DNA of 64,000 nt, from the NCBI GenBank assembly GCA_017511045.1, contig JAFWLM010000005.1, positions 1 through 64,000 of the forward strand, in the 5' to 3' direction. A program made the position numbers and the translations under genes. The stretch is from Lachnospiraceae bacterium. Lineage in GTDB: Bacteria > Bacillota > Clostridia > Lachnospirales > Lachnospiraceae. Below the pieces are notes generated by a model, which searched no databases, was not told the DNA's origin, and saw only the letters and a list, made by a program, of their open reading frames with translations. Below, one piece after another: positions 1-64,000 of the stretch (its first letter is position 1; each line of letters begins with the position of its first letter).

Positions 1-2754
1 CACGTCGATCTTACTGAGGTCGACCTTTGAAAGATCGATGTTGCTGAAATCCAGGGAACTGAAGTCCAGAACGGAAAAATCGATCGTGCTGTAATCAATC
101 TGAGTGACATCCATGTCACTGAAATCCAGTGTATTAAAATCAATTTTCGTATAATCGATTGTATTAAAGTCAATTTCATTTAATGTATCGCGAAGCTCTT
201 CCATCGTTGTAACTGTCTTAAGGGGTTCGAGTTCTTCAGGAAGCTGAGTTCCCATGGCTACGACGGCATTCTGTACATTTTGCAGAACGACTTGGTCTAC
301 GACCTGCGGGAAGATCTTCGTGGCAATCTGAGGAAGGATGTTAGTCTGGATCTGCGCTGCGACCTGATCCATGACGACCGGCATGATCTGCTGCATCATC
401 TGTTGCATGGCTTTCTGCATTGCCTGCTGCATGACTGCCTGCATCTGGGTCTGCATCTGGCTCATCATCTGCGTCATCATTGCCTGAACGGCCTGAGAGA
501 CCGCCGATCCAATCGCATCCTGAAGAGCGCCTGCGAGCTGTTCAGTGATCGGTCCCATCTGTGTTGCCATGATCGACTGCATCGCGCCCTCGTAATCCGC
601 CACCATGATGGAGGAGAAGGCCTCTGACTTATCTTCATGTGCCAGCCCCTCTAAGTAGTCTCTTGCTTTTACCGCTTTATATGCTTCATCCGGTTCCTCT
701 TCCATAAAGTTCTGTCCGGTAAGCACGTCAACATCAGGCGATGCTTTCTGCGCGGTGATGATATCGCTGTTATTGCCACGTTCAACAATATAGTCCGTCA
801 GCATCGTCGTATATCCGATCGTCGTTTCCAGATTTCTGAGATCCGCATCTTCCGATGCTTTTACGATCGCCGAGATATGAAGCGGCACTGCGTTTTTGAC
901 AGCTTCTTCCAGTTTATCGGAATCATTGCCTTTAAACGTAAAGGTTCCGCTGGAGGTCTTATCATAAAGATCACATGCCGTGATCAGATAAAACGTATGG
1001 TCACACAGATCCTTGTAATCTAAGGAGATTGCTTCCGGTTCTTCCTCTGCTTCGACTTTCTTTACTGCAGCACTGTACTGCGCCTTCGTGATCAGGCCAA
1101 GCTGATATAAGTTTCCGGAAAAGACCGTATCGTTCCGGTTTAATACAAGCACGACCTCATCATAGCTGTCCGGCCACTCGCCGTAGACCACATCATAATT
1201 ATCTGTGATCAAAGGGCTCACAGCCGTTCCGTTTGCTCCTGCCATCATCTCTGAGAAGTTTGCTGCATCCTGATTGCCGCTGCCTCCAAACATGGCAGAC
1301 ATATTGCTCAGCATCAGAGATCTTGCACTCATTAGATTTCCGAGTACATTGCTGTCATCAGAAAACTCTGAGGTGACATCCACATCGGAATCGACCAGTT
1401 TCTCATCGCTGTCATAGGAATAGACTTTGAAATCCACATCATAGGTGTAAACGATCCCGTTCTCACCAATGTAGTTGTGAATCTCACTGTTTGGATCATC
1501 TAAATATTTTTTAAAATCTGTCAGATTGTTTTCTTTGATACTTGTTGAAACCGCGGAACCTGCTTCGATGTCACCAAAACTAGCCGATACTTTTCCTGCC
1601 GGCTTCTCTTCTTCGCCGGCTTCTTCACTCTCTTCCTCGAGTGCATTCGGGCCGTTATTTCCCATAAAGGAAGACAGGTCCAGGCTTGTTGCACTGACCG
1701 TGATCGGATAAGACGCCATCGTGTCTCTTTGGATCTTATTAATATAATTGTTGACGCCGGTTGAAAGCGAAAGGATCAGCGCGATTCCGATGATACCGAT
1801 CGAACCGGCAAAACTGGTCAGGATCGTCCTGCCTTTTTTGGTCCTTAAGTTACTGAAGCTTAAACCAAGAGAAGTAAGAAAAGACATCGAGGACTGTTTT
1901 TTCCTGCCCTTCGCCGCTTTTTGTTTTACAGGCTTCCCTACTGGAACCGTTTCTAGAGGAGTCTTTCCTTCCGGAGTACTTCCAGCTGCTGCCTCCTCAC
2001 CGCTACTGCTTTCTGCAAGGAACACAGGAACAGTTGCAACGACAGGTGCTGCATTTACCGCGGCAATATCTGCATCGGTATACGGCATACTGTCATCCAT
2101 GATCTTTCCGTCTTTTAATCGCACGATACGGGAGGCATACTGATCTGCCAATTCCGGGTTATGAGTGACCATGACCACAAGACGGTCTTTTGCTACCTCC
2201 TGGATCAGATCCATGACCTGGATGCTGGTCTCGGTATCTAAAGCACCGGTCGGCTCATCGGCGAGGAGAATATCAGGATCATTGACCAGAGCCCTTGCAA
2301 GTGCCACACGCTGCATCTGTCCTCCGGACATCTGGTTCGGCTTTTTATAAATGTGTTCCGCAAGGCCCACCTGCTCCAATGCCCTCTTTGCCTTTTCTTT
2401 CCGCTCTTTTGCAGAAAGGCCGCCAAGGGTTAATGCCAGTTCGACATTGGAAAGGACATTCTGGTGCGGTATCAGGTTGTAACTTTGGAAAACGAATCCG
2501 ATGGAGTGATTGCGATAGGTATCCCAGTCCCGGTCGTTATATTCTTTGGTGGAAACGCCGTTGATGATCAGATCTCCACTGTCGTAGCGATCCAATCCCC
2601 CGATAATATTAAGCAGGGTCGTCTTTCCGGAACCGGAAGGACCGAGGATAGCGACGAACTCATTATCCCTGAGATTCAAAGAGACATCATCAAGCGCGCG
2701 CTGAACCAGTTCCCCTGTCTTGTATTCCTTTGATATATGTTTAATTTGGAGCAT
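1..2754 (-). CDS. MacB-like ABC exporter, fused ATPase and FtsX-type permease (3' end outside window)
   Basis: Start ATG at 2754; 918 codons lie in the window with no stop, so the C-terminus is missing. Residues 1 to about 225 are an ABC ATPase: Walker [10 protein letters not shown] at 38-46, signature SGGQMQ at 143, Walker [12 protein letters not shown] near 165, H-loop VTHNP soon after. A linker leads to a first membrane helix at about 306-336, followed by a large outer domain. Within it residues 748-798 are Met/Gln-rich and residues 859-918 are a five-residue repeat of the form hydrophobic-D-F/Y/L-S/T/N-x. FtsX-type exporters and mechanotransmission ABC systems have this ATPase-TM1-ectodomain order; the remaining three helices should lie beyond the left edge. 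Substrate is unknown. Divergent from the LTA-synthase-like gene. Confidence 0.88.
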
Positions 2755-2945
2755 AATAAAACCGATCTCCGCCTTTAATTCCTAATATAAAATAATATCA
2801 TAGATGCTTCTCATGTAGAAAGTGTGAATTCTTTTATTTTCCTGTGTTTCTTCTGTGTCTTCCTGAAATCATTCTTGTGATAGATTTTTGTTTGTGATAT
2901 TCTAGCTGACAGTTAAATTTCTTTATTATATTTTAAGAGCAGGAA
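2755..2945. promoter_or_regulatory. divergent intergenic region
   Basis: This 191-base AT-rich gap separates two divergent genes and must carry both promoters. I see no clean consensus -35/-10 pair. The rightward gene has AGGA only one base before its ATG. A stop codon in frame at 2934 forces translation to begin at or after 2937. Confidence 0.4.
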
Positions 2946-5069
2946 ATGGAATCATCCGAGGAAAAAGTTTCATTTAAATCTGTACTCAGGGAATTCTTTA
3001 CACATTGTAAGCAATACCGCCTGAAGCAAATCATCAGTGCAGCGTATATCCCGGCTGCACTGATGTATTTCGAATTCATTTTCCGCCTGGTATCTGTAAA
3101 GGAGCCGCTCGAATGGACAAGCTGGCTCGGGATCATCTTTGCTTCTCTTGCCGGCGGACTGATCTTAGATCTCTTATGCAGCATTACAAAAAGCGAAAAA
3201 CTGAACGGCTGGCTGGCAGCGATCTTTCTCCAGCTTCTAGCGGTCGCATTTTTGATCGTTCATTTTGTCAAACTGGAGTTCAGTATCTATATCGGCCCGC
3301 AGTCGATCATCGGCGGTGCAAACGGGATCACCCAGCACGCCGGAAACTACATCCAGGAAATCGTTTTAAGGAACTGGCCGACGCTTCTGCTCTTTGAAGC
3401 ACCGATCATCATCTTCCTTGTGCTTTTCCTGGTCTTTAAACTGTTCACGTTCCGGCGTTTTAAAGCATTGGGATACATTCAGCTCCTGATGGTCATCGTG
3501 ATCTTTGAATGCGCGGCAGGGGTTCCCTGGTGCAACACCTCTCCCCCGTGGGAGCTGCTTACCAGTGAGTTTGACTACGACAGCGCTGTCCGGACCTTCG
3601 ATGTCCAGACGGCAACAAAACTTGATGTTCTTTACAGCATCTTCTCAAACCCATGGAAACAGAACTTCTGGATCGATGCAGAACATCCTGCCGAAATAAC
3701 AGATCCAGATGATTACAACATGATCCAGATCGATTTTGATGAACTGAGGGATGAAAGCACCAACATCTATATCAGCCGCATCCATTCCTATGTTGAAAGT
3801 CTCGAGCCATCAAAGAAGAATGAATATACCGGCCTTTTCGAAGGAATGAATCTGATCGAGATCACGGCAGAGTCTTTCACCCCGTATATTCTGGACGAGG
3901 AACTGACGCCTGTCCTCTGCAAACTGGTGAACAACGGGATTGTGTTTGATGATTTTTATCAGCCGCTTTGGAGCGGTTCCACAACTACCGGAGAATTCCA
4001 GATCCTTACAGGGCTCCTTCCTTCAAACGGCTACTACTCCATGCTCCGCACCTCGGAAAACAATATGTATTTCACGATCGGCAATGAGCTTTTAAGGGAA
4101 AACTACACCAGCCTTGCCTTCCATAACGGAACCTATGATTATTTTGACCGCAATCTGACTCATTGCAATCTGGGATACAGCCGTTACTACGCAAACGGGT
4201 CCGGAATGACAGGGCTTTCCGGCACGACCGCATGGCCGCAGAGCGATGTGGAGATGATGGAGTTCTCGATTCCGAAGTTTGTCGATCAGCAGCCGTTCAA
4301 TGCCTACTTTATGACCTTAAGCGGACACTCCAAATACGATTTAAAGAATTTTGTCGTCCGGAAAAATATTGATGAAGTCAGAAGCTGGGCAGACAGAAAC
4401 GGAAAGGATTATACGGATGCCGTCCTTTGCTATTTTGCCGCAAATCTGGAATTTGAAAAGTCCATGGAATATCTGCTGGATGAGCTGGATAAAGCAGGGG
4501 TTTTGGAAAATACAGTGATCGTTATGACAGGCGACCACTACCCTTACGCTCTTTCTGATGATTATGTGATCGATGACACAGGTCATGTCGAATACTTTGA
4601 CGTCAAACCGAACGTGATCAATCTGTTCGGTTTTGAACCGGAAAACGAAAAGGACTACAGCCATAACTCGCTTGTGATCTGGACACCATCTTTGGACGGG
4701 GAGCATTCGATCCATGTAAAAGAACCCGTCTACAGCGCAGATATGCTCCCTACCCTTTTAAACCTTTTCGGTCTGGAATATGACTCCCGTATGCTTGTGG
4801 GCAGAGATGTATTTGCGGAAAACTATGAACCTCTGGTCATTTTCCTGAACTATCACTGGCTGACAGATAAGGGCTATTATAATGCGGAAGACAGGACCTA
4901 TACACCGAATGAGGGTTGTTCTTATGACGGCGCAGGCGATCCGGAATTCTCATCCGATGAGGAGTATGTCGAATACATCAATAAGATCGTTAAAAACAAG
5001 ATGATCTTCTCCCAGAATGTTCCGAACTACGACTACTACAATGTTGTTTTTCCAAAACCGGAGGAGTAA
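2946..5069 (+). CDS. LTA synthase / phosphoglycerol transferase family membrane protein
   Basis: 707 residues. Five predicted membrane helices fill the first 185 residues, followed by an extracytoplasmic sulfatase-fold domain, the LtaS architecture. Candidate catalytic residues are visible: E309 in ITAESF, the nucleophile T346 in SGSTTTGEF, and D530/H531 in TGDHYPY, which would bind the metal. LtaS-family enzymes transfer glycerol-phosphate from phosphatidylglycerol onto a glycolipid or polymer at the outer membrane face. Whether this one makes lipoteichoic acid, primes it, or decorates another glycan cannot be told from sequence. The start has an unusually tight AGGA-ATG spacing; an upstream in-frame stop leaves no better choice. 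A strong hairpin terminator follows at 5108. Confidence 0.9.
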   Translation: MESSEEKVSFKSVLREFFTHCKQYRLKQIISAAYIPAALMYFEFIFRLVSVKEPLEWTSWLGIIFASLAGGLILDLLCSITKSEKLNGWLAAIFLQLLAVAFLIVHFVKLEFSIYIGPQSIIGGANGITQHAGNYIQEIVLRNWPTLLLFEAPIIIFLVLFLVFKLFTFRRFKALGYIQLLMVIVIFECAAGVPWCNTSPPWELLTSEFDYDSAVRTFDVQTATKLDVLYSIFSNPWKQNFWIDAEHPAEITDPDDYNMIQIDFDELRDESTNIYISRIHSYVESLEPSKKNEYTGLFEGMNLIEITAESFTPYILDEELTPVLCKLVNNGIVFDDFYQPLWSGSTTTGEFQILTGLLPSNGYYSMLRTSENNMYFTIGNELLRENYTSLAFHNGTYDYFDRNLTHCNLGYSRYYANGSGMTGLSGTTAWPQSDVEMMEFSIPKFVDQQPFNAYFMTLSGHSKYDLKNFVVRKNIDEVRSWADRNGKDYTDAVLCYFAANLEFEKSMEYLLDELDKAGVLENTVIVMTGDHYPYALSDDYVIDDTGHVEYFDVKPNVINLFGFEPENEKDYSHNSLVIWTPSLDGEHSIHVKEPVYSADMLPTLLNLFGLEYDSRMLVGRDVFAENYEPLVIFLNYHWLTDKGYYNAEDRTYTPNEGCSYDGAGDPEFSSDEEYVEYINKIVKNKMIFSQNVPNYDYYNVVFPKPEE

Positions 5070-5078
5070 CAAATCATC

Positions 5079-5107
5079 TTTAAAAACCATTTCTTTTATA
5101 GTATGAT
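5079..5107 (+). promoter_or_regulatory. candidate promoter for telA
   Basis: TTTAAA at 5079-5084 and TATGAT at 5102-5107 are separated by 17 bases. The -10 box abuts the left arm of the hairpin at 5108, so a transcript from here would start inside that arm and lack the full stem. Confidence 0.55.
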
Positions 5108-5144
5108 TACTGTGAGGTTATATGGATAATCTCACAGTATTTTT
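5108..5144 (+). terminator. Rho-independent terminator after the LTA-synthase-like gene
   Basis: Left arm 5108-5121 (TACTGTGAGGTTAT), loop ATGG, right arm 5126-5139 (ATAATCTCACAGTA); the 14-bp stem contains one G-U pair and is followed by TTTTTATT. The telA ribosome site AGGAGG begins only a few bases later. Confidence 0.85.
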
Positions 5145-5159
5145 ATTAGGAGGTCAACT

Positions 5160-6374
5160 ATGTCTGAGAAAATTAAACTGGAACTTGATCCAAAAGTCCC
5201 AACTTTGGACCTGGGGGCTTTACCAACGGTTTCCCCTGTTTCCGCACCGCTTGATACCGTGACTTTAAAAGAAGAACTTGCACAGCCGGAAACAGCTGCC
5301 CATTACATGGAAGATGTCAACCTTACAGAAGAAGAACAGAAGATGGTCGATGACTTTGCAGAACAGATCGATCTTTCCAATACCAATGTCGTCCTTCAGT
5401 ATGGTGCTGCAAGCCAGAAAAAGATCGCTGACTTTTCTGACAGTGCTTTAGAAGGCGTTAGAACAAAGGATCTTGGAGAAGTCGGAGATGCGATTGCTTC
5501 TTTAGTTGCTGAACTCAAAGGATTCGATGTCGGAACAGAAGAAAAGGGCGGCATTCTCGGATGGTTTAAGAAAAAAGGGAATAAGCTTACACAGCTGAAA
5601 GCCCGTTATGATTCCGCAGATAAGAACGTGGATAAGATCTCCGGAGTTCTGATGGATCATCAGAACCAGCTGACGACTGATATCGTCATGATGGATAAAA
5701 TGTACGATTCCAACCTCGTCTATTTCAAGGAACTGACAATGTACATCCTTGCCGGAAAGAAAGCTCTTGAAAAAGCACAGTCGACAACTCTGGTCGAGCT
5801 TCAGAACAAAGCCAAGGAATCCGGACTGACAGAAGACGCGCAGGCAGCAAATGACTACGCTGCTCTCTGCGACCGTTTTGATAAAAAACTTTATGATCTG
5901 GAACTGACACGTACGATCAGCATGCAGATGGCTCCGCAGATCCGTCTGATCCAGAACAGTGATACCTTAATGGTGGAAAAGATCCAGTCCACCTTAAGCA
6001 ATACGATCCCTCTGTGGAAAAACCAGATGGTCCTTGCAATGGGCATGATCCATTCAGAAGAAGCCATGAAGGCACAGAAGGAAGTTAACGATCTTACCAA
6101 TGAACTGATCCAGAAGAATGCTGAAAAACTGCATCAGGGATCTGTTGAGATCGCAGAAGAGAGCGAGCGCGGCATCATTGATATCGAGACCGTAGCTCAT
6201 GCAAATGAAGAGCTGATCGCATCTTTAGATGAAGTGATCAAGATCCAGGAAGAAGGACGCATGAAACGCCGCGTCGCTGAAGACCAGCTTGGTCAGGTGG
6301 AAGCACAGCTTAAGCAGAAACTTCTCGATATCCGTAATGCGGAACTGAAATCGACGGATGACAGCATTCAGTAG
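5160..6374 (+). CDS. telA: TelA/KlaA family toxic-anion-resistance-like protein
   Basis: 404 residues, soluble, mostly alpha-helical with long charged heptad-like stretches. The central part, with KGGILGWFKKKGNKL followed by a helical core ending in TLSNTIPLWKNQM, matches the TelA family. TelA was named for tellurite resistance on plasmids, but chromosomal copies in Firmicutes are linked with envelope-stress and phage-like resistance, and the biochemical role is not settled. ATG is preceded by AGGAGG at good spacing. It ends 21 bases before the XpaC-family gene, its usual partner, so the two are very likely co-transcribed and act together. Confidence 0.92.
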   Translation: MSEKIKLELDPKVPTLDLGALPTVSPVSAPLDTVTLKEELAQPETAAHYMEDVNLTEEEQKMVDDFAEQIDLSNTNVVLQYGAASQKKIADFSDSALEGVRTKDLGEVGDAIASLVAELKGFDVGTEEKGGILGWFKKKGNKLTQLKARYDSADKNVDKISGVLMDHQNQLTTDIVMMDKMYDSNLVYFKELTMYILAGKKALEKAQSTTLVELQNKAKESGLTEDAQAANDYAALCDRFDKKLYDLELTRTISMQMAPQIRLIQNSDTLMVEKIQSTLSNTIPLWKNQMVLAMGMIHSEEAMKAQKEVNDLTNELIQKNAEKLHQGSVEIAEESERGIIDIETVAHANEELIASLDEVIKIQEEGRMKRRVAEDQLGQVEAQLKQKLLDIRNAELKSTDDSIQ

Positions 6375-6395
6375 AACTGATACGGAGTAATTGCT

Positions 6396-7250
6396 ATGAA
6401 GGGAAATCGTTCGTTAGGCTGTTTCGGAGGACTGGCAGTCGTAGTTGTAGGAATCGCTGCTCTGGCATTGATCAGGCGGTTTGTACCGTCTATTTTCTCT
6501 GCCTTTGCATGGGTTGCCGGAATCGCGGTCGCGATACTGATCGTTGTCCTGATCCTGATCATTGTCCTGGCGAATAAAGCAACCAAGGCTCTGAAGAAAG
6601 AAACGCCGAAACCGGCACCCGATCCCACGCCGCAGACCCAGACGAATACGACAAATCTGCCGCCTGAGCAGGCAGCTGTCATCAACAAAGGCCGCTCCGA
6701 TCTTCTGACGGTTCGTAAGATCCTTGCAAAGATCCACAATCCTGAGATCTGCAAGTCCGGCTATGACGTTTGCTCGTCTTTGGAAAAACTCCTTCAGGCG
6801 CTCAGAGAAAAGCCTGAGAAGATCAAAAACAGCCGTCAGTTCTTAAATTACTACATCCCGACTCTGGCGGAAGTCCTGACGAAGTATCACCGTCTGGAAG
6901 CCAACGGTGTGGTAACACAGGATAATACCGAAAAGGTCGAGAACTTCCTGATCGATTTCAGAAAAGCTTCCGGTAAACAGTACCAGAGCTTATTTGAAGA
7001 TGACAAACTGGATATGACAGTCGATATTGAAGCTATGGCGATCGCAATCAAACGGGACGGACTGCTGGACGAAGATGATTTCGTACAGGGCCCAGTGAAT
7101 GAGGCATCGATCTACGATGAACCTCCGCTGATCATTGATGCACCGGAAAACAGTGTTGTCGTGGAAGATGATATGACAGTGATCGACGCTGTTAATCAGG
7201 CCGCTGAAAAAGAAAACGAGACCGAAAAAGAAAAAGATCTCGTGCATTAA
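6396..7250 (+). CDS. xpaC: XpaC family (5-bromo-4-chloroindolyl phosphate hydrolysis) membrane protein
   Basis: 284 residues. Two closely spaced membrane helices occupy residues 8-65, then a basic/proline linker and a cytoplasmic helical domain at about 90-200 containing LNYYIPTLAEVLTKY, which is the XpaC hallmark. The acidic C-terminal 50 residues are rich in D and E. XpaC proteins are found beside TelA in many Firmicutes; the name comes from an old indicator-dye phenotype and does not prove hydrolase activity. A membrane anchor for TelA is the plausible role. Its TAA stop shares four bases with the stop of the convergent asnB. Confidence 0.9.
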   Translation: MKGNRSLGCFGGLAVVVVGIAALALIRRFVPSIFSAFAWVAGIAVAILIVVLILIIVLANKATKALKKETPKPAPDPTPQTQTNTTNLPPEQAAVINKGRSDLLTVRKILAKIHNPEICKSGYDVCSSLEKLLQALREKPEKIKNSRQFLNYYIPTLAEVLTKYHRLEANGVVTQDNTEKVENFLIDFRKASGKQYQSLFEDDKLDMTVDIEAMAIAIKRDGLLDEDDFVQGPVNEASIYDEPPLIIDAPENSVVVEDDMTVIDAVNQAAEKENETEKEKDLVH

Positions 7251-9061
7251 AAGAACTGATCATACCAGATTAAAAAGGTATAGATCGTCCATACTTTTTT
7301 GTAGCAATCCTGCTTGCCGCTTTTAAAAGTGGCAAGCAGTTTGTTTATTTTGGAAACATCAAAGAAACGCTTTGCGTTTTCGCTGTTAAACTGCTCCTCT
7401 ATTTTTCTGAAAAGATCCTCTTCTTTCATCCAGGCTCTTAACGGAACCGGAAAGCCCAGCTTTTTCTTTTTATAGGCTTCATTCGGGATCACCTTTGATG
7501 CAGCGAGGCGAAGTGCCGGCTTTGTGGTCTCCGCATTGATCTTTGCAGTCTTCGGAAGGCTTCTTGCGACATCATATACGACGTCATCTAAGAATGGTGT
7601 TCTTGCTTCAAGTCCGAACATCATCGTATTTCTGTCCACCGCATGAAGAAAGTCTTTGACGAGCCAGAAATAATAGTCGATGATCTGACGCTTTACCATG
7701 GAGGGTGCGTTTTTGTGAGCGTTAAAATAAGGCGCGGTTATTTCTTTCGTTGTGATCTGGGTTTTATTCTTTACAACAGAAAGGGCTTCTTTATCACTGA
7801 AGACTCTTCCGAGTCCGATATAGTTGTCTTCCAGTTTGAGACCTCTGCGGTAGACAAAGTTCCGTCCCGGAAACTCCGGAAGAAGACCTGCGATTGCTGA
7901 GGCGGCTCTGCGAAGCGGATACGGGATCTTCATATACCAGTTCTGGTCGATCTCCTCGCGATAGGAAAGATAGCCTCCAAACAGCTCATCTGCTCCTTCT
8001 CCGCTTGTTACGACCTTGACATATTCCGAGGCTTTTTCCGCCACAAAATAAAGAGCGATCGCTGCAGGGTCTGCCAAAGGCTCGTCCATATGGTACTGGA
8101 TGCTTGGGAAGGCCTTGATATAATCCTCTTTCGTGATCTGTCTGGAATAGTTTTCGATTCCTAGTTTTTCCGAAAGGTCTTTTGCATAAGAGATCTCATC
8201 ATACCTCGGATCTGCGTAGCCCACTGTAAAGGTCTTTGCAGGTCTTGCAAGAGAGACCAGATAGGAGGAGTCGATCCCGCTCGATAAAAATCCTCCGACT
8301 TCCACATCTGCAAATCCATGCGCCTTGACCGAGTCAGCCATCGCATCGCCGATCCTTTCCGCAGTCTCCTCCGGAGAATAGTCTGTCCCTTCTTCCAGAT
8401 CCAGTTCAAAAAATTTTTCTATCTGAATGTTTCCGTCTTTCCAGATCATCCGGTGTCCGGGTTCTAAGCGGAAGACATTTTTAAAGAATGTTTCTTCCGT
8501 GGGTGTGGAGTTAAAGCAAAGGTAGGACGATAGAATCGTTTCATTGAACTGCTTATCAAACTCCGGATGATCGAGGAAGGCTTTGATTTCAGAAGCAAAG
8601 AGGATGCCGGACGGAGTCGGATAATAATAAAGCGGTTTAATTCCCCATTTATCCCGGGCAAGATAAAGCTGCTGCTCTTTCTGATCCCAGATGGCAAAGC
8701 CATACATTCCGCGCAGTTTTGCGGTCAGTTCTGTGCCCCACTCCTCATAGCCATGCACCAGGACTTCCGTATCAGACTGAGTCTGAAACGTATGGCCTGC
8801 TGTTTTTAATTCTTCTCTTAAGGTCTGGAAATTGTAGATCTCACCGTTAAAGACGACAACGATGGTTTTATCCTCGTTATAGATCGGCTGATCGCCGGTA
8901 TGAAGGTCAATGATCGCAAGACGTCTGTGTCCTAAGCCGCATACATTGTCTGTAAAAAAGCCTTCACCGTCCGGTCCACGGTGGGCGATCCGGTCGGTCA
9001 TGTTTTTTAAGACGTTTTGATCGATTCCTTTGCTGCTGATATATCCGGCGATTCCGCACAT
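7247..9061 (-). CDS. asnB: asparagine synthetase (glutamine-hydrolysing)
   Basis: 604 residues from the ATG at 9061. Starting here puts MCGIAGY at the N-terminus so that Cys2 becomes the free amino-terminal nucleophile of the glutaminase domain, which rules out the longer upstream reading. The N-terminal class II amidotransferase domain (about 1-200) has RLAIID and NGEIYN; the C-terminal synthetase domain has the PP-loop as SSGIDSS near 255, a Gly-to-Ser variation of SGGxDS, and the later GEGADELFGGY motif. It makes asparagine from aspartate, glutamine and ATP. GGGAG lies ten bases upstream. A 70-base leader contains a terminator-like hairpin. Confidence 0.95.
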   Translation of the reverse strand: MCGIAGYISSKGIDQNVLKNMTDRIAHRGPDGEGFFTDNVCGLGHRRLAIIDLHTGDQPIYNEDKTIVVVFNGEIYNFQTLREELKTAGHTFQTQSDTEVLVHGYEEWGTELTAKLRGMYGFAIWDQKEQQLYLARDKWGIKPLYYYPTPSGILFASEIKAFLDHPEFDKQFNETILSSYLCFNSTPTEETFFKNVFRLEPGHRMIWKDGNIQIEKFFELDLEEGTDYSPEETAERIGDAMADSVKAHGFADVEVGGFLSSGIDSSYLVSLARPAKTFTVGYADPRYDEISYAKDLSEKLGIENYSRQITKEDYIKAFPSIQYHMDEPLADPAAIALYFVAEKASEYVKVVTSGEGADELFGGYLSYREEIDQNWYMKIPYPLRRAASAIAGLLPEFPGRNFVYRRGLKLEDNYIGLGRVFSDKEALSVVKNKTQITTKEITAPYFNAHKNAPSMVKRQIIDYYFWLVKDFLHAVDRNTMMFGLEARTPFLDDVVYDVARSLPKTAKINAETTKPALRLAASKVIPNEAYKKKKLGFPVPLRAWMKEEDLFRKIEEQFNSENAKRFFDVSKINKLLATFKSGKQDCYKKVWTIYTFLIWYDQFF

Positions 9062-9077
9062 ACTTTCAAGTCTCCCT

Positions 9078-9120
9078 AAATAAAAATGAGGTCTCTGACA
9101 ACATTTCTGCCGAAGACCTC
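9078..9120 (-). promoter_or_regulatory. terminator-like hairpin in the asnB leader
   Basis: Read on the reverse strand, GAGGTCT (9120-9114) can pair with AGACCTC (9094-9088) over a 19-base loop, followed by ATTTTTATTT. It lies between the promoter and the ribosome site, so it could attenuate asnB. No T-box core is visible. Confidence 0.45.
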
Positions 9121-9138
9121 TCTGCCTTACTGAAAGCA

Positions 9139-9167
9139 ATTTTACACTTCTCAGAAAAAAAGGTCAA
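9139..9167 (-). promoter_or_regulatory. asnB promoter
   Basis: On the reverse strand TTGACC (9167-9162) and TAAAAT (9144-9139) are 17 bases apart, a near-consensus vegetative promoter about 75 bases upstream of the asnB start. Confidence 0.75.
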
Positions 9168-9183
9168 CCTTATCAAAACGTAG

Positions 9184-9189
9184 TATAAT
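9184..9189 (+). promoter_or_regulatory. -10 box for the symporter/GH2 operon
   Basis: A perfect TATAAT at 9184-9189 lies 38 bases before the symporter start. The matching -35 (GGTCAA at 16 bases) is poor and overlaps the -35 of asnB on the other strand, so this promoter may need an activator. Confidence 0.45.
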
Positions 9190-9226
9190 CAGAATAACCA
9201 GAGTCTTCACAAGTCAGGAGCTGCAT

Positions 9227-10534
9227 ATGAAAAAGACAAAGTTATCTGCGAAATTCTGGACCACACTGGTGATCTTCAGCCTTGTCGGGCAGATTGCCTG
9301 GGTCGTCGAGAACATGTATTTCAATGTGTTCATCTATAAAATGTTCCGCGCGTCCGCTGCTGATATTTCCTTCATGGTTGCTGCAAGCGCTGTTGTCGCA
9401 ACACTGACGACCATTTTTATCGGTGCGCTCTCAGATAAGCTTGGTAAACGCAAGGTCTTCATGTGCGGAGGCTATATCATCTGGGGTATCACCATCTTAG
9501 CCTTTGCGTTCATCCGCTCGGATGTGATCAGTTCGATGTTTGCAGTGACTACATCGGCAGCTTCCATCGGAGTCACACTTGTCATCATCATGGACTGCGT
9601 CATGACCTTTTTCGGATCAACTGCAAATGACGCCTGCTATAACGCCTGGCTGACAGACTCGACCGATTCCACAAACAGAGGCGGCGCTGAGGGCATCAAC
9701 GCGATGATGCCGCTCATTGCGATCCTTGTGGTATTTGGCGGCTTTATGGGATTTGATCTGGACCTTCCCGAAAGCTGGACAACGATCTTCCTGATTATCG
9801 GAATCACGGTTTCCGTGATCGGGATCCTTGGTATTTTTATCGTCAAAGAGCCTTCAATTGATAAATCCGCCAATGATAAATATTGGGCGAACATCATCTA
9901 CGGATTCCGTCCGTCTGTAATGAAACAGAATCCGATCCTTTATGCTTCGCTTGCGGCATTTGCGATCTTTAATATTTCCATTCAGATCTTTATGCCCTAT
10001 CTGATCCTTTACTATGAGGTCTCGCTGGGTATGGAAAACTATGTAATGGTTATGGCACCAGCAATTATCGTAGCAGCAGCCGTGACCTTCTTTTACGGAA
10101 AATTCTATGACAGAGTCCATTTCCGGGTCGCGGTGATCCCGGCTATGATCATGCTTGCGATCGGCTATCTGCTTCTGCTCTTCTTCCGCGGAACGGCACT
10201 GGTCTTTATCGGATCCCTCTTTATGATGAGCGGATATCTTGCAGGCATGGCCGTCTTTGGTGCCATGATCCGTGATTATACACCGGAAAACAGAGCCGGC
10301 ATGTTCCAGGGGCTCCGTATTGTCGGACAGGTTCTGATCCCCGGGATCATCGGTCCTGCGATCGGTGCAGCGGTGCTCAAAAACGCAGAGCAGATCATTA
10401 ATTCTGACGGAACGACCTCTTTTATTCCAAACGCGAATATCTTTCTTGCTGCTCTGATCGCAGCAGTCTGCGTCGTTCCTGTGCTTCTAGTCATCTTCAG
10501 AATGTTAAAGAAGGAGAAGGTAAATGCCGGCTGA
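9227..10534 (+). CDS. MFS / GPH-type sugar-cation symporter
   Basis: 435 residues with about twelve hydrophobic helices and no signal peptide. The loop after helix 2 carries GALSDKLGKRK, a variant of the MFS GxxxDRxGRR motif. Charged, aromatic-rich early helices (WVVENMYFNVF) and length fit the glycoside-pentoside-hexuronide branch, which imports oligosaccharides or glycosides with sodium or protons. The gene overlaps the downstream glycoside hydrolase by 11 bases, so the two products probably handle the same sugar: the symporter brings in an intact glycoside and the hydrolase cuts it in the cytoplasm. The sugar itself is unknown. Confidence 0.85.
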   Translation: MKKTKLSAKFWTTLVIFSLVGQIAWVVENMYFNVFIYKMFRASAADISFMVAASAVVATLTTIFIGALSDKLGKRKVFMCGGYIIWGITILAFAFIRSDVISSMFAVTTSAASIGVTLVIIMDCVMTFFGSTANDACYNAWLTDSTDSTNRGGAEGINAMMPLIAILVVFGGFMGFDLDLPESWTTIFLIIGITVSVIGILGIFIVKEPSIDKSANDKYWANIIYGFRPSVMKQNPILYASLAAFAIFNISIQIFMPYLILYYEVSLGMENYVMVMAPAIIVAAAVTFFYGKFYDRVHFRVAVIPAMIMLAIGYLLLLFFRGTALVFIGSLFMMSGYLAGMAVFGAMIRDYTPENRAGMFQGLRIVGQVLIPGIIGPAIGAAVLKNAEQIINSDGTTSFIPNANIFLAALIAAVCVVPVLLVIFRMLKKEKVNAG

Positions 10535-12260
10535 ATATTGCCAGTTAACGACATATGGTCACGAAGACATCCCTGAGATCCCCTGGGATGTTTATCCGCG
10601 TCCACAGCTGAAACGAAACAGTTTTATTAATCTGAACGGATGGTGGGACTTTACTGTACAGTCAGTTGAAAATGATCCTGCCGTTTTCCCAGAAAGAAAT
10701 GCCGATAAGATTCGTGTTCCGTATCCAGTTGAGTCCAAACTTTCCGGAATTCAGAAGCATTTTCCTGAAGGAACAGCGTTATGGTACAGACGTGATCTTC
10801 CTTCTGTTTCTCTGAAAGAAAATGAACGCCTGCTTCTCCACATCGATGCCGTCGACCAGGAAGCAGATATTTATATCAACGATCAATTCGTATCCCATAT
10901 TCATACGTTTGAGGGATATGGGGGAATCGATATCACTTCATTTTTGCGGGAGCAGAATACGCTTACGGTCTGCGTTACAGATGATCTCAATCGAAAAGAA
11001 TTTCCATACGGCAAGCAGACCCTGAAACGGGGCGGCATGTGGTATACCCCGTTTTCCGGGATTTGGCAGAGCGTTTGGATGGAGATCGTTCCGGAAAACC
11101 ATATTCAGGAAATACAAATAGAGCCGGGACTTTCTGAAGCAAAAATCACTGTTTTTCCGGCGAAAAACAGCAGCGGGGATGAAGATGGATATCTCCTCTT
11201 TGAAGGAAAAAAGATCCCTCTTGTTTCCGGATCCGCAGCACTTGCCCCAAACGATCCGGTCTGCTGGACACCGGAGGATCCCAGGCTTTACAACTTTACG
11301 ATCCATTACGACGAAGATGAAGTTGAGTCCTACTTTGCGCTTCGCACCCTGTCGATCCAGGATACAGAAAACGGAAGGCGCCTGTGCCTGAACGGCAAGC
11401 CGTACTTCTTCCATGGGCTCCTAGATCAGGGGTATTGGCCAGACGGCATCTGTACGCCGCCGGATCCTTCCTGTTTTGCAGAAGATATCAGGGCGATGAA
11501 AGCACTTGGATTCAACACCCTTCGCAAGCACATCAAACGGGAACCGTCGCAGTTTTATTACGAATGCGACCGACTCGGCATGATCGTATTCCAGGATATG
11601 ATCAATAACGGATGCTATTCCTTTTTCAGGGATACTCTGCTTCCGACCATTGGCATCAGGAAACTGAATGACAGCAAAACGGAAAAAGAGCCGAAGGTCA
11701 GGGAAATGTTTAATTCCTCTATGCGTCTTATGGTTTCGCATTTGATAAACTATCCTTCTATCTGTCTCTGGACAATCTTTAACGAAGGCTGGGGACAGTT
11801 TGAAAGCTGCAAAGCTTATGAAGAACTGAAAGAACTGGATCCTTCGAGATTCATTGATACCGCATCCGGATGGTTTCATCCGGAACAAAGTGATGTGGAA
11901 AGCCTGCATGTTTATTTCAAACAATTCCGGATGCCGAGATCAGAAAAGCCTGTGCTGCTCTCTGAATTTGGCGGTTATTCCTTAAAACTGAAAGATCATT
12001 CCTTCAACTTAAAAAAGACATACGGCTATCGTTTTTACAAAGAAACTGCAGCCTTTCAGACTGCAGTTGAAAAACTATATCGCGAGGAGATCCTCCCCTC
12101 AGTAAAGGCCGGGCTTTCAGGCGCGATCTATACGCAGGTCTCCGATGTCGAAGATGAAACGAACGGTCTGTTAACTTACGACCGGGCCATCTGCAAAGTG
12201 GATAAAAAAGTATTTTCGGATATTGCAAAAATACTAGCTGGCAGTCATCCCGTTATCTGA
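10524..12260 (+). CDS. glycoside hydrolase family 2 enzyme, cytoplasmic
   Basis: 578 residues, no signal peptide. Order of parts: N-terminal jelly-roll sugar-binding domain (about 25-190, with NLNGWWDF), immunoglobulin-like sandwich (about 190-285), TIM barrel (285-578). The acid/base glutamate is in TIFNEGWGQFE and the nucleophile glutamate in VLLSEFGGYS, both as in GH2. At 578 residues it resembles beta-glucuronidase or short beta-galactosidase/mannosidase types rather than the 1000-residue LacZ. The ATG sits inside the last codons of the symporter and has AAGGAG upstream, indicating translational coupling. Exact substrate cannot be read from sequence; no uronic acid pathway gene is adjacent. 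Confidence 0.9.
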   Translation: MPAEYCQLTTYGHEDIPEIPWDVYPRPQLKRNSFINLNGWWDFTVQSVENDPAVFPERNADKIRVPYPVESKLSGIQKHFPEGTALWYRRDLPSVSLKENERLLLHIDAVDQEADIYINDQFVSHIHTFEGYGGIDITSFLREQNTLTVCVTDDLNRKEFPYGKQTLKRGGMWYTPFSGIWQSVWMEIVPENHIQEIQIEPGLSEAKITVFPAKNSSGDEDGYLLFEGKKIPLVSGSAALAPNDPVCWTPEDPRLYNFTIHYDEDEVESYFALRTLSIQDTENGRRLCLNGKPYFFHGLLDQGYWPDGICTPPDPSCFAEDIRAMKALGFNTLRKHIKREPSQFYYECDRLGMIVFQDMINNGCYSFFRDTLLPTIGIRKLNDSKTEKEPKVREMFNSSMRLMVSHLINYPSICLWTIFNEGWGQFESCKAYEELKELDPSRFIDTASGWFHPEQSDVESLHVYFKQFRMPRSEKPVLLSEFGGYSLKLKDHSFNLKKTYGYRFYKETAAFQTAVEKLYREEILPSVKAGLSGAIYTQVSDVEDETNGLLTYDRAICKVDKKVFSDIAKILAGSHPVI

Positions 12261-12592
12261 ACTTTTATCTGCAAGGAAATAGCAGATCAGCCATAAGGAC
12301 AAATAGAACAGAGCTGTGGATATACAATGACACCAGACAAGTTTAGGCGAGATCTTATCCGCCATAAGAAAGAATAGCAGACCGATGAAAAGCAGCCGGT
12401 GAAAAAAGCCTTTCTGCAGTGGTTTTCCTGTCAACGCAAAAAGAACAAGTACGATAGCGGCGGCGACTTTTACGATCGTCGGAACCCAGAGTTGCATCGG
12501 GCATCACTGCAATTAACACCGTCTTTAGAACAGCAAACGCCACTATAAGAATTGTTAATATAAGCTGAGAAGTTGTTAGTTTTTTTTGTCAT
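12234..12592 (-). pseudogene. decayed YhhN-like (lysoplasmalogenase family) membrane protein
   Basis: Three partial reading frames join into one hydrophobic protein. From the ATG at 12592 the frame breaks at an eight-T run (12580-12587); removing one base gives MTKKLTTSQLILTILIVAF and continues VLKTVLIAVMPDA. Near 12495 another shift leads into the frame LWVPTIVKVAAAIVLVLF, which runs on through GLLFFLMADK and then stops at 12234. The joined text is about 115 residues, half the usual YhhN length of about 210, so an internal or C-terminal part is also lost. YhhN proteins are multi-helix membrane enzymes of the TMEM86 family. Two frameshifts plus shortening argue for decay; sequencing error could explain one, not all. 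Confidence 0.5.
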
Positions 12593-12604
12593 CTTTCAAT
12601 CCCC

Positions 12605-13630
12605 TTAATACCGGTTATGCACTTTCTCTGCAAAGCACATTACATCTTTTATTTGAATCTCCGTTCCGTCATCCAGAACCGCTTTTCCGTTCATGCGGCC
12701 GAAGACCTGATGCTGGTCGGAAACCAGCAGCTTGAAATCCAGTTTCGCTGCTCGATCCAATACCGGTGTAAATTCTGTTTCAAAACGCCCGTCGGAAGAA
12801 GTAAACTTCCACGGATCCATATATCCACTCTCCGGAATACAGAAAGTAATATCATCCAGTTTATGCACAACGCTGTTATAGAAAAGAACGTTCTCTGATG
12901 CTGCCTTCGTATTTCCGAAGCCATAGCCGATGTTAAAACCGAATGCGTTCCCATTGATATCCGCGTTGCCGGAACCCCAGAACCATGTGTTATCATAGGT
13001 CCAGACTCCTCTTCCCCAGTCCAGCGTTCCGAAATCCGTCTCCGGATCAAACTCATAACGAACTCCATCGTACTCCATATATCCAGACGCGCGCATACAG
13101 TTGATCTTCTGATTATAATAAAACGCATGCTTTTTGTCCCACGGTGTTGCGATCACCATCGAATCCATTTCCGGCTGCTGAAGAACGATGTCGCAGGAAA
13201 ACGGTTTTCCTTCATAAAAGCGGTCAAAAGCACAGGTGATGTGGCGGGTTCCGTCCTCCACTGCAAATTTCATCTGCAGCCTTTTATCGGAATACTCCGT
13301 GATACCGGAAGAAGAATCTGACGGAAGTTTCAGTTTCCCCATTGGAAAGGCATTCAGCACTGTCTCCGTATGCTCCCAGGGTTCACCGTCAAAACTAAGA
13401 AGTGAGACCGACTGCAGCCCGATGTAGCCGTCATCCGAAATCGTAAAAGCTCCGGCAAACTTATCGTTCAGAACAAGATAATAATCCCATTCCTTGATCC
13501 GGAATTTCGGAGCTTTGATCATGCTTCGGTCATACTGCTGCACAAGCGAGCGCGACCAACCGGGCTCTCTGAGTTCCCCCTGCTCATCCAGCAAAAGCTG
13601 TCTGTTTGTTACCTCATGATTCCTTCCCAT
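12605..13630 (-). CDS. DUF2804 family protein
   Basis: 341 residues, soluble, no signal peptide. The N-terminus reads NRQLLLDEQGELREPGW, the diagnostic opening of DUF2804, and the C-terminal half has DWGRGVWTYDNTWFWGSGN, another conserved block. The fold is probably a lipocalin-like or AttH-like beta barrel pair, which suggests binding of a lipid or other hydrophobic ligand, but function is unknown. GGGAGAG precedes the ATG at good distance. It lies downstream of the URO-D-family gene on the same strand, separated by a hairpin at 13661, and upstream of the YhhN-like remnant, itself from a lipid-related family. Confidence 0.85.
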   Translation of the reverse strand: MGRNHEVTNRQLLLDEQGELREPGWSRSLVQQYDRSMIKAPKFRIKEWDYYLVLNDKFAGAFTISDDGYIGLQSVSLLSFDGEPWEHTETVLNAFPMGKLKLPSDSSSGITEYSDKRLQMKFAVEDGTRHITCAFDRFYEGKPFSCDIVLQQPEMDSMVIATPWDKKHAFYYNQKINCMRASGYMEYDGVRYEFDPETDFGTLDWGRGVWTYDNTWFWGSGNADINGNAFGFNIGYGFGNTKAASENVLFYNSVVHKLDDITFCIPESGYMDPWKFTSSDGRFETEFTPVLDRAAKLDFKLLVSDQHQVFGRMNGKAVLDDGTEIQIKDVMCFAEKVHNRY

Positions 13631-13654
13631 AAAAAACTCTCCCGAACATCGTCG

Positions 13655-13680
13655 TTCAAAGGGGCATCCGCAGATGCCCC
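13655..13680 (-). terminator. hairpin between the URO-D-family and DUF2804 genes
   Basis: GGGGCATC (13661-13668) and GATGCCCC (13673-13680) form a perfect 8-bp stem with a four-base loop. The reverse-strand tail is TTTGAAC, so as a terminator it is weak; partial readthrough into DUF2804 is likely. Confidence 0.55.
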
Positions 13681-13709
13681 TTCATTCTATTATTCAGAAA
13701 CTGCCATAA

Positions 13710-14960
13710 TCAATACTTGCCGTAATCAAATGCAGTCTCCATCATTGCTTCAACATTTGCGACCGGCACATCGTCGATGGTGTCGGAAAGGTCGAAGATG
13801 TATCCGCCATCTACCGCACAGATGTCAAACAGCTCTTTCACTGCGTCCTTGACCTGCTGCGGGGTTCCGAGGCGAAGTACCTGTGAGCTTAAGCCTCCGG
13901 AGATGCAGTGATCTTTTCCAACGATTCTCTTTGCCTCTTTCATATCGACGTCTTCAAAATGGTACAGGCACTTGCCCGGCGTAATTTCTTTGATACGCTC
14001 TAAGCGGCTGTCATATTTGCCCTCGGTGTAGACCAGCGGCGTGTAGCCCATAGAGATCAAAGCCTCAAGCAGTCTCTGCAGTGTCGGCCAGTAGAACTCA
14101 TCATACTGCTCCGGTCCCATGAAGCCATCCAGACCTTTGTGGAGCGGGATGAAGACAAAGAGACCGTTTGCGTGCTGCATCTGTCCGATAGCGCCATAGA
14201 GGGAAGCCGGATAGAACATTTCGGTTGCTGCCTTGACCTCGTCCGGATGCTCATAAAGATCAGCCATTGTATCGATCGTGCCGCGAAGTGTATCAGACAG
14301 CATATCGAATGCGGTCGTTACGATAGCTCCGGCCCAGATCGGGAAGCCCATCTCCATCATCTCCTGCTCGAACGCTGCGACTTCACCCAGCCATGCGGCA
14401 CTCATCTGTCCTACCTCATTCAGAGTCTGCGCGATCTCCACGATCTGAGGATTTGCAAACTGCACCATAGCAGCCGGGATCGAATATGCGCTCATCGTCG
14501 GAATGCTGATATTTTTCAGCCCCTCTAACGCCCCATACGTTCTCGGAAGCCATTTGTTCAGGAACCATCCCGACGCATCGGAAAGCAGTTCCGGATATTC
14601 TCCGTCTGCCAGATACGGTTTTTCAATGTACTGGAAAATGTTTCTCGGATCCACTTTTCCTCCCGGCTGTCCCGGCCACTGGAACAGTTTCGCATCGAGT
14701 TTTTCCATGATCGGACCCTGTCCCAGGAAAAGCGAAGCGTATCCGATTCCCATATCCGGCTGGAAATAGTTCAGGAATTTCCGATATGCATCCTTTGCTT
14801 TTTCCGTATCATAGAAGCACTCAGCAATCGTGTACCCTGCCCAAAGATACGGGAAAGACTGAAAGAATGGAACCACCGGAACACGGTCCGTCTTTTCCAT
14901 TGCAATTGCTTTCTTTATACGATTTAACCGCTCATCGTATATTGCTTTGTTGTCAGCCAT
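13710..14960 (-). CDS. uroporphyrinogen decarboxylase-family protein, probably a corrinoid-type methyltransferase
   Basis: 416 residues, longer than HemE (about 350). The family TIM-barrel pattern is seen in DRVPVVPFFQSFPYLWAGYT at the N-terminus and in VDMKEAKRIVGKDHCISGG and DGGYIFDLSDTIDD near the end, where HemE-like proteins bind their ligand and MtaA/CmuA-like proteins carry the zinc site. The HemE-specific N-terminal arginine motif is not evident. In anaerobes such proteins commonly move methyl groups between corrinoid proteins and thiols or substrates. No corrinoid protein is adjacent, so this is inference. AGGAGG lies before the ATG. It is divergent from an MFS carrier, which may supply its substrate. 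Confidence 0.75.
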   Translation of the reverse strand: MADNKAIYDERLNRIKKAIAMEKTDRVPVVPFFQSFPYLWAGYTIAECFYDTEKAKDAYRKFLNYFQPDMGIGYASLFLGQGPIMEKLDAKLFQWPGQPGGKVDPRNIFQYIEKPYLADGEYPELLSDASGWFLNKWLPRTYGALEGLKNISIPTMSAYSIPAAMVQFANPQIVEIAQTLNEVGQMSAAWLGEVAAFEQEMMEMGFPIWAGAIVTTAFDMLSDTLRGTIDTMADLYEHPDEVKAATEMFYPASLYGAIGQMQHANGLFVFIPLHKGLDGFMGPEQYDEFYWPTLQRLLEALISMGYTPLVYTEGKYDSRLERIKEITPGKCLYHFEDVDMKEAKRIVGKDHCISGGLSSQVLRLGTPQQVKDAVKELFDICAVDGGYIFDLSDTIDDVPVANVEAMMETAFDYGKY

Positions 14961-15264
14961 ATTACCTACCTCCTATAAGAATAAAATATTTTATGCCCCT
15001 TATTATCTTGCTGTTCAGGGCTTATGCACATTCCCCCATTCTGTTTGATGGATCTCAAAGCATCCTTCTCAAATGACACTCTGTGAATCACTATACTTTT
15101 AGATAACTACAGTATACTCTGCCCCTTTTTATGGCTCAAGTATAATCTGAACACGAAACCGCTTACTCCGGGCAGCCTGCAAAGAGATCTATACGTTATT
15201 TCTATACTCTTGACCGCGCCCGAAATCTATAATAGATTAGAGAAAAACAGGGAGAATCTTCGCG
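14961..15264. promoter_or_regulatory. divergent intergenic region, no gene
   Basis: 304 bases between the divergent URO-D-family gene and MFS carrier. AT-rich with several TATAAT-like words (for example in TATAATCTG near 15140 and TCTATAATAG near 15228) but no -35/-10 pair at 16-18 bases that I trust. No open frame, RNA motif or long dyad is evident. Confidence 0.35.
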
Positions 15265-16431
15265 ATGAGTAAAGGAAGAATTAAGATTGGTATCTTTGCT
15301 TATTCACTGCTTGCCATGGGAGCCATCGGTTTGAACAGCGTGCTTTCCGATATGGCAGATTATTTCCATGTGTCCGATACAACGATCGCTTTGATCGCTT
15401 CCATCCCCTGTATCGTCATTATCGTAGTCACGCTTTTCTTAGGAAAGGTGTTGGAACACATCTCGCAGAAGAGAGTCGGCATCTTCGGTGCTCTCTGTTT
15501 TCTGGTCGGGGGACTTCTTCCTCTTGTACTTGATAATCTGATCCTGATTTTCATCTGCCGCGCCGTGACTGGAATCGGCATTGCTATTTCACAGGTCTTT
15601 ATGGCGTCACTCAATGCGGAATTTTTTGAAGAAGAGGAACGTCCGCCTGTTCAAGGTCTTGCTTCAGCGGCTCAAACAGCCGGCATGATCATCATGTGCC
15701 TCTGCTCCGGCTTCCTTGCCACGATCAGCTGGCGTGCATGCTTCCTGGTTCACCTCGTGGGATTGTTAGGCCTGCTCGCAATGATCTTCTGCATCCCAGA
15801 CAGAAAGCCTGCAAAGAAACAGCCTGAAGAACATAAAGAAAAATCGCATTTGAACATCCGCACTTTCGGATGGTTCCTGCTCATGTTTTTCATCTTCTTG
15901 ATCATTCTGATATACGCCAATAACCTCTCTTTCCTTCTTGTGGAAAAAGGGATAGGAACAGCCGCGGACACAGGACTTGCACTTTCCGTTTATGCATTCG
16001 GCGGGCTTCTCACCGGTCTTATCTACGGAAAGATCGACCGTTTCTTAGGAACCTGGAAACTTCCGCTTTCCATGTTCCTTCTGGCTGCTATGTTTTTCAT
16101 CACAACGCTTGCCCAAAGCATGCCGGTGATCTATATCGGCGGGTTTATCGGCGGAGTCGGCCTGTCATTATTCTTCCCTCAGATCATTCTTTATACCGGT
16201 CTTTCAGTAGAGCCGGCCGTGATACCGGTCGCAGTCTCACTGCTTACCTGTTTCCAGAATCTCGGACAGATCCTCTGCCCATATGCCATCAACCCGCTTG
16301 CAACAATGCTGTCCAATGAATCAAACGTTCAGCAGATCAAAATGTATATCGGCATGGCAGCGTTCCTGATCCTTGCGGTAATTTTGCTGTTTTATTCAGT
16401 AAGAAGGACCCGACGGGAACGGGCGGTCTGA
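15265..16431 (+). CDS. MFS transporter
   Basis: 388 residues, about twelve membrane helices split by a charged central loop (PDRKPAKKQPEEHKEKSH). The family motif after helix 2 is degenerate (LGKVLEHISQKRVG). GGGAGA precedes the ATG. It is a single-domain carrier without accessory genes; the nearest likely partner is the divergent URO-D-family gene, so uptake of a methylated compound is a possible but unproven role. A drug-efflux role is equally open. Its 3' end faces the Pr6Pr-type gene with a hairpin between them. Confidence 0.8.
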   Translation: MSKGRIKIGIFAYSLLAMGAIGLNSVLSDMADYFHVSDTTIALIASIPCIVIIVVTLFLGKVLEHISQKRVGIFGALCFLVGGLLPLVLDNLILIFICRAVTGIGIAISQVFMASLNAEFFEEEERPPVQGLASAAQTAGMIIMCLCSGFLATISWRACFLVHLVGLLGLLAMIFCIPDRKPAKKQPEEHKEKSHLNIRTFGWFLLMFFIFLIILIYANNLSFLLVEKGIGTAADTGLALSVYAFGGLLTGLIYGKIDRFLGTWKLPLSMFLLAAMFFITTLAQSMPVIYIGGFIGGVGLSLFFPQIILYTGLSVEPAVIPVAVSLLTCFQNLGQILCPYAINPLATMLSNESNVQQIKMYIGMAAFLILAVILLFYSVRRTRRERAV

Positions 16432-16474
16432 GATAGAATTCTTTAAGATCCAACAGATGTAATTCACGCACATA

Positions 16475-16501
16475 AAAACGGACACTGTCAGGTGTCCGTT
16501 T
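16475..16501 (-). terminator. hairpin terminator between convergent genes
   Basis: AAACGGACAC and GTGTCCGTTT form a 10-bp stem around TGTCAG. The reverse-strand tail is TTTTTATG, a good U-tract for the Pr6Pr operon; the forward tail is only GTTTCCTC. Confidence 0.75.
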
Positions 16502-16516
16502 CCTCATTAAGAATGT

Positions 16517-17197
16517 TCAGCGCTTTACGATCTTTTTCAGCAAGCCGAGAATGCCGAGATACAAAAGGCCGAAGATCAGTAAAAGGATCATCAGCGCAAT
16601 GATCCACCAGCCTGATCCCATGAAAGGAAGTTTTTTGGTAAAGCCAAAGGCTCCCGCGGGACTTCCCCAATCCAGAAAAAAGTAAGGATAATTATGCCCC
16701 GGAGAAAACTGCCATCCGCGCACAAAGCCAATTCCGGCATATGCCGCATACAGCAGCGGCGGGATCAGTACAAAAAAGACATATTTGACTTTGATATTGG
16801 AGTAAACTCCTGTCACAAAAAAGTCGATGATCGATGCGAGCGGCACCACCACATGTGTCAGGATATTCGCAAGACTCCAGGCTTCTATCTTGATCGTCGG
16901 TGCCAGAATAAAGCAGAACACGACGCCGGTCAGTGTGATAGAAACAGTTCCCACCAGTTTGATCACATACCATGCTGCAGAGAACTTCCCCTTTTTCAGC
17001 ATAATGACTGCGCCGATCAGGCAGATAAGAGCCATTAAAATATTGGACTGGATTGTAAAATACATAAAGACTGTCGAACCGCCCATAAAATGTTCTCTGC
17101 CGGCAATGGCACTGATGATCGTACCAAGAATTGCCGACACAAACACGATCACTTTTAAAATCAGTGATGTAACTTTAACAGGTTTTGAGAGTTCCAT
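16517..17197 (-). CDS. Pr6Pr-type integral membrane protein
   Basis: 226 residues with about six membrane helices. The words FMYFTIQSNILMAL, ANILTHVVVPLASIIDFFV and HNYPYFFLDW match the Pr6Pr family of small bacterial membrane proteins related to eukaryotic FAR-17a/AIG1-like (ADTRP) hydrolases, including a conserved Asn and His within helices. Eukaryotic relatives hydrolyse fatty-acid esters of hydroxy fatty acids; bacterial function is unknown. The gene begins two bases after the stop of a small single-helix protein and is probably translated with it. Confidence 0.75.
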   Translation of the reverse strand: MELSKPVKVTSLILKVIVFVSAILGTIISAIAGREHFMGGSTVFMYFTIQSNILMALICLIGAVIMLKKGKFSAAWYVIKLVGTVSITLTGVVFCFILAPTIKIEAWSLANILTHVVVPLASIIDFFVTGVYSNIKVKYVFFVLIPPLLYAAYAGIGFVRGWQFSPGHNYPYFFLDWGSPAGAFGFTKKLPFMGSGWWIIALMILLLIFGLLYLGILGLLKKIVKR

Positions 17198-17199
17198 GA

Positions 17200-17436
17200 T
17201 CAGTCTTCCAGATACTCGATCGGTACTTCTTCTTCGTCTTCAGATACTTCTTCATTCCTGCAGCAGTCAGGAAGTTCCTTATCAGAACAGCAAAACGGAT
17301 GCCACTTTGGCGGCTCAGGCAGCTCTTCCCCTTTGATCCACGCCATGATCACTCTCCTGTGAATGATCAGAAATACAGCCGTCGCTGATGCGATCACAGA
17401 TGCAATTGCGATGACGATTATTTTCCAGGTTTTCAT
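17200..17436 (-). CDS. small membrane protein with a Cys-rich acidic tail
   Basis: 78 residues, not recognised. One N-terminal helix (about residues 5-26) acts as signal anchor, followed by a basic turn (HRRVIMAW) and a tail containing two cysteine pairs, FCCSD and DCCRN, and ending in a run of acidic residues (VSEDEEEVPIEYLED). Four cysteines plus an upstream His could bind a metal. It overlaps no other gene and ends two bases before the Pr6Pr-type ATG, implying one operon. The AGGTGAATACAA before the ATG supplies a reasonable ribosome site. Confidence 0.65.
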   Translation of the reverse strand: MKTWKIIVIAIASVIASATAVFLIIHRRVIMAWIKGEELPEPPKWHPFCCSDKELPDCCRNEEVSEDEEEVPIEYLED

Positions 17437-17766
17437 TTTGTATTCACCTCTTTATCCCCACAAGGAATGTTCTCTTTGTTATTTGATAATATTATACCAA
17501 AAAAATCAGATTCTCCACACATTTTGTTGAGAATCCTTCTTTCATCGTCCTGGATAAATGCCCTGGAAAGAAAGACTGTCGCATCCGGTCCGGTAATCGT
17601 TATTGCCGTTCCGCTTAATCCGGAATGAATGTAACAGCTTTCTTTCCATAAATACAGGTTGCATTGTATGTTACGGGATAATAAAATAAAAGAACAGAAA
17701 TAGACAATCTATCGAATTTCGACAGATTGACGAATTGTGTCTGATTTCTTAACAGGAGGATACCGT
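17437..17766. promoter_or_regulatory. divergent intergenic region with TetR promoter
   Basis: 330 bases between the small membrane-protein operon and the tetR gene, with no convincing gene. On the reverse strand TATAAT occurs near 17490 and may be the -10 of the small operon. On the forward strand TTGCAT (17659-17664) and TAAAAT (17682-17687) are 17 bases apart and lie just before the operator at 17705. Confidence 0.5.
17705..17729 (+). promoter_or_regulatory. 25-bp near-perfect dyad, probable TetR operator
   Basis: CAATCT-A-TCGAA, one central base, then TTCGA-C-AGATTG: twelve-base arms that match except at one symmetrical position pair. It sits about 17 bases downstream of the candidate -10 and 25 bases before the tetR ribosome site, where bound repressor would block transcription. 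Confidence 0.7.
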
Positions 17767-18369
17767 ATGTCTGAAAACGCGAAAAAAAGAGCGGAAACAA
17801 AAAAAAGACTGAAAGACGCACTTATGGCACTTTATGCGCAGTGCGACTATCAGTCGATCACAGTCACGATGCTCTGCAGGGAGGCCGGCCTTCACCGCAG
17901 CACATTCTATCTTTATTATAATTCCATCGACGAAGTGCTCCGTGAGATCGAGCACGAAATACTGGAAGAGATCCAGCACTTCGCAGATAAGATGAACTTG
18001 TTTGATACTACCAACAGCTCATTAACGCCGTCAGAGATATTTGCAAATAATGAACCCTACATGATCGATTATTATAAATGGCAATACTCGATCCGCGAGT
18101 ATCTGAACCCTCTTCTCGGTTCCTATGGTGATCCCTATTTCATCCAGCGGTATGAACAGATCGTCTACGATAACACGATTCCGGCATTGGACTTTCTTGG
18201 ATACAAGTACACGGACAAAGAGTATGCCGTGCGCTTTCTTACCGGCGGTGTAATAAAAACGAATCAGGACTGGCTGCTTAACGGAGACATCGGCGCAAAG
18301 GAACTTGTACGCATACAGCGCAGCATGCTGGTCGAAAACCCTCTTCTAAAAGGAGAGATCGAAATCTAA
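17767..18369 (+). CDS. TetR family transcriptional regulator
   Basis: 200 residues from the ATG at 17767, chosen because AGGAGG at 17754 fits it and not the ATG ten codons upstream. The N-terminal helix-turn-helix includes SITVTMLCREAGLHRSTFYLYY, the typical TetR recognition helix ending in FYxxF/Y. The remaining 130 residues form the ligand/dimer domain, resembling the TetR_C_8-type C-terminus. It follows a 25-bp dyad that is probably its own operator. The divergent small operon and the neighbouring MFS carrier are possible additional targets. Confidence 0.88.
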   Translation: MSENAKKRAETKKRLKDALMALYAQCDYQSITVTMLCREAGLHRSTFYLYYNSIDEVLREIEHEILEEIQHFADKMNLFDTTNSSLTPSEIFANNEPYMIDYYKWQYSIREYLNPLLGSYGDPYFIQRYEQIVYDNTIPALDFLGYKYTDKEYAVRFLTGGVIKTNQDWLLNGDIGAKELVRIQRSMLVENPLLKGEIEI

Positions 18370-18382
18370 GTTAAATCTGAAG

Positions 18383-19921
18383 TTATTCAAATTCGATCGT
18401 TCCAGGCGGTTTGCTGGTCAGATCATAGAATACACGGTTTACGCCCTTAACTTCATTGATGATGCGGTTTGTGACTTTAAACAGTACTTCATATGGGATC
18501 TGTGCGCTTTCTGCCGTCATGAAATCACTGGTCAGAACAGCTCTTAACGCAACTGCATAATCATAGGTCCTGAAGTCTCCCATAACGCCCACAGAGCGCA
18601 TATTGGTAAGACCAGCGAAGTACTGCCCTAATTCTTTGTCGATTCCTGCAAGGGCTGCTTCCTCGCGGAATATAGCGTCTGCTTCCTGCACGATGCGGAC
18701 CTTGTCCTCCGTAACTTCTCCAACGATACGGACACCGAGTCCCGGTCCCGGGAACGGCTGGCGGAAAACTAAATACTCAGGAATGCCCAGCTCCAGCCCG
18801 ACTTTACGGACTTCATCCTTAAACAGCATACGGAGCGGCTCGATAATCTCTTTAAACTGAATCACATCCGGAAGTCCACCGACATTGTGGTGGGATTTGA
18901 TCACTGCCGAATCTCCAAGTCCCGACTCGATCACATCCGGATAAATGGTTCCCTGGACAAGGAAATCCACCTCTCCGATCTCTTTCGCTGCTTCTTCAAA
19001 AACACGGATAAACTCTTCTCCGATGATCTTTCTTTTTTGTTCCGGTTCGATGACCCCTTTTAACTTGTCATAGTATCTTTGCTGTGCATTGATACGGATA
19101 AAGTTCAGATCATACTGTCCGGAAGGACCGAAGATCGCCTCAACTTCATCGCCTTCGTTTTTTCTTAACAGACCGTGGTCAACAAACACGCAGGTCAGCT
19201 GCTTTCCAATTGCTTTGCTCATAAGAACTGCTGCCACCGAAGAGTCTACTCCGCCTGATAAAGCACAAAGCACTTTTCCGTTACCTACCCGTTCACGGAT
19301 GGAGCGGATGGAATCTTCCACAAAGGAATCCATACGCCAGTCCCCTGCGCATCCGCAGATCTCATAGACAAAGTTAGAGAACATTTTTCCGCCTTCCGGC
19401 GTATGCGCAACTTCCGGATGGAACTGCACTGCATAGATCTTCTCCGCTTCATTCTCTATTGCTGCTGCCGGACAGTCTTTTGTTGTTGCTATCACGCGAT
19501 AGCCTTCCGGAATGCCTGCAATATAATCCGTATGACTCATCCACGTCACAGTTTCCGTTTTTACACCATGGAACAGTTTTGATGTTGTATCTGTTTTTGT
19601 TTCCGTATGGCCGTACTCGCTGACCGGCGCCGTAGCAACTTTCCCTCCCGCCATATAGGCGATCAGCTGGGAACCATAACAGATACCTAAGACCGGAACA
19701 CCGATCTTTAAGATCTCCGGATCAAAATGAGGGGAAGTCTCATCATAGACACTGTTCGGCCCGCCTGTAAAGATGATGCCTTTATATCCCTCCGCCCGGA
19801 TCTCTTCCAATGTTGTTTTTTGATAGGACCTGATTTCCGCGAACACATGATGCTCACGCACTCTCCGTGCGATCAGCTGATTGTATTGCCCGCCGAAATC
19901 CAATACCAGAATCTTTTCCAT
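18383..19921 (-). CDS. guaA: GMP synthase (glutamine-hydrolysing)
   Basis: 512 residues from the ATG at 19921 ([13 protein letters not shown]); AAGGA is eight bases upstream of it, whereas an ATG three codons earlier would sit on that site. Class I amidotransferase domain (1 to about 195) has the nucleophile in GICYGSQ and the HPEV His-Glu pair; the ATP-pyrophosphatase domain has [11 protein letters not shown] near 225; the C-terminal dimerisation domain ends in KPPGTIEFE. It converts XMP to GMP. It is downstream of purB on the same strand with a stem-loop between them. No purine riboswitch was seen in the 77-base gap. Confidence 0.97.
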
Positions 19922-19968
19922 GTTTTTCATTCCTTATTTGAGTGATCTGCTTAACGTTCTATATTATG

Positions 19969-19993
19969 AGGGCAGAACGCTTTGTTCTGCCCT
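19969..19993. other. stem-loop between purB and guaA
   Basis: AGGGCAGAAC and GTTCTGCCCT form a perfect 10-bp stem with a five-base loop. The T-rich tail lies on the forward strand, where no gene ends; on the reverse strand the tail is CATAATAT, so it is at best a weak terminator after purB or an RNA-processing element. Confidence 0.55.
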
Positions 19994-19998
19994 TTTCT

Positions 19999-21414
19999 CT
20001 ACACATTGATCTCTTCAGATTCGATGCCTTCACCTTCTGTGTATGGTTTGATCTTCTCCAGGTATTTTTCCACCTGCTCTGCGCAGCGTCCGATGAACTT
20101 GGACGGATCTAATACCGCGCGGATTTCTTCTTCGGTCATGTGGAATTCCGGATGAGAGGCCAGGTCTTTTAAGAGATCATACTCTTCCCCGTTCTTCTTC
20201 TTTGCAACCGCATCCATGGAGCAGGTACGGATGATCTCGTGCAGCTGCTGCCTGTCGCCTCCGCGCTTTACAGCTTCCATCATGATGTTCTCTGTCGCAT
20301 TAAACGGTAGGAATTCATTGACCGCTTTTTCAATCACTTTCTCATTCACACGAAGTCCGTCGAGGACATTGTTTAACAATTTCAGGATCGCATCCGCACA
20401 GAGGAATGCTTCCGGCATGGAGATCCTCTTATTTGCAGAATCATCCAGCGTTCTTTCAAGCCACTGGGTCTGAGCCGTCATATGCGCATTTAACGCATCA
20501 GCGATCAGATAACGGGAAAGTGAACAGATACGTTCTGAGCGCATCGGGTTTCTCTTGTATGCCATCGCAGAAGATCCGATCTGGCTTGCTTCAAACGGCT
20601 CTTCGATCTGGCCGTCATGCTGAAGCAGGCGGATGTCCGTGGCAATCTTTGATGCAGTCTGTGCAAAGAGGCTTAAGACATTGATGATCCGGCTGTCTTC
20701 TTTTCTCGGATAAGTCTGGCCGTTAACTTCGTAGATCTCATCAAAATCAAAAGCTGCTGCGATCTTCCGGTTCATCTCATCGATCTTCGCCGTATCACCT
20801 TCGAACAGTTCCATAAAGCTTGCCTCGGTGCCTGTCGTACCTCTGCAGCCCAGGAACTTGATCGTGCCGATCACGTGATCGATGTCCTCTAAATCGCTGA
20901 CCATATCGCGGATCCAGAGCGATGCTCTTTTACCGACAGTGACCAGCTGTGCCGGCTGATAATGGGTATAACCGAGTGTCGGAACTGCTTTATACTGATC
21001 CGCAAACTTTGCTGCCAGGCGGATCGCATTGCGCAGTTTTTCACGGATATCGCAAAGCGCTGCCCTGTAAAGGATCAGGTCCGCATTGTCGGTTACATAG
21101 CAGCTGGTTGCCCCAAGGTGAATGATTCCTGCTGCGGAAGGAGCTGCCTTTCCGTAGGTATAGACATGAGCCATAACATCGTGGCGCACCTCTTTTTCGC
21201 GTTTTGCCGCACATTCATAATCGATATATTCTTTATTGGCCCTGAGTTCATCGACCTGCTCCTGTGTGATCGGGAGTCCCAGGTCATGCTCTGCCTGAGC
21301 GAGCTCGATCCAGAGCTGTCTCCAGGTATGGAATTTCGTATCCTGGGAAAACAGCTTCAGCATAAAGTCAGAAGCGTATCTTGATGATAACGGGGATTCA
21401 TATTTGTCGTACAT
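19999..21414 (-). CDS. purB: adenylosuccinate lyase
   Basis: 471 residues from ATG 21414 (MYDKYESPLSSRYAS), with AAAGGAAA seven bases upstream; an earlier start nine codons out has no ribosome site. The fumarase/aspartase-superfamily signature is SSAMAYKRNPMRSE near 285, holding the catalytic serine loop; HLGATSCYVTDNAD near 95 is the second conserved block and supplies the general-acid histidine region. It cleaves SAICAR and adenylosuccinate, in IMP and AMP synthesis. Its place beside guaA puts the last steps of both purine branches together. Confidence 0.96.
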   Translation of the reverse strand: MYDKYESPLSSRYASDFMLKLFSQDTKFHTWRQLWIELAQAEHDLGLPITQEQVDELRANKEYIDYECAAKREKEVRHDVMAHVYTYGKAAPSAAGIIHLGATSCYVTDNADLILYRAALCDIREKLRNAIRLAAKFADQYKAVPTLGYTHYQPAQLVTVGKRASLWIRDMVSDLEDIDHVIGTIKFLGCRGTTGTEASFMELFEGDTAKIDEMNRKIAAAFDFDEIYEVNGQTYPRKEDSRIINVLSLFAQTASKIATDIRLLQHDGQIEEPFEASQIGSSAMAYKRNPMRSERICSLSRYLIADALNAHMTAQTQWLERTLDDSANKRISMPEAFLCADAILKLLNNVLDGLRVNEKVIEKAVNEFLPFNATENIMMEAVKRGGDRQQLHEIIRTCSMDAVAKKKNGEEYDLLKDLASHPEFHMTEEEIRAVLDPSKFIGRCAEQVEKYLEKIKPYTEGEGIESEEINV

Positions 21415-21465
21415 ACGTTTTTCCTTTCGAATTCCGGTCAAGAATGATTTTAAAATATCTTTATT

Positions 21466-21494
21466 ATCATAACTGCAAGCTCTGAATCTTTCAA
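21466..21494 (-). promoter_or_regulatory. purB promoter
   Basis: On the reverse strand TTGAAA (21494-21489) and TATGAT (21471-21466) with a 17-base spacer, about 45 bases upstream of the purB start. Confidence 0.7.
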
Positions 21495-21528
21495 GGTTCT
21501 TTGCCGTGTTTTTCTGCTTATTTCATGT

Positions 21529-21554
21529 AAAAGGGGCTGCTAAGCTGCAGCCCC
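21529..21554 (-). terminator. Rho-independent terminator after glnN
   Basis: Reverse-strand stem GGGGCTGC / GCAGCCCC (21554-21547 with 21540-21533) with a six-base loop, followed by TTTTACATG. It separates glnN from the purB promoter. Confidence 0.8.
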
Positions 21555-21578
21555 GTATATACAGGTCTTTTATATATG

Positions 21579-23669
21579 TTATACCAGAAACAGAAGATAG
21601 CCATAGTTCGGGATCGGCCAGTACTCTTCTGCTGTCATCGTCTCTGCCTCGTCACAGACTGCCCTGAGTTCCTTCATCTTCGGAAGGATGTTGTCCCGGA
21701 TATAATAGCAGGCCTCCAGATCTTCTTCGATTCCGCTTGCTTTTGCAGTCAGATCTTCCAGTTCCAGATTCAAACGGTCGATCTCGTCTGCTATTCCTGA
21801 AAGCTTTTCAATCAGACGGCTTTCATATCTGCATGCAAGATCCGGTTTGAATTGACGTTTCGCATTCACTGTCTCAGCAATATCTCCAAGGAAGCCTTCA
21901 ACTGCCGGCAGGATCTGCTTGTCAACCATATCCGTCATAGTTCTCGCCTCGATCATAACGGTCTTGCGGTAGTTTTCCAGCAGGATTGCGCAGCGGGATT
22001 CCAGCTCAACCCGCACATAGACCTTCTGTTCTGTGAGCATCTTTACGTTCTTATCATCCAGCAGATGCGGAAGTGCGTCCGGAGTCGTTCTGTAGTTGCA
22101 CAGGCCTCTTTCTTCTGCTTCCCTAATCCACTCATCATCATAGCCGTTTCCGTTAAAGATGATGCGTCTATGATCCGTGAACGTCTTCTGGATCAGCTTG
22201 TGGACAGCCTCCTCAAAGTTATCTGCTTTTTCCAGCCGGTCTGCATAGATCCTTAAGGATTCCGCGACTGCGGAGTTCAGCATGATATTCGTGCAGGCAA
22301 TGCTGTCGGAAGAGCCGACCATACGGAACTCAAATTTGTTTCCGGTAAACGCAAACGGTGATGTTCTGTTCCTGTCAGTATTGTCTTTTACGAATTTCGG
22401 AAGAACCTCTGCGCCGAGCTTCATGATCTGTTTTTCTGCTGCTTTATAGTCTTTTTCCTCGATGATCGCATCCATGACGGCGGTCAGTTCATCACCTAAG
22501 AACATGGAGACCACAGCCGGAGGTGCTTCATTTGCTCCGAGTCTGCAGTCATTTCCTGCGGTTGCAACAGCGATACGGAGAAGATCCTGATAATCATCCA
22601 CGGCTTTAATAACCGCGCAGAGGAAGATCAGGAACTGCGCATTTTCATACGGAGTATCGCCCGGCGATAACAGATTGATGCCGGTATCTGTACTGATGGA
22701 CCAGTTGTTATGCTTTCCGCTTCCGTTCACACCTTCATAAGGTTTCTCGTGAAGCAGGCATACAAGATCATGTTTCTCCGCAACCTTCTGCATCACATCC
22801 ATCATCAGCTGGTTGTGATCCGTTGCGATATTGGTAGAGGTATAGATCGGAGCCAGCTCATGCTGTCCCGGAGCAACCTCGTTATGCTTTGTTTTTGCGG
22901 TAATACCGAGTTTCCAGAGTTCTCTGTCGAGATCCTCCATATATGCAGCGACACGCGGATTTAACGCTCCGAAGTAATGGTCATCCATTTCCTGACCCTT
23001 TGGAGGCATCGCGCCGAACAGGGTCCTTCCGGTAAATACCAGATCTTTTCGTTTTCCGTAAAGCTCACGGTCAACCAAAAAGTATTCCTGCTCTGCTCCA
23101 ACAGAGGTTTTAACATATTTTGCATCTTCATTACCGAACAGTCTCAGGATACGAAGTGCTTCTCTGTTCAAAGCTTCCATCGAACGCAGGAGCGGTGTCT
23201 TTTTATCTAACGCCTCGCCGTTATAAGAACAGAACGCCGTCGGGATATAGAGCGTTTTTCCTTTTACAAATGCATAGGAGGTCGGATCCCATGCCGTATA
23301 TCCTCTTGCTTCAAAGGTTGCGCGGATTCCGCCTGATGGGAAAGAAGATGCATCCGGCTCGCCTTTGATCAGCTCTTTTCCGGAAAACTCCATGACGACT
23401 CTGCCATCTGAAGACGGAGAAATAAAGCTGTCATGCTTTTCTGCCGTAACGCCTGTCAGCGGCTGGAACCAGTGGGTGAAATGGGTCGCACCCTTTTCGA
23501 TCGCCCAGTCTTTCATGGCCTCTGCAACGACATTTGCCACAGAGAGATCGAGCGGAGCTCCTTCATCGATGGTCTTTTTGAGTTTAATGTACGTTTCCGA
23601 AGAAAGATTCGCTTTCATCGTAAGATCATCAAACACCATACTTCCGAAAATATCTGTTACTTTTTCCAT
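21579..23669 (-). CDS. glnN: glutamine synthetase type III
   Basis: 696 residues, the usual GSIII length and well above GSI (about 450). GSIII-specific blocks are seen: [18 protein letters not shown] and [20 protein letters not shown] in the N-terminal third, [14 protein letters not shown] for metal and glutamate binding, and [12 protein letters not shown] for ammonium/ATP. It makes glutamine from glutamate, ammonia and ATP, as a dodecamer in known members. AGGAAGG lies before the ATG. A strong promoter at 23780-23808 and a leader with mutually exclusive hairpins precede it, pointing to nitrogen-dependent antitermination. Confidence 0.97.
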
Positions 23670-23718
23670 ACGCTACCTTCCTGTTCTCTCACCGCTTCGA
23701 CGGTGTCTCTTAAACCAC

Positions 23719-23770
23719 AAAAGGCAACGGAGCCGGTGAGACTTTCATCTCTAAGACACCATTGCCTTTT
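23719..23770 (-). promoter_or_regulatory. glnN leader: ANTAR-type hairpin overlapping a terminator stem
   Basis: Reverse strand. AAGGC (23768-23764), hexaloop AATGGT (23763-23758), GTCTT (23757-23753) form a short hairpin whose loop has A at 1 and G at 4, the pattern bound by ANTAR proteins. The same 5' segment AAAAGGCAATGG (23770-23759) can instead pair over 12 bp with CCGTTGCCTTTT (23730-23719), which ends in TTTTGTGG and looks like a terminator. The two folds exclude each other. A further hairpin, CACCG / CGGTG, lies just downstream near 23700. I saw no second clean A1/G4 hexaloop and no ANTAR gene nearby. Confidence 0.6.
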
Positions 23771-23779
23771 CTTGCGCGT

Positions 23780-23808
23780 ATTATCGTTCTTTTTGAACGA
23801 ATTGTCAA
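23780..23808 (-). promoter_or_regulatory. glnN promoter
   Basis: Reverse-strand TTGACA (23808-23803) and GATAAT (23785-23780), exactly 17 bases apart. Transcription would start around 23773, immediately before the leader hairpin. Confidence 0.85.
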
Positions 23809-23861
23809 TACCGTTTTGAGGATTCGTCAACTTGCCAAACAGTTGTCGACATTACGGAACA

Positions 23862-25262
23862 TTAATTATGCAATAGTTCCGTAAACTCTCTCATATCCTC
23901 TACTTCTTCGATCCTGTCTGCCAGTTCAATGATCTTTTCTGCATTGGCTGCAGGTAGTTTTCCATAGGCATTGAACTGATCCATGAATTTCGCGATCAAT
24001 TCCTCTTTCTCCGGGTAGCGTTCCATGACCATGAAGTTCTGTTCTGCTTCCAGAGTGGAACCGTCCTTCATTACAAAGACGGCCTTTACCATTGGTGCTC
24101 CGCCTTCCGGCTCATACGTTTCCATGGTCGCGCCTTCTGCCAGTCTCACCAGTTCGGTATCCTGCTGAATTGCAGAAGTTTGGACGGTCGCAACGGAAAC
24201 ATTGCCATAAAGTGCGCTGCAGGTCACTGCAAAGCGGTAAGCAAAGAGCGCATTCAGATGATTCCTGAGCGTAAACGGGTTAGCATAATAATGGTGATAA
24301 ATATTTTTAGCTCCATAAAAATGAACAGCTTCAATCGATTCTGCATCGATCTTCCCGTATTTATCAAGAAGCATCTGATGGATCTGTCTTCCCGCTAAAG
24401 CTGCTGCCGTCATCGGGATACCTCCCGGACTGATCTTAAACGCACACTCGGTATAATAGACTTGCCCGAGATCTTCGAAGATCGTTTCATAAAGCTCCGG
24501 ATAGTTTCCGTCTTTGACCCTTTGGGAGATCAGACCGCCATTGCCATAATAAGGATCTTCCAATCCCTTCCATCCTCCTTTTGCATACTCTGCGCACATA
24601 ATGCCTGCACGGGCGCTGACACCGTTATGCAGGTAGACTTCCTGTGAATAATCAAAATAGGAGTTCGCCGGGTCCGTGCAGTTTGTTGCCGCAAAGGAGA
24701 GTGCCGCTTTGGTCTGTTCGGCATCAAGCTTATAATATCTGCTCGCAACTGCAGCAGCAGCACTGGAGACCAGAAGCATATCCACCGGCCATCTGACAGG
24801 AAGAGAATACAGAAGCCTTCCCGCAATGTTTTCTCCTGCCACGTCATTGACGATCAGTTCCTTACCGGAAACACCCAGATGATCGGCAAGCGTCAGGCTC
24901 ATCGGGATCAAAGTTTCTCCCATATGGGAAGGCATTGCATCTCCCCTGACCTTAAACAGCATGTTGCCGTAGTCATTGGATCTGGCTTTGATCGCATTCA
25001 GCATTGCTGCATTCGGAAGAGGCAGGCGAAGCCCGTCAGAAGCAAACACAGCTGCTTCCGGCTTACCGCCCCAATCACGGTAGCGCTCTTCCAGGAAATC
25101 ATTTTCCTCAACGATCGCTCCGCCGAAAATGCATCCAACCATGTCCAGAAGACGATCCTTAAAAATACGGATATTATCTTCACTCAGATCTTCATAGGTG
25201 GTATTAACGATACTTTCGCAAAACAGATCGATCCCCTTCGGGCTTTCATATTTTTCATTCAT
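23862..25262 (-). CDS. MmgE/PrpD family protein (first of an adjacent pair)
   Basis: 466 residues from ATG 25262; AAGGTG six bases upstream selects it over a GTG three codons earlier. The all-helical N-terminal half and the smaller alpha/beta C-terminal domain follow the MmgE/PrpD plan; conserved areas include LLDMVGCIFGGAIVEEN, SNDYGN and HMGETLIP, where family members hold the active-site His/Lys/Asp cluster. Known members are 2-methylcitrate dehydratase, cis-aconitate decarboxylase and iminodisuccinate epimerase. It shares only family-level similarity with its upstream neighbour, and lacks the usual LDYDD-type text. No prpB, prpC or acnB homologue is near, so methylcitrate metabolism is unlikely. 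Confidence 0.85.
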   Translation of the reverse strand: MNEKYESPKGIDLFCESIVNTTYEDLSEDNIRIFKDRLLDMVGCIFGGAIVEENDFLEERYRDWGGKPEAAVFASDGLRLPLPNAAMLNAIKARSNDYGNMLFKVRGDAMPSHMGETLIPMSLTLADHLGVSGKELIVNDVAGENIAGRLLYSLPVRWPVDMLLVSSAAAAVASRYYKLDAEQTKAALSFAATNCTDPANSYFDYSQEVYLHNGVSARAGIMCAEYAKGGWKGLEDPYYGNGGLISQRVKDGNYPELYETIFEDLGQVYYTECAFKISPGGIPMTAAALAGRQIHQMLLDKYGKIDAESIEAVHFYGAKNIYHHYYANPFTLRNHLNALFAYRFAVTCSALYGNVSVATVQTSAIQQDTELVRLAEGATMETYEPEGGAPMVKAVFVMKDGSTLEAEQNFMVMERYPEKEELIAKFMDQFNAYGKLPAANAEKIIELADRIEEVEDMREFTELLHN

Positions 25263-25274
25263 ATTCGTCACCTT

Positions 25275-26672
25275 CTATAAACTGATTGCTTCAAATAATT
25301 CGTCCAGATTTTCGAGGTCTTCTAAATGCATAATGAGATCCGCAGCTTTATCCAATTTGTCATCTGTCAGGATCGTTGCACCCATATCTTTAAAGCGCTG
25401 GATCATTTCTTCATCTGTGAAAGCATAGCCTTCCACTTTTGCGCCCTTCGGATACATCGTCTCTTTCTTGAAGACCTGTCCTCTTGCTTTTACTTCGATC
25501 CTTCCGTACCAGCTCTTAGGATCCTTCTTCCTGTTTTCTGCATATTCCGGTGCAATATTCATATGCACTTTCTGCATGAACTCACGGACTGCCGGATCTT
25601 TCAGTGCTTTCTTTGACTGCCATTCCGGTCCGTTTCCATAGCCATTGATCACCAGGGAGAAACAGTATGGTGCACTGAACTGAACATCGATCTGGTTTTC
25701 CACTGCGTACTGATCCGGATGAGCATTAAACGGTGCCGTGAAGCACTGAACATCTTCGATCTCGAAGCGTGTCAGGTTTTCCTCTGCAATCAGGGCATTG
25801 AAGCAGTCTAAGATCGGATGGATAAAGGAGCAGCAAGGATACGGCTTATAGATATAGTTCAGAATATTCCATCTCTCTCCAAGTGCGCCGGCTACCTGTT
25901 CTTCATTCCAGATCTCCTTTGAATTGTTGTTATATACCGGGAATCCGAATTCATTATCAAGTGTCGTCGGGTTGCTCTCATAACCAAGCTTTGCAAGCAT
26001 AGCCGCTTCCACACCGCCCTGAGCCAGCCAGGATACCGGTGCGTATTTGATCATGGATTTCGGCATCGAGCTTTCCCAGTCATGTGCAACCGGAAGCGTG
26101 CAGTAGTAAGCTGCAATCGCAAGTGCCTGGTTGATCTGTTCTCTGGAAAGCTTCATGGCTACAGCATTGCCTACCGCCGCACCAATGATACTCTCGTTGC
26201 TGTTGCTGAAAATATCCGGCGTCTTGTTATATTTCATATACGAAATGATCATCTGCATTCCGAAAATACTGACGAGGCGAAGTGCGACCTCCTGTCCGAC
26301 GGTCAGTGCGGCCAAAAGCTCTTTTCCGCTGATTTTTTCTTTTTCTCCGACTGCCAGAATACTCGGAAGAACGGTCGGCGGGATATGCGGGATCGGGTCC
26401 CCGTCCAGTCCGTTTAACAGCTCTGCATTTGCAAAGGCTGCTGCCGCTGCGGAAACCTTTCCACCAACGCCGATCAAGGTCGCCTCTTCTCTTCCTCCCA
26501 GTTCGTGAGCCATGGCAACGCCGATCTTGCCTTTGTCCGACGCGATTCCTGCAAGCGCGTTTCCGATACCGTCAAGCAGGGTCATCTTCACTTCATGGAT
26601 CACGTTTTCCGGAATGTTCTCATATTTTCCGTACTTTTCGGCAAAATCCAAAAATTTATCTGTAACACTCAT
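25275..26672 (-). CDS. MmgE/PrpD family protein (second of the pair)
   Basis: 465 residues, ATG preceded by GAGGAG. N-terminal MmgE pattern: LLDGIGNALAG, the AAAAAFANAELLNGLDGDPIPHIPPTVLPSILA block with the conserved Asp and His positions, and a C-terminal domain ending in VKARGQVFKKETMYPKG. Its stop is 12 bases before the start of the other MmgE gene, so the two are co-translated and may form a hetero-oligomer, or act in sequence on the same organic acid (for instance epimerase plus dehydratase). A terminator-like hairpin separates it from dctP. Confidence 0.85.
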   Translation of the reverse strand: MSVTDKFLDFAEKYGKYENIPENVIHEVKMTLLDGIGNALAGIASDKGKIGVAMAHELGGREEATLIGVGGKVSAAAAAFANAELLNGLDGDPIPHIPPTVLPSILAVGEKEKISGKELLAALTVGQEVALRLVSIFGMQMIISYMKYNKTPDIFSNSNESIIGAAVGNAVAMKLSREQINQALAIAAYYCTLPVAHDWESSMPKSMIKYAPVSWLAQGGVEAAMLAKLGYESNPTTLDNEFGFPVYNNNSKEIWNEEQVAGALGERWNILNYIYKPYPCCSFIHPILDCFNALIAEENLTRFEIEDVQCFTAPFNAHPDQYAVENQIDVQFSAPYCFSLVINGYGNGPEWQSKKALKDPAVREFMQKVHMNIAPEYAENRKKDPKSWYGRIEVKARGQVFKKETMYPKGAKVEGYAFTDEEMIQRFKDMGATILTDDKLDKAADLIMHLEDLENLDELFEAISL

Positions 26673-26721
26673 GTTAATCTCCTCATTCTATTTTGATAAT
26701 CACTGTTTATCAAAGCCGAGT

Positions 26722-26754
26722 AAAAAGCAGGGCACCTTGAATAAAGTGCCCTGC
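26722..26754 (-). terminator. hairpin terminator between dctP and the MmgE/PrpD pair
   Basis: Reverse-strand stem GCAGGGCAC / GTGCCCTGC (26754-26746 with 26735-26727), ten-base loop, tail TTTTTAC. It should lower expression of the MmgE/PrpD genes relative to the binding protein. Confidence 0.8.
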
Positions 26755-26767
26755 CCTTAAATAAAAC

Positions 26768-27904
26768 TTATTTGAATCTTCCGTCGTAGTTGTCGATCGC
26801 AGCATTCAAGTCTGCAAATACTTCATCTACATGCTCGTTGCCAGCATCTTTCAATGCCTGCAGTTTTGCATCACCAAACGGTTTTGCCATTTCTTTCCAA
26901 GGATCCATATCAGGGCCTTCGATCCAGGTTACCGGGATTCCCCATTCTTCACAGTCATCTAAGTGGCTCTGATCCTGCTCATCCCAGAACTGTTTTGCTT
27001 CGGTCCAGAATGTTTCATTGCTGAACTCATCTTCAAAGATTGCCTGAAGGTCCGGTGTGAAGCTTTCCCACAGGTCTTTGTTGACTGCAAATACACGAAG
27101 TCCTGTTGTGAAGCTGTTCTCAAGCATATACACGCTCTTAGCAAGCTGAAGTGCGCCGAAGATATTTGTTACATAAAGTCCGATCATAACGCCGTCGATA
27201 ACGCCGTTCTGCATGCAGGAATACATCTCTGTCGGAGGCTGTGCAACCGGAGTTCCGCCTGCTGCAAGAATGAATTCGTTTTCGATATCACTGGTTGCCA
27301 TGATCTTCTTTCCAGCAAGATCCTGAGGAACTTTGATATCAACATTCTCTCTCATTACAAGGGATGTTCCCCAAACACCTACGAAGAATACCGGATGGAT
27401 GTTGGCCTTATCAAACTCAGCCATGCAGTATTCATTATTAGGAATGAACTGGTTCATGACATCGACTGCCATTGCAAGGCTCTTATATCCGAGGAACGGA
27501 TATTCATTGACCTGCTGTGAATATGGGAACCGGTCTTTGAAGTTTGTCAGAGTAATGTCTGCCATATCGCACATACCGGAACTGCAGGCATCCAGTGACT
27601 CCGTTGCAGAAGCTAAAGATCCGCCGAAATAGTTCACGAAGGTAACTTTTCCGCCCGTTCTTTCAGTGATCCGCTTTTCAACATCTACATACAGTGAGCA
27701 GAAGCTTTCACTCGATGCAAAGCTGAAAACGATTTCCATCGGATCGCCGGTGTATTCGCCGGTGTCCACATACGTCGGCTGTTCTCCGCCGCTTCCGGCT
27801 GTTCCGGAACCTGCTCCGCTGTCAGATCCGCCGCAGGCAGCAAGTGCTGCAACTACGAGCATCATTGCAAGCAATAAACTGACTAATTTTGCTATACGTT
27901 TCAT
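26768..27904 (-). CDS. dctP: TRAP transporter solute-binding lipoprotein
   Basis: 378 residues. A lipoprotein signal (KLVSLLLAMMLVVAALAAC) gives a lipidated Cys near residue 24, then a Gly/Ser-rich linker. The DctP-type fold follows, with the family region VDIKVPQDLAGKKIM and the ligand-arginine region SLVMREN. TRAP binding proteins capture organic acids (C4-dicarboxylates, sialic acid, keto-acids, aromatic acids) through an arginine-carboxylate bridge. It ends the transporter block, and the hairpin downstream would allow extra binding-protein mRNA. AGGAGG lies before the ATG. Confidence 0.93.
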   Translation of the reverse strand: MKRIAKLVSLLLAMMLVVAALAACGGSDSGAGSGTAGSGGEQPTYVDTGEYTGDPMEIVFSFASSESFCSLYVDVEKRITERTGGKVTFVNYFGGSLASATESLDACSSGMCDMADITLTNFKDRFPYSQQVNEYPFLGYKSLAMAVDVMNQFIPNNEYCMAEFDKANIHPVFFVGVWGTSLVMRENVDIKVPQDLAGKKIMATSDIENEFILAAGGTPVAQPPTEMYSCMQNGVIDGVMIGLYVTNIFGALQLAKSVYMLENSFTTGLRVFAVNKDLWESFTPDLQAIFEDEFSNETFWTEAKQFWDEQDQSHLDDCEEWGIPVTWIEGPDMDPWKEMAKPFGDAKLQALKDAGNEHVDEVFADLNAAIDNYDGRFK

Positions 27905-27980
27905 TTTCTCCTCCTATTCTTTATTAATATTTCTTTCAATATAATTTTATCAAATAATTAATACCTTTATTATCGGCGTT

Positions 27981-29279
27981 TTATCCCATCAGACTCGGAA
28001 TAAAGGTTGCGATCTGCGGGAATACGATCATCAGAATCAGGATGACCACATCAACTGCCAGGAACGGAAGTACCCCCTTGAAGATCTGCCCCGCAGGTTT
28101 TTGTATAGTTCCTGCCAGTGTGAAGACAGTCATTCCGACCGGCGGTGAGATTCCTCCGACTGCCATCAGCTTAACTACAAAGGCACCAAGCCAGATCGGG
28201 TCGAATCCTCTTCTGATCAATGCCGTATAAAGAACCGGAACCGTAAGGACGATCATCGGCACATCCGGGAGGAACATTCCCAGGATGAAATACAGAATGA
28301 TCAGAGCCGCAGCGATGACCCAGTTCGGAACGGTCAGTCCTGCAATAAAGTTTGCCAGGAACATCGGCACACGGGAAAGGCTCATAAAAGATACGAAGAT
28401 GTATGTGGATGCGACGAGGAAGAATACCATGCCGCACATAACAGCTGTATCTTTTAAAGCTTTTGTCAGTTTCTTTACGGTAAGCTGGCGGAAAGCAAAA
28501 GCAATGACGATCGAACCGAATGCGCCGATTGCGCCGGCCTCTGTTGTTGTAAAGAATCCGCCGTAAATACCGCCGAGAACAAGTGCCATGAGCAGAAGGA
28601 TCGGGATAACTTTAAGCAGCGTTTTCATCATTTTTTTAAACGCGACTTTCGGTCCTTTCGGTCCGCGTTTCGGATTAATGAGGCAAAGGAACCAGATCAG
28701 GATAATGTAAAGAACGATCTGTACAATACCGACACCGAAACCGGACATAAACAGTTTACCGATCGAGTTTTCTGTCAGAATACCGAAGATGATAAATCCG
28801 ATGCTCGGAGGAATCAGGATCGCCAGCGGTGCGCCCGCAGCGACCGATCCCAAAGCAAAGGTCTCATCATAATTATTTTTCTTCATTTCAGGGACTGCAA
28901 CTTTTGCCATGACCATAGTCGCAATATGGGTGGAACCCGTGATTGCGCCGAGAACGCCACATGCTACGACTGTTGCGCTTGCAAGACCGCCCCTGAAACG
29001 TCCGACAAACGCGTAAGCACAGGCGTATAGATCCTGTCCCATGGTCGATTCGGCTATTACCATGCCCATTAGAGTAAACATTGGTATGACTGTAAAGGTA
29101 TAGGAGTTCAAGTTAGAGAAGGCCGAGTTTCCTGCTACAGTCTCCGCGACTCCCATTCCTTTCAGGATGATGATGCCTACAATACTGACGACCAGCATGG
29201 CGGCACCGACCCACATCTTAAGAGCAAGAAGAATCAATAATACGATCAGACCAATCAGTCCTATCAGTTCCGGTCTCAT
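27981..29279 (-). CDS. dctM: TRAP transporter large permease
   Basis: 432 residues with about twelve helices, the usual DctM length. Family text includes ITGSTHIATMVMAKVAVPEM, LAILIPPSIGFIIFGILTENSIGKLFMSG and GGISPPVGMTVF, corresponding to the two helix-hairpin regions that hold sodium. It is the ion-coupled transport subunit. Its ATG overlaps the dctQ stop (ATGA), so the two subunits are translationally coupled. Confidence 0.95.
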   Translation of the reverse strand: MRPELIGLIGLIVLLILLALKMWVGAAMLVVSIVGIIILKGMGVAETVAGNSAFSNLNSYTFTVIPMFTLMGMVIAESTMGQDLYACAYAFVGRFRGGLASATVVACGVLGAITGSTHIATMVMAKVAVPEMKKNNYDETFALGSVAAGAPLAILIPPSIGFIIFGILTENSIGKLFMSGFGVGIVQIVLYIILIWFLCLINPKRGPKGPKVAFKKMMKTLLKVIPILLLMALVLGGIYGGFFTTTEAGAIGAFGSIVIAFAFRQLTVKKLTKALKDTAVMCGMVFFLVASTYIFVSFMSLSRVPMFLANFIAGLTVPNWVIAAALIILYFILGMFLPDVPMIVLTVPVLYTALIRRGFDPIWLGAFVVKLMAVGGISPPVGMTVFTLAGTIQKPAGQIFKGVLPFLAVDVVILILMIVFPQIATFIPSLMG

Positions 29280-29962
29280 ACTGTGCCTCCTTTCCCTTCA
29301 TCTTCCTGTTTTTCTGTTTTCAAAACTGTCTCCGGTGCAATCTCCGGTCCATCCGCTGTCTTCGGAATTTCTCCTTCGGAAGGCGCATCCGGGTCTTCAC
29401 CGTTCATCAGTTTCTGGATCCGTGGCGGAATGTTTTTCCCGAAAACAAAGATCGGATCCATATCTTCCAGTTCTGCTTCCCTAAGCCAGTTTCCTTTTGT
29501 AGCATTTACGATCTTCCGAATCATGACACACAAAGCAGTGATCGCGCCGACACCGTAGGAAAATGCAAACAATGCGATGAACGGCCACTGAGGAAGACCG
29601 ATCGTGGTATAGCGTACCCCGTTCTCCATACTCGCCATGGAATACATGAACTGTCTCCATGCGGTATAACCGATTGCCGCAAAGCAAAGGAATAGAAGAA
29701 CGATGTCCAAAATCACCTGTACCTTTTTCGGAAGGCGTGCGGTCACCATATTGACCTTGATCATTCTGTTGGACAATACCGCGGCACCCATTGCCGTCAG
29801 ATCGAACAGAAGCAGTAATGCCGCCCATTCCGTTGCTCCGAGGATTGAAGAGTGGAAGAATGTTCGAAGGACCACTTCCGCAACCATCATGAGCATCAGA
29901 GCTGCAATGAATATCATTGTCAGCCAAACGAAAAACCGGCAGATCGCTCTGATTACTTTCAT
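29276..29962 (-). CDS. dctQ: TRAP transporter small permease
   Basis: 228 residues, four predicted helices in the first 150 (for example IFIAALMLMMVAEVVLRTFF and LLLFDLTAMGAAVLS, with the family EW motif as TEWAALL). The C-terminal 80 residues are a polar, proline/glutamate-rich cytoplasmic tail (GEDPDAPSEGEIPKTADG), longer than in most DctQ proteins, which end soon after helix 4. It forms the membrane complex with DctM. Stop overlaps the dctM start. Confidence 0.92.
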   Translation of the reverse strand: MKVIRAICRFFVWLTMIFIAALMLMMVAEVVLRTFFHSSILGATEWAALLLLFDLTAMGAAVLSNRMIKVNMVTARLPKKVQVILDIVLLFLCFAAIGYTAWRQFMYSMASMENGVRYTTIGLPQWPFIALFAFSYGVGAITALCVMIRKIVNATKGNWLREAELEDMDPIFVFGKNIPPRIQKLMNGEDPDAPSEGEIPKTADGPEIAPETVLKTEKQEDEGKGGTV

Positions 29963-29995
29963 TCGTTTCTCCCTTCTTAATACTTCTGATGTTTA

Positions 29996-31474
29996 TTACG
30001 GCTGACGATACTTCGCAAACTCCTCAGGATCTTCAGCTGCAAGTTTTGCCAGTTTCGTGTAGAGCCCGTATTTATGTTCTTCGCAGAGCTCCGTCAATGC
30101 CGGATCAACACCGGCATGACGTGGAAGCGGAACATCCTGTTCCACAAGGATATCCTGTACGCGCTCAATGTTGACATCATGCACAGTGCTGTTGTCTGTA
30201 ACAGCGACTGCTGCCGCAACGCCTGCTGCCTGCCCTGTGCCGACGCACTGCGGGATCAGGTTCAGCCAGTCGATTGCTACATTATCAGAAGAAATGTGTC
30301 TGCCCGGGCAAAGCAGATTTTCCACTCCCCTCGGAAGGATCGCTCTGTATGGGATCTCGATCGGTGCGGAATCATTGATCCTGCAGATCGTGCTGTGCCA
30401 TGCGATAACATCATCAAATTCACGATGGAACGCGAAGTCAGACATGGTCATAACATATTCACCCTGAAGACGGCGGCTACAGCGTGCTCCGAGCTGAGGA
30501 GCAATATCATATAGTTCCGCATTTTCAAATCCGACTGCATTCTTCCTCATAAAGTCGATAATGTCACGGATCTTATCACGCACCAGCATTTCCGTCGCGG
30601 TCAGGTCTTTTACCTTCGTGCAGTCAAACGGTCCAAGCCAGTTGTTAAACCAGACCATATTCGGATCCTGTGTCGGAAGAGGCATGATCAGATGTCCCAG
30701 CATCCCTTTCAGCGGTCCGACGATCTTGCCGAATGCAGACGGATCTTTCTGGTTGTTTCTGAAAAATGCTTCGTAATCAACATTGCATACACGGAATACC
30801 ATTGCCGTATTTGTTGATCTGGTATCTGCATCCGAGTCCGCCGCATACGGAGCTTTCGTCTGTGCAAACAGATCGCCGTCTCCTGTGGCATCGATCACGA
30901 CCTTTGCAAGGATCGCTTTTCTTCCTTCTTTACTTTCAAAGATCACACCTTTGACCGCATCATTTTCTACGATCGGCGCAGCTGCCCAAGTGTGACAGTA
31001 AACACGGATATTTTCTTTCTCTTCGAGAAGCATTTTATCTAATTCGATCTTTAACTGGTTAGGCTCAAAATAGACCGAACGTACAACACGCTTCGGAACT
31101 TCTTCCACGCGGCTGACTGCATCCCAGATAGGCTCCCATTTATGGATCACATCCGGATCCGTGCTTCCGATCTCATCTCCTTCTGCGCCGAGTACCGCGC
31201 CAGGAATGTTGGAGAGTCTGGTAAACCATTCTTCCTGGAGTCCTCTTACATAGGACTGATTCAGCCAGGTAAGGTTTGGTACCATAATGACATAGCCTCC
31301 GGTAACATCACCACCCATATAACCGTAGCGTTCTAAAAGTACAATATTTTTAGCGCCGGCCCTCGCTGCCGCGATCGCAGCTGAATGTCCGGCAGCTCCA
31401 CCCCCTACAACAAGGATGTCACACTCATCGAACACTTCGATGCTTCTCGCTTCCTCCATAAAAATTTTACTCAT
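29996..31474 (-). CDS. FAD-dependent oxidoreductase (FAD_oxidored family)
   Basis: 492 residues, no signal peptide. Dinucleotide fold near residue 22: VVGGGAAGHSAAIAAARAG, then ERYGYMGGDVTGG; a second FAD motif VVIDATGDGDLFA near 205; C-terminal LCPGRHISSDNVA and CVGTGQAAGVAAA. This is the PF12831-type family, whose few studied members oxidise or reduce polyols and organic acids, some with an Fe-S cluster. No CxxC cluster motif is evident here. It is the first gene after the MerR-controlled promoter, 33 bases upstream of dctQ, so it should act on the compound imported by the TRAP system. GGAGG precedes the ATG. Confidence 0.88.
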   Translation of the reverse strand: MSKIFMEEARSIEVFDECDILVVGGGAAGHSAAIAAARAGAKNIVLLERYGYMGGDVTGGYVIMVPNLTWLNQSYVRGLQEEWFTRLSNIPGAVLGAEGDEIGSTDPDVIHKWEPIWDAVSRVEEVPKRVVRSVYFEPNQLKIELDKMLLEEKENIRVYCHTWAAAPIVENDAVKGVIFESKEGRKAILAKVVIDATGDGDLFAQTKAPYAADSDADTRSTNTAMVFRVCNVDYEAFFRNNQKDPSAFGKIVGPLKGMLGHLIMPLPTQDPNMVWFNNWLGPFDCTKVKDLTATEMLVRDKIRDIIDFMRKNAVGFENAELYDIAPQLGARCSRRLQGEYVMTMSDFAFHREFDDVIAWHSTICRINDSAPIEIPYRAILPRGVENLLCPGRHISSDNVAIDWLNLIPQCVGTGQAAGVAAAVAVTDNSTVHDVNIERVQDILVEQDVPLPRHAGVDPALTELCEEHKYGLYTKLAKLAAEDPEEFAKYRQP

Positions 31475-31548
31475 AGGCTACCTCCATATAAGCTGAAAAT
31501 TGACAGTCACTTATATAAAAACTATAATAAAACACGTATTACAATTAA

Positions 31549-31579
31549 AATGTAAACTTTTGGGTAAGACTAAAGTCAA
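31549..31579 (-). promoter_or_regulatory. promoter of the FAD-oxidoreductase/TRAP/MmgE cluster, 19-bp spacer
   Basis: Reverse-strand TTGACT (31579-31574) and TACATT (31554-31549) are 19 bases apart. A 19-20 bp spacer is the hallmark of MerR-activated promoters, where the regulator untwists DNA to realign the boxes. Confidence 0.6.
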
Positions 31580-31584
31580 GCCCA
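31561..31584 (+). promoter_or_regulatory. dyad upstream of merR, probable MerR-type operator
   Basis: TGGG-3-GACT-2-AGTC-3-CCCA: a 24-base inverted repeat with matching outer and inner arms. It overlaps the -35 and part of the spacer of the reverse promoter and lies just upstream of the merR ribosome site, so it could control both directions. Confidence 0.6.
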
Positions 31585-31600
31585 TTTTGGAGATTTTTTT

Positions 31601-32425
31601 ATGCACGTTGACGGAGAAAAAGCCTTCTTTTCGATCGGTGAGTTTATGAAACTCTGTGATACGACAAGAGAGACCTTGTACCACTATGAAAAGCAGGGTC
31701 TTTTGCTTCCTGTAACCGATCCGAACAACGGATACCGCAGCTATACCCCACATGATTATTATACCTTCATGCTGATCTCCCATCTGACAAAGATCGGGTA
31801 TTCCCTGCACGAAGTGAAAGATTATCTTCCTAACCAGACATTGGAAAACTACTTTGATGCGCTCAGAACAAGCGACCTCCGAAACGAGGAAAAGCAGGAA
31901 AAGCTCCGCATCCGGAAAGAACGTACCCGCAGGGGCTATGACCAGCTGAAGATGTTTGCCGGACGTCCGTTGGATACCCCGCAGATCACATACCGGGAAG
32001 ATGAATACTTTCTTCGGATCCCGTTTGATAACAGCAATCCGATCGTCAGCGATGTCCTCTGCTCTTCTGAGCAGGACCGCTACAGCGCAGAACACGGGAT
32101 CGATATCCAACGGCATTATCACGGTTACTATTCAGAAGACCCATTTTCAACACCACTGCCGGTCTTCCAATATAATCTTGCTCTCCTCAGTGAACCCTGT
32201 GATTCCGACCGTCTTTTCGTGCGACCGGCCGGAATGTACATCTCCATGTGTTATAAAGGACCTTTCTACGGTGACAGTTCCCCTTCCTATAAAATAGTGC
32301 AGGATTATCTGAAGTATCACCGTTATAAACCATTAACAGGAATGTTCGTAGAGATCGCAGTCGGTCCGTTTCACACAAAAGATGTTAATGAGTTCGTAGC
32401 AGAATTATCTATTAAGATCGAATAA
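31601..32425 (+). CDS. MerR family regulator with GyrI-like effector domain
   Basis: 274 residues. The N-terminal winged helix reads FSIGEFMKLCDTTRETLYHYEKQGLL then PNNGYRSYTPHDYYTF, the MerR DNA-binding signature. A coiled-coil of about 40 residues follows, then a C-terminal GyrI-like ligand-binding domain (about 125-274) as in BmrR and TipA. Such regulators bind an organic ligand and activate promoters with long spacers. GGAG is nine bases before the ATG. It is divergent from the FAD-oxidoreductase operon and is the natural candidate regulator of it. The gene ends at a bidirectional terminator. Confidence 0.9.
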   Translation: MHVDGEKAFFSIGEFMKLCDTTRETLYHYEKQGLLLPVTDPNNGYRSYTPHDYYTFMLISHLTKIGYSLHEVKDYLPNQTLENYFDALRTSDLRNEEKQEKLRIRKERTRRGYDQLKMFAGRPLDTPQITYREDEYFLRIPFDNSNPIVSDVLCSSEQDRYSAEHGIDIQRHYHGYYSEDPFSTPLPVFQYNLALLSEPCDSDRLFVRPAGMYISMCYKGPFYGDSSPSYKIVQDYLKYHRYKPLTGMFVEIAVGPFHTKDVNEFVAELSIKIE

Positions 32426-32440
32426 GAAAAAAGAAAACTA

Positions 32441-32473
32441 AAAAAGACTCCGAATGATCTTCGGAGTCTTTTT
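32441..32473. terminator. bidirectional terminator between merR and the tRNA operon
   Basis: AAAAAGACTCCGAA (32441-32454) and TTCGGAGTCTTTTT (32460-32473) form a 14-bp stem with A-tract and T-tract on either side, so it works in both directions. Confidence 0.9.
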
Positions 32474-32476
32474 CCA

Positions 32477-32549
32477 TGAGCGTGCGGGGATTCGAACCCC
32501 GGACAACTTGATTAAAAGTCAAGTGCTCTACCACCTGAGCTACACGCCC
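32477..32549 (-). tRNA. tRNA-Lys (anticodon TTT)
   Basis: Reverse strand folds as a cloverleaf: acceptor GGGCGTG / CACGCTC, anticodon loop CTTTTAA, T-arm CCGGGGTTCGAATCCCCG. Discriminator A; no CCA encoded. Last gene of the five-tRNA operon. Confidence 0.95.
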
Positions 32550-32581
32550 GTATTTAGTTATCAAATCTCTTTTCAGAGAAG

Positions 32582-32653
32582 CAGGGCTAGCAAGATTCGA
32601 ACTTGCGAATGCAGGAGTCAAAGTCCTGTGCCTTACCGCTTGGCGATAGCCCT
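32582..32653 (-). tRNA. tRNA-Gln (anticodon TTG)
   Basis: Acceptor AGGGCTA / TAGCCCT, anticodon stem CAGGA / TCCTG around CTTTGAC, T-loop TTCGAAT. Discriminator G; no CCA encoded. Confidence 0.94.
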
Positions 32654-32691
32654 GTATCAAGTCTATCTGGTAAGGTGCTGCCCTTTTTGAG

Positions 32692-32766
<75 letters not shown>

Positions 32767-32798
32767 ATATGAGTATCTATCTGACCCTGCCGGTCGAA

Positions 32799-32872
<74 letters not shown>

Positions 32873-32902
32873 ACTTGTGCCTAGTTCCCTAAGGAAACTA
32901 AA

Positions 32903-32973
32903 AGCGGGTGATGGGAATCGAACCCACGTATCCAGCTTGGAAGGCTGGTGTTCTACCATTGAACTACACCCGC
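32903..32973 (-). tRNA. tRNA-Gly (anticodon TCC)
   Basis: Acceptor GCGGGTG / CACCCGC, anticodon stem CCAGC / GCTGG around CTTCCAA, T-loop TTCGATT. Discriminator T; no CCA encoded. First gene of the operon. Confidence 0.94.
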
Positions 32974-33004
32974 AATAAGTGGCGCATGTCACGCGACTTG
33001 TGAC

Positions 33005-33033
33005 ATTATATCACCTTGTTTTTTCTTTGTAAA
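33005..33033 (-). promoter_or_regulatory. tRNA operon promoter
   Basis: Reverse-strand TTTACA (33033-33028) and TATAAT (33010-33005), 17-base spacer, about 30 bases upstream of tRNA-Gly. Confidence 0.8.
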
Positions 33034-33052
33034 TAGCGAATTTCAACTAATT

Positions 33053-34522
33053 TTAAACGTCATTTTCAATGAATTCAGCAGCGTTTTCTCCCGCCATGCG
33101 TCCGCTGTTTAAAGCAAATCCCATCGTATTTCCCGGGAAGGTAAAGACATAGGAACCATCATAAATATCGTTCACATCACTTCCTGCTCCGTAAAGCCCG
33201 GGAATCGGGATATGATCCTCTGTCAGTACCCGGAGATCGGAATCGATCAGAATGCCTCCGAGAGAACCGTATGCTCCGATCGAGATCGCAGCTGCATAGA
33301 AAGGTGCTGTATCGATCGGCCGCAGGAATCTCCTGTCTTTTCCGAATACAGAGTCCCAGTTATCTTCACATAATTCATTATACTCATCGATGGTCTTTTT
33401 CAGTTCCTCATACGGACATCCCATCTTCTCTGCAAGCTCTTCGATCGATCCCGCGATGATCATGCTCTCCGGAGCTGCTTCTACTGCTTTCGGCATCATC
33501 TCCTCAAAATAAGCTACAATGTCGCCGAACATCTTCGTCATATCGTTCGGAACATCTACGCCGTTTCTCTTATAGGCTCCGATGATCCGTTTATCAAGGA
33601 TCGAGAAGATCCTTCTGTCTTTCTGAATATCCACAACGTTCGATGCATAAGACGTATTCTCCATCAGCTCTTCATTCATGACACGATGTCCTTCCAGGTT
33701 CACGATCAGATTCGGCTGATTAAAGATATTGCTGAGTGGCAGGAACATGTCGTTTTTTACACCCGCGACGAGATGGGTGATCTTTTCCATGCTCATGCGG
33801 CCTTTTCCGGCTCCTGCTTCCCACGCCATTTTAAGTCCGTCGCCATCGACTCCCGGAATACGGAAATTAAAAATATCCGTTCCATAGGTATAGCCGGTGT
33901 TTTCTTTGATCATCTCCACATTATTTCCAAAGCCGCCGGTCGCAATGATAACAGCTTTCGCGCTGCAGCTGATCTCCGCTCCGGTTTTATCAACAGCAAC
34001 AACACCTGTGATCTTTCCGTCTTCTTTCAGGATCTTCTTCACCGGAGTCTCTGTATGGATCTCAACGCCAAGTTCTGCAGCTCTCTCCGTCATGCGCTTA
34101 CACATTGTCCCTGCACTTCTCGGTCCCGGAAAACCTCCGTCTTCCGGAAGGACCATATGCCAGGTCCTGTGTGAGCCCGGAAAATACTTATTTGCCCCGG
34201 CAAATTTTACACCCATATCTTCCAGCCAGGAGATCGTATCGCCGGATTTTTCAAAATAGTTTTTTACAAGCCTTGCGTCCACATGCCATCTGGTTTCCCG
34301 CATATAATCTTCAAACGCTTTTTCCACCGTCAGGTTTTCCATCATATCTTTTTGGAAATGGCTTTCAACAGCAAACGGTCCCATTCCCATATTGGCAGTG
34401 CCTCCGGTGACTGCTGCCTTTTCGAAAACGATGACTTTCTTTTCTTTTTCCGCTGCCGCGATCGCTGCTGCAAGACCCGCAGGGCCTGCTGCGATGACAG
34501 CTACATCACAAGTTAGATTCAT
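33053..34522 (-). CDS. FAD-binding (fumarate-reductase-type) flavoprotein
   Basis: 489 residues, cytoplasmic, a stand-alone FAD_binding_2 domain without the heme or FMN-binding domains found in secreted relatives. FAD fold at the N-terminus reads VIAAGPAGLAAAIAA, with Ala instead of the first Gly of GxGxxG; the C-terminus has the family GGILIDSDLRVL and NSGRMAGENAAEF. Members reduce enoate double bonds (fumarate, urocanate, cinnamate) or dehydrogenate steroids. The gene follows a flavodoxin-fold reductase by 23 bases, which could supply electrons. Substrate unknown; no respiratory-chain partner is nearby. Confidence 0.88.
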   Translation of the reverse strand: MNLTCDVAVIAAGPAGLAAAIAAAEKEKKVIVFEKAAVTGGTANMGMGPFAVESHFQKDMMENLTVEKAFEDYMRETRWHVDARLVKNYFEKSGDTISWLEDMGVKFAGANKYFPGSHRTWHMVLPEDGGFPGPRSAGTMCKRMTERAAELGVEIHTETPVKKILKEDGKITGVVAVDKTGAEISCSAKAVIIATGGFGNNVEMIKENTGYTYGTDIFNFRIPGVDGDGLKMAWEAGAGKGRMSMEKITHLVAGVKNDMFLPLSNIFNQPNLIVNLEGHRVMNEELMENTSYASNVVDIQKDRRIFSILDKRIIGAYKRNGVDVPNDMTKMFGDIVAYFEEMMPKAVEAAPESMIIAGSIEELAEKMGCPYEELKKTIDEYNELCEDNWDSVFGKDRRFLRPIDTAPFYAAAISIGAYGSLGGILIDSDLRVLTEDHIPIPGLYGAGSDVNDIYDGSYVFTFPGNTMGFALNSGRMAGENAAEFIENDV

Positions 34523-34545
34523 TTCTTTATCTCCCGTTTATGAGC

Positions 34546-35490
34546 TTATTTTTTCTCCGGTCTGCTCGGAACTAAAACGCTCTTCATTGCTTCATTTCTG
34601 CGGTCCATCTCGGTGCGGTCCAGGTTGCGAAGCTTCATTCCGGTTCCAAGCATATCCTTTAAGTGCTGCAAACGTCCTTCATCTGTGATCAGGGAATGCT
34701 TCTTATCTTCCTCGTTGAAGACAGGTGTTAAGCCGCCATTTCCGTCGCTCTCCAGTTTGCCGGGCATTCCGCACACAAGACACTCCACACTTCCGGTCGC
34801 AAGATCATTGATCTTAAATTCTTCTGCATGACAGCATGGGCAGATGCCTTTCGGTCCTATATATTCCGCGGTTCCGTTCATGACACACTCTCCGAGATGT
34901 TTGCCGCTTGCTTTGATCTCTGCCAGTTTGTCATCCTCGGTTCGAAGCATGACATTCCATTTGTAATATTTCTCATCAACAATATTGAAGCCCATCGGAA
35001 TCGCCCAGAGTTTCTGAAGCGGAAGGTTCAAACTGCACCAGTCACTTCCGCCGTGTCCGATAAACACGACCGGACGGCGTTTGAAGGATCTTTCATCGAT
35101 GCTTCTTCCATCCTGGATATTTTCTTCTTTTCTTCTCTTTGCAAAAACTTCCCGGATCGTAATGTCATGGTTCGGGCCGGTACGGTCCATCAGTGCTTTA
35201 AAGTCAGACGGGATCGTCTTCTCATATGATGGAAGTACAATGACGATACCGTCGCTGTCTAAGATCTTTTCGTCGAGCCACTGGAAATCATCTTTCATCG
35301 TACACTGTCCGTTATAAGCCAACGGAGGATCCTGACATTGATTACATTCAATGCAGGGTTTGATGGTAAGCTGCCGAAGGTTGATCAGCTCCACTTCGCA
35401 TCCTGCTTCCTGTGCTCCTAAAAGCGCTGTCTTTGCAATATACTCTCCGGTCTCATTTCTTCGTCCGATCACTAATCCTAATACTTTCAT
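34546..35490 (-). CDS. flavodoxin-fold NAD(P)H oxidoreductase with Cys clusters
   Basis: 314 residues from ATG 35490; GGAG six bases upstream selects it over a TTG four codons earlier that overlaps the ribosome site. N-terminal half is an NADPH-dependent FMN reductase-type flavodoxin fold (MKVLGLVIGRRNETG). At about residue 45 it has CIECNQC with a further Cys ten residues on, close to the compact cluster motif of iron-sulfur flavoproteins. At about 210-235 a second set, CPCC then CLVC, resembles a zinc ribbon and is not part of the basic fold. Co-transcribed with the FAD flavoprotein, for which it may be the electron donor. Confidence 0.82.
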   Translation of the reverse strand: MKVLGLVIGRRNETGEYIAKTALLGAQEAGCEVELINLRQLTIKPCIECNQCQDPPLAYNGQCTMKDDFQWLDEKILDSDGIVIVLPSYEKTIPSDFKALMDRTGPNHDITIREVFAKRRKEENIQDGRSIDERSFKRRPVVFIGHGGSDWCSLNLPLQKLWAIPMGFNIVDEKYYKWNVMLRTEDDKLAEIKASGKHLGECVMNGTAEYIGPKGICPCCHAEEFKINDLATGSVECLVCGMPGKLESDGNGGLTPVFNEEDKKHSLITDEGRLQHLKDMLGTGMKLRNLDRTEMDRRNEAMKSVLVPSRPEKK

Positions 35491-35709
35491 TTCATTCTCC
35501 AATTCTTTTCTGAAAACCTGTTTCTACAATTATCATTTTATTTTCTGTAATCAAAAAAAGGAAACAACATTGTCTCTCATTCAGCAACAAGAATTACTTG
35601 TGTCCATCTGTCTTTTTAATTGTTTCCTTTCCGCTTTCCCGCTTGCTATATTGAGATTGGAAGAATATGTTTTTAAATATCAAAGCAAGTAAAAAACAGG
35701 AGATTTTTT
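35491..35709. promoter_or_regulatory. divergent intergenic region with inverted repeats
   Basis: 219 AT-rich bases between the flavoprotein operon and the TPR gene. It holds an 11-bp perfect inverted repeat, AAAGGAAACAA (35557-35567) and TTGTTTCCTTT (35620-35630), spaced by 52 bases, and between them the dyad ACAAG-5-CTTGT (35587-35601), a shape compatible with a LysR-type site. Confidence 0.45.
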
Positions 35710-36663
35710 ATGAATCAGATCTATGAATTATTAAAAGAAAGAAAATACGAGGAAGCGCTTCCGCTGATTGAGAAAGCTCTGGAAGAGGATCCGAACAATG
35801 CAAAACTCTGGGGCTACAAAGGCGTAGCACTGCGCAACACCGGTCGTCCGGAACTTGCCTGCCCCTGCTATGAAAAAGCCTTGGAGATCGATCCGGAAGA
35901 CCCGGATATGTGGCTCAACCGTGGAATGAGCATCCGTTTCATGAATCGCAAAGATTCCCACCTTCAGGCTGTTGAATCCTACCAGAATGCCGTGAAGTAT
36001 GATCCGACCTGCGTCGATGCACTGAACAACTTAGGCAACGTGACCAGCCGTATCGCCTTTACAACCGTTGACAGGGAGGAGGCTGCTAAATGGTATAAGA
36101 TGTCGGAAGAAGCATATGGTAAAGCCGTCAGCCTTCAGCCGGACCGCGCGGAGCTCCACTGCAACATGGCTGTTCTGTACCATAAAGAAGGGCGCCTTAA
36201 CGATGCACTTGCAGAAGCGGCTGCAGCGATCGCCATCGATCCGGATTACCAGGATGGCTGGTATACAAAAGGCTGCATTCTTTCCGACTTGCATGATGAT
36301 CTCGGCGCGATCGAAGCATATAACGAAGTTGTAAAAAGAAGTCCGAAAACGGTAACGGCGCTCAAGACATTCATCAATCTGGGAGTATCTTTATTCCTGA
36401 CCGGCAATACAGAAAAAGCCATTGTCGTTTTAAAGGACGCGTCGGTTCATACTCCTGAAGGTTTTAATCCGATGCTTCCGCTGATGCATGCAAACGCTTT
36501 CTACAATCTGGCTCTAATCTACAAGAGGACCGGCAGGGAAAAAGAAAGCAAAGAAGCATTTAAGAAATCTCTGGAATGCACAGCCAAAGGAGAACTCTTC
36601 TACGATATCCGTAAAGAAGCAACCTCACCTTATGCTGCTGTATTTGAACATTTCAGTGAATAA
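35710..36663 (+). CDS. tetratricopeptide repeat protein
   Basis: 317 residues, no signal or membrane segment. At least six TPR units are readable, with the typical small-residue and Pro/Asp endings: ALPLIEKALEEDPNNAKLW, ACPCYEKALEIDPEDPDMW, AVESYQNAVKYDPTCVDAL, AYGKAVSLQPDRAELH, ALAEAAAAIAIDPDYQDGW, AIEAYNEVVKRSPKTVTAL. TPRs are protein-binding scaffolds; the partner is unknown. AGGAG lies before the ATG. It is monocistronic, with its own terminator, divergent from the flavoprotein operon. Confidence 0.9.
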   Translation: MNQIYELLKERKYEEALPLIEKALEEDPNNAKLWGYKGVALRNTGRPELACPCYEKALEIDPEDPDMWLNRGMSIRFMNRKDSHLQAVESYQNAVKYDPTCVDALNNLGNVTSRIAFTTVDREEAAKWYKMSEEAYGKAVSLQPDRAELHCNMAVLYHKEGRLNDALAEAAAAIAIDPDYQDGWYTKGCILSDLHDDLGAIEAYNEVVKRSPKTVTALKTFINLGVSLFLTGNTEKAIVVLKDASVHTPEGFNPMLPLMHANAFYNLALIYKRTGREKESKEAFKKSLECTAKGELFYDIRKEATSPYAAVFEHFSE

Positions 36664-36687
36664 AAAAAGCGAATGAGAAAACAGGAA

Positions 36688-36725
36688 AGCTGCCGTGATG
36701 ATCCTCCGGCAGCTCCTCTTTTTTA
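36688..36725 (+). terminator. Rho-independent terminator after the TPR gene
   Basis: AGCTGCCG (36688-36695) and CGGCAGCT (36707-36714) with an 11-base loop, followed by CCTCTTTTTT. Confidence 0.85.
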
Positions 36726-36734
36726 TTCTTCTAT

Positions 36735-37652
36735 TTACTCTTCTGTCAGGTTAGTGGGCCTCCACAGGCTTAAATATTGAAACATTTTTTTTATTTTGGA
36801 AAGTGTTTCCGCTTCCGTTTCTTTTTTCCATGCGAGAATATAATTCACCGGCGGATCCAAGATCTCCAAAAGTTCGATGCCTTCCTCTTTAAACAGCGGA
36901 TTCACTTCGAGACAGAACATAACGCCGCGGCCTTCCTCCACGAGTTTTTCCATCTTCTTATGATCACCCATCAGGATGATAGCAGACGGATTCATTCCGA
37001 GGTTCTTTACCATCGCATGCATAAAATTGTCTGTATCATAAATATTTTTACCGGCTTCAGTCTGGAGGATCAGCGGTTCATTTTCATAATGTCTCCAATC
37101 AGCGCCTTTTTTATAAAGACGGTTATTGGGCGAGACACAAAGTTTCATAATTGTCTGTTTAAGGCTCAGATGATCCAGCCCTGCGGACTCCGTAATAAAG
37201 CAATCCATTGTAACAATGGCATCAAGTTCTCCATTCTGCAATTGTTCCTGAAGGATATCCGGCGGTGCGACCTGCATCTTCAAAGCAAAGCCATCCGGCT
37301 GCAGTTTCTGGTAATCATGAAAAGCCCCCTGGAAACGGTAAAAATCCGGGGAATCCACGATCCCGACATTCAGCAGGGTTTTACTTTCATTAAACTGGCT
37401 TCTCAGTTCTCCAATGATCTGAATATACTCCGTCATCAGCCTGCGGACATTCTGATAGTAGATCTCGCCGCACGGAGTCAGTCTGACCGAATGGGTATCC
37501 CGGACCAGAAGTTTCATGTCGAGTTCTTTTTCCAGAGCAGAAACATTCCGGCTGACCGCCTGCTGGGTCAGATATAAACCTTCCGCAGCCTTTGTAAAAT
37601 TCAGGGTTTCGGCTACGGCCATAAAACACTTTAACATGGATTCTGTAAGCAT
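36735..37652 (-). CDS. LysR family transcriptional regulator
   Basis: 305 residues. N-terminal winged helix: CFMAVAETLNFTKAAEGLYLTQQAVSRNVSALEKEL, standard LysR. The remainder is the periplasmic-binding-like effector domain with a 'VGIVDSPDF' entry strand. It lies 161 bases downstream of the ABC importer on the same strand and convergent with the TPR gene. LysR genes usually regulate divergent neighbours, but none is divergent here. The ABC operon or the flavoprotein operon (which has a LysR-shaped dyad) are possible targets. Confidence 0.92.
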   Translation of the reverse strand: MLTESMLKCFMAVAETLNFTKAAEGLYLTQQAVSRNVSALEKELDMKLLVRDTHSVRLTPCGEIYYQNVRRLMTEYIQIIGELRSQFNESKTLLNVGIVDSPDFYRFQGAFHDYQKLQPDGFALKMQVAPPDILQEQLQNGELDAIVTMDCFITESAGLDHLSLKQTIMKLCVSPNNRLYKKGADWRHYENEPLILQTEAGKNIYDTDNFMHAMVKNLGMNPSAIILMGDHKKMEKLVEEGRGVMFCLEVNPLFKEEGIELLEILDPPVNYILAWKKETEAETLSKIKKMFQYLSLWRPTNLTEE

Positions 37653-37813
37653 GATGGTTCCTCTCTTACCGAATAAATGCAGCTATGTTCGTTTTACAAT
37701 TATTAATTGTAGCAATATCGTCTCTGTATTTCTTTATTCTTTTGAACGAAAAAAAGGCACCCTTTTTGGATGCCCACATAGTCGCTAATCATTTCTTTAT
37801 GAAACGAATTGCA

Positions 37814-38821
37814 TCATGAAGCGGTCTGCCGCTTTTCATTCAGCATATTGATCCTTCCTTTGACGAGCTTCTTGTGCTCGCCGGCCGCGATCCGGGCAGA
37901 GATGAATACCAGACAGATGATCATGACACCGGATACAACGTTCTGCATCGTATTGTTAAAGCCGCAGCAGATAAGGCCGTAGCTCATCATCTTCATGGAA
38001 AATACCGCAACCACGATCGCGATCACCTGATTGGAAAATCTTGCGATAAACGATCCGATCAATACCGGAAGCATCGCATCGAACATAACTGATGCGGATG
38101 ACATATTGCTTGCCGCATCCACGGTTCCGAAATAGTTGATATATGGGAGCGCGGCAAGTCCGAAGAAGATTCCGCTGAAGGCATAGGAAATGATAACATT
38201 TTTACGTTCTTTCTTTCCGTTGTCCACTGCGATCCTCTTGTTGCCTGCGAACGCCTTCTGGTCGAAACCGAATCCGGTGTACTCCATTACCACATGGAAG
38301 ACGATCATCGCTAGGATCAGAATAATAAAGATCGTCGGTGCTCCGCCGAACTCTCTGATCGGTCCGGTAAGGATCGTTACTCCTTTGCCGCCGCGATACA
38401 GCACGGTGATCGACTCGAGTACCATTGTGACACCTAAGGATACGATCATGGACGGAAGCCTTAAGAATGCATACACTGCTCCGTTGAACGTGGAGCAGAT
38501 CACACCGCTAACCATGCAGACGATCATAAACAGCCAGCCCGGCCAGCCGTGATCTACGGCGATCGATCCGACAACGATCGCTGTCAAAGTCGTTACGGCA
38601 CCGGCACTGAGGTCGATACGGAAAGTTGCCATATTGACGCTCATTCCGAGTGCGATCAGGATACCGACACCAATATTCTGTACAACGTTTGGAATAAGGT
38701 TAAAGCTGAAAACGGACGGCGTATTAGCCAGATGCGTCACAGCGAAAAACACGACGAATACTATGACAGGAAATGCCAATGTGCCCGCTATATTGATCAG
38801 TATTTTTTTAACCTTATCCAT
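37814..38821 (-). CDS. ribose-type ABC transporter permease
   Basis: 335 residues from ATG 38821; GGGAG seven bases upstream selects it over a start 15 codons earlier. About nine to ten helices of the BPD_transp_2 (RbsC/BtuC-like sugar) family, with GVLIALGMSVNMATFRIDLSAGAV near residue 60, the conserved permease pattern where the text normally reads DLSVG. The other permease of the cluster differs clearly, so the importer probably uses a heterodimeric channel. Last gene of the ABC operon. Confidence 0.9.
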   Translation of the reverse strand: MDKVKKILINIAGTLAFPVIVFVVFFAVTHLANTPSVFSFNLIPNVVQNIGVGILIALGMSVNMATFRIDLSAGAVTTLTAIVVGSIAVDHGWPGWLFMIVCMVSGVICSTFNGAVYAFLRLPSMIVSLGVTMVLESITVLYRGGKGVTILTGPIREFGGAPTIFIILILAMIVFHVVMEYTGFGFDQKAFAGNKRIAVDNGKKERKNVIISYAFSGIFFGLAALPYINYFGTVDAASNMSSASVMFDAMLPVLIGSFIARFSNQVIAIVVAVFSMKMMSYGLICCGFNNTMQNVVSGVMIICLVFISARIAAGEHKKLVKGRINMLNEKRQTAS

Positions 38822-38900
38822 CTTTTTTCTCCCTGCTCCGCCTCCGGCTTTCCGAAGGCGGAGCAATATTGTTATCTTTAACTAACGAAAATCCCGTTTG

Positions 38901-40070
38901 TTATCTTGCGATTCCGTGCCGCTCGCAGATCTGATCGATCTGGGTGGATCCAGCCAGTGCGCAGAGGTCTGCATAGGTCGCATTCGGATTCTTGGAAAGG
39001 ATCAGAGTATCCAGTTCTTCAATGGTCCAAGCAGGTGGATATTCATCTGTTCCTCCGGAGATGTCCAGATAGAGCTGGCAGTCTTCCGCATTATTGATAT
39101 CCGTGTATTTTGCCTCAACGCTTCTGTACTGCGGAGCATCCGCATACTGATTTCCATCCAGATAGTTGAGGATTCCGACAACTGCAAATCCGACTGCCTG
39201 AGGGATCTTGTCATGAGCAAATGCCAGGATACCGCTTTCGAACAGGGCAACGCCGCCGTCGCTCGGAAGTTCGTTGGAAACGATTTTCACGTTCTTGTCT
39301 GCATATTTCGGATCTGTAACGATCGACTGAAGGATATCAAGAAGTCCATACAGGAAGTCGATCTCATCGCCGTGGGTTGCAAGTACGGTATCAGCCGCTG
39401 TGATCATTGCATCACCCGGGATCTCTCTCTTTTCATCTACGATCGTTCCACCGCCTGCAACAAACTCAGTCATGAAGCCTTCATCTTCCTGGTCTCCGGC
39501 TTCGATCATACCGGTCGGTGTGGAGATGACAGCGCATCTCGTATATCCGCGCTCTAACATTGCCCTTGCCATTCCGCGTCCGCCTTCGTACGGATCGCTG
39601 CCCGGCTGTACGCAGCAAACAAACTCATCACTTGCCGTTGTGGCAAGGATCTCTTCTTCTGCCATCGTAGGCTTACCGGTGATCAGCGCAAACGGAACTC
39701 CGGCTTCCGCACAGATCTTGTCAACTTCGATGATTCCGGATGAAACTAACAGGATCAATCCGTCCATACCTGCTGTAATCATGTTCTCAACTGCCTCGAT
39801 AACGCTGTTGTTATCAAAGCCGCAGGTAAAGGTCGTAAATTCCATATTGTAAGCAGGTCCCAGATAGTTGTTGCAATAGTCGAGGATGGCCTGCGCCTCG
39901 CGGCTGGTCCAGGTAAAGTGCATGATACCGATCTGGATCTTATCACTCTTGCCGCCGCCGGATGCGCCGCTGCCTAATGCCCCGCCATTTCCGCCGCCGC
40001 ATGCTGCAAGCATAGCCATCATCATAACAGCTGCCAAAACCAGAGCTACTACTCTTTTGATTTTTTTCAT
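38901..40070 (-). CDS. periplasmic-binding-protein-type (PBP1) lipoprotein of the ABC importer
   Basis: 389 residues. Lipoprotein signal ending in MAMLAAC, Gly/Ser linker, then a type 1 sugar-binding fold beginning KIQIGIMHFTWTSREAQ. The motif MITAGMDGLILLVSSG is the usual hinge-proximal strand. LacI-like and ribose-like binding proteins share this architecture and bind sugars, nucleosides or autoinducer-type compounds. There is an unusual C-terminal extension with LCALAGSTQIDQIC. The gene is third in the operon, not first as in most ribose-type loci. Confidence 0.9.
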   Translation of the reverse strand: MKKIKRVVALVLAAVMMMAMLAACGGGNGGALGSGASGGGKSDKIQIGIMHFTWTSREAQAILDYCNNYLGPAYNMEFTTFTCGFDNNSVIEAVENMITAGMDGLILLVSSGIIEVDKICAEAGVPFALITGKPTMAEEEILATTASDEFVCCVQPGSDPYEGGRGMARAMLERGYTRCAVISTPTGMIEAGDQEDEGFMTEFVAGGGTIVDEKREIPGDAMITAADTVLATHGDEIDFLYGLLDILQSIVTDPKYADKNVKIVSNELPSDGGVALFESGILAFAHDKIPQAVGFAVVGILNYLDGNQYADAPQYRSVEAKYTDINNAEDCQLYLDISGGTDEYPPAWTIEELDTLILSKNPNATYADLCALAGSTQIDQICERHGIAR

Positions 40071-40146
40071 TGCTTTCTCCCTTCCGATTTTCGTTTCAGT
40101 TTCTATTACTCATGTCACTGTTTTCAGTTGACAAATAATATCTTTT

Positions 40147-41088
40147 TTAAGGAAGCAGTTTGTCTTTGCTTCTTGGGAAGCTCAGGTACACAACGATCAG
40201 GAAAACAACGCCGTTCACCAGATCGATGAAGTTGTACGGGATACCCGCAAGCTGCATTCCGTTTGATAACATAATATAAGTAAAGGAACCTATGACCGCG
40301 TTGCTGATTCTTGCATGCCGACCTCCGCCGAACGGCATACCGCCGAAGACCAGAGCCGTTATAACATCAAACTGGACACCGGAACCTGTCTGATAGTCCA
40401 CCTTTCCGATACGCATCGTCAGGAAGAACGATGCGATCCCGATGCAGACTCCTGCAATGATGAAAGAAATGATCTTTATCTTGTTGACTTTAATACCGGA
40501 AAACTTTGCAGCTTTTTCATTTCCACCCATCAGCCTGCAGGCCTTACCAAGTGCTGTAAAGTTAAAGAGGAACCAGCAGACAAGTCCTACGACCACAATG
40601 ATCGTAAGCTTCACCGGCATGGTGTTGATCTTATCAAAGTCACCCAGGATCAGGATGATGTGTTTGTTCGTATAGGCTGTCAGAATACCATTGGTAATAA
40701 ACATAAAGCAGAGGCTGGCCAGGAAGATCGGAATTCCCGAGAATGTTCCGACAAAGGAGCTTGCCACACAGAATGCGCACGCAACAATAATTGCGACAAT
40801 CAATGCCAGCCACATATGACCGGTGTTAATAATAATTGCGGTGAAAATCGTGGTGCATCCTAAGATACCGGCAACAGCCAGATCAAATACACCCCATGCC
40901 CAATAGAAAACAGCACCGATACTGCATATGATGATCGGGAAGATCTGGTTGATGATCATCTTTGCATTCCGCAGGGTAAACATGCGGCCGCCGCTTAAGA
41001 TGCCAAAGACTGCAACCACAAGGATCAGTCCGAGGATCGGCGCAAAACTGGGCGCATATTGTCTGATAAAGGATTTTCTCTCCGCCAT
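40147..41088 (-). CDS. ribose-type ABC transporter permease (second)
   Basis: 313 residues, about nine to ten helices, same superfamily as the other permease but divergent. Characteristic blocks: YWAWGVFDLAVAGILGCTTIFTA near residue 65 and GKACRLMGGNEKAAKFSGIKVNKIK, the cytoplasmic coupling loop (EAA-like) that contacts the ATPase. Ends with FGGGRHARISNAVIGSF. Fifteen bases separate it from the ATPase gene upstream, so they are co-translated. Confidence 0.9.
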   Translation of the reverse strand: MAERKSFIRQYAPSFAPILGLILVVAVFGILSGGRMFTLRNAKMIINQIFPIIICSIGAVFYWAWGVFDLAVAGILGCTTIFTAIIINTGHMWLALIVAIIVACAFCVASSFVGTFSGIPIFLASLCFMFITNGILTAYTNKHIILILGDFDKINTMPVKLTIIVVVGLVCWFLFNFTALGKACRLMGGNEKAAKFSGIKVNKIKIISFIIAGVCIGIASFFLTMRIGKVDYQTGSGVQFDVITALVFGGMPFGGGRHARISNAVIGSFTYIMLSNGMQLAGIPYNFIDLVNGVVFLIVVYLSFPRSKDKLLP

Positions 41089-41102
41089 GCTTCTTCCCTT
41101 TC

Positions 41103-42602
41103 CTAGATGAGATATTCCACTACATCATGTTCCGAAAGATCTTTGTCACGATAAAACTCTTTTGATAATTTACCGTCTTTCAAGATCAGAATACGGTCGC
41201 TCATTCCGATCACCTCTGTCAGCTCCTCACTGATCAGAAGGATCGCTTTGCCCTGATTTCTGAGATCATAAAGAAGGTTATACATCGTTGCTTTGACACC
41301 GACATCTACGCCTCGGGTCGGACAGTCGAAAATGATAATATCGGAATCATTTCCGACCCACTTGCCGAAGGAGACCTTCTGTTTATTACCACCGGAAAGT
41401 GTGCTCACTTCCTGAATATCTCCGTAACACTTGATCTCCAGATCATCGATCTGTTTTTTTGCAAAAGTTTTTTCTGCTTTTGGAGGGATCACTCCCCACT
41501 TGGACAGCTGATGAAGTGCGCTGGCTGTTAAGTTGTGACCGATCGTGTCACGAAGGATCAGTGCCTCTTCATCCCTGTTTTTTGAGACATAGCCGATTCG
41601 GTTCAGGATCGCTGTCTTTATATCTGTAATCTGATTGCCGCTCGGATAGACTGTCACCTGACCCGTGATCGCAGGTTCTGCCCCAAACAGTACTCTGCCC
41701 AGCTCATGCATACCGCAGCTGGAAAGTCCTCCAATCCCGAGGATCTCCCCTTTGTGAAGTTCCAGCGAAAAGTTCTCTAAGATCTGCTCAGCGGAAACAT
41801 ACTCCGCCTTTAACGCAACTTCTCCGGCTTCATACGGTTCATAATCGGTCCTGTAATAGTTCTCAGCCACCTCGCGGCCGACCATCATCTGCTTGATCCT
41901 TTTCTTCTCAAACTCTGCCTTTTCCAGGCTGCCGATGATGACGCCGTCACGAAGGACCGTCAACGTATCACAGACCTGCATCAGTTCATCCAGGTCATGG
42001 GAAATAAACAGGATCGCTTTGCCGTCTTTGGCCATCGACTGCATGATGCCGTAGAGTCGTTCACGTCCCGCCTGAGATAATGCTGTGGTCGTCTCATCAA
42101 CGATCAGCAGGTTCGGATCGTCCTGCATTGCTCTTGCAAGTTCCACCAGTTTTCTGTCTTCTAACGGGAGAGCTGCAGTCACTAAAGAAGCATCAATATG
42201 ACCCATCGCCACACGGTTCAGCATATCCTGGGCTTTCTTTATCATCGTCTTCGGAGAAACAAACGGGCCTTTCCGGAAATCCCGTTCCCGTCCGAGGAAG
42301 ATATTTTGCGCAACCGTAATACTACCAATCGTTCCGATTTCCTGCACGATCATGCTGACGCCCTGCTTCTGGGCATCAACGGTATTGGCTCTCTTAAAAG
42401 GTTTTCCCTGGTAAAACATCTCGCCGGAATCGGCGTCCTGAATGCCCGCAATGATAGAAGAGACCGTAGATTTTCCACTGCCGTTTTCTCCGATCAGACC
42501 GCGGATCTCGCCCGGATAGATCTCCATAGACACATCTTTCAGCGCTTTTACGATGCCGAAAGATTTATTCATGTTTTTTACTTCAAAGATCGGTTCCCTC
42601 AT
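41103..42602 (-). CDS. ribose-type ABC transporter ATPase (two nucleotide-binding domains)
   Basis: 499 residues from ATG 42602, with GGGGG seven bases upstream; a TTG four codons earlier lies on that site. First domain has Walker A GENGSGKST near 40 but a degenerate signature (AALPLEDRKLVELARAM), Walker B LLIVDETTTAL and H-loop FISHDLDEL. Second domain lacks a proper Walker A (GIGGLSSCGMHELG) but has an intact LSGGNKQKVSFGKW signature and IIFDCPTRGVDVG. One composite ATP site is expected, as in RbsA/MglA. First gene of the importer operon. Confidence 0.93.
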   Translation of the reverse strand: MREPIFEVKNMNKSFGIVKALKDVSMEIYPGEIRGLIGENGSGKSTVSSIIAGIQDADSGEMFYQGKPFKRANTVDAQKQGVSMIVQEIGTIGSITVAQNIFLGRERDFRKGPFVSPKTMIKKAQDMLNRVAMGHIDASLVTAALPLEDRKLVELARAMQDDPNLLIVDETTTALSQAGRERLYGIMQSMAKDGKAILFISHDLDELMQVCDTLTVLRDGVIIGSLEKAEFEKKRIKQMMVGREVAENYYRTDYEPYEAGEVALKAEYVSAEQILENFSLELHKGEILGIGGLSSCGMHELGRVLFGAEPAITGQVTVYPSGNQITDIKTAILNRIGYVSKNRDEEALILRDTIGHNLTASALHQLSKWGVIPPKAEKTFAKKQIDDLEIKCYGDIQEVSTLSGGNKQKVSFGKWVGNDSDIIIFDCPTRGVDVGVKATMYNLLYDLRNQGKAILLISEELTEVIGMSDRILILKDGKLSKEFYRDKDLSEHDVVEYLI

Positions 42603-42797
42603 GTTATCCCCCAATCAGAGAACGATAAGCATACTCCCTTAAAAAGCCTTTCTTCTTAGTTGTATGATAGGCTATCCCTTTTTCAATTGGAAACAATTAT
42701 CCGATTCCCTGTTTACAACAAACGTTTGTAAATTAAACAGGCTGTCACAATTGTGACAGCCTGCTGCTTTCATCATAACTACTATTGCAAGAGATAA
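42603..42797. promoter_or_regulatory. upstream region of the ABC importer
   Basis: 195 bases without a gene. Reverse-strand TTGAAA and TACAAC about 16 bases apart (near 42685 and 42660) may be the ABC operon promoter. A 12-bp perfect palindrome ACAAACGTTTGT (42718-42729) with a central CG looks like a LacI/GalR-type half-site pair; no such regulator is in the window. The 26-bp palindrome at 42738 is listed separately. Confidence 0.45.
42738..42763 (-). terminator. 26-bp perfect palindrome, terminator after ohrR
   Basis: CAGGCTGTCACAA and its exact complement TTGTGACAGCCTG abut with no spacer; in RNA a stem of about 11 bp with a four-base loop, followed on the reverse strand by TTTAATTT. Confidence 0.75.
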
Positions 42798-43241
42798 TTA
42801 TACGATTTCCAATATTTTATATAATATAGTATACAGCTGAACCGCTTCTTCCGGTTTGATCGGGATACAGCTTCCGACTTTCTCCGGAATGGAAAGTGCT
42901 TTTTCTCTGAGCTTCTTTCCATCCGCCGTCAGCTTAGCGATCGTGACCCGTTCATCCTCTTTCGAGCGGCTCCGTTCAAGAAGGCCCTTCTTTTCCAGAT
43001 TCTTAAGGAGCGGAGTTAATGTTCCGCTGTCAAGAAACAGCCTCTCTCCGATCTCTTTTACGCTGACCCCGTCCTTTTCCCAAAGCACAAGCATAACGAT
43101 ATACTGGGTATAGGTCAGATCCAGTTCGGAAAGGACCGGCGTATAAAGCCCCGTCACTTTTCTTGCTGCTGCATATAAGGGAAAGCACATCTGATGTTCC
43201 AGTTTTAACGGATCAAAATCCTTTGTCAGATTCTCTGCCAT
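42798..43241 (-). CDS. ohrR: OhrR-type MarR family redox regulator
   Basis: 147 residues. Near residue 19 it has LEHQMCFPLYAAAR, the OhrR motif carrying the peroxide-sensing cysteine; winged helix region DSGTLTPLLKNLEKKGLLERSRSKEDERV is the MarR DNA-reading part with the conserved DxR wing. OhrR proteins repress organic-peroxide defence genes until the cysteine is oxidised. The operator upstream of the operon matches the OhrR consensus. Only one Cys near the N-terminus is at the sensing position. It begins two bases after the glutathione peroxidase stop, so it is autoregulated in the same transcript. Confidence 0.88.
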   Translation of the reverse strand: MAENLTKDFDPLKLEHQMCFPLYAAARKVTGLYTPVLSELDLTYTQYIVMLVLWEKDGVSVKEIGERLFLDSGTLTPLLKNLEKKGLLERSRSKEDERVTIAKLTADGKKLREKALSIPEKVGSCIPIKPEEAVQLYTILYKILEIV

Positions 43242-43243
43242 TC

Positions 43244-43786
43244 TTACAGAAGCTCCTCTACTTTTGCTTTCAGATCCGCCATGTCCTGTGTCGGCTCGAA
43301 TCTTGCTGCGATATTGCCTTCACGGTCGATAACGAATTTTGTGAAGTTCCATTTTACTTTGCCGTTGTTCTTATAATCTTTATCCATTGCCTTAACAACG
43401 CCGCCCATCATTTTCGCTTTTACGCCTTTTCCAAAACCTTCAAAAGTGGTGTTCTCAGTCAGGTATTTATACAGCGGAATTGCATTATCTCCATTGACAT
43501 CGATCTTTGTGAACTGAGGGAAAGTGATCTTATATCTTAAGGTGCAGAATTCATGGATCTCGCCATCCGTTCCCGGTGCCTGATTTCCAAACTGGTTGCA
43601 CGGAAAATCCAGGATCTCAAGACCATCTGCCTGATGCTCAGCATAAAGTGTCTGAAGTTCGTTGTACTGAGGTGTAAAGCCGCATCCTGTAGCTGTATTA
43701 ACAATTACCAGTACTTTTCCCTTATAGTCTTCCATGGAAACTTCACTGCCATCCTGTGCTACTACTTTAAAATCATAAATACTCAT
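43244..43786 (-). CDS. glutathione peroxidase-family thiol peroxidase
   Basis: 180 residues, cytoplasmic. The active-site cysteine lies in VIVNTATGCGFTPQY, where selenoenzymes carry Sec; the catalytic Gln and Trp appear in FPCNQFGNQAPG and VKWNFTKF, and Asn follows in the same block. Bacterial Cys-type members usually take electrons from thioredoxin rather than glutathione. It reduces organic or hydrogen peroxides. First gene of the operon with ohrR, behind an OhrR-like operator; this replaces the usual ohr peroxidase partner. Confidence 0.93.
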   Translation of the reverse strand: MSIYDFKVVAQDGSEVSMEDYKGKVLVIVNTATGCGFTPQYNELQTLYAEHQADGLEILDFPCNQFGNQAPGTDGEIHEFCTLRYKITFPQFTKIDVNGDNAIPLYKYLTENTTFEGFGKGVKAKMMGGVVKAMDKDYKNNGKVKWNFTKFVIDREGNIAARFEPTQDMADLKAKVEELL

Positions 43787-43829
43787 TTCTATACGACTCC
43801 TTTCGAACTTGATTATCGCATAAATTATA

Positions 43830-43854
43830 TTTGATACAATTAGATTGTATCAAA
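43830..43854 (-). promoter_or_regulatory. OhrR-like operator
   Basis: TTTGATACAAT (43830-43840), TAG, ATTGTATCAAA (43844-43854): perfect 11-base arms with a 3-base spacer. The core TACAATtagATTGTA resembles the known OhrR site TACAATTNAATTGTA. It overlaps the -10 box. Confidence 0.85.
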
Positions 43855-43871
43855 TCTTTTTATTTTGTCAA
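43844..43871 (-). promoter_or_regulatory. gpx-ohrR promoter
   Basis: Reverse-strand TTGACA (43871-43866) and TACAAT (43849-43844) separated by 16 bases. The -10 lies inside the operator arm, so bound OhrR would exclude polymerase. Confidence 0.8.
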
Positions 43872-43916
43872 TCCTTTTTTTGCGCGTTTTTTTCATTTTT
43901 CTAAAGAGGCTTTTTG

Positions 43917-43945
43917 TTGACATTGATTTTTTCCTAATATATAAT
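43917..43945 (+). promoter_or_regulatory. tRNA-Pro promoter, full consensus
   Basis: TTGACA (43917-43922) and TATAAT (43940-43945) separated by 17 bases, perfect in both boxes, 41 bases upstream of the tRNA. Confidence 0.9.
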
Positions 43946-43986
43946 AACGCTTGCGTCTTACGAAAAAGGCGTTTCAATTGAAAGAT

Positions 43987-44061
43987 CGGGGTGTAGCTCA
44001 GTTTGGCTAGAGTGCTTGATTTGGGATCAAGAGGCCGCAGGTTCGAGTCCTGTCACCCCGA
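43987..44061 (+). tRNA. tRNA-Pro (anticodon TGG)
   Basis: Acceptor CGGGGTG / CACCCCG, anticodon stem CTTGA / TCAAG around TTTGGGA, T-loop TTCGAGT, discriminator A, no CCA encoded. Confidence 0.95.
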
Positions 44062-44075
44062 TTGGCTTGATAAAT

Positions 44076-44113
44076 AAAAACGGGAATCCTGTTCTTCAGG
44101 ATTCCCGTTTATT
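44076..44113. terminator. bidirectional terminator between tRNA-Pro and rdgB
   Basis: AAACGGGAATCCTG (44078-44091) and CAGGATTCCCGTTT (44097-44110) form a 14-bp stem with loop TTCTT, flanked by A- and T-rich ends on both strands. Confidence 0.85.
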
Positions 44114-44138
44114 CTCTGTTATTATCGTATTTGTTATT

Positions 44139-44729
44139 TTAAATATGTGCTCTGATCTCTTCTACCGCAAGTTTCAGCGCCTTTCCGCGGTGGCTCATGG
44201 AATTCTTCTCTTCCGGCGACAGCTCTGCTGACGTGCACCCTTTTTCCGGAACAAAAAAGATCGGATCATATCCAAAACCATTCTCTCCTTTGATCTCATG
44301 AGCGATCCTGCCTTCAAATGTCCCCCGGAAGATCTTTGTCGGCTCATCAGGTCTTGCGATCGCCACTGCACAGACGAAACGGGCTGTCCTCTTCTCTTCC
44401 GGTACCTCTTTCAGTTTCTCGAGCAGTGCCGCATTTTTGATGTCATAGGAGGTATCCTCTCCCATAAAGCGGGAGGAATGGATCCCGGGCTCACCGCCTA
44501 ACGCATCGATCTCCAGTCCCGAATCATCTGCCATGACCATCTGTCCCGTCAGCTTACAGATCGTCTCAGCCTTGATTGCCGCATTTTCTTCAAATGTCGT
44601 TCCATTTTCGTCGATCTCTGCATCGATCTGTACATCTTTTAAAGAAAGCACTTCAATATCGCTTCCCTCAAGCATCTGCCGGATCTCTTTTACTTTATTG
44701 GCATTCCCTGTTGCCATGATGATCTTCAT
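44139..44729 (-). CDS. rdgB: RdgB/HAM1 family non-canonical purine NTP pyrophosphatase
   Basis: 196 residues. N-terminal IIMATGNANKVKEIRQML is the nucleotide-binding entry (the usual text is TxNxxK), with ADDSGLEIDALGGEPGIHSSRF and NGFGYDPIFFVPEKGCTSAELSPEEKNSMSHR as the two other signature blocks. It hydrolyses ITP, dITP and XTP to monophosphates, keeping inosine and xanthine out of nucleic acids. It is the last gene of a three-gene reverse operon after an RNA methyltransferase and a surface protease, 15 bases after the latter. Confidence 0.95.
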   Translation of the reverse strand: MKIIMATGNANKVKEIRQMLEGSDIEVLSLKDVQIDAEIDENGTTFEENAAIKAETICKLTGQMVMADDSGLEIDALGGEPGIHSSRFMGEDTSYDIKNAALLEKLKEVPEEKRTARFVCAVAIARPDEPTKIFRGTFEGRIAHEIKGENGFGYDPIFFVPEKGCTSAELSPEEKNSMSHRGKALKLAVEEIRAHI

Positions 44730-44744
44730 TTTCTTTTCTCCTTT

Positions 44745-46469
44745 TCAGCGGTCATTGGTAAACGCTTTCAGACAGACATTGCACTTCGAAGATTCCTGTG
44801 TGTTTTCCCAAAGATCTCCATAGCTGCTGATATAGCTGCGTTTTCCTTCAAGTACGACCGGCTTAGTACGCATATCGTCCGCATTGATCTCCATTGCGAT
44901 CGGATGGGAACTCTCTGCTGTATCGATCTCCACGATCACAGCATAGTCCTGTCCTGCATTCAGAGGAACCGGGGCCTTCAAGTCAATCGTATAATATCCG
45001 GTATTATTTAAATGACCTTCGGCAAGAGTCGTCTTCGGCACAGTGATCACTGCCTCGCCTTCTGCACCAGGGTCGGTCTGTACATAGACCTTATAACTCG
45101 TATCCGGACCGGTTGCATAAAAACTGACGGCCATCAGCGATTCGTTCCGTTCTGCCGTGTAGATATTGGCAAAAAAGGCATGATTCTTATTGTAACCGAC
45201 TCTTCCGATCCAGCCGCATTCATCATACTGATAAATATGATCATAATTATCCGGATTCTCGATCCTGGTATAAACTTCTCCTCCTGATCCGATCACACTG
45301 TCTTCATAGGAGATATAGAAGATACCATTATCTCCGAAATCACTTCCCCAGCTGTTGCGGCAGATGAAAGCTCCATCCTGTGAAACCGGCTGGATAAAGT
45401 TGGAAGCCGGATAATGATCATCCCAGCCAATGATGATGATCTCATGATTCGGGATCTCATCCCCTTTATAACAATAGGAATAATTATAATAATCGTAGTA
45501 TTCCGGATCGATGGTATTCGGATCCAGAAGCGCAATATGGATCGAACTCTCCACGGCTCCGTATTTATAGACCATCTCTTTGATCTTTTCGAAATCTTTT
45601 TCCTCTGTGATCTGTACTTCCTGAACATGTTTCACAGGAAGAAGGGAGTCGTCTGTTTCATCATCCCCATATGGATCATCTTCTTCAAAGACCGGCCCCT
45701 TCCATGAGGAGAGATAGGCCATCGCCATGATATGGTCCCCGCCGTCTTCCAGGTTCAGCCCGAACCCGTTATGGTGCAGCATGTGATCCTCTGAAAAATC
45801 CAGATCCTGCTCCGGCATCAGCGTGCTCTCTACTGCAGACAAAGCTGCAAATGCCCAGCAGGCCCCAAGACTTCCCTGGTCTCTTGCCGAACTTAGTTTT
45901 CCGATCTCAGCATAGTTGAAATAGGACGGAAGAAACGGAGCGGATGGGTCTGCGCTGGCCATGGAGACCGTTTTGGTATTCGTATCCCAATCATAGGAAT
46001 ATCCGATCCCTTCCGTCAGCAGTTCTGACGGAATAAAGACCTGATCTTCTGTTTTTACCGGAGAATGTTCGATCGGAACGCTTTTTCCGTTCACCTTCAT
46101 TTCCGAAGCATTATTCACATCCACCTCAATGTCAGTGGAGCCTTTAAGAATCCTGAGACTTTGATCGTCATACAGATTAACAGAACAGTTGAAAGCATCA
46201 GAGACTGTATTCCGCTCCAGCATCAGTTCCATGTCTTCATTCATGTAGGAATCTCCGGTGCGGTTTTCGTCAAGAACCTCTCCATCAACAGACAGTGTCA
46301 GCCCTGTTTCGTTCACATAGTGGGACAGTGCCACTTTCCATGTTTTATTCACCTCGACAGAGGAATGGGATTTTGCGATATAATCGGCTTTCTTAATAAA
46401 GCCGAATCCAAAGACTGCGGCTGCTCCTGCAACAACTATAATAATGAACGCAATAAATAGTTTTTTCAC
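44745..46469 (-). CDS. surface-anchored C1 (papain-like) cysteine peptidase
   Basis: 574 residues. N-terminal helix LFIAFIIIVVAGAAAVFGF is a signal anchor without a lipobox. Residues about 90-185 resemble a copper-amine-oxidase-N stalk domain (DIEVDVNNASEMKVNG, VFIPSELLTEGIGYSYDWD). The papain-like domain starts near 195: catalytic Cys in QGSLGACWAFAALSAVES, His in NHEIIIIGWDDHYP, Asn in CRNSWGSDFG. A C-terminal beta domain from about 430 is the lectin-like domain found after such peptidases. The active site should face outside. ATG overlaps the stop of the methyltransferase gene. Targets are unknown. Confidence 0.88.
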   Translation of the reverse strand: MKKLFIAFIIIVVAGAAAVFGFGFIKKADYIAKSHSSVEVNKTWKVALSHYVNETGLTLSVDGEVLDENRTGDSYMNEDMELMLERNTVSDAFNCSVNLYDDQSLRILKGSTDIEVDVNNASEMKVNGKSVPIEHSPVKTEDQVFIPSELLTEGIGYSYDWDTNTKTVSMASADPSAPFLPSYFNYAEIGKLSSARDQGSLGACWAFAALSAVESTLMPEQDLDFSEDHMLHHNGFGLNLEDGGDHIMAMAYLSSWKGPVFEEDDPYGDDETDDSLLPVKHVQEVQITEEKDFEKIKEMVYKYGAVESSIHIALLDPNTIDPEYYDYYNYSYCYKGDEIPNHEIIIIGWDDHYPASNFIQPVSQDGAFICRNSWGSDFGDNGIFYISYEDSVIGSGGEVYTRIENPDNYDHIYQYDECGWIGRVGYNKNHAFFANIYTAERNESLMAVSFYATGPDTSYKVYVQTDPGAEGEAVITVPKTTLAEGHLNNTGYYTIDLKAPVPLNAGQDYAVIVEIDTAESSHPIAMEINADDMRTKPVVLEGKRSYISSYGDLWENTQESSKCNVCLKAFTNDR

Positions 46470-47599
46470 TCCGGCTTAGGTCCCATGTACTGGTAAAAGT
46501 ATGTCTTGATCATACCATTATAGATCTTTCTGTTTTTTGTTGCTTTGCCTCCGAAATATTTCTGTGTATCTTCATAAGCGGAAATAATAAAGGCGGACCA
46601 GCTGTCCAATGCGCGGAAACGTGCTCCGAATTCCTTATAGAGTTTCGGGAGCGTATTCTCGTTTTCCAAACGTTCTCCGTAAGGAGGGTTCGTAATAATG
46701 AAGCCGTATTTTTTCGGATGACTCAGATCCTTTACATCTCTCCTCTGGAAATGGATCAGGTTCTGCACCCCGGCTTCCTCTGCATTATGCCTTGCGACTT
46801 TAATGACCTTATCATCAATATCATAGCCCTGGATATCACAGCTGATATCCGTATTAATGAGGTCGTGGGCTTCATCAATTGCCTCATACCATACTTTATT
46901 CGGAATGAGTTCCTTCCAGTTCTGACTCAGGAACTCCCGGTTCATTCCCGGAGCAATATTGGCTGCCATCATCGCAGCTTCGATCGGGATCGTCCCGCTT
47001 CCACAGAAAGGATCGACCAGGATACGGTCTTTTTTCCACGGTGTCAGCATAATCAGGGCAGCAGCCAGTGTTTCAGAGATCGGTGCCAAAGAAGCAAGCC
47101 TTCTGTACCCTCTTTTATGAAGGGATTCTCCTGATGTGTCGATCGTGATCAGAACACGGTCTTTTTGTATAAAGACACGGATCGGATAGTCTTCTCCGCT
47201 CTCTTCAAACCACTCTTTATGATATTTGGTTTTCAGCCGCTCAACAACTGCTTTTTTTACGATCCTCTGAATATCAGAGGGGCTGAACAGTTTCGAGTTG
47301 ACGGAAGCTGCTTTTTTCACCCAAAACCTTCCGTCAGAAGGGATCAGATCTTCCCAGTTCAGCGCCTTCGTTCCTTCAAATAATTCATCAAACGTGCGGG
47401 CTTCAAACTCTCCGACTTTTAAAAGGACCCGTTCGCAGCTCCGCAGAAAGATATTTGCCCGGGCAATTCCTTCCTCATCTGCTTCAAAAGTGACCCTCCC
47501 GTCTTCCACACGGAGGATCTCATATCCAAGGTCATAGATCTCTCTTTTCAGTACTGCTTCCAGGCCAAAATGGCAGGGAGCAACCAGTTCATAATTCAT
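46466..47599 (-). CDS. class I SAM-dependent RNA methyltransferase (RlmL/YpsC type)
   Basis: 377 residues from ATG 47599 (MNYELVAPCHFGLEA); AAGGT seven bases upstream selects it over an in-frame ATG 13 codons earlier. N-terminal ferredoxin-like plus THUMP domain (1 to about 155), then a Rossmann methyltransferase with LVDPFCGSGTIPIEAAMMA as SAM site and IITNPPYGERL as the N6-adenine or N2-guanine catalytic NPPY motif. The family methylates 23S rRNA (G2445-type). Ends in an ATGA overlap with the peptidase. Confidence 0.92.
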   Translation of the reverse strand: MNYELVAPCHFGLEAVLKREIYDLGYEILRVEDGRVTFEADEEGIARANIFLRSCERVLLKVGEFEARTFDELFEGTKALNWEDLIPSDGRFWVKKAASVNSKLFSPSDIQRIVKKAVVERLKTKYHKEWFEESGEDYPIRVFIQKDRVLITIDTSGESLHKRGYRRLASLAPISETLAAALIMLTPWKKDRILVDPFCGSGTIPIEAAMMAANIAPGMNREFLSQNWKELIPNKVWYEAIDEAHDLINTDISCDIQGYDIDDKVIKVARHNAEEAGVQNLIHFQRRDVKDLSHPKKYGFIITNPPYGERLENENTLPKLYKEFGARFRALDSWSAFIISAYEDTQKYFGGKATKNRKIYNGMIKTYFYQYMGPKPE

Positions 47600-47737
47600 T
47601 CGATTACCTTTATACGTAATTGGAATCTTATTTTGCAAAAATTCAGTTGCTTTTTTTAAGGGGCAAGGGTAAACTCTGTGTGTGGGCAGAGATACTGTCC
47701 ACTTATAATCCCTTATTATTTATTTATACTCCCCTCA

Positions 47738-47763
47738 AAAAGCCGGCTTAACAGCTGGCTTTT
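47738..47763 (-). terminator. terminator after the HAAS/DUF1700-like gene
   Basis: Reverse-strand stem AAAAGCCAGC / GCCGGCTTTT (one G-U-type position) with a six-base loop and TTGAGG tail. The 168-base gap upstream of the methyltransferase holds nothing else I can name. Confidence 0.7.
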
Positions 47764-47767
47764 GACT

Positions 47768-48394
47768 TTATCTTCTCCTGAACATATTAAAGATAAGCCC
47801 AATAATTGCGATCACCGCAATAGCCGGGAAGAGCCATCCTAAAAGGCGGATCCCCAGACGGAAAACAAAGGATGTCAGGATCCATCCGATTGCCATCAGC
47901 ACCACGAAAATGATAACCGCGACGATACATCCAGCGCCGCTTCCGGTAGTTCCCGTGCTGCCCTCCTGACCGGATCTCTGTCCGGATCCATACTGTGAAT
48001 CCTGCGCGTTCCCTGTGCTTCCTCCCTGCTGATAAGAACTGCCATAAGAGGAGCCGGAATAGCTGCTGCCGGAAGAAGATCCGGAAGAAGACGGTCCGGA
48101 ATTTCCGAAGATCCCGGAATTGATCCCGTCAGAATCATCATAGGTATCCGTGCTGCTTCTGTATCTTCCATCGTAGCCGGCAGCCTCTGCTGCGCGGTCT
48201 GTGGATTCAATGACAGTCTTTGCGATCAGCTGCGGGTCACCGAGTTCGGCAACAGCCTCTTCTTCTGTCAGCCCGGCGCCGATCCGTCCGTCAATATATG
48301 CCGAATAATAGTCTACCTGAGATTCAACTTCCCTGGTCGGAATATTTCCTGTGACCCGACCTCTCAAAGTGGATAAAAATTCGTGTTTTGTCAT
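47768..48394 (-). CDS. HAAS/DUF1700-like membrane protein with Ser/Gly linker
   Basis: 208 residues. The first 65 residues (KHEFLSTLRGRVTGNIPTREVESQVDYYSAYIDGRI, GLTEEEAVAELGDPQLIAKTV) form the helical HAAS domain typical of DUF1700 proteins. A low-complexity linker of about 75 residues is dominated by Ser, Gly, Tyr and Gln (SSSGSSSGSSYSGSSYGSSY). Two or three helices follow at the C-terminus. HAAS proteins often work with PadR-type regulators in envelope stress or differentiation; none is adjacent. It begins 34 bases after the tRNA-Arg terminator, leaving little room for a promoter. Confidence 0.75.
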   Translation of the reverse strand: MTKHEFLSTLRGRVTGNIPTREVESQVDYYSAYIDGRIGAGLTEEEAVAELGDPQLIAKTVIESTDRAAEAAGYDGRYRSSTDTYDDSDGINSGIFGNSGPSSSGSSSGSSYSGSSYGSSYQQGGSTGNAQDSQYGSGQRSGQEGSTGTTGSGAGCIVAVIIFVVLMAIGWILTSFVFRLGIRLLGWLFPAIAVIAIIGLIFNMFRRR

Positions 48395-48427
48395 AACTTT
48401 CTCTTTCTGAAAAACTGTTCTTAAAGT

Positions 48428-48460
48428 ACAAAAGAGCTCTTCGAAGACCGAAGAGCTCTT
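48428..48460 (-). terminator. terminator after tRNA-Arg
   Basis: Reverse-strand AAGAGCTCTTCG (48460-48449) pairs with CGAAGAGCTCTT (48443-48432), a 12-bp stem with loop GTCTT and tail TTGTAC. Confidence 0.85.
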
Positions 48461-48463
48461 ATC

Positions 48464-48537
48464 CGTGCATTAGAGGATTCGAACCCCCGACCTTCTGGTC
48501 CGTAGCCAGACGCTCTATCCAGCTGAGCTAAATGCAC
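48464..48537 (-). tRNA. tRNA-Arg (anticodon ACG)
   Basis: Acceptor GTGCATT / AATGCAC, anticodon stem TCTGG / CCAGA around CTACGGA; A34 expected to become inosine. T-loop TTCGAAT, discriminator G, no CCA encoded. It lies 43 bases after the clpX stop and may be co-transcribed. Confidence 0.95.
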
Positions 48538-48580
48538 TTAATCACGCAACGGGTATTGTACAACCTCATAAAGCGGTTTG

Positions 48581-50113
48581 TCAACCTCTGAGTTCAATTC
48601 GCGGAGCCCCGTTATTTTCAATATAATCCTTCGTGATAACGACGGTTCCGATGCTGTCATCTTTCGGGATCTCATACATGATATCCAGCATGATCTCCTC
48701 GATGATCGACCTTAATCCCCTTGCGCCGATCTTTCTCTTTTCGGCACGTTTGGTAAGGGCTAAAAGGGCCTCATCTTCAAACTCCAGCTTCACTTCGTCG
48801 AGCTCTAATAGTTTCTGATACTGTTTCAGGATCGCATTCTTCGGCTCCTTCAAAACAGAAACCATCATTTCACTGGTCAGGTTCTGAAGGGTCACAACGA
48901 TCGGCAGACGTCCTAAGAATTCCGGGATCAGACCAAATCGTCTTAAGTCTTCCGACTCTACGTGATCAAGAATGTTCTCATCCTCATCATATTTATCTTT
49001 CAGGTCAGCGTTAAAACCAATCGAGGTGTTTTCACGCATGCGTTCTTTTATGATATCTTCCAGATCCGGGAACGCACCGCCGCAGATAAACAGAATATTC
49101 CTGGTGTTGATCGTTGTTAAAGGCACCATCGCATTTTTGCTGCTGGCCCCAACCGGAACTTCCACTTCACTTCCTTCCAGAAGTTTTAAGAGTCCCTGCT
49201 GTACGGACTCGCCGCTGACATCTCTTCCGCGGTTGCTGTTCTTTTTCGCGATCTTATCGATCTCATCAATAAAGACGATACCGATCTCTGCACGTTCCAC
49301 GTCATTATCTGCTGCCGCAAGGAGTTTTGAAAGAACACTTTCAATATCGTCACCGATATAGCCTGCTTCCGTCAGGGAGGTCGCATCAGTGATCGCCAGC
49401 GGAACGTCCAGGAGTTTCGCAAGTGTCTGTACGATATAAGTCTTTCCACAGCCCGTTGGTCCGATCATCAGAAGGTTTGATTTTTCGATCTGTACGCCAT
49501 CAGAGGAATCCAGACGTTCTCCGGCAATGATCCTCTTATAATGGTTATAGACAGCAACAGAGATCGCCTTCTTTGCTTTTTCCTGACCGATCACATACTC
49601 ATCCAGTTTTTCCTTCAGTTTATGCGGAGGAAGAACTTTGTCCGGATCGATCAGCGGGCCGGTGCGTTTTGGTTTTTTCTTTACCTGCTGGCGTCTTCCA
49701 AAGCCCTGCTGCAGATCTGCCAGATTGATAAAACTGATATTCGGCATTCCGCGTTTCGGTGTCTCTTCGCCTTCTTTCGTCTCGTTTTCTTCTTCCGTCA
49801 CAGGAGTCCCGTCTTCATTGATGACATCGCCGGTAAGTGCTTCCTGCTCATCTTCCGCCGGAAGATCCTGCATTCCCTGCATCATGTTGTCGGCTCCTCC
49901 AAAAAACGGAAATCCGGAAAGACCCAGGTTGGACATATCAAATGCACCGCCGCTTCCGAAGGAATCCAAGGTCCTCTGCAGGCAGTCCACACAGACATGC
50001 ATATTGCCGGGCATCTTCAGCATTCGCCCGGCTTTGCTTTCACTTCTGTGACACATGTAACAGACGTTTTCTCTGTCGTTATTGTTATCCTGTAATTCTT
50101 TTTCGTCAGCCAT
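48581..50113 (-). CDS. clpX: ClpX-like AAA+ unfoldase with long N-terminal region
   Basis: 510 residues against about 420 for usual ClpX. The N-terminal zinc-binding domain is divergent: CYMCHRSE then HVCVDCLQR, two CxxC pairs 20 residues apart. An 80-residue acidic and basic linker (VTEEENETKEGEETPKRG, GFGRRQQVKKKPKR) replaces the usual short one. The AAA+ module starts near 170: Walker A GPTGCGKT, Walker B IVFIDEID, sensor and arginine-finger region FIPEFLGRLP-like text. The IGF tripeptide that docks ClpP is kept (ENTSIGFNADL). It likely delivers substrates to ClpP; no clpP is adjacent. It follows htrA by 30 bases. Confidence 0.85.
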   Translation of the reverse strand: MADEKELQDNNNDRENVCYMCHRSESKAGRMLKMPGNMHVCVDCLQRTLDSFGSGGAFDMSNLGLSGFPFFGGADNMMQGMQDLPAEDEQEALTGDVINEDGTPVTEEENETKEGEETPKRGMPNISFINLADLQQGFGRRQQVKKKPKRTGPLIDPDKVLPPHKLKEKLDEYVIGQEKAKKAISVAVYNHYKRIIAGERLDSSDGVQIEKSNLLMIGPTGCGKTYIVQTLAKLLDVPLAITDATSLTEAGYIGDDIESVLSKLLAAADNDVERAEIGIVFIDEIDKIAKKNSNRGRDVSGESVQQGLLKLLEGSEVEVPVGASSKNAMVPLTTINTRNILFICGGAFPDLEDIIKERMRENTSIGFNADLKDKYDEDENILDHVESEDLRRFGLIPEFLGRLPIVVTLQNLTSEMMVSVLKEPKNAILKQYQKLLELDEVKLEFEDEALLALTKRAEKRKIGARGLRSIIEEIMLDIMYEIPKDDSIGTVVITKDYIENNGAPRIELRG

Positions 50114-50143
50114 TCGTAATTCTCACCTTTTATTTCTATTATA

Positions 50144-51538
50144 TTAACTTATCGATTCTGTCAGGGTAACCTCCACCTTGACCTGGGAATAAGAACCGTC
50201 GATCTCGCGCATGATGATCAGGGTAACCGTATCTCCCGGTTCATGTCTCGAGAGCTGTTCCTGAAGTTCACTCATCGTTGTAAAGGAAACATTGTCCATT
50301 CCTACGATGATATCGTTTTCCAGAATGCCTGCATCTTCTGCACCGCTGCCAGGAATAATGCCTTTTACCAAAACACCTTTCGGTTTTCCATAGCTGTTTG
50401 CTGCGGTATTGTCAACATCACGTCCTCGGATCCCGAGATATGCTCCTTGGCCGTTTGTCTGGACGGTAGCATTATTCGTGCTTCCTTCCTGGTTTAAAAG
50501 AGTCTGGATCAGTTCCGTATTGGAGGATACCGGGATGGCATAGCACATACCCTCTACATAGCTGATCGTGATCTTTGCTTCACTGATCCCGATGATGTCA
50601 CCATTGCTGTTCAGTACGCAGCCACCTGAATTTCCGCTGTTGATCGCCGCATCTGTCTGCATAACAGTAAGGGTCTTGCCGTCAACATTGATCTCCCGGT
50701 CAGTTGCACTGATGATACCGGTCGTAACACTCATGCCGTATCCAAGCGCATTTCCGATGACGATGGCACCGTCTCCGACAGCTGCCGGAGTTGTGGATAA
50801 TCTTGCGATCTTGATCTTTGACAGAGTATCCTCTGTGATATCAGATAAAGGAACTGCAACGATCGCAATATCGTCTGCTTCACTCTGGGACTTAATATAT
50901 CCGTCTACGGAAGCTCCGTCATTAAAGGTCACGTATAAGGAGGAGCTTCCTTCCACTACATGGTAACTGGTCAGGATCAAAAGCTCGCTGGAATTTTCGG
51001 AAATGATCGTTCCAGATCCGATTCCGCTCTCAACTTCCTGAGAGCTTTCCCCGGAATTGCCATAACCGCCCCCGAAGAAGAAGTTCCAGTAATCTCCATA
51101 GCCGCCGCTGTCGATCAGACTTCTCGAAGTGATCGATACAACAGAAGGGATCACTTCCTCCACAATATCCGATACATCCGTTAAGATGATGTTCCCGGAT
51201 ACCGTTGAGGATCCGAGATTCGAGGTATCTGTCGTAGCAATGACTGCCGTATCCGAGTTTTCATTTGTGACCGCAGGCTCTGTTCCGACAGAATCTTTCA
51301 CCATCCTGCTGAGCCTTTTCGCTCCAAATGCCGTTCCCACACTGATCGCAGCCACCATCACCACAAGTACGACCACAAGCGGAATGATCCAGCGTTTTTT
51401 CGGTTTTTCCGCTTTTGTTACCGTTTTGTACTGTTCCTCGTAAGGCGTCCATCTCGGTGTGTTCTGCTGACCGTCCTTTTGTCCCTGCTGCTCTTTTCCT
51501 TCGTCGTCAAAAGGGTCTTTATTATAATCGTTCTGCAT
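50144..51538 (-). CDS. HtrA/DegP-type membrane-anchored serine protease with PDZ domain
   Basis: 464 residues. A charged cytoplasmic N-terminus (about 50 residues) precedes one membrane helix (WIIPLVVVLVVMVAAISVGTAF), placing the protease outside. Trypsin-like domain: His in LTSYHVVEGSSS, Asp in ADDIAIVAVP, Ser in AAINSGNSGGCVLN. A single PDZ domain at the C-terminus (YLGIRGRDVDN to EPGDTVTLIIM). HtrA proteases degrade misfolded exported proteins. A Gly/Ser-rich stretch follows the helix. AGGAGG precedes the ATG. Its pairing with a ClpX-like unfoldase suggests a shared protein-quality role across the membrane. Confidence 0.93.
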   Translation of the reverse strand: MQNDYNKDPFDDEGKEQQGQKDGQQNTPRWTPYEEQYKTVTKAEKPKKRWIIPLVVVLVVMVAAISVGTAFGAKRLSRMVKDSVGTEPAVTNENSDTAVIATTDTSNLGSSTVSGNIILTDVSDIVEEVIPSVVSITSRSLIDSGGYGDYWNFFFGGGYGNSGESSQEVESGIGSGTIISENSSELLILTSYHVVEGSSSLYVTFNDGASVDGYIKSQSEADDIAIVAVPLSDITEDTLSKIKIARLSTTPAAVGDGAIVIGNALGYGMSVTTGIISATDREINVDGKTLTVMQTDAAINSGNSGGCVLNSNGDIIGISEAKITISYVEGMCYAIPVSSNTELIQTLLNQEGSTNNATVQTNGQGAYLGIRGRDVDNTAANSYGKPKGVLVKGIIPGSGAEDAGILENDIIVGMDNVSFTTMSELQEQLSRHEPGDTVTLIIMREIDGSYSQVKVEVTLTESIS

Positions 51539-51645
51539 TATCTAAACCTCCTGAATATTGCACGAACCGTGTTTTTTATAATTAAGAATATTAAGAAGAA
51601 AATGTGTCACTTTTGTGATGGTAATTTGTTAATTCATTTAACACT

Positions 51646-53280
51646 CTAGTAACCGATCTGCCTTGCAACCTCTGCGCGGATCCGCTCAGCCACCTCTCTG
51701 AGCCCTGCGCTAGGTTCATAGCCCATCGTTCCATAAAGGAATTCATGCATAAGAGTAACATTTTCTTCTAATGTGTCTGCCACAACAGTCGCGCCGCTGT
51801 CCAGATTTGCGCCGTACTGGTGTTCCAGATCCGGATAGCCTGCACTGCCGGCCATATTCATGTCATAACCGAAGGCAAACCATTTGATCAGTTCTTTCAT
51901 ATCCAGAGACGTTTGGATAAACTTCTTCTCTCCGTCATTTGCCTTAAAAAGATCATCCGCGATCAGCATCAGTTTCAGAACGCCGAGTTCTCTTGTCTGT
52001 TTGATCAGCTCCGTCAGCGTATACCGCTGCCTTGCGGCTCTTCCGTAGTCATCATTATAGGTGATCCCATCCTCCGGAGATACGAAATTCACACTTCGGA
52101 GTCTGCAGAATGCGGTTGCCTGATCACCGGTCAGAAGCACGGAATCTCCGTATTCTTCAAGCGGAATATACTCCGTTCCCCCGAAAAGGTTCTGCTCGTA
52201 CATGTAGTAATTCAGTTCATCCATTTCCGTTTCTGTGACTGTAAGACGGATGCCGCCAAGCAGATCGATGATATTTGCAAGTCCCCAGAAATTCACGACG
52301 ACATAGTCCGTGATCGCCAGATCGAAATTCTCATTCAGCATGTTGACTGCACCGAGCGGTCCGCCCCGGTAATAGGCGGAATTTGCTTTGGAAATGATCT
52401 CCTCTCCCTCCTGGGTACGGCTCATCAGATAAGTGTCACGGAAGACAGACGCCATTTTGATATTTCCCTCACGGTCCACATTGACAACAACGATAGAATC
52501 TGCCATGGTTCCGATCTCAAGATCCTCCGCCCTTGCATCCACACCGAAAAGGGCAACTGTCATATTTCCTTTCGGAACGGAAACACCATCGTGGATCACG
52601 ACGGAAGATTCATCAAAGTCCTGATCATGGACATATTTCTCGTAACTGTTTCCGAAGATCATGTTTCCAAACACCGGACCAAAAGGTGATTTCAGGACAG
52701 CTTTGACTGCAGCGGCACGTGTGGATGGAATAGCAGCGACAACTCCGAGGCCGATCACCAGGATCAGAAGGATCACAAGGATCGTCTTGAAAACACGTTT
52801 TGCCTTGCCCTTCTTTTTCTTTTTAACGCGGGTTTCTGTTTCATAAACAGACGGACGTTTTCTCCTGTCTTCGTAGGAATCCCGTCCGTTCTCTTCTTTA
52901 TATCTCCGCTCTTTCAGACTCTGTTTGTAATACTCTTTTTCCTGACGGTAGCTGCCGGGTCGGCCGAGGCTCTCCCACACATCTTCTGACTCCCGGCGGT
53001 TATACTCCGGCTCTTCATTTCTGCTTCCTCTTCGCCGGCTTCTGTCATTTTGTCTTCTTAAGATCTCCTGTTCTTCCGCCCGGATCTCCCTGAGACGCCT
53101 TCGGTCTTCCTCGATGCTGCTTTCAGAACTGCGTCTCCTGTCTGAGGAAGAACGCTTTCTCCGGTTTACATCCTCCCAGTACTCTTCTTTTCCGTCTCTC
53201 CGGCTGTTTCTTCTGGGTTCATCTCTTCTTGCGGGTGTACGGTATTTAATTTCATTTTCGGTTTTCGGATCCCGTCTCAC
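51646..53280 (-). CDS. LCP (LytR-CpsA-Psr) family cell-wall glycopolymer ligase
   Basis: 544 residues beginning with GTG at 53280 (GAGG nine bases upstream). The first 155 residues are an unusually long, Arg/Glu-rich cytoplasmic region (RRKRSSSDRRRSS, RRRLREIRAEEQE), then one membrane helix (VFKTILVILLILVIGLGVVA) and an outer LCP domain with MTVALFGVDARAED and VVNVDREGNIKMASVFRDTYL, the arginine/aspartate pocket for polyprenyl-phosphate. LCP enzymes attach teichoic acid or capsule from undecaprenyl carriers to peptidoglycan. It is the last gene of the polysaccharide operon, seven bases after the tandem GT8 gene, consistent with attaching its product. Confidence 0.9.
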   Translation of the reverse strand: MRRDPKTENEIKYRTPARRDEPRRNSRRDGKEEYWEDVNRRKRSSSDRRRSSESSIEEDRRRLREIRAEEQEILRRQNDRSRRRGSRNEEPEYNRRESEDVWESLGRPGSYRQEKEYYKQSLKERRYKEENGRDSYEDRRKRPSVYETETRVKKKKKGKAKRVFKTILVILLILVIGLGVVAAIPSTRAAAVKAVLKSPFGPVFGNMIFGNSYEKYVHDQDFDESSVVIHDGVSVPKGNMTVALFGVDARAEDLEIGTMADSIVVVNVDREGNIKMASVFRDTYLMSRTQEGEEIISKANSAYYRGGPLGAVNMLNENFDLAITDYVVVNFWGLANIIDLLGGIRLTVTETEMDELNYYMYEQNLFGGTEYIPLEEYGDSVLLTGDQATAFCRLRSVNFVSPEDGITYNDDYGRAARQRYTLTELIKQTRELGVLKLMLIADDLFKANDGEKKFIQTSLDMKELIKWFAFGYDMNMAGSAGYPDLEHQYGANLDSGATVVADTLEENVTLMHEFLYGTMGYEPSAGLREVAERIRAEVARQIGY

Positions 53281-53287
53281 GCTTTTC

Positions 53288-55336
53288 TTACCTCATCAGA
53301 TACTTCCATGCAAATGCATAGGAAGCCATGTACAGTCTCGTCGGAAGGATCTTGTATGCGATGCGCTGCAGCTTTAAGATCGGAGAGAGCTTGACCTTCG
53401 GCGCTGGAAGTGTTCTCCAAAGGGACTTATCAAAGTACTGCTTCCAGAGGAACTTCTTCGGGTGAACACTGTCTGCTTCCCACGGTTTTCCAACCTGCAG
53501 TTCTATAAAATGATAGACCGCAATGTCTTTATATGCCTCATCGATGTCTTCCTGGCTGAAGTAGGATGCTTCTCTGCAGGAGAACATCTTATTGATCTCT
53601 TTATAACTGAACAGCGTATAAAGAGTGGAAAAGTTGACTCTCAGCGGCAGCTGCGCAAGATCTTTCTGCAAAACCTTGATCGCCAGTGACTGGTCCGGTG
53701 CAAAAGACAGCACCTGCGCATCCTCCTGCATTCCTTTGATCAGACGTTCTCTGCACGCATTTGCTCTCCAGGCCTTAAGATCAAAGGCCATGATACCGGC
53801 ATTATAGGTCAGATCCTCATGAGAGATCCCGACTTTAGCACGGTACTTATCATGATAAATGGCAGGGACCATCGCTAAGGATCTACCTCCGAAATCGAAC
53901 TCCGTGATCTCATCCAGTCTTCCGCGGATCACGGTATCAGAATCCACATAAAGGATCCGTTCCACTTCTTCCGGCAGTTCATCCAGCACGAAAAGCTTAA
54001 AGTATGTCGCATAGTTTCCGCGGAACTTCGGAGCTCCGGCATCCTCTAAGATCTTCACCTGTCTTGCGGTGTCGATATAAGAAGTGCTGCGTCCGAACAT
54101 CTTTGCTGTCTCATCGATCTTCTGTTTGTTTCCTTCCGAAATACCATCGTCAATTATAAAGATATTTATGTCCTTTATGTGTTTATTCCGGTCAAGCAGG
54201 GACAGAAGGGAAACGCCCAGATAAGGGGCATAATAATCATTTGCCTGATATAAAATGTTTAAGGGCTTAAGGACCTCATACTCTTTTCCGTAGTATTCGG
54301 TGCAGATATAATTCGGATCATAAACCTCAGAAGTTTCAATTGCTTCCGCGTTTTTATTCTTAAGAAATCTCCGGTTCATGTATCTGTGGATCCTGATATA
54401 TGCCCAGTCCTGCAGAATGCTGCGAAGGAATTTCTGCATCTTAAAGACAGCCGGCCGCTTCACAGGATTCGGTGTCCATCCGGCCCAAAGAGAAGAAGCA
54501 AGGATCTCCTGAAATTCTTTCTTTAAAGGATGGGTATTTTTTACTTCCCAAGGCCTGCCTGTCATTGCTCCCATTAAATGGTGAACCACAGGATGTTCCA
54601 TCGCATCTTTCACCTCTTCCGGGGAGGAAAACGCATATGGATTCAGCTGATAAAGCTTAAAGGAAGTCTCCGCACCGAAAATATAGAACCCGCTGTTCAG
54701 ATTGTATTTCACCGGGAGGTAAGCGATCCTTCCCTGAAACACCACGTTCATCAGATCCTGCTCACAGAGATAGTAGCGGGTCCTGCATTTATGAATATGA
54801 TCGACCAGCTGGTCCTGGCAGCGGTTATTGATCCATGCCTCCTGATCAAACAGAATGATGCCGGCATTAAAATAGCGGTCGTCCGGTGTCAGTCCCACCA
54901 TTTCTTTATAGGAATTCAGCGTGCAGTCATAGGTTGCAGCCAGATATGCGCCCTTCATATCAAGTTCTAGAAGCTCATCCAGCGGTCCTTCCACGATCGT
55001 ATCTGCATCCAGCTTAAAGATCCTGTTTCCTTTCAGTTTCAGATCATTCATGACAAACATCGTGAGATAAACCGTATAGACATTCCGGAAGGTCCCGACC
55101 CCGTAACTTTTGATCTTTTCCGTCAGCGGTGCCGTATCGATGACCTCAAGGTCCCTTCCGTATTCACTGCACAGGCTGCTGAACTTCTGAAGGTTTTCTT
55201 CTGAAATACCGCTGTCCAGCAAATAGATATGGATCTCGTCCATATGGCTGTTCGTACGGAAAAGAGATGTCATGGAGACACCTGCGATTGCCGCATAATT
55301 ATCGTCTGTCTGATATAAAACGTTCAGTATTTTCAT
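53288..55336 (-). CDS. tandem GT8 glycosyltransferase (two catalytic domains)
   Basis: 682 residues holding two family 8 glycosyltransferase domains, roughly 1-300 and 345-640. First: MKILNVLYQTDDNYAAIAGVS, the metal-binding DxD as KLDADTIVEG. Second: LNILYQANDYYAPYLGVS, DxD as YVDSDTVIRG. Both end in HHLMG / YHFIE-type histidine motifs before KPWE or RPWE text. No membrane segment; the C-terminal basic region may sit on the membrane. GT8 enzymes are retaining galactosyl- or glucosyltransferases. A single chain with two sites could add two sugars in a row. ATG overlaps the flippase stop. Confidence 0.88.
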   Translation of the reverse strand: MKILNVLYQTDDNYAAIAGVSMTSLFRTNSHMDEIHIYLLDSGISEENLQKFSSLCSEYGRDLEVIDTAPLTEKIKSYGVGTFRNVYTVYLTMFVMNDLKLKGNRIFKLDADTIVEGPLDELLELDMKGAYLAATYDCTLNSYKEMVGLTPDDRYFNAGIILFDQEAWINNRCQDQLVDHIHKCRTRYYLCEQDLMNVVFQGRIAYLPVKYNLNSGFYIFGAETSFKLYQLNPYAFSSPEEVKDAMEHPVVHHLMGAMTGRPWEVKNTHPLKKEFQEILASSLWAGWTPNPVKRPAVFKMQKFLRSILQDWAYIRIHRYMNRRFLKNKNAEAIETSEVYDPNYICTEYYGKEYEVLKPLNILYQANDYYAPYLGVSLLSLLDRNKHIKDINIFIIDDGISEGNKQKIDETAKMFGRSTSYIDTARQVKILEDAGAPKFRGNYATYFKLFVLDELPEEVERILYVDSDTVIRGRLDEITEFDFGGRSLAMVPAIYHDKYRAKVGISHEDLTYNAGIMAFDLKAWRANACRERLIKGMQEDAQVLSFAPDQSLAIKVLQKDLAQLPLRVNFSTLYTLFSYKEINKMFSCREASYFSQEDIDEAYKDIAVYHFIELQVGKPWEADSVHPKKFLWKQYFDKSLWRTLPAPKVKLSPILKLQRIAYKILPTRLYMASYAFAWKYLMR

Positions 55337-56559
55337 CGTTTCCTCAATTTCATTCTGGCCGCAAAAATCAGGATCACATCCTGAACAAAAAGAGCGGCTA
55401 TTAAAGCCCAGTTCGCTCCCTGCATACCGATCTTCGGGATCAGGATCATGCTGAGAGCAAACGCTGCCGCCAGTCCTGCGACCGCACTGACATTTGCGCC
55501 GATATGATCCCGGATCACGATCGCCAGGTTTCCGAGCAGTATCGTGAGCGCAGTCATAACGGATACTACGACCATCGGGATCAGCAAATAGGTATATGCT
55601 GTGATCTCCTCACCGTAAAGGAGATTCAGCCCCCACCTTCCAAGAAAGATGGAGATCAGAATTCCAATTGCAAGGATTCCGAGAAGCATCAGGAAACATC
55701 TGCCGAGGATCTTAAGCAGACCCTTAAAGTCACGTGCCTCCAGCCTGGATGCCAAAAGTGTTGAAAGCGGATTGATGACAAATGTCGCCGCAACCTGAAG
55801 CACCGTCACGGGTGCCATGACCGCAGAATAGATTCCAAGTGTTTCTTTATCAAAATAGCCTCTGACTGCCAGTTTCGGCACGGTCAAAAGCAAGGTGTGT
55901 AAAAAAGTGTAGATCGCATAAGGGAAACATTCCCAAAGCAGAAGAAACGGCTGCTTTCCTTTCAGTACCGGCCGGATCTCCACGACTTTTTTAGAAGCCG
56001 GAATATCATATAAGAACAGCACCAAAAGTGACGCCGCGAGGATCGAAACCAGTGCGATCCGGATCTCTTTTGTGAAATACAGGACCAGACAGAAGATAAG
56101 AAGCGCCGCAATGTTTCGAATACACATGGAGATCCCGGCGATATCCAGTCTCCATTTTTTCTGGAGCGAACCGTAAACAGCATCTGAATAGGAATATACC
56201 ATGATGTAGATCATGTAAAGAAGGATCGATGTTTTTTCCACTCCCTCATAGGCGGAAAGAATGGTCCAGATACACCCGATCACAACAGTCAGAAGGATCG
56301 TCCAGATCTTTGCTCCAAGATATTCCCCGTCACGATATTTATCTTTGATATCAGAAACCTGATAAGTTTTCACACCAAATGCGGCAATGATCAAAAAAAC
56401 ATTGCCACAGGATACGGAAAGCGAAAGGATACCGGAATCTGCGTAGCCGGAAAGCCTGACGACCAGGACCATCATCAGCCACTGGCAGAAAAACATTACG
56501 AAGGTGCCGATCGAATTCCAGACGATATTCTTTTTTATCGAAACGGATCGCTCTTCCAT
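55333..56559 (-). CDS. polysaccharide/oligosaccharide flippase (Wzx type)
   Basis: 408 residues with about twelve helices, no signal peptide. Text such as IVWNSIGTFVMFFCQWLMMVLV and FPYAIYTFLHTLLLTVPKLAVRGYFDKETLGIYS matches the MATE/PST-like polysaccharide exporters. It would flip a polyprenyl-linked oligosaccharide outward. Slightly short of the family (430-500). Four bases after the polytopic protein upstream and overlapping the GT8 start by four. Confidence 0.85.
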   Translation of the reverse strand: MEERSVSIKKNIVWNSIGTFVMFFCQWLMMVLVVRLSGYADSGILSLSVSCGNVFLIIAAFGVKTYQVSDIKDKYRDGEYLGAKIWTILLTVVIGCIWTILSAYEGVEKTSILLYMIYIMVYSYSDAVYGSLQKKWRLDIAGISMCIRNIAALLIFCLVLYFTKEIRIALVSILAASLLVLFLYDIPASKKVVEIRPVLKGKQPFLLLWECFPYAIYTFLHTLLLTVPKLAVRGYFDKETLGIYSAVMAPVTVLQVAATFVINPLSTLLASRLEARDFKGLLKILGRCFLMLLGILAIGILISIFLGRWGLNLLYGEEITAYTYLLIPMVVVSVMTALTILLGNLAIVIRDHIGANVSAVAGLAAAFALSMILIPKIGMQGANWALIAALFVQDVILIFAARMKLRKR

Positions 56560-56563
56560 GAAA

Positions 56564-58435
56564 TCAGAATGCTCTCTTCAGGATCACATGTCCTCCGTTG
56601 ACTTCCACTTTAAATGCGGAATTATTGCTGATCGCCGTCTCATATTCAAACATCTGTCCGTATCTGGTACGGAACTGTTTATCAACATTGTAAAGGTAAA
56701 CATAGGTATATCCGCCGTCGATCAGCGCCTTTTCCCAGTCAGTCTGGCTCATCTCGATCGTCCAGACATCCTTATCAGAGTATGGGAATCCAAGGCTCCA
56801 ACCCATTGCATAGTCATAGGAAAGGGAGACCGGAGTCGCCAGATAATAAGCCTGCTGATATTCGAACCCGTTGCTGTCCTGGGCAATAAAGTAGACCCTG
56901 TCTTTTTCATAGTCCCACTCTTTGGCGATCTCTTCAAAACGATAGAAATCTGCTCTTCTCGAGATCGTTTTTTCCACTGTCTCACTGCAGTTGAACATGT
57001 CGGAAGTCACTCTGGACCATGGGGTGAAGATCAGTACTGCTGCGATCGGAACAAGGATCAGGATGTTTCCGAAACCGCCGAAACGGGCAAAGATCTTTTC
57101 AATGATCATGTACAGGAAGAAGATCGTACATCCCATGATAAAAGTGAACATATAGCGTTCAAAGGATGCCAGATTCTCGCCTTCATATTCCGTGAACAGA
57201 TGAATATACATATAAAGCAGAGCTGCGGCATATAAGATGTATCCGGCGATCATAAAGATCGACATGAGGATCATTCTAACGCGCTCTCTTGCTCCTTTTG
57301 CAAGCAGGATCACGATAAATGCCATGACTGCAAAAACGATCGCCCATACGATGAAGGAGATCTTGATCGTTGCATTTTCCGGCACTTTGCTTAAAGCGGC
57401 CATGAAGTTTGATGTGATCGAGCCGGAGGCAGCCACATCCTGTCCCGACGGTTCGATATAATCAAACACCTGCATCATATGATTTGCAGAAGTAAAGAGT
57501 CTCCATGACAGATAGGATGCTGCCGAGATCACGATATAAAAGACCGGCATAAGCCATCCGCCTTTTCTGCACATTTTTCCGAATTCCGCTCTTTTAAAGA
57601 GCAGCGCATCAAATACGATCATGATCAGCAGCATCAGGGCAAATGCCTCACTGCCCGGCCGGATCAGGATCATAACAGCGCTTCCCATTCCAAGGATAAA
57701 GTAAGTGACCTTGTCCTGATCGCTCGTGAAATAATGATACAAAAGGAAAGCAAAGGTCACTGCCATTGCCGCATCAATATAGAGCGTATTGTATGGAATG
57801 ATATAGGTCGCAAACAGCCACGGAACAAAGAGCACGAACGGGATCAGGAAGATGCCGTATACAAAGCGTTTCCAGCTGATCCTTCTGAAGATCGGCAGCA
57901 GCATGGAAACAACAAACACATCCATGCCTTTTAACATATCGCACTCGTTGACCTGGTCCCTTAAAGAAGTGAACAGATAGCAGAACAGGGAGATGCCCGG
58001 CTGATATCCTGCACCGTGTGTTGTTGAACCTTTGATGTTTGCAAAACCATCAAAGATCATATAGTTTTTCACCGTAAGACCCCAGTGGGTAAACTCATCG
58101 AATCTGGAAAGCAGACGTCCGTCGGTCATGTAATAGATGAGGACCAGTGCCGCCAGGAAAAAGACAAAGCCGAAATTCAGGACATTGGAAACATAGTCTT
58201 TCATCTCTCTGCGGATAATACTCTTCGTAAGCCCGGCAAGGAAAAGGATACCGGAACAGCCGATAAAGACGATGACTCCGAGCTTCATATGCCCAAACAA
58301 TCCTGCGATATAAAGGATCAGGATCGAGGAAAAAACCGACAGCGGCATCATAACGGCAAATTTCCGTTTAAAGAGTCCGCTGTAACCTGCTGCCATTGCA
58401 ATTAGTGCCAAACATATAAAAATAAAAAATTTCAT
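56564..58435 (-). CDS. polytopic membrane protein, probable GT-C-fold glycosyltransferase
   Basis: 623 residues with at least eleven helices and a C-terminal soluble part from about 490. Not recognised by name. An outer loop after helix 4 has DEFTHWGLTVKNYMIFDGF, the kind of acidic loop seen in GT-C enzymes that use polyprenyl-phosphate sugars. The C-terminal domain (VDKQFRTRYGQMFEYE) resembles the extracytoplasmic tails of ArnT/PMT-type proteins. A Wzy polymerase role is the alternative. One base separates it from the upstream gene. Confidence 0.65.
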   Translation of the reverse strand: MKFFIFICLALIAMAAGYSGLFKRKFAVMMPLSVFSSILILYIAGLFGHMKLGVIVFIGCSGILFLAGLTKSIIRREMKDYVSNVLNFGFVFFLAALVLIYYMTDGRLLSRFDEFTHWGLTVKNYMIFDGFANIKGSTTHGAGYQPGISLFCYLFTSLRDQVNECDMLKGMDVFVVSMLLPIFRRISWKRFVYGIFLIPFVLFVPWLFATYIIPYNTLYIDAAMAVTFAFLLYHYFTSDQDKVTYFILGMGSAVMILIRPGSEAFALMLLIMIVFDALLFKRAEFGKMCRKGGWLMPVFYIVISAASYLSWRLFTSANHMMQVFDYIEPSGQDVAASGSITSNFMAALSKVPENATIKISFIVWAIVFAVMAFIVILLAKGARERVRMILMSIFMIAGYILYAAALLYMYIHLFTEYEGENLASFERYMFTFIMGCTIFFLYMIIEKIFARFGGFGNILILVPIAAVLIFTPWSRVTSDMFNCSETVEKTISRRADFYRFEEIAKEWDYEKDRVYFIAQDSNGFEYQQAYYLATPVSLSYDYAMGWSLGFPYSDKDVWTIEMSQTDWEKALIDGGYTYVYLYNVDKQFRTRYGQMFEYETAISNNSAFKVEVNGGHVILKRAF

Positions 58436-58436
58436 C

Positions 58437-60215
58437 TTATCTTTCCTGTAATTGATATACGGTGAACGGGGTTTCTTCTATGTCTATTGTTTCTATGGTT
58501 TCCATGGCTGCATCCGGATATGCTTCCCGGTAAAAATCCAGCCAATAGGAAATGTCTGTATCCTGAAAAGCGATCAGGTAGACCTTTTGGTTTTCTATGA
58601 TCCCTTTTTCTATATCATCGATTCCGAAACGGTTCCAGATCTCTCTGCTCTGCGCCATCTTCGCAGTCCAGCCGCCGGGCCAATAAAGGTTTTGGAGGCT
58701 GTTATCCACTTTATGTACATTAAATCCAAGTCCGTTTACGATCTCAGATTCACAGATATAAAGATTCTCCGGTCTGCTTTCGCACCAATCCTCCAGAGCG
58801 CTTCGGACCGTTCCGGACGTCAGGGAGCCTTCTACTGTCTTTTTAACTTTTGCATATCCGCCGGCACATCCGGCTGCAAGCGCAAAAGCTAAAATGACTG
58901 CTCCGATCACAGGGAACACCATACGCATACTGCGGGAAAAGGCTGTTGCCTTCATCGAAAGGAATTCCCCGATCTCCTCCGCATTATCGATCAGCAATGC
59001 CGCAGCGAATAAAAGGTCCGCTGCCCAGATTCCCATGGTTACACGGGAAGTCGGCTTTCCCATATAGATCATCCAGAGCCACGGGATCAGGCTTGTGACC
59101 ACTCCCAGGATCACTGCAGCCGCCACCCGCCATTTTTTCCGGAACAGAGCAGCCAGCAATATTATAATAAAAGATGCCGCACATATCCAGTTCACAGGCG
59201 CATAAGTTTTCAGCGTCAGATTCACGGGAAGTGCTTTCAGGGTTTCAGCGATCCTCTTTCCGGCCGGCATCGTTTCCGCATATTCCGCGACCCGGTGATC
59301 AGCGATCTGTGAGAGTGCATCCTCCGGAACGCCGTCCTGAAACTCCAGATAGTATTTTTCATACATGTATTCCCTGGCTTCGGAAATGTTCAGTGAGGAA
59401 TAAAAATCCCCGTTTTTCTCATATTCCGGAAGGCCGTAGAAATCATAAAGGGTGGTTCGGGCATCGTTAAATACTAAAAAAGTCTGCCATTCTTTGCTCT
59501 GATACTGCGCATTATGCATCAATTCCATACCGCCAAGCCCGACAAACAGGATGACCGGAAAGATCAGCATCCGGATCACATTGCCTTTTTGAAAGGCCGG
59601 CTTTTTGCAGAAGAACTTGTAGATAAAAACTGCCCCCGCTAAAGGAAGCAGCATAAACAGCGTCCTCGCACGTATTGCATAGGCGGTCCAGAGCATCAGG
59701 AATGCCGCCAGATAATTGAGCGCCACATTCACTTTTGAACTCTGATCCTTGATCGTTGCAAAATAAAAGATCCCTGTCGCAGCGAGAACCGCAGCGCACA
59801 TGGAATAGTGAACCGTCAGGACCATTTTTGCCATGCAAAGCCAGAACAGCAGCATAAACAGGATCATGAAGATCACTTTATATCGGATCTTTTCCACATT
59901 TGATGCAATGCGGAAATTAACAACAAGCAGGCAGAGGACAAAACATCCTGCAAGCAGGAAGAAATGCCAGTTCACGGAAGGGATCCAGGTAAATAAGACC
60001 GTAAGGATCCAGGCAAGCGGATACTTCATATAGACAACATGCGCATCCGGGGTTCCCGTGTAGGCTCCGTTCAGAACGGTCGCTATAAAAGGATCGTCAA
60101 TAACACCATATGTGAAATCATACAGAAGGATGACGACCGCAAAAAACAATGCTGTCAGTATAAATGCCAGAAGCACATTCAGGCCGGCACCTTTTTTTGT
60201 ATTGTTATCGATCAT
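58437..60215 (-). CDS. polytopic membrane protein, probable glycosyltransferase or polymerase
   Basis: 592 residues, about twelve helices, then an outer C-terminal domain of about 120 residues. Not recognised by name. The first outer loop is VIDDPFIATVLNGAYTGTPDAHVVYMKYPLAW, with the adjacent Asp pair and Pro where GT-C proteins carry their catalytic base. Together with its neighbour it may form the membrane elongation step for the surface polymer. Overlaps the DUF2304 stop by four bases. Confidence 0.65.
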   Translation of the reverse strand: MIDNNTKKGAGLNVLLAFILTALFFAVVILLYDFTYGVIDDPFIATVLNGAYTGTPDAHVVYMKYPLAWILTVLFTWIPSVNWHFFLLAGCFVLCLLVVNFRIASNVEKIRYKVIFMILFMLLFWLCMAKMVLTVHYSMCAAVLAATGIFYFATIKDQSSKVNVALNYLAAFLMLWTAYAIRARTLFMLLPLAGAVFIYKFFCKKPAFQKGNVIRMLIFPVILFVGLGGMELMHNAQYQSKEWQTFLVFNDARTTLYDFYGLPEYEKNGDFYSSLNISEAREYMYEKYYLEFQDGVPEDALSQIADHRVAEYAETMPAGKRIAETLKALPVNLTLKTYAPVNWICAASFIIILLAALFRKKWRVAAAVILGVVTSLIPWLWMIYMGKPTSRVTMGIWAADLLFAAALLIDNAEEIGEFLSMKATAFSRSMRMVFPVIGAVILAFALAAGCAGGYAKVKKTVEGSLTSGTVRSALEDWCESRPENLYICESEIVNGLGFNVHKVDNSLQNLYWPGGWTAKMAQSREIWNRFGIDDIEKGIIENQKVYLIAFQDTDISYWLDFYREAYPDAAMETIETIDIEETPFTVYQLQER

Positions 60216-60571
60216 TTCTGCTCGTTTTCGTTTCCTTTTTTGAGCTGCCCTTCCAGATATGCAACCTTCTGGATCAGATCACGGATCTTTTTTCTCGTGG
60301 AAAAAACAGACATCGTGAGGGAATAGATGATGATCATCAGGAAAATACCCGCAAGGAACAGGACCATATTGACCGGATCATAAACACCGATCAAATGGGA
60401 GAACCAGTCCATCAGGGATGGAATCGCCGCAAAAAGAATGATCAGCACAAAAACAACCAGCCAGGGCATTGCGATCCGCAGCCCGAGGCGGTCCTTTTTG
60501 ATCAATACTGTCGTAAAAATAATTGCAAGCACTGCGACAATGATGACAATGATCTGTATTCTAAGGCTCAT
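60212..60571 (-). CDS. DUF2304 family membrane protein
   Basis: 119 residues with three helices (IQIIVIIVAVLAIIFTTVLI, LVVFVLIILFAAIPSL, VLFLAGIFLMIIIYSLTMSVF) and a charged coiled tail. DUF2304 proteins are often encoded next to a DPM1-like GT2, as here, and are thought to anchor or assist it at the membrane. Four-base overlaps with both neighbours. Confidence 0.88.
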   Translation of the reverse strand: MSLRIQIIVIIVAVLAIIFTTVLIKKDRLGLRIAMPWLVVFVLIILFAAIPSLMDWFSHLIGVYDPVNMVLFLAGIFLMIIIYSLTMSVFSTRKKIRDLIQKVAYLEGQLKKGNENEQK

Positions 60572-61272
60572 TTCTTCTTACGTCCTCCTATTGCTTCAAT
60601 CACGATTCCCAGACTAACTTTCACCATGTAGAACAAGGCACTTAAAGGGTTTGACAGAGAGGATCTTCCGCCCTGTCTTGCACGCATTTCAACCGCAGTC
60701 TCCTTAACGGTAAATCCGGAGGCAATCAGTCCCGTTGTTGATTCCGGTTCCGGATAATCCCAGGGATATTTCCGGGCAAAGACTTCGATCACCGCTCTGT
60801 TGCACAATCTTAATCCTGAAGTCGGGTCTGTGATCTTTGTTCCGGTTAAAACATGGATCAGCCCGGACAGCCAGCGGATCGCAAATCGTCTTAATGCGGT
60901 GGACTGAAACCCTTTTTTATCGATATACCTTGAGCCGATGACCATGTCGCAGTTCTCTGCCGACAGCACAGCCATGAGCTTCACAAGGGATTCTGCCTTA
61001 TGCTGTCCGTCACCATCGATCTGAACGGCAATATCGTAGCCTTCTTCCAGCGCGTACTGGTATCCGGTCTGCACTGCCCCTCCGATCCCGAGGTTCGATG
61101 CGAGATCCAGATAGTTCAGCCCCTCTTCTTCGCAGACTTCTTTGGTGTTATCCGTGGAAGCATCATTGATAATGATATAGTCAAATCCCGGTGCGTTTTC
61201 TTTGATGTCAGCGACCACAGAACTTAAGTTTTCTGCTTCATTAAAGGCAGGAATGATCACCAGTTTTTTCAT
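60568..61272 (-). CDS. family 2 glycosyltransferase (DPM1-like)
   Basis: 234 residues, no transmembrane helix. GT-A fold: VIIPAFNEAENLSSVV, NDASTDNT, and the metal-binding VQIDGDGQHK near 92. DPM1-like proteins move mannose or glucose from a nucleotide sugar to polyprenyl phosphate, feeding GT-C enzymes. The two polytopic proteins downstream would be the users. Confidence 0.9.
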   Translation of the reverse strand: MKKLVIIPAFNEAENLSSVVADIKENAPGFDYIIINDASTDNTKEVCEEEGLNYLDLASNLGIGGAVQTGYQYALEEGYDIAVQIDGDGQHKAESLVKLMAVLSAENCDMVIGSRYIDKKGFQSTALRRFAIRWLSGLIHVLTGTKITDPTSGLRLCNRAVIEVFARKYPWDYPEPESTTGLIASGFTVKETAVEMRARQGGRSSLSNPLSALFYMVKVSLGIVIEAIGGRKKK

Positions 61273-62492
61273 TGCTGCCCTCCTGTGATCACTTCTAAGA
61301 TCTTATCGATACTTTTATCCCGTTCAAAATGCTCCTGCTGGTACAGATAAGCATTCTTTCCCATTTGATCCCGCGCTGCCTGATCCATGTGGTAGAGCGT
61401 TTTGATGTTTTCCGCAAGCTGCGAAGCATCGTCCGGATCTGAGGTCAGTCCGCACTCTGCACGGTGAATAATATCGTTGATCTCCCCTTCCATCGCGATC
61501 AGGAGAGGTTTCCCCGAAGCCATATAGCTCATGACCTTAGCAGGGATCGAATAATCCTCTACGCCTTCGGATTTCAATGTGGCGATCAGCGCATCGGCGA
61601 TATCCGCATACTCCGGCATTTCTCCGATCGGACGGAAGCCTTCAAAAAAGAACAGCTCCTGAAGTTCTTTTTTCTCCACGCTTTCTTTGAGATCATTGAA
61701 ACTCATGCCGTCTCCGACAATGATAAATTTGATATCTGTATAGCCTTCTTTTTTCAAAAGCTGTGCGGCATCTGTCACCATATCGAAATTCTGGGCCGGG
61801 GAAATATTCCCGGTAAATACGATATGGAAACCGCCTTCAAAACGAGCTCTCAAAGCTTCGCTGCTCTTTCTTTCCTCATATAGCTTTTCCGGAGACTGCG
61901 GCACAAAGGTCACATTGTCTTCCGACCGGCCCAGTTTCTCAATAAAATACTGCCTCATTTTTTCTGAAACGGTGATCAGCCTGTCCGGTTTTTTATAAAT
62001 ATTCATCGAGATGCTGTACATCATCTTTCTGAGCAGTTTACTTTTGATATCCAGAACAGAATAAAGATTCTGTGGCCAGATATCCAGGATGTACATAGTG
62101 GTATCGATCTTCTTTTTCTTTCCGATGCGAAGACCTGCCGCTGCCATCATGACCGGTGAGAGCTGATAGATAAAGACTTTATCATAATGGTTTTTCATCA
62201 GCTTTCCGGCTCTTAGATAACTTGCAACGGGAAATGTGACATAGTTTAAAAAGATCCGGAGGTTGGAATTATTTCCCCTCTTGATCTCAAAGGTCCGGTA
62301 GATTTTTACGCTGCCATGATCTTCTTCTTTTACGGAATGAGAGTCATAGCCTTCAAAGAACTGACCCGCCGGATAATTCGGCTGGCCGCAGAGGACATCG
62401 ACCTCTGCCCCGCGCTCAATGAAGCCGTCCACGATATCGTTGATTCTGAAGTTTTCCGGCCAGTAATGCTGGCAGACGACCAATATCTTCAT
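61269..62492 (-). CDS. GT4 glycosyltransferase, WbuB-like
   Basis: 407 residues, GT-B fold: N-terminal VVCQHYWPENFRINDIVDGF and CGQPNYPAGQ, C-terminal donor-binding HIVFTGNISPAQNF and DYSIPAKVMSYMASGKPLL with the conserved acidic residue before it. The opening strongly resembles WbuB proteins, predicted L-fucosamine transferases, which are encoded beside the FnlC/WbjD epimerase, as here. ATG overlaps the upstream GT2 start region by four bases at the other end. Confidence 0.82.
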   Translation of the reverse strand: MKILVVCQHYWPENFRINDIVDGFIERGAEVDVLCGQPNYPAGQFFEGYDSHSVKEEDHGSVKIYRTFEIKRGNNSNLRIFLNYVTFPVASYLRAGKLMKNHYDKVFIYQLSPVMMAAAGLRIGKKKKIDTTMYILDIWPQNLYSVLDIKSKLLRKMMYSISMNIYKKPDRLITVSEKMRQYFIEKLGRSEDNVTFVPQSPEKLYEERKSSEALRARFEGGFHIVFTGNISPAQNFDMVTDAAQLLKKEGYTDIKFIIVGDGMSFNDLKESVEKKELQELFFFEGFRPIGEMPEYADIADALIATLKSEGVEDYSIPAKVMSYMASGKPLLIAMEGEINDIIHRAECGLTSDPDDASQLAENIKTLYHMDQAARDQMGKNAYLYQQEHFERDKSIDKILEVITGGQQ

Positions 62493-62493
62493 C

Positions 62494-63621
62494 TTATTTT
62501 TTCAGCCAGACCGTCCTGTTTACGATATCGGTATAACTCTGGATCAGTTTGACGACCTTCTGCGATACGTTTTTCTGTTCATAATCCGGATTCAGAACAT
62601 AGCCGTCTCCGTTTTCATGGATCTTGACCGCAAGCTCCATGGCCTGCTCGATCGTCTCGGTATCAATTCCGCCGATCACAACGCTTCCCATATCCAAAGC
62701 CTCCGGACGTTCTGTTGAAGTCCTGATCAGGACACCGGGGAAACGGCACATCGCACTCTCTTCCGAAAGTGTTCCGGAATCGGACAAGACACAGAATGCA
62801 TTTCTCTGCAATTTGTTATAGTCAAAGAAGCCGAATGGTTCCATGCTTCTTACCAGCGGTGAAAACTGAAAGTTTCTTTTTTCAATAAACTTCCTGCTTC
62901 TCGGATGAGTCGAATAGATCACCGGCATCTGATATGCCTCGGCGATCTCATTGAGAGCTGTCATCAAAGAATAGAAGTTGTTCTCTAAGTCTATGTTTTC
63001 CTCTCTGTGCGCAGAGACCAAGATATATTTTCCTTTTTCCACTCCCAGCGTTTCCAGGACCTTGCTGGATTCGATCCGTTCCTGATACTTATCCAGCAGT
63101 TCTCTCATTGGAGATCCAGTTACAAACACGGTCTTGCCGTCGATCCCTTCTTCTAAAAGATATCTTCTGGAGTTTTCTGTATATGGAAGATTGATATCTG
63201 CAATATGATCTACGATCTTTCGGTTGATCATTTCAGATACGTTCCAGTCCCAGCAGCGGTTGCCGGCTTCCATATGGAACACGGGAACTTTCAGCCGTTT
63301 TGCGGAGATGGCGCAAAGTGCGGAATTGGTATCTCCAAGAACCAAAAGCGCATCCGGTTTCACTTCGCTGATCACACGATAGCTCTTTGCAATAATGGAT
63401 CCCATCGTGTCTCCGAGCGTCTCCCCTGCTGCCTCTAAATAATAATCCGGCTCACGAAGGTCCAGCTCCTCAAAAAAGACCTGATTCAATTTATAGTCAT
63501 AGTTTTGTCCGGTATGAACAAGAACGTGGTCAAAGTATTCATCGCAGGCTTTGATCGTCTCTGCGAGGCGGATGATCTCCGGTCTTGTCCCGATAATCGT
63601 CATGACTTTCAGTTTTCTCAT
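62494..63621 (-). CDS. non-hydrolysing UDP-sugar 2-epimerase (WecB/WbjD-like)
   Basis: 375 residues, GT-B-like fold of the UDP-GlcNAc 2-epimerase family: VMTIIGTRPEIIRLAETIKA, VLVHTGQNYDY, LLVLGDTNSALCAI, VFHMEAGNRCWDWNVSEMINR, and SGTLSEESAMCR followed by TERPEAL. The MEAGNRC and INRKIVDHIADINLPYT text resembles the WbjD/FnlC/Cap5G branch, which makes UDP-L-FucNAc, more than WecB. fnlA/fnlB homologues would be expected beyond the right edge if that reading is right. One base separates it from the WbuB-like gene. Confidence 0.87.
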   Translation of the reverse strand: MRKLKVMTIIGTRPEIIRLAETIKACDEYFDHVLVHTGQNYDYKLNQVFFEELDLREPDYYLEAAGETLGDTMGSIIAKSYRVISEVKPDALLVLGDTNSALCAISAKRLKVPVFHMEAGNRCWDWNVSEMINRKIVDHIADINLPYTENSRRYLLEEGIDGKTVFVTGSPMRELLDKYQERIESSKVLETLGVEKGKYILVSAHREENIDLENNFYSLMTALNEIAEAYQMPVIYSTHPRSRKFIEKRNFQFSPLVRSMEPFGFFDYNKLQRNAFCVLSDSGTLSEESAMCRFPGVLIRTSTERPEALDMGSVVIGGIDTETIEQAMELAVKIHENGDGYVLNPDYEQKNVSQKVVKLIQSYTDIVNRTVWLKK

Positions 63622-63636
63622 GTGATCCTCTTTTCT

Positions 63637-64000
63637 TTATTTCAGTTTATTTTTGATCTTTGAGATGATACCCTCATCTCCTGCACCGCTCTTCGTCTGA
63701 GCAGTCAGATCATTATATCTTCCGTGCGCCGCAAGTCTTGCAATCTCAAAATCCTGGTGATTTTTATGAACGATATTGCTGAGCAGGATACCGACAAACA
63801 GTGAAACGATCGCCGCCATCACAAGGAAGCCGCAAACAATCAGTGTCGGGATCTTCGGCACCAGGCCGGTGTTTATGAACTCCACCAGGATTGGAACAAA
63901 GAATGCCACGGCCACGATAAACAGAACGGCCGCGATGATCCCAAAGAATGCCACCGGCTTATAGTTTTTATACAGGGAGAGCATCTTCCCGATGGCTTTC
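63637..64000 (-). CDS. polyprenyl-type GT2 glycosyltransferase, C-terminal part (5' end outside window)
   Basis: Only the last 121 residues are in the window; the reading frame is open to the right edge, so the ATG at 63984 is internal. The text KAIGKMLSLYKNYKPVAFFG followed by two membrane helices and a charged tail is the C-terminus of GtrB/polyisoprenyl-phosphate sugar transferases. It probably makes a polyprenyl-linked sugar for the same polymer. Fifteen bases before the epimerase start. Confidence 0.72.
   Translation of the reverse strand, partial: KAIGKMLSLYKNYKPVAFFGIIAAVLFIVAVAFFVPILVEFINTGLVPKIPTLIVCGFLVMAAIVSLFVGILLSNIVHKNHQDFEIARLAAHGRYNDLTAQTKSGAGDEGIISKIKNKLK

What the first reader, a model, noticed from the sequence alone, without database searches (positions are those of the whole stretch)
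23862..31600. Unassigned organic-acid system: paired MmgE/PrpD enzymes, TRAP transporter, FAD oxidoreductase and a MerR/GyrI sensor
Seen: six same-strand genes (FAD oxidoreductase, dctQ, dctM, dctP, MmgE, MmgE) with a divergent ligand-sensing MerR regulator and a MerR-type promoter. Known: MmgE/PrpD enzymes act on branched or C4-C6 organic acids, and TRAP systems import carboxylates. Inferred: the acid is imported, oxidised or reduced by the flavoenzyme, and processed by the two MmgE proteins, perhaps as a hetero-oligomer or two steps. No methylcitrate, itaconate or sialic acid gene is present, so no known pathway fits.
Basis: partly seen in the sequence, partly recalled or inferred. Interest (0 to 1): 0.72.

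Follow-up and report, generated by a model that had tools for sequence, protein, structure and literature searches.

The report
Paired MmgE enzymes with carboxylate-blind importer
A rare operon in an uncultured Clostridia bacterium joins an importer and two linked enzymes that have each lost some of the amino acids their families use to grip acids, so it may handle an unusual, perhaps uncharged, compound rather than an ordinary organic acid.

Summary
In detail: six minus-strand genes (FAD oxidoreductase, dctQ, dctM, dctP, MmgE-A, MmgE-B) with a divergent merR and a MerR-type promoter. The complete order is present in 4 of 14 genomes of the genus (own included); dctM-dctP-A-B recurs in another family. 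The "organic acid" interpretation is weakened. DctP has Met202 where 30 of 30 class controls have the carboxylate-binding Arg; 18 of 30 DctPs examined in the genus lack it, against a published 3% of 6142. Both MmgE proteins keep the catalytic His, Asp and at least one enolate Lys, but A lost two His, and B two His (one became Arg) and one Lys, of the family's 1,4-dicarboxylate clamp. A and B are separate old lineages, side by side in 10 of 11 assessable loci, with correlated distances (r = 0.94, 9 loci). Best reading: uptake and enolate-type conversion of a non-1,4-dicarboxylate, possibly a plant phenolic or ketone: a sister FAD-TRAP module in the same genome, with the same promoter core, lies beside two DAPG-hydrolase-family genes. 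Substrate, heteromer and flavoenzyme direction are inferred; both structure predictions failed. New variant of known kinds.

The parts
23862..25271 (-). MmgE-B (P0001, 469 aa): MmgE/PrpD-family protein; Asp100, His116 and Lys279 kept, Arg97 in place of a clamp His; second clamp His and the Lys198-equivalent lost
25275..26672 (-). MmgE-A (P0002, 465 aa): MmgE/PrpD-family protein; Asp90, His96, Lys209 and Lys276 kept; two clamp His lost (Asn87; Phe155 in the second column)
26768..27904 (-). DctP solute-binding protein (P0003) with Met202 in place of the carboxylate-binding Arg; Ser181 and Ile241 at the two supporting positions by alignment
27981..29279 (-). DctM, TRAP large permease (P0004)
   Evidence: TIGR00786 280.1 bits, cut-off 268.45
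29276..29962 (-). DctQ, TRAP small permease (P0005)
29996..31474 (-). FAD-dependent oxidoreductase (P0006), PF12831; no profile match to a solved structure at E 1e-5, only partial single-sequence matches at E 3e-5 and weaker
31549..31579 (-). MerR-type promoter of the operon: TTGACT-N19-TACATT with an ACTTT/AAAGT dyad read by eye (the script's 6-bp dyad search found none here, but GACTTT/AAAGTC in L045 and L046)
31500..31528 (+). Perfect sigma-70 consensus match (17-bp spacer) facing merR
31601..32425 (+). MerR-family regulator (P0007, 274 aa): MerR helix-turn-helix plus a C-terminal part with only a sub-threshold GyrI-like match

Best explanation
An inducible uptake-and-conversion operon for a small molecule that is not a canonical 1,4-dicarboxylate. 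MerR activates the 19-bp-spacer promoter when it senses the compound (inferred from MerR-family knowledge). The Arg-less DctP hands a ligand without the usual carboxylate anchor to DctQM (inferred from residue loss). The FAD enzyme oxidises or reduces it (family-level inference; direction unknown). MmgE-A and MmgE-B then do proton-abstraction/enolate chemistry (isomerisation, elimination or C-C cleavage next to a carbonyl) as a co-inherited pair, most likely a heteromer in which A is the more classical catalytic unit. Shown: gene order, promoter, residue differences, co-inheritance of A and B, and that A and B belong to separate old lineages. Inferred: ligand class (perhaps a plant phenolic or cyclic ketone, by analogy with the paralogous operon), heteromer, and step order.
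For: Operon order MerR<>FAD-Q-M-P-A-B complete in 4 of 14 genus genomes, own included; M-P-A-B in another family, the contig starting inside dctM. Arg replaced in P0003 and in its four orthologues L043, L045, L046 and L039; genus 12 of 30 Arg, class control 30 of 30 Arg; 3% of 6142 lack it in print. Clamp: 12 of 12 references and controls keep the His85, Asp/Glu88, His99, Lys198 and Lys266 equivalents and 10 of 12 His150; A 0 of 10 His85 and 0 of 10 His150; B 0 of 11 His85, His150 and Lys198. A directly beside B in 10 of 11 assessable loci; Mantel r 0.941, 0 of 20000 permutations; A and B separate clades. Sister module in own contig C49 with two DAPG_hydrolase genes.
Against: In L070 B lies between FAD and an unrelated gene without A beside it, so the pairing has one exception. 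A's nearest outside relative (41%, L042) sits beside a DASS/CitT-type carboxylate transporter and also lacks the clamp His, so A may still act on a carboxylate. An Arg-less pocket can bind a carboxylate in other ways: SiaP without Arg147 still works at high substrate concentration. B has gained an invariant Arg97 that could bind an anion. The FAD-TRAP-MerR module occurs without MmgE (L044, L047), and the A/B pair without TRAP on the visible stretch (L053, L071; L052, L072 and L073 are cut by contig ends), so they may not share one substrate. The class control took one receptor per genome, which favours canonical ones. No structure, ligand or expression data; both AlphaFold models were unusable.
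Confidence: 0.47

Rival explanations
1. Conventional organic-acid catabolism: a carboxylate (aromatic or branched) is imported by a divergent TRAP system, oxidised or reduced by the flavoenzyme, and isomerised or dehydrated in two steps by A and B, which bind a mono- or non-1,4-dicarboxylate.
For: Characterised MmgE/PrpD substrates are dicarboxylates and TRAP ligands are predominantly carboxylates. A keeps both enolate lysines, Asp and His. A's 41% relative is beside a CitT-like carrier. The closest DctP relatives of known structure keep the Arg (that some bind aromatic acids is recalled, not checked).
Against: Loss of the Arg in P0003, and of the residues at the two supporting positions by alignment; loss of two (A) or three (B) clamp residues.
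Confidence: 0.3
2. Two independent cassettes under one promoter: a FAD-TRAP-MerR module for one compound and an MmgE pair for another, joined by chance and kept because both are useful on the same food.
For: FAD-TRAP-MerR without MmgE beside it: L044 and L047. L161 has the same module with a 28% FAD relative, but its contig ends inside dctP, so MmgE cannot be excluded there. MmgE pair without TRAP on the visible stretch: L053; with an ABC importer instead: L071.
Against: FAD lies directly beside B even without TRAP in L052, L053 and L070; the M-P-A-B order survives in another family.
Confidence: 0.2
3. MmgE-B is a non-catalytic partner (pseudoenzyme) that stabilises or regulates MmgE-A, the only enzyme of the pair.
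For: B lost the Lys198-equivalent, both clamp His and the Cys/His at the 277 position; its C-terminal domain is below the Pfam cut-off. Near-constant adjacency to A. Four distant B relatives (L074, L075, L077, L080) even have Lys at the catalytic His.
Against: B keeps the catalytic His116, Asp100 and Lys279 in 11 of 11 and has an invariant Arg97, which looks like changed rather than lost chemistry. A tandem pair of the B side of the tree, without A in the fetched stretch, exists in L004. L070 has B without A beside it.
Confidence: 0.2

Closest known systems
MmgE/PrpD family: 2-methylcitrate dehydratase, cis-aconitate decarboxylase, iminodisuccinate epimerase, (S)-(R)-methylsuccinate isomerase (PMC12290011, abstract and passages)
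   Same: Both proteins hit PF03972 well above cut-off and keep the catalytic His, the acidic residue and one (B) or two (A) enolate lysines
   Different: His85- and His150-equivalents lost in both, Lys198-equivalent lost in B; a co-inherited pair of two old lineages, which the passages read do not describe for characterised members
DctPQM TRAP transporters (e.g. SiaPQM)
   Same: All three subunits in one operon, family scores above cut-off
   Different: The carboxylate-anchoring Arg is Met; compare the roughly 3% Arg-less receptors such as Tp0957 (Ala, hydrophobic pocket) and Csal_0678 (ethanolamine) cited in PMC4646407 (passages)
Paralogous FAD-MerR-TRAP operon in the same genome (contig C49, L047; orthologue L044)
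   Same: FAD 71%, DctM 68%, MerR 28% identity; same promoter core; also Arg-less DctP
   Different: DAPG-hydrolase-family, NMO/FabK-like, FAD_binding_2, URO-D-like and MFS genes instead of the MmgE pair
Tricarballylate dehydrogenase TcuA and other FAD dehydrogenases of organic acids
   Same: FAD-binding N-terminus
   Different: NCBIfam TcuA model 23.4 bits against cut-off 369; P0006 belongs to PF12831

Membership tests
MmgE/PrpD family | MmgE_PrpD N-terminal domain above Pfam cut-off | tested here: met
   A 124.7, B 102.7 bits, cut-off 32.1
MmgE/PrpD family | MmgE_PrpD C-terminal domain above cut-off | tested here: inconclusive
   A 72.7 met; B 25.0 below cut-off 32.1
MmgE/PrpD family | Catalytic His (IDS epimerase His99) | tested here: met
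   10 of 10 A, 11 of 11 B; not in four distant B relatives left out of that count
MmgE/PrpD family | Complete 1,4-dicarboxylate clamp H85, D88, H99, H150, K198, K266, described as conserved in the family (PMC12290011, passages) | tested here: not met
   A lacks H85 and H150; B lacks H85, H150 and K198
2-methylcitrate dehydratase PrpD | NCBIfam equivalog score | tested here: not met
   A 30.6 against cut-off 950 for NF042438; B no hit
cis-aconitate decarboxylase | His277 and Tyr318 (human numbering; Tyr319 in mouse) of the mammalian enzyme | tested here: not met
   His277 column: C in A, G in B. Tyr column read by eye only: His318 in A, Tyr in B
IDS epimerase / methylsuccinate isomerase | The six listed residues plus a second base Tyr (Tyr145/Tyr148) | tested here: not met
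   Clamp incomplete; Tyr column K in A, gap in B (this column is poorly aligned)
DctPQM TRAP transporter | DctP, DctQ and DctM together, family scores above cut-off | tested here: met
DctPQM TRAP transporter, carboxylate-selective type | Arg147-equivalent in DctP | tested here: not met
   Met202 in P0003; class controls 30 of 30 Arg
DctPQM TRAP transporter | Actual transport and ligand | not testable with these tools
   needs purified protein
MerR-family activator | MerR HTH and a promoter with a 19-20 bp spacer | tested here: met
MerR/GyrI-type regulator | GyrI-like effector domain | tested here: inconclusive
   PF06445 13.5 bits, cut-off 26
FAD_oxidored (PF12831) | Pfam score | tested here: met
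   264.5 bits, cut-off 27
Tricarballylate dehydrogenase TcuA | NCBIfam equivalog score | tested here: not met
   23.4 against 369

The most novel reading that the evidence does not exclude
A heteromeric MmgE/PrpD enzyme (A plus B) that has left the 1,4-dicarboxylate substrates said to unite the whole family, fed by a TRAP importer that has lost its carboxylate filter. It would be a matched transporter-enzyme shift to neutral, perhaps plant-derived molecules, in a genus where Arg-less TRAP receptors are the majority of those examined (18 of 30).
Probability: 0.28. Interest if true: 0.75.

Novelty: new variant of a known kind. Interest (0 to 1): 0.5.

Why it matters
[quoted passage not shown] Here such receptors come with enzymes and a regulator that may narrow the ligand class, so the question becomes testable. 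The MmgE pair could extend the chemistry of a family whose members are mostly uncharacterised (PMC12290011, passages: homologues in 19.2% of the GTDB species searched).

Tried and rejected
Rejected: recent tandem duplication of the MmgE genes (separate clades). Rejected: methylcitrate, cis-aconitate, methylsuccinate and TcuA assignments. Not pursued: ETF as electron partner of the FAD enzyme. ETF genes lie near the FAD relative in L161, but on the far side of merR and beside an acyl-CoA dehydrogenase gene, so they look like a separate operon.

Led nowhere: AlphaFold of MmgE-B (pLDDT 42.7) and FAD (32.6) from shallow alignments, so no fold search was run. A profile search of the PDB with the FAD alignment gave 0 hits at 1e-5. 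Literature, open-licence PubMed Central only: 0 papers with 'MmgE PrpD family' and 'TRAP transporter'; 0 with 5 of 6 MmgE/PrpD/gut/flavonoid terms; 0 with phloretin hydrolase, Lachnospiraceae and TRAP transporter; 0 with uroporphyrinogen decarboxylase, MmgE, TRAP and gut; 0 with PrpD and TRAP transporter. Searches with hits: 13; 1; 2; 208, 25 listed; 1. Of these I read passages of PMC4646407, PMC11668362, PMC12290011 and PMC7347537; the rest I saw only as listings. The viral, phage and E. coli collections were not searched; plasmids gave one 25.6% hit. Whether G574 got the operon by transfer was not settled: the glutamine synthetase chosen as yardstick has no match there at 1e-20.

Second copy in the own genome (contig C115): its MmgE-B fragment and neighbours are 89-98% identical to G587. 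I made no genome-wide comparison with G587, but this is as close as or closer than the sister G593, so I treat C115 as a possible binning contaminant and do not use it as evidence for a second copy.

Rows left out: 11 of 41 genus DctP matches had no locus and were not examined. The class control used the best locus of each of 30 genomes, 30 of the 84 matches outside the own genome, which favours canonical receptors. In one search the truncated A of L072, the B fragment of L040 and the distant B relatives (L074, L075, L077, L078, L080) were not counted; L074, L075, L077 and L080 show Lys where B has its catalytic His. URO-D-like genes lie near Arg-bearing receptors too (L163, L168), so they do not mark the Arg-less ones.
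Full report
WHAT IS THERE. Six genes run on the minus strand between 23862 and 31474: FAD oxidoreductase (PF12831), DctQ, DctM, DctP, MmgE-A and MmgE-B in the order of transcription, with the merR gene divergent at 31601-32425. The glutamine synthetase gene at 21579-23669 follows but has a strong promoter-like site of its own at 23808-23780 (11 of 12 matches), so I take it as outside the unit. A 19-bp-spacer promoter, TTGACT-N19-TACATT, lies at 31579-31549 on the minus strand, and merR has a perfect sigma-70 consensus match at 31500-31528. The genome is a 2.04-Mb, 81%-complete assembly in 151 contigs. Its nearest named relative here is an uncultured Clostridia MAG (L003); the habitat is unknown.

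CONSERVATION. The whole MerR<>FAD-Q-M-P-A-B order is present in G593 (82-97% identity) and in G594 and G589 (56-82%), that is, in 4 of 14 genus genomes counting the own one. In G574, of another family, the contig opens inside dctM and continues dctP-A-B-URO-D-like gene (45-78% identity for the four shared genes); a URO-D-like gene also follows in G594 and G589. Flanks are shared with G593; G589 and G594 have other neighbours. MmgE-B of this subfamily (at least 50% identity) occurs in 8 of 14 genus genomes, and strongly in only 1 further genome, G574, of the 391-genome class sample. The 200-genome family sample had 2 weak matches beside the own genome.

PAIRING. Of 12 loci with B of this subfamily, 10 have A directly beside it, in tandem (window, L043, L045, L046, L039, L071) or divergent (L052, L053, L072, L073). 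One cannot be judged: L040 starts inside B. One is an exception: in L070 B lies between FAD, cut by the contig start, and an unrelated gene, so A is not beside it, though it could lie beyond the contig end. So 10 of 11. FAD is directly beside B in L052, L053 and L070, but not in L071, L072 or L073. L071 carries an ABC importer and a PucR-type regulator instead of TRAP. In a maximum-likelihood tree A and B are separate, fully supported groups; B lies with a tandem pair from a Dehalococcoidia contig (L004), A with the more classical members (the program warned that some long branches meet). Distances of A and B across 9 loci correlate (r = 0.941, 0 of 20000 permutations; r = 0.78 on 5 representatives). 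Linked inheritance alone would give this, so it shows co-inheritance, not contact.

RESIDUES: TRANSPORTER. In the phmmer alignments Met202 of DctP stands at the Arg of 4nap, 4pgn and 7nr2. PMC4646407 (passages read) reports that this Arg anchors the ligand carboxylate, that 3% of 6142 receptors lack it, and that Tp0957 has a hydrophobic pocket and Csal_0678 binds ethanolamine. In my survey 12 of 30 genus receptors have the Arg and 18 of 30, the window's included, do not (Met 7, Gly 5, Ile 3, Trp 2, Val 1). By eye the 18 fall into about 11 sequence groups, so this is not one gene counted often. 30 of 30 class controls have it. The same alignment puts Ser181 and Ile241 at the two supporting Arg and Asn positions; that these support carboxylate binding is from PMC11668362 (passages), and my match of the positions is by alignment and spacing. 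The paralogous receptors of L044 and L047 have Met too; the L004 receptor also lacks the Arg.

RESIDUES: ENZYMES. PMC12290011 (abstract and passages) states that all known MmgE/PrpD substrates share a 1,4-dicarboxylate backbone, that the coordinating residues (H85, D88, H99, H150, K198, K266 in IDS epimerase) are conserved, and that the chemistry probably runs through an enolate. In my alignment the two references and 10 class homologues keep all of these (Asp or Glu for D88), except Asp for H150 in two. A has Asn (9 of 10; Tyr in L042) for H85 and Phe for H150 (10 of 10). B has Arg for H85 (11 of 11), Pro (10) or Tyr (1) for H150 and Val or Phe for K198 (11 of 11). Both keep D88, H99 and K266; A keeps K198. 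The H150 column of A lies beside an insertion, so 'Phe' is alignment-dependent, but there is no His nearby in P0002.

CONTEXT. In the same genome, contig C49 (L047) carries a second FAD (71%), MerR (28%) and Arg-less TRAP set with the same promoter core, here upstream of both FAD and dctQ. It adds two DAPG_hydrolase-family genes, an NMO/FabK-like and a FAD_binding_2 flavoprotein, a URO-D-like gene (by BLAST) and two MFS carriers. With up to 2 mismatches the promoter motif gave only six sites in the 14 genomes, all in front of these FAD genes; the motif was built from these sites, so only the absence of others is information. Other FAD paralogues of the genus lie beside AmmeMemoRadiSam genes, esterases and flavin reductases. 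This leans towards plant phenolics or ketones, but it is guilt by association.

CAUTIONS. A's closest outside relative (G224, 41%) lies by a CitT-like carrier and also lacks the clamp His, so loss of the clamp need not mean loss of all carboxylates. The FAD-TRAP module also occurs without MmgE, and the MmgE pair without TRAP on the stretches seen. URO-D-like genes lie near both Arg-less and Arg-bearing receptors. Contig C115 of the own genome may be a contaminant. Substrate, reaction and complex formation are untested, and both structure predictions were too poor to use.

VERDICT. A real, conserved, rarely distributed operon. Its parts belong to known families, but three of its proteins have each lost acid-gripping residues tied to those families' known substrates. 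The bold reading is a co-ordinated move away from dicarboxylates; the sober one is a divergent carboxylate pathway.

Noticed in passing
G000:C49 124000-143000 (L047); orthologue L044: Second FAD-MerR-TRAP operon with two DAPG_hydrolase-family genes, NMO/FabK-like, FAD_binding_2, URO-D-like and MFS genes; same 19-bp promoter core before FAD and before dctQ; DctP also lacks the Arg.
   Followed up: partly
genus survey, L089-L118; neighbourhoods L149-L168: 18 of 30 DctP receptors examined in this genus lack the carboxylate-binding Arg, against 0 of 30 class controls. Neighbours of Arg-less ones include FAD_binding_2 flavoproteins (L151, L155), an FMN reductase (L149) and URO-D-like genes (L152, L154, L160); URO-D-like genes also lie by Arg-bearing ones (L163, L168).
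   Followed up: partly
L046:16389-17453, L045:15980-17044, L039:4725-5711: A URO-D-like protein follows the MmgE pair in three genomes but not in the window; the L046 and L039 copies hold an HSCG motif (reminiscent of MtaA-type methyltransferases, recalled). A different URO-D gene lies in the window at 13710-14960 (no BLAST match at 1e-3).
   Followed up: partly
L048:4140-6256; L055:5284-7391: AmmeMemoRadiSam proteins (LigB/AMMECR1 fusion plus radical SAM enzyme) lie near PF12831 FAD-gene paralogues in two species.
   Followed up: no
L004:2029-13355: Dehalococcoidia contig with a tandem pair of MmgE genes on the B side of the tree, a TRAP receptor lacking the Arg, two iron alcohol dehydrogenases, a glyoxalase-like gene and an OYE-type flavin reductase.
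   Followed up: partly
G000:C115 (L040): MmgE-B fragment and neighbours 89-98% identical to genome G587; possible misbinned contig.
   Followed up: partly
L078:4702-16076: MutE, MutL, a distant MmgE-B relative, a TRAP set whose DctP keeps the Arg, and two URO-D-like genes in one neighbourhood.
   Followed up: no
window 32477-35502: Cluster of five tRNA genes just beyond the 3' end of merR, then a FAD_binding_2 flavoprotein (33053-34522) and an FMN reductase-like gene (34546-35502), all on the minus strand.
   Followed up: no
L071:510-10883: MmgE-B and MmgE-A followed by an ABC importer (ATPase, two BPD_transp_2 permeases, one unassigned 379-aa protein) and an iron alcohol dehydrogenase, with a divergent PucR-type regulator.
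   Followed up: partly
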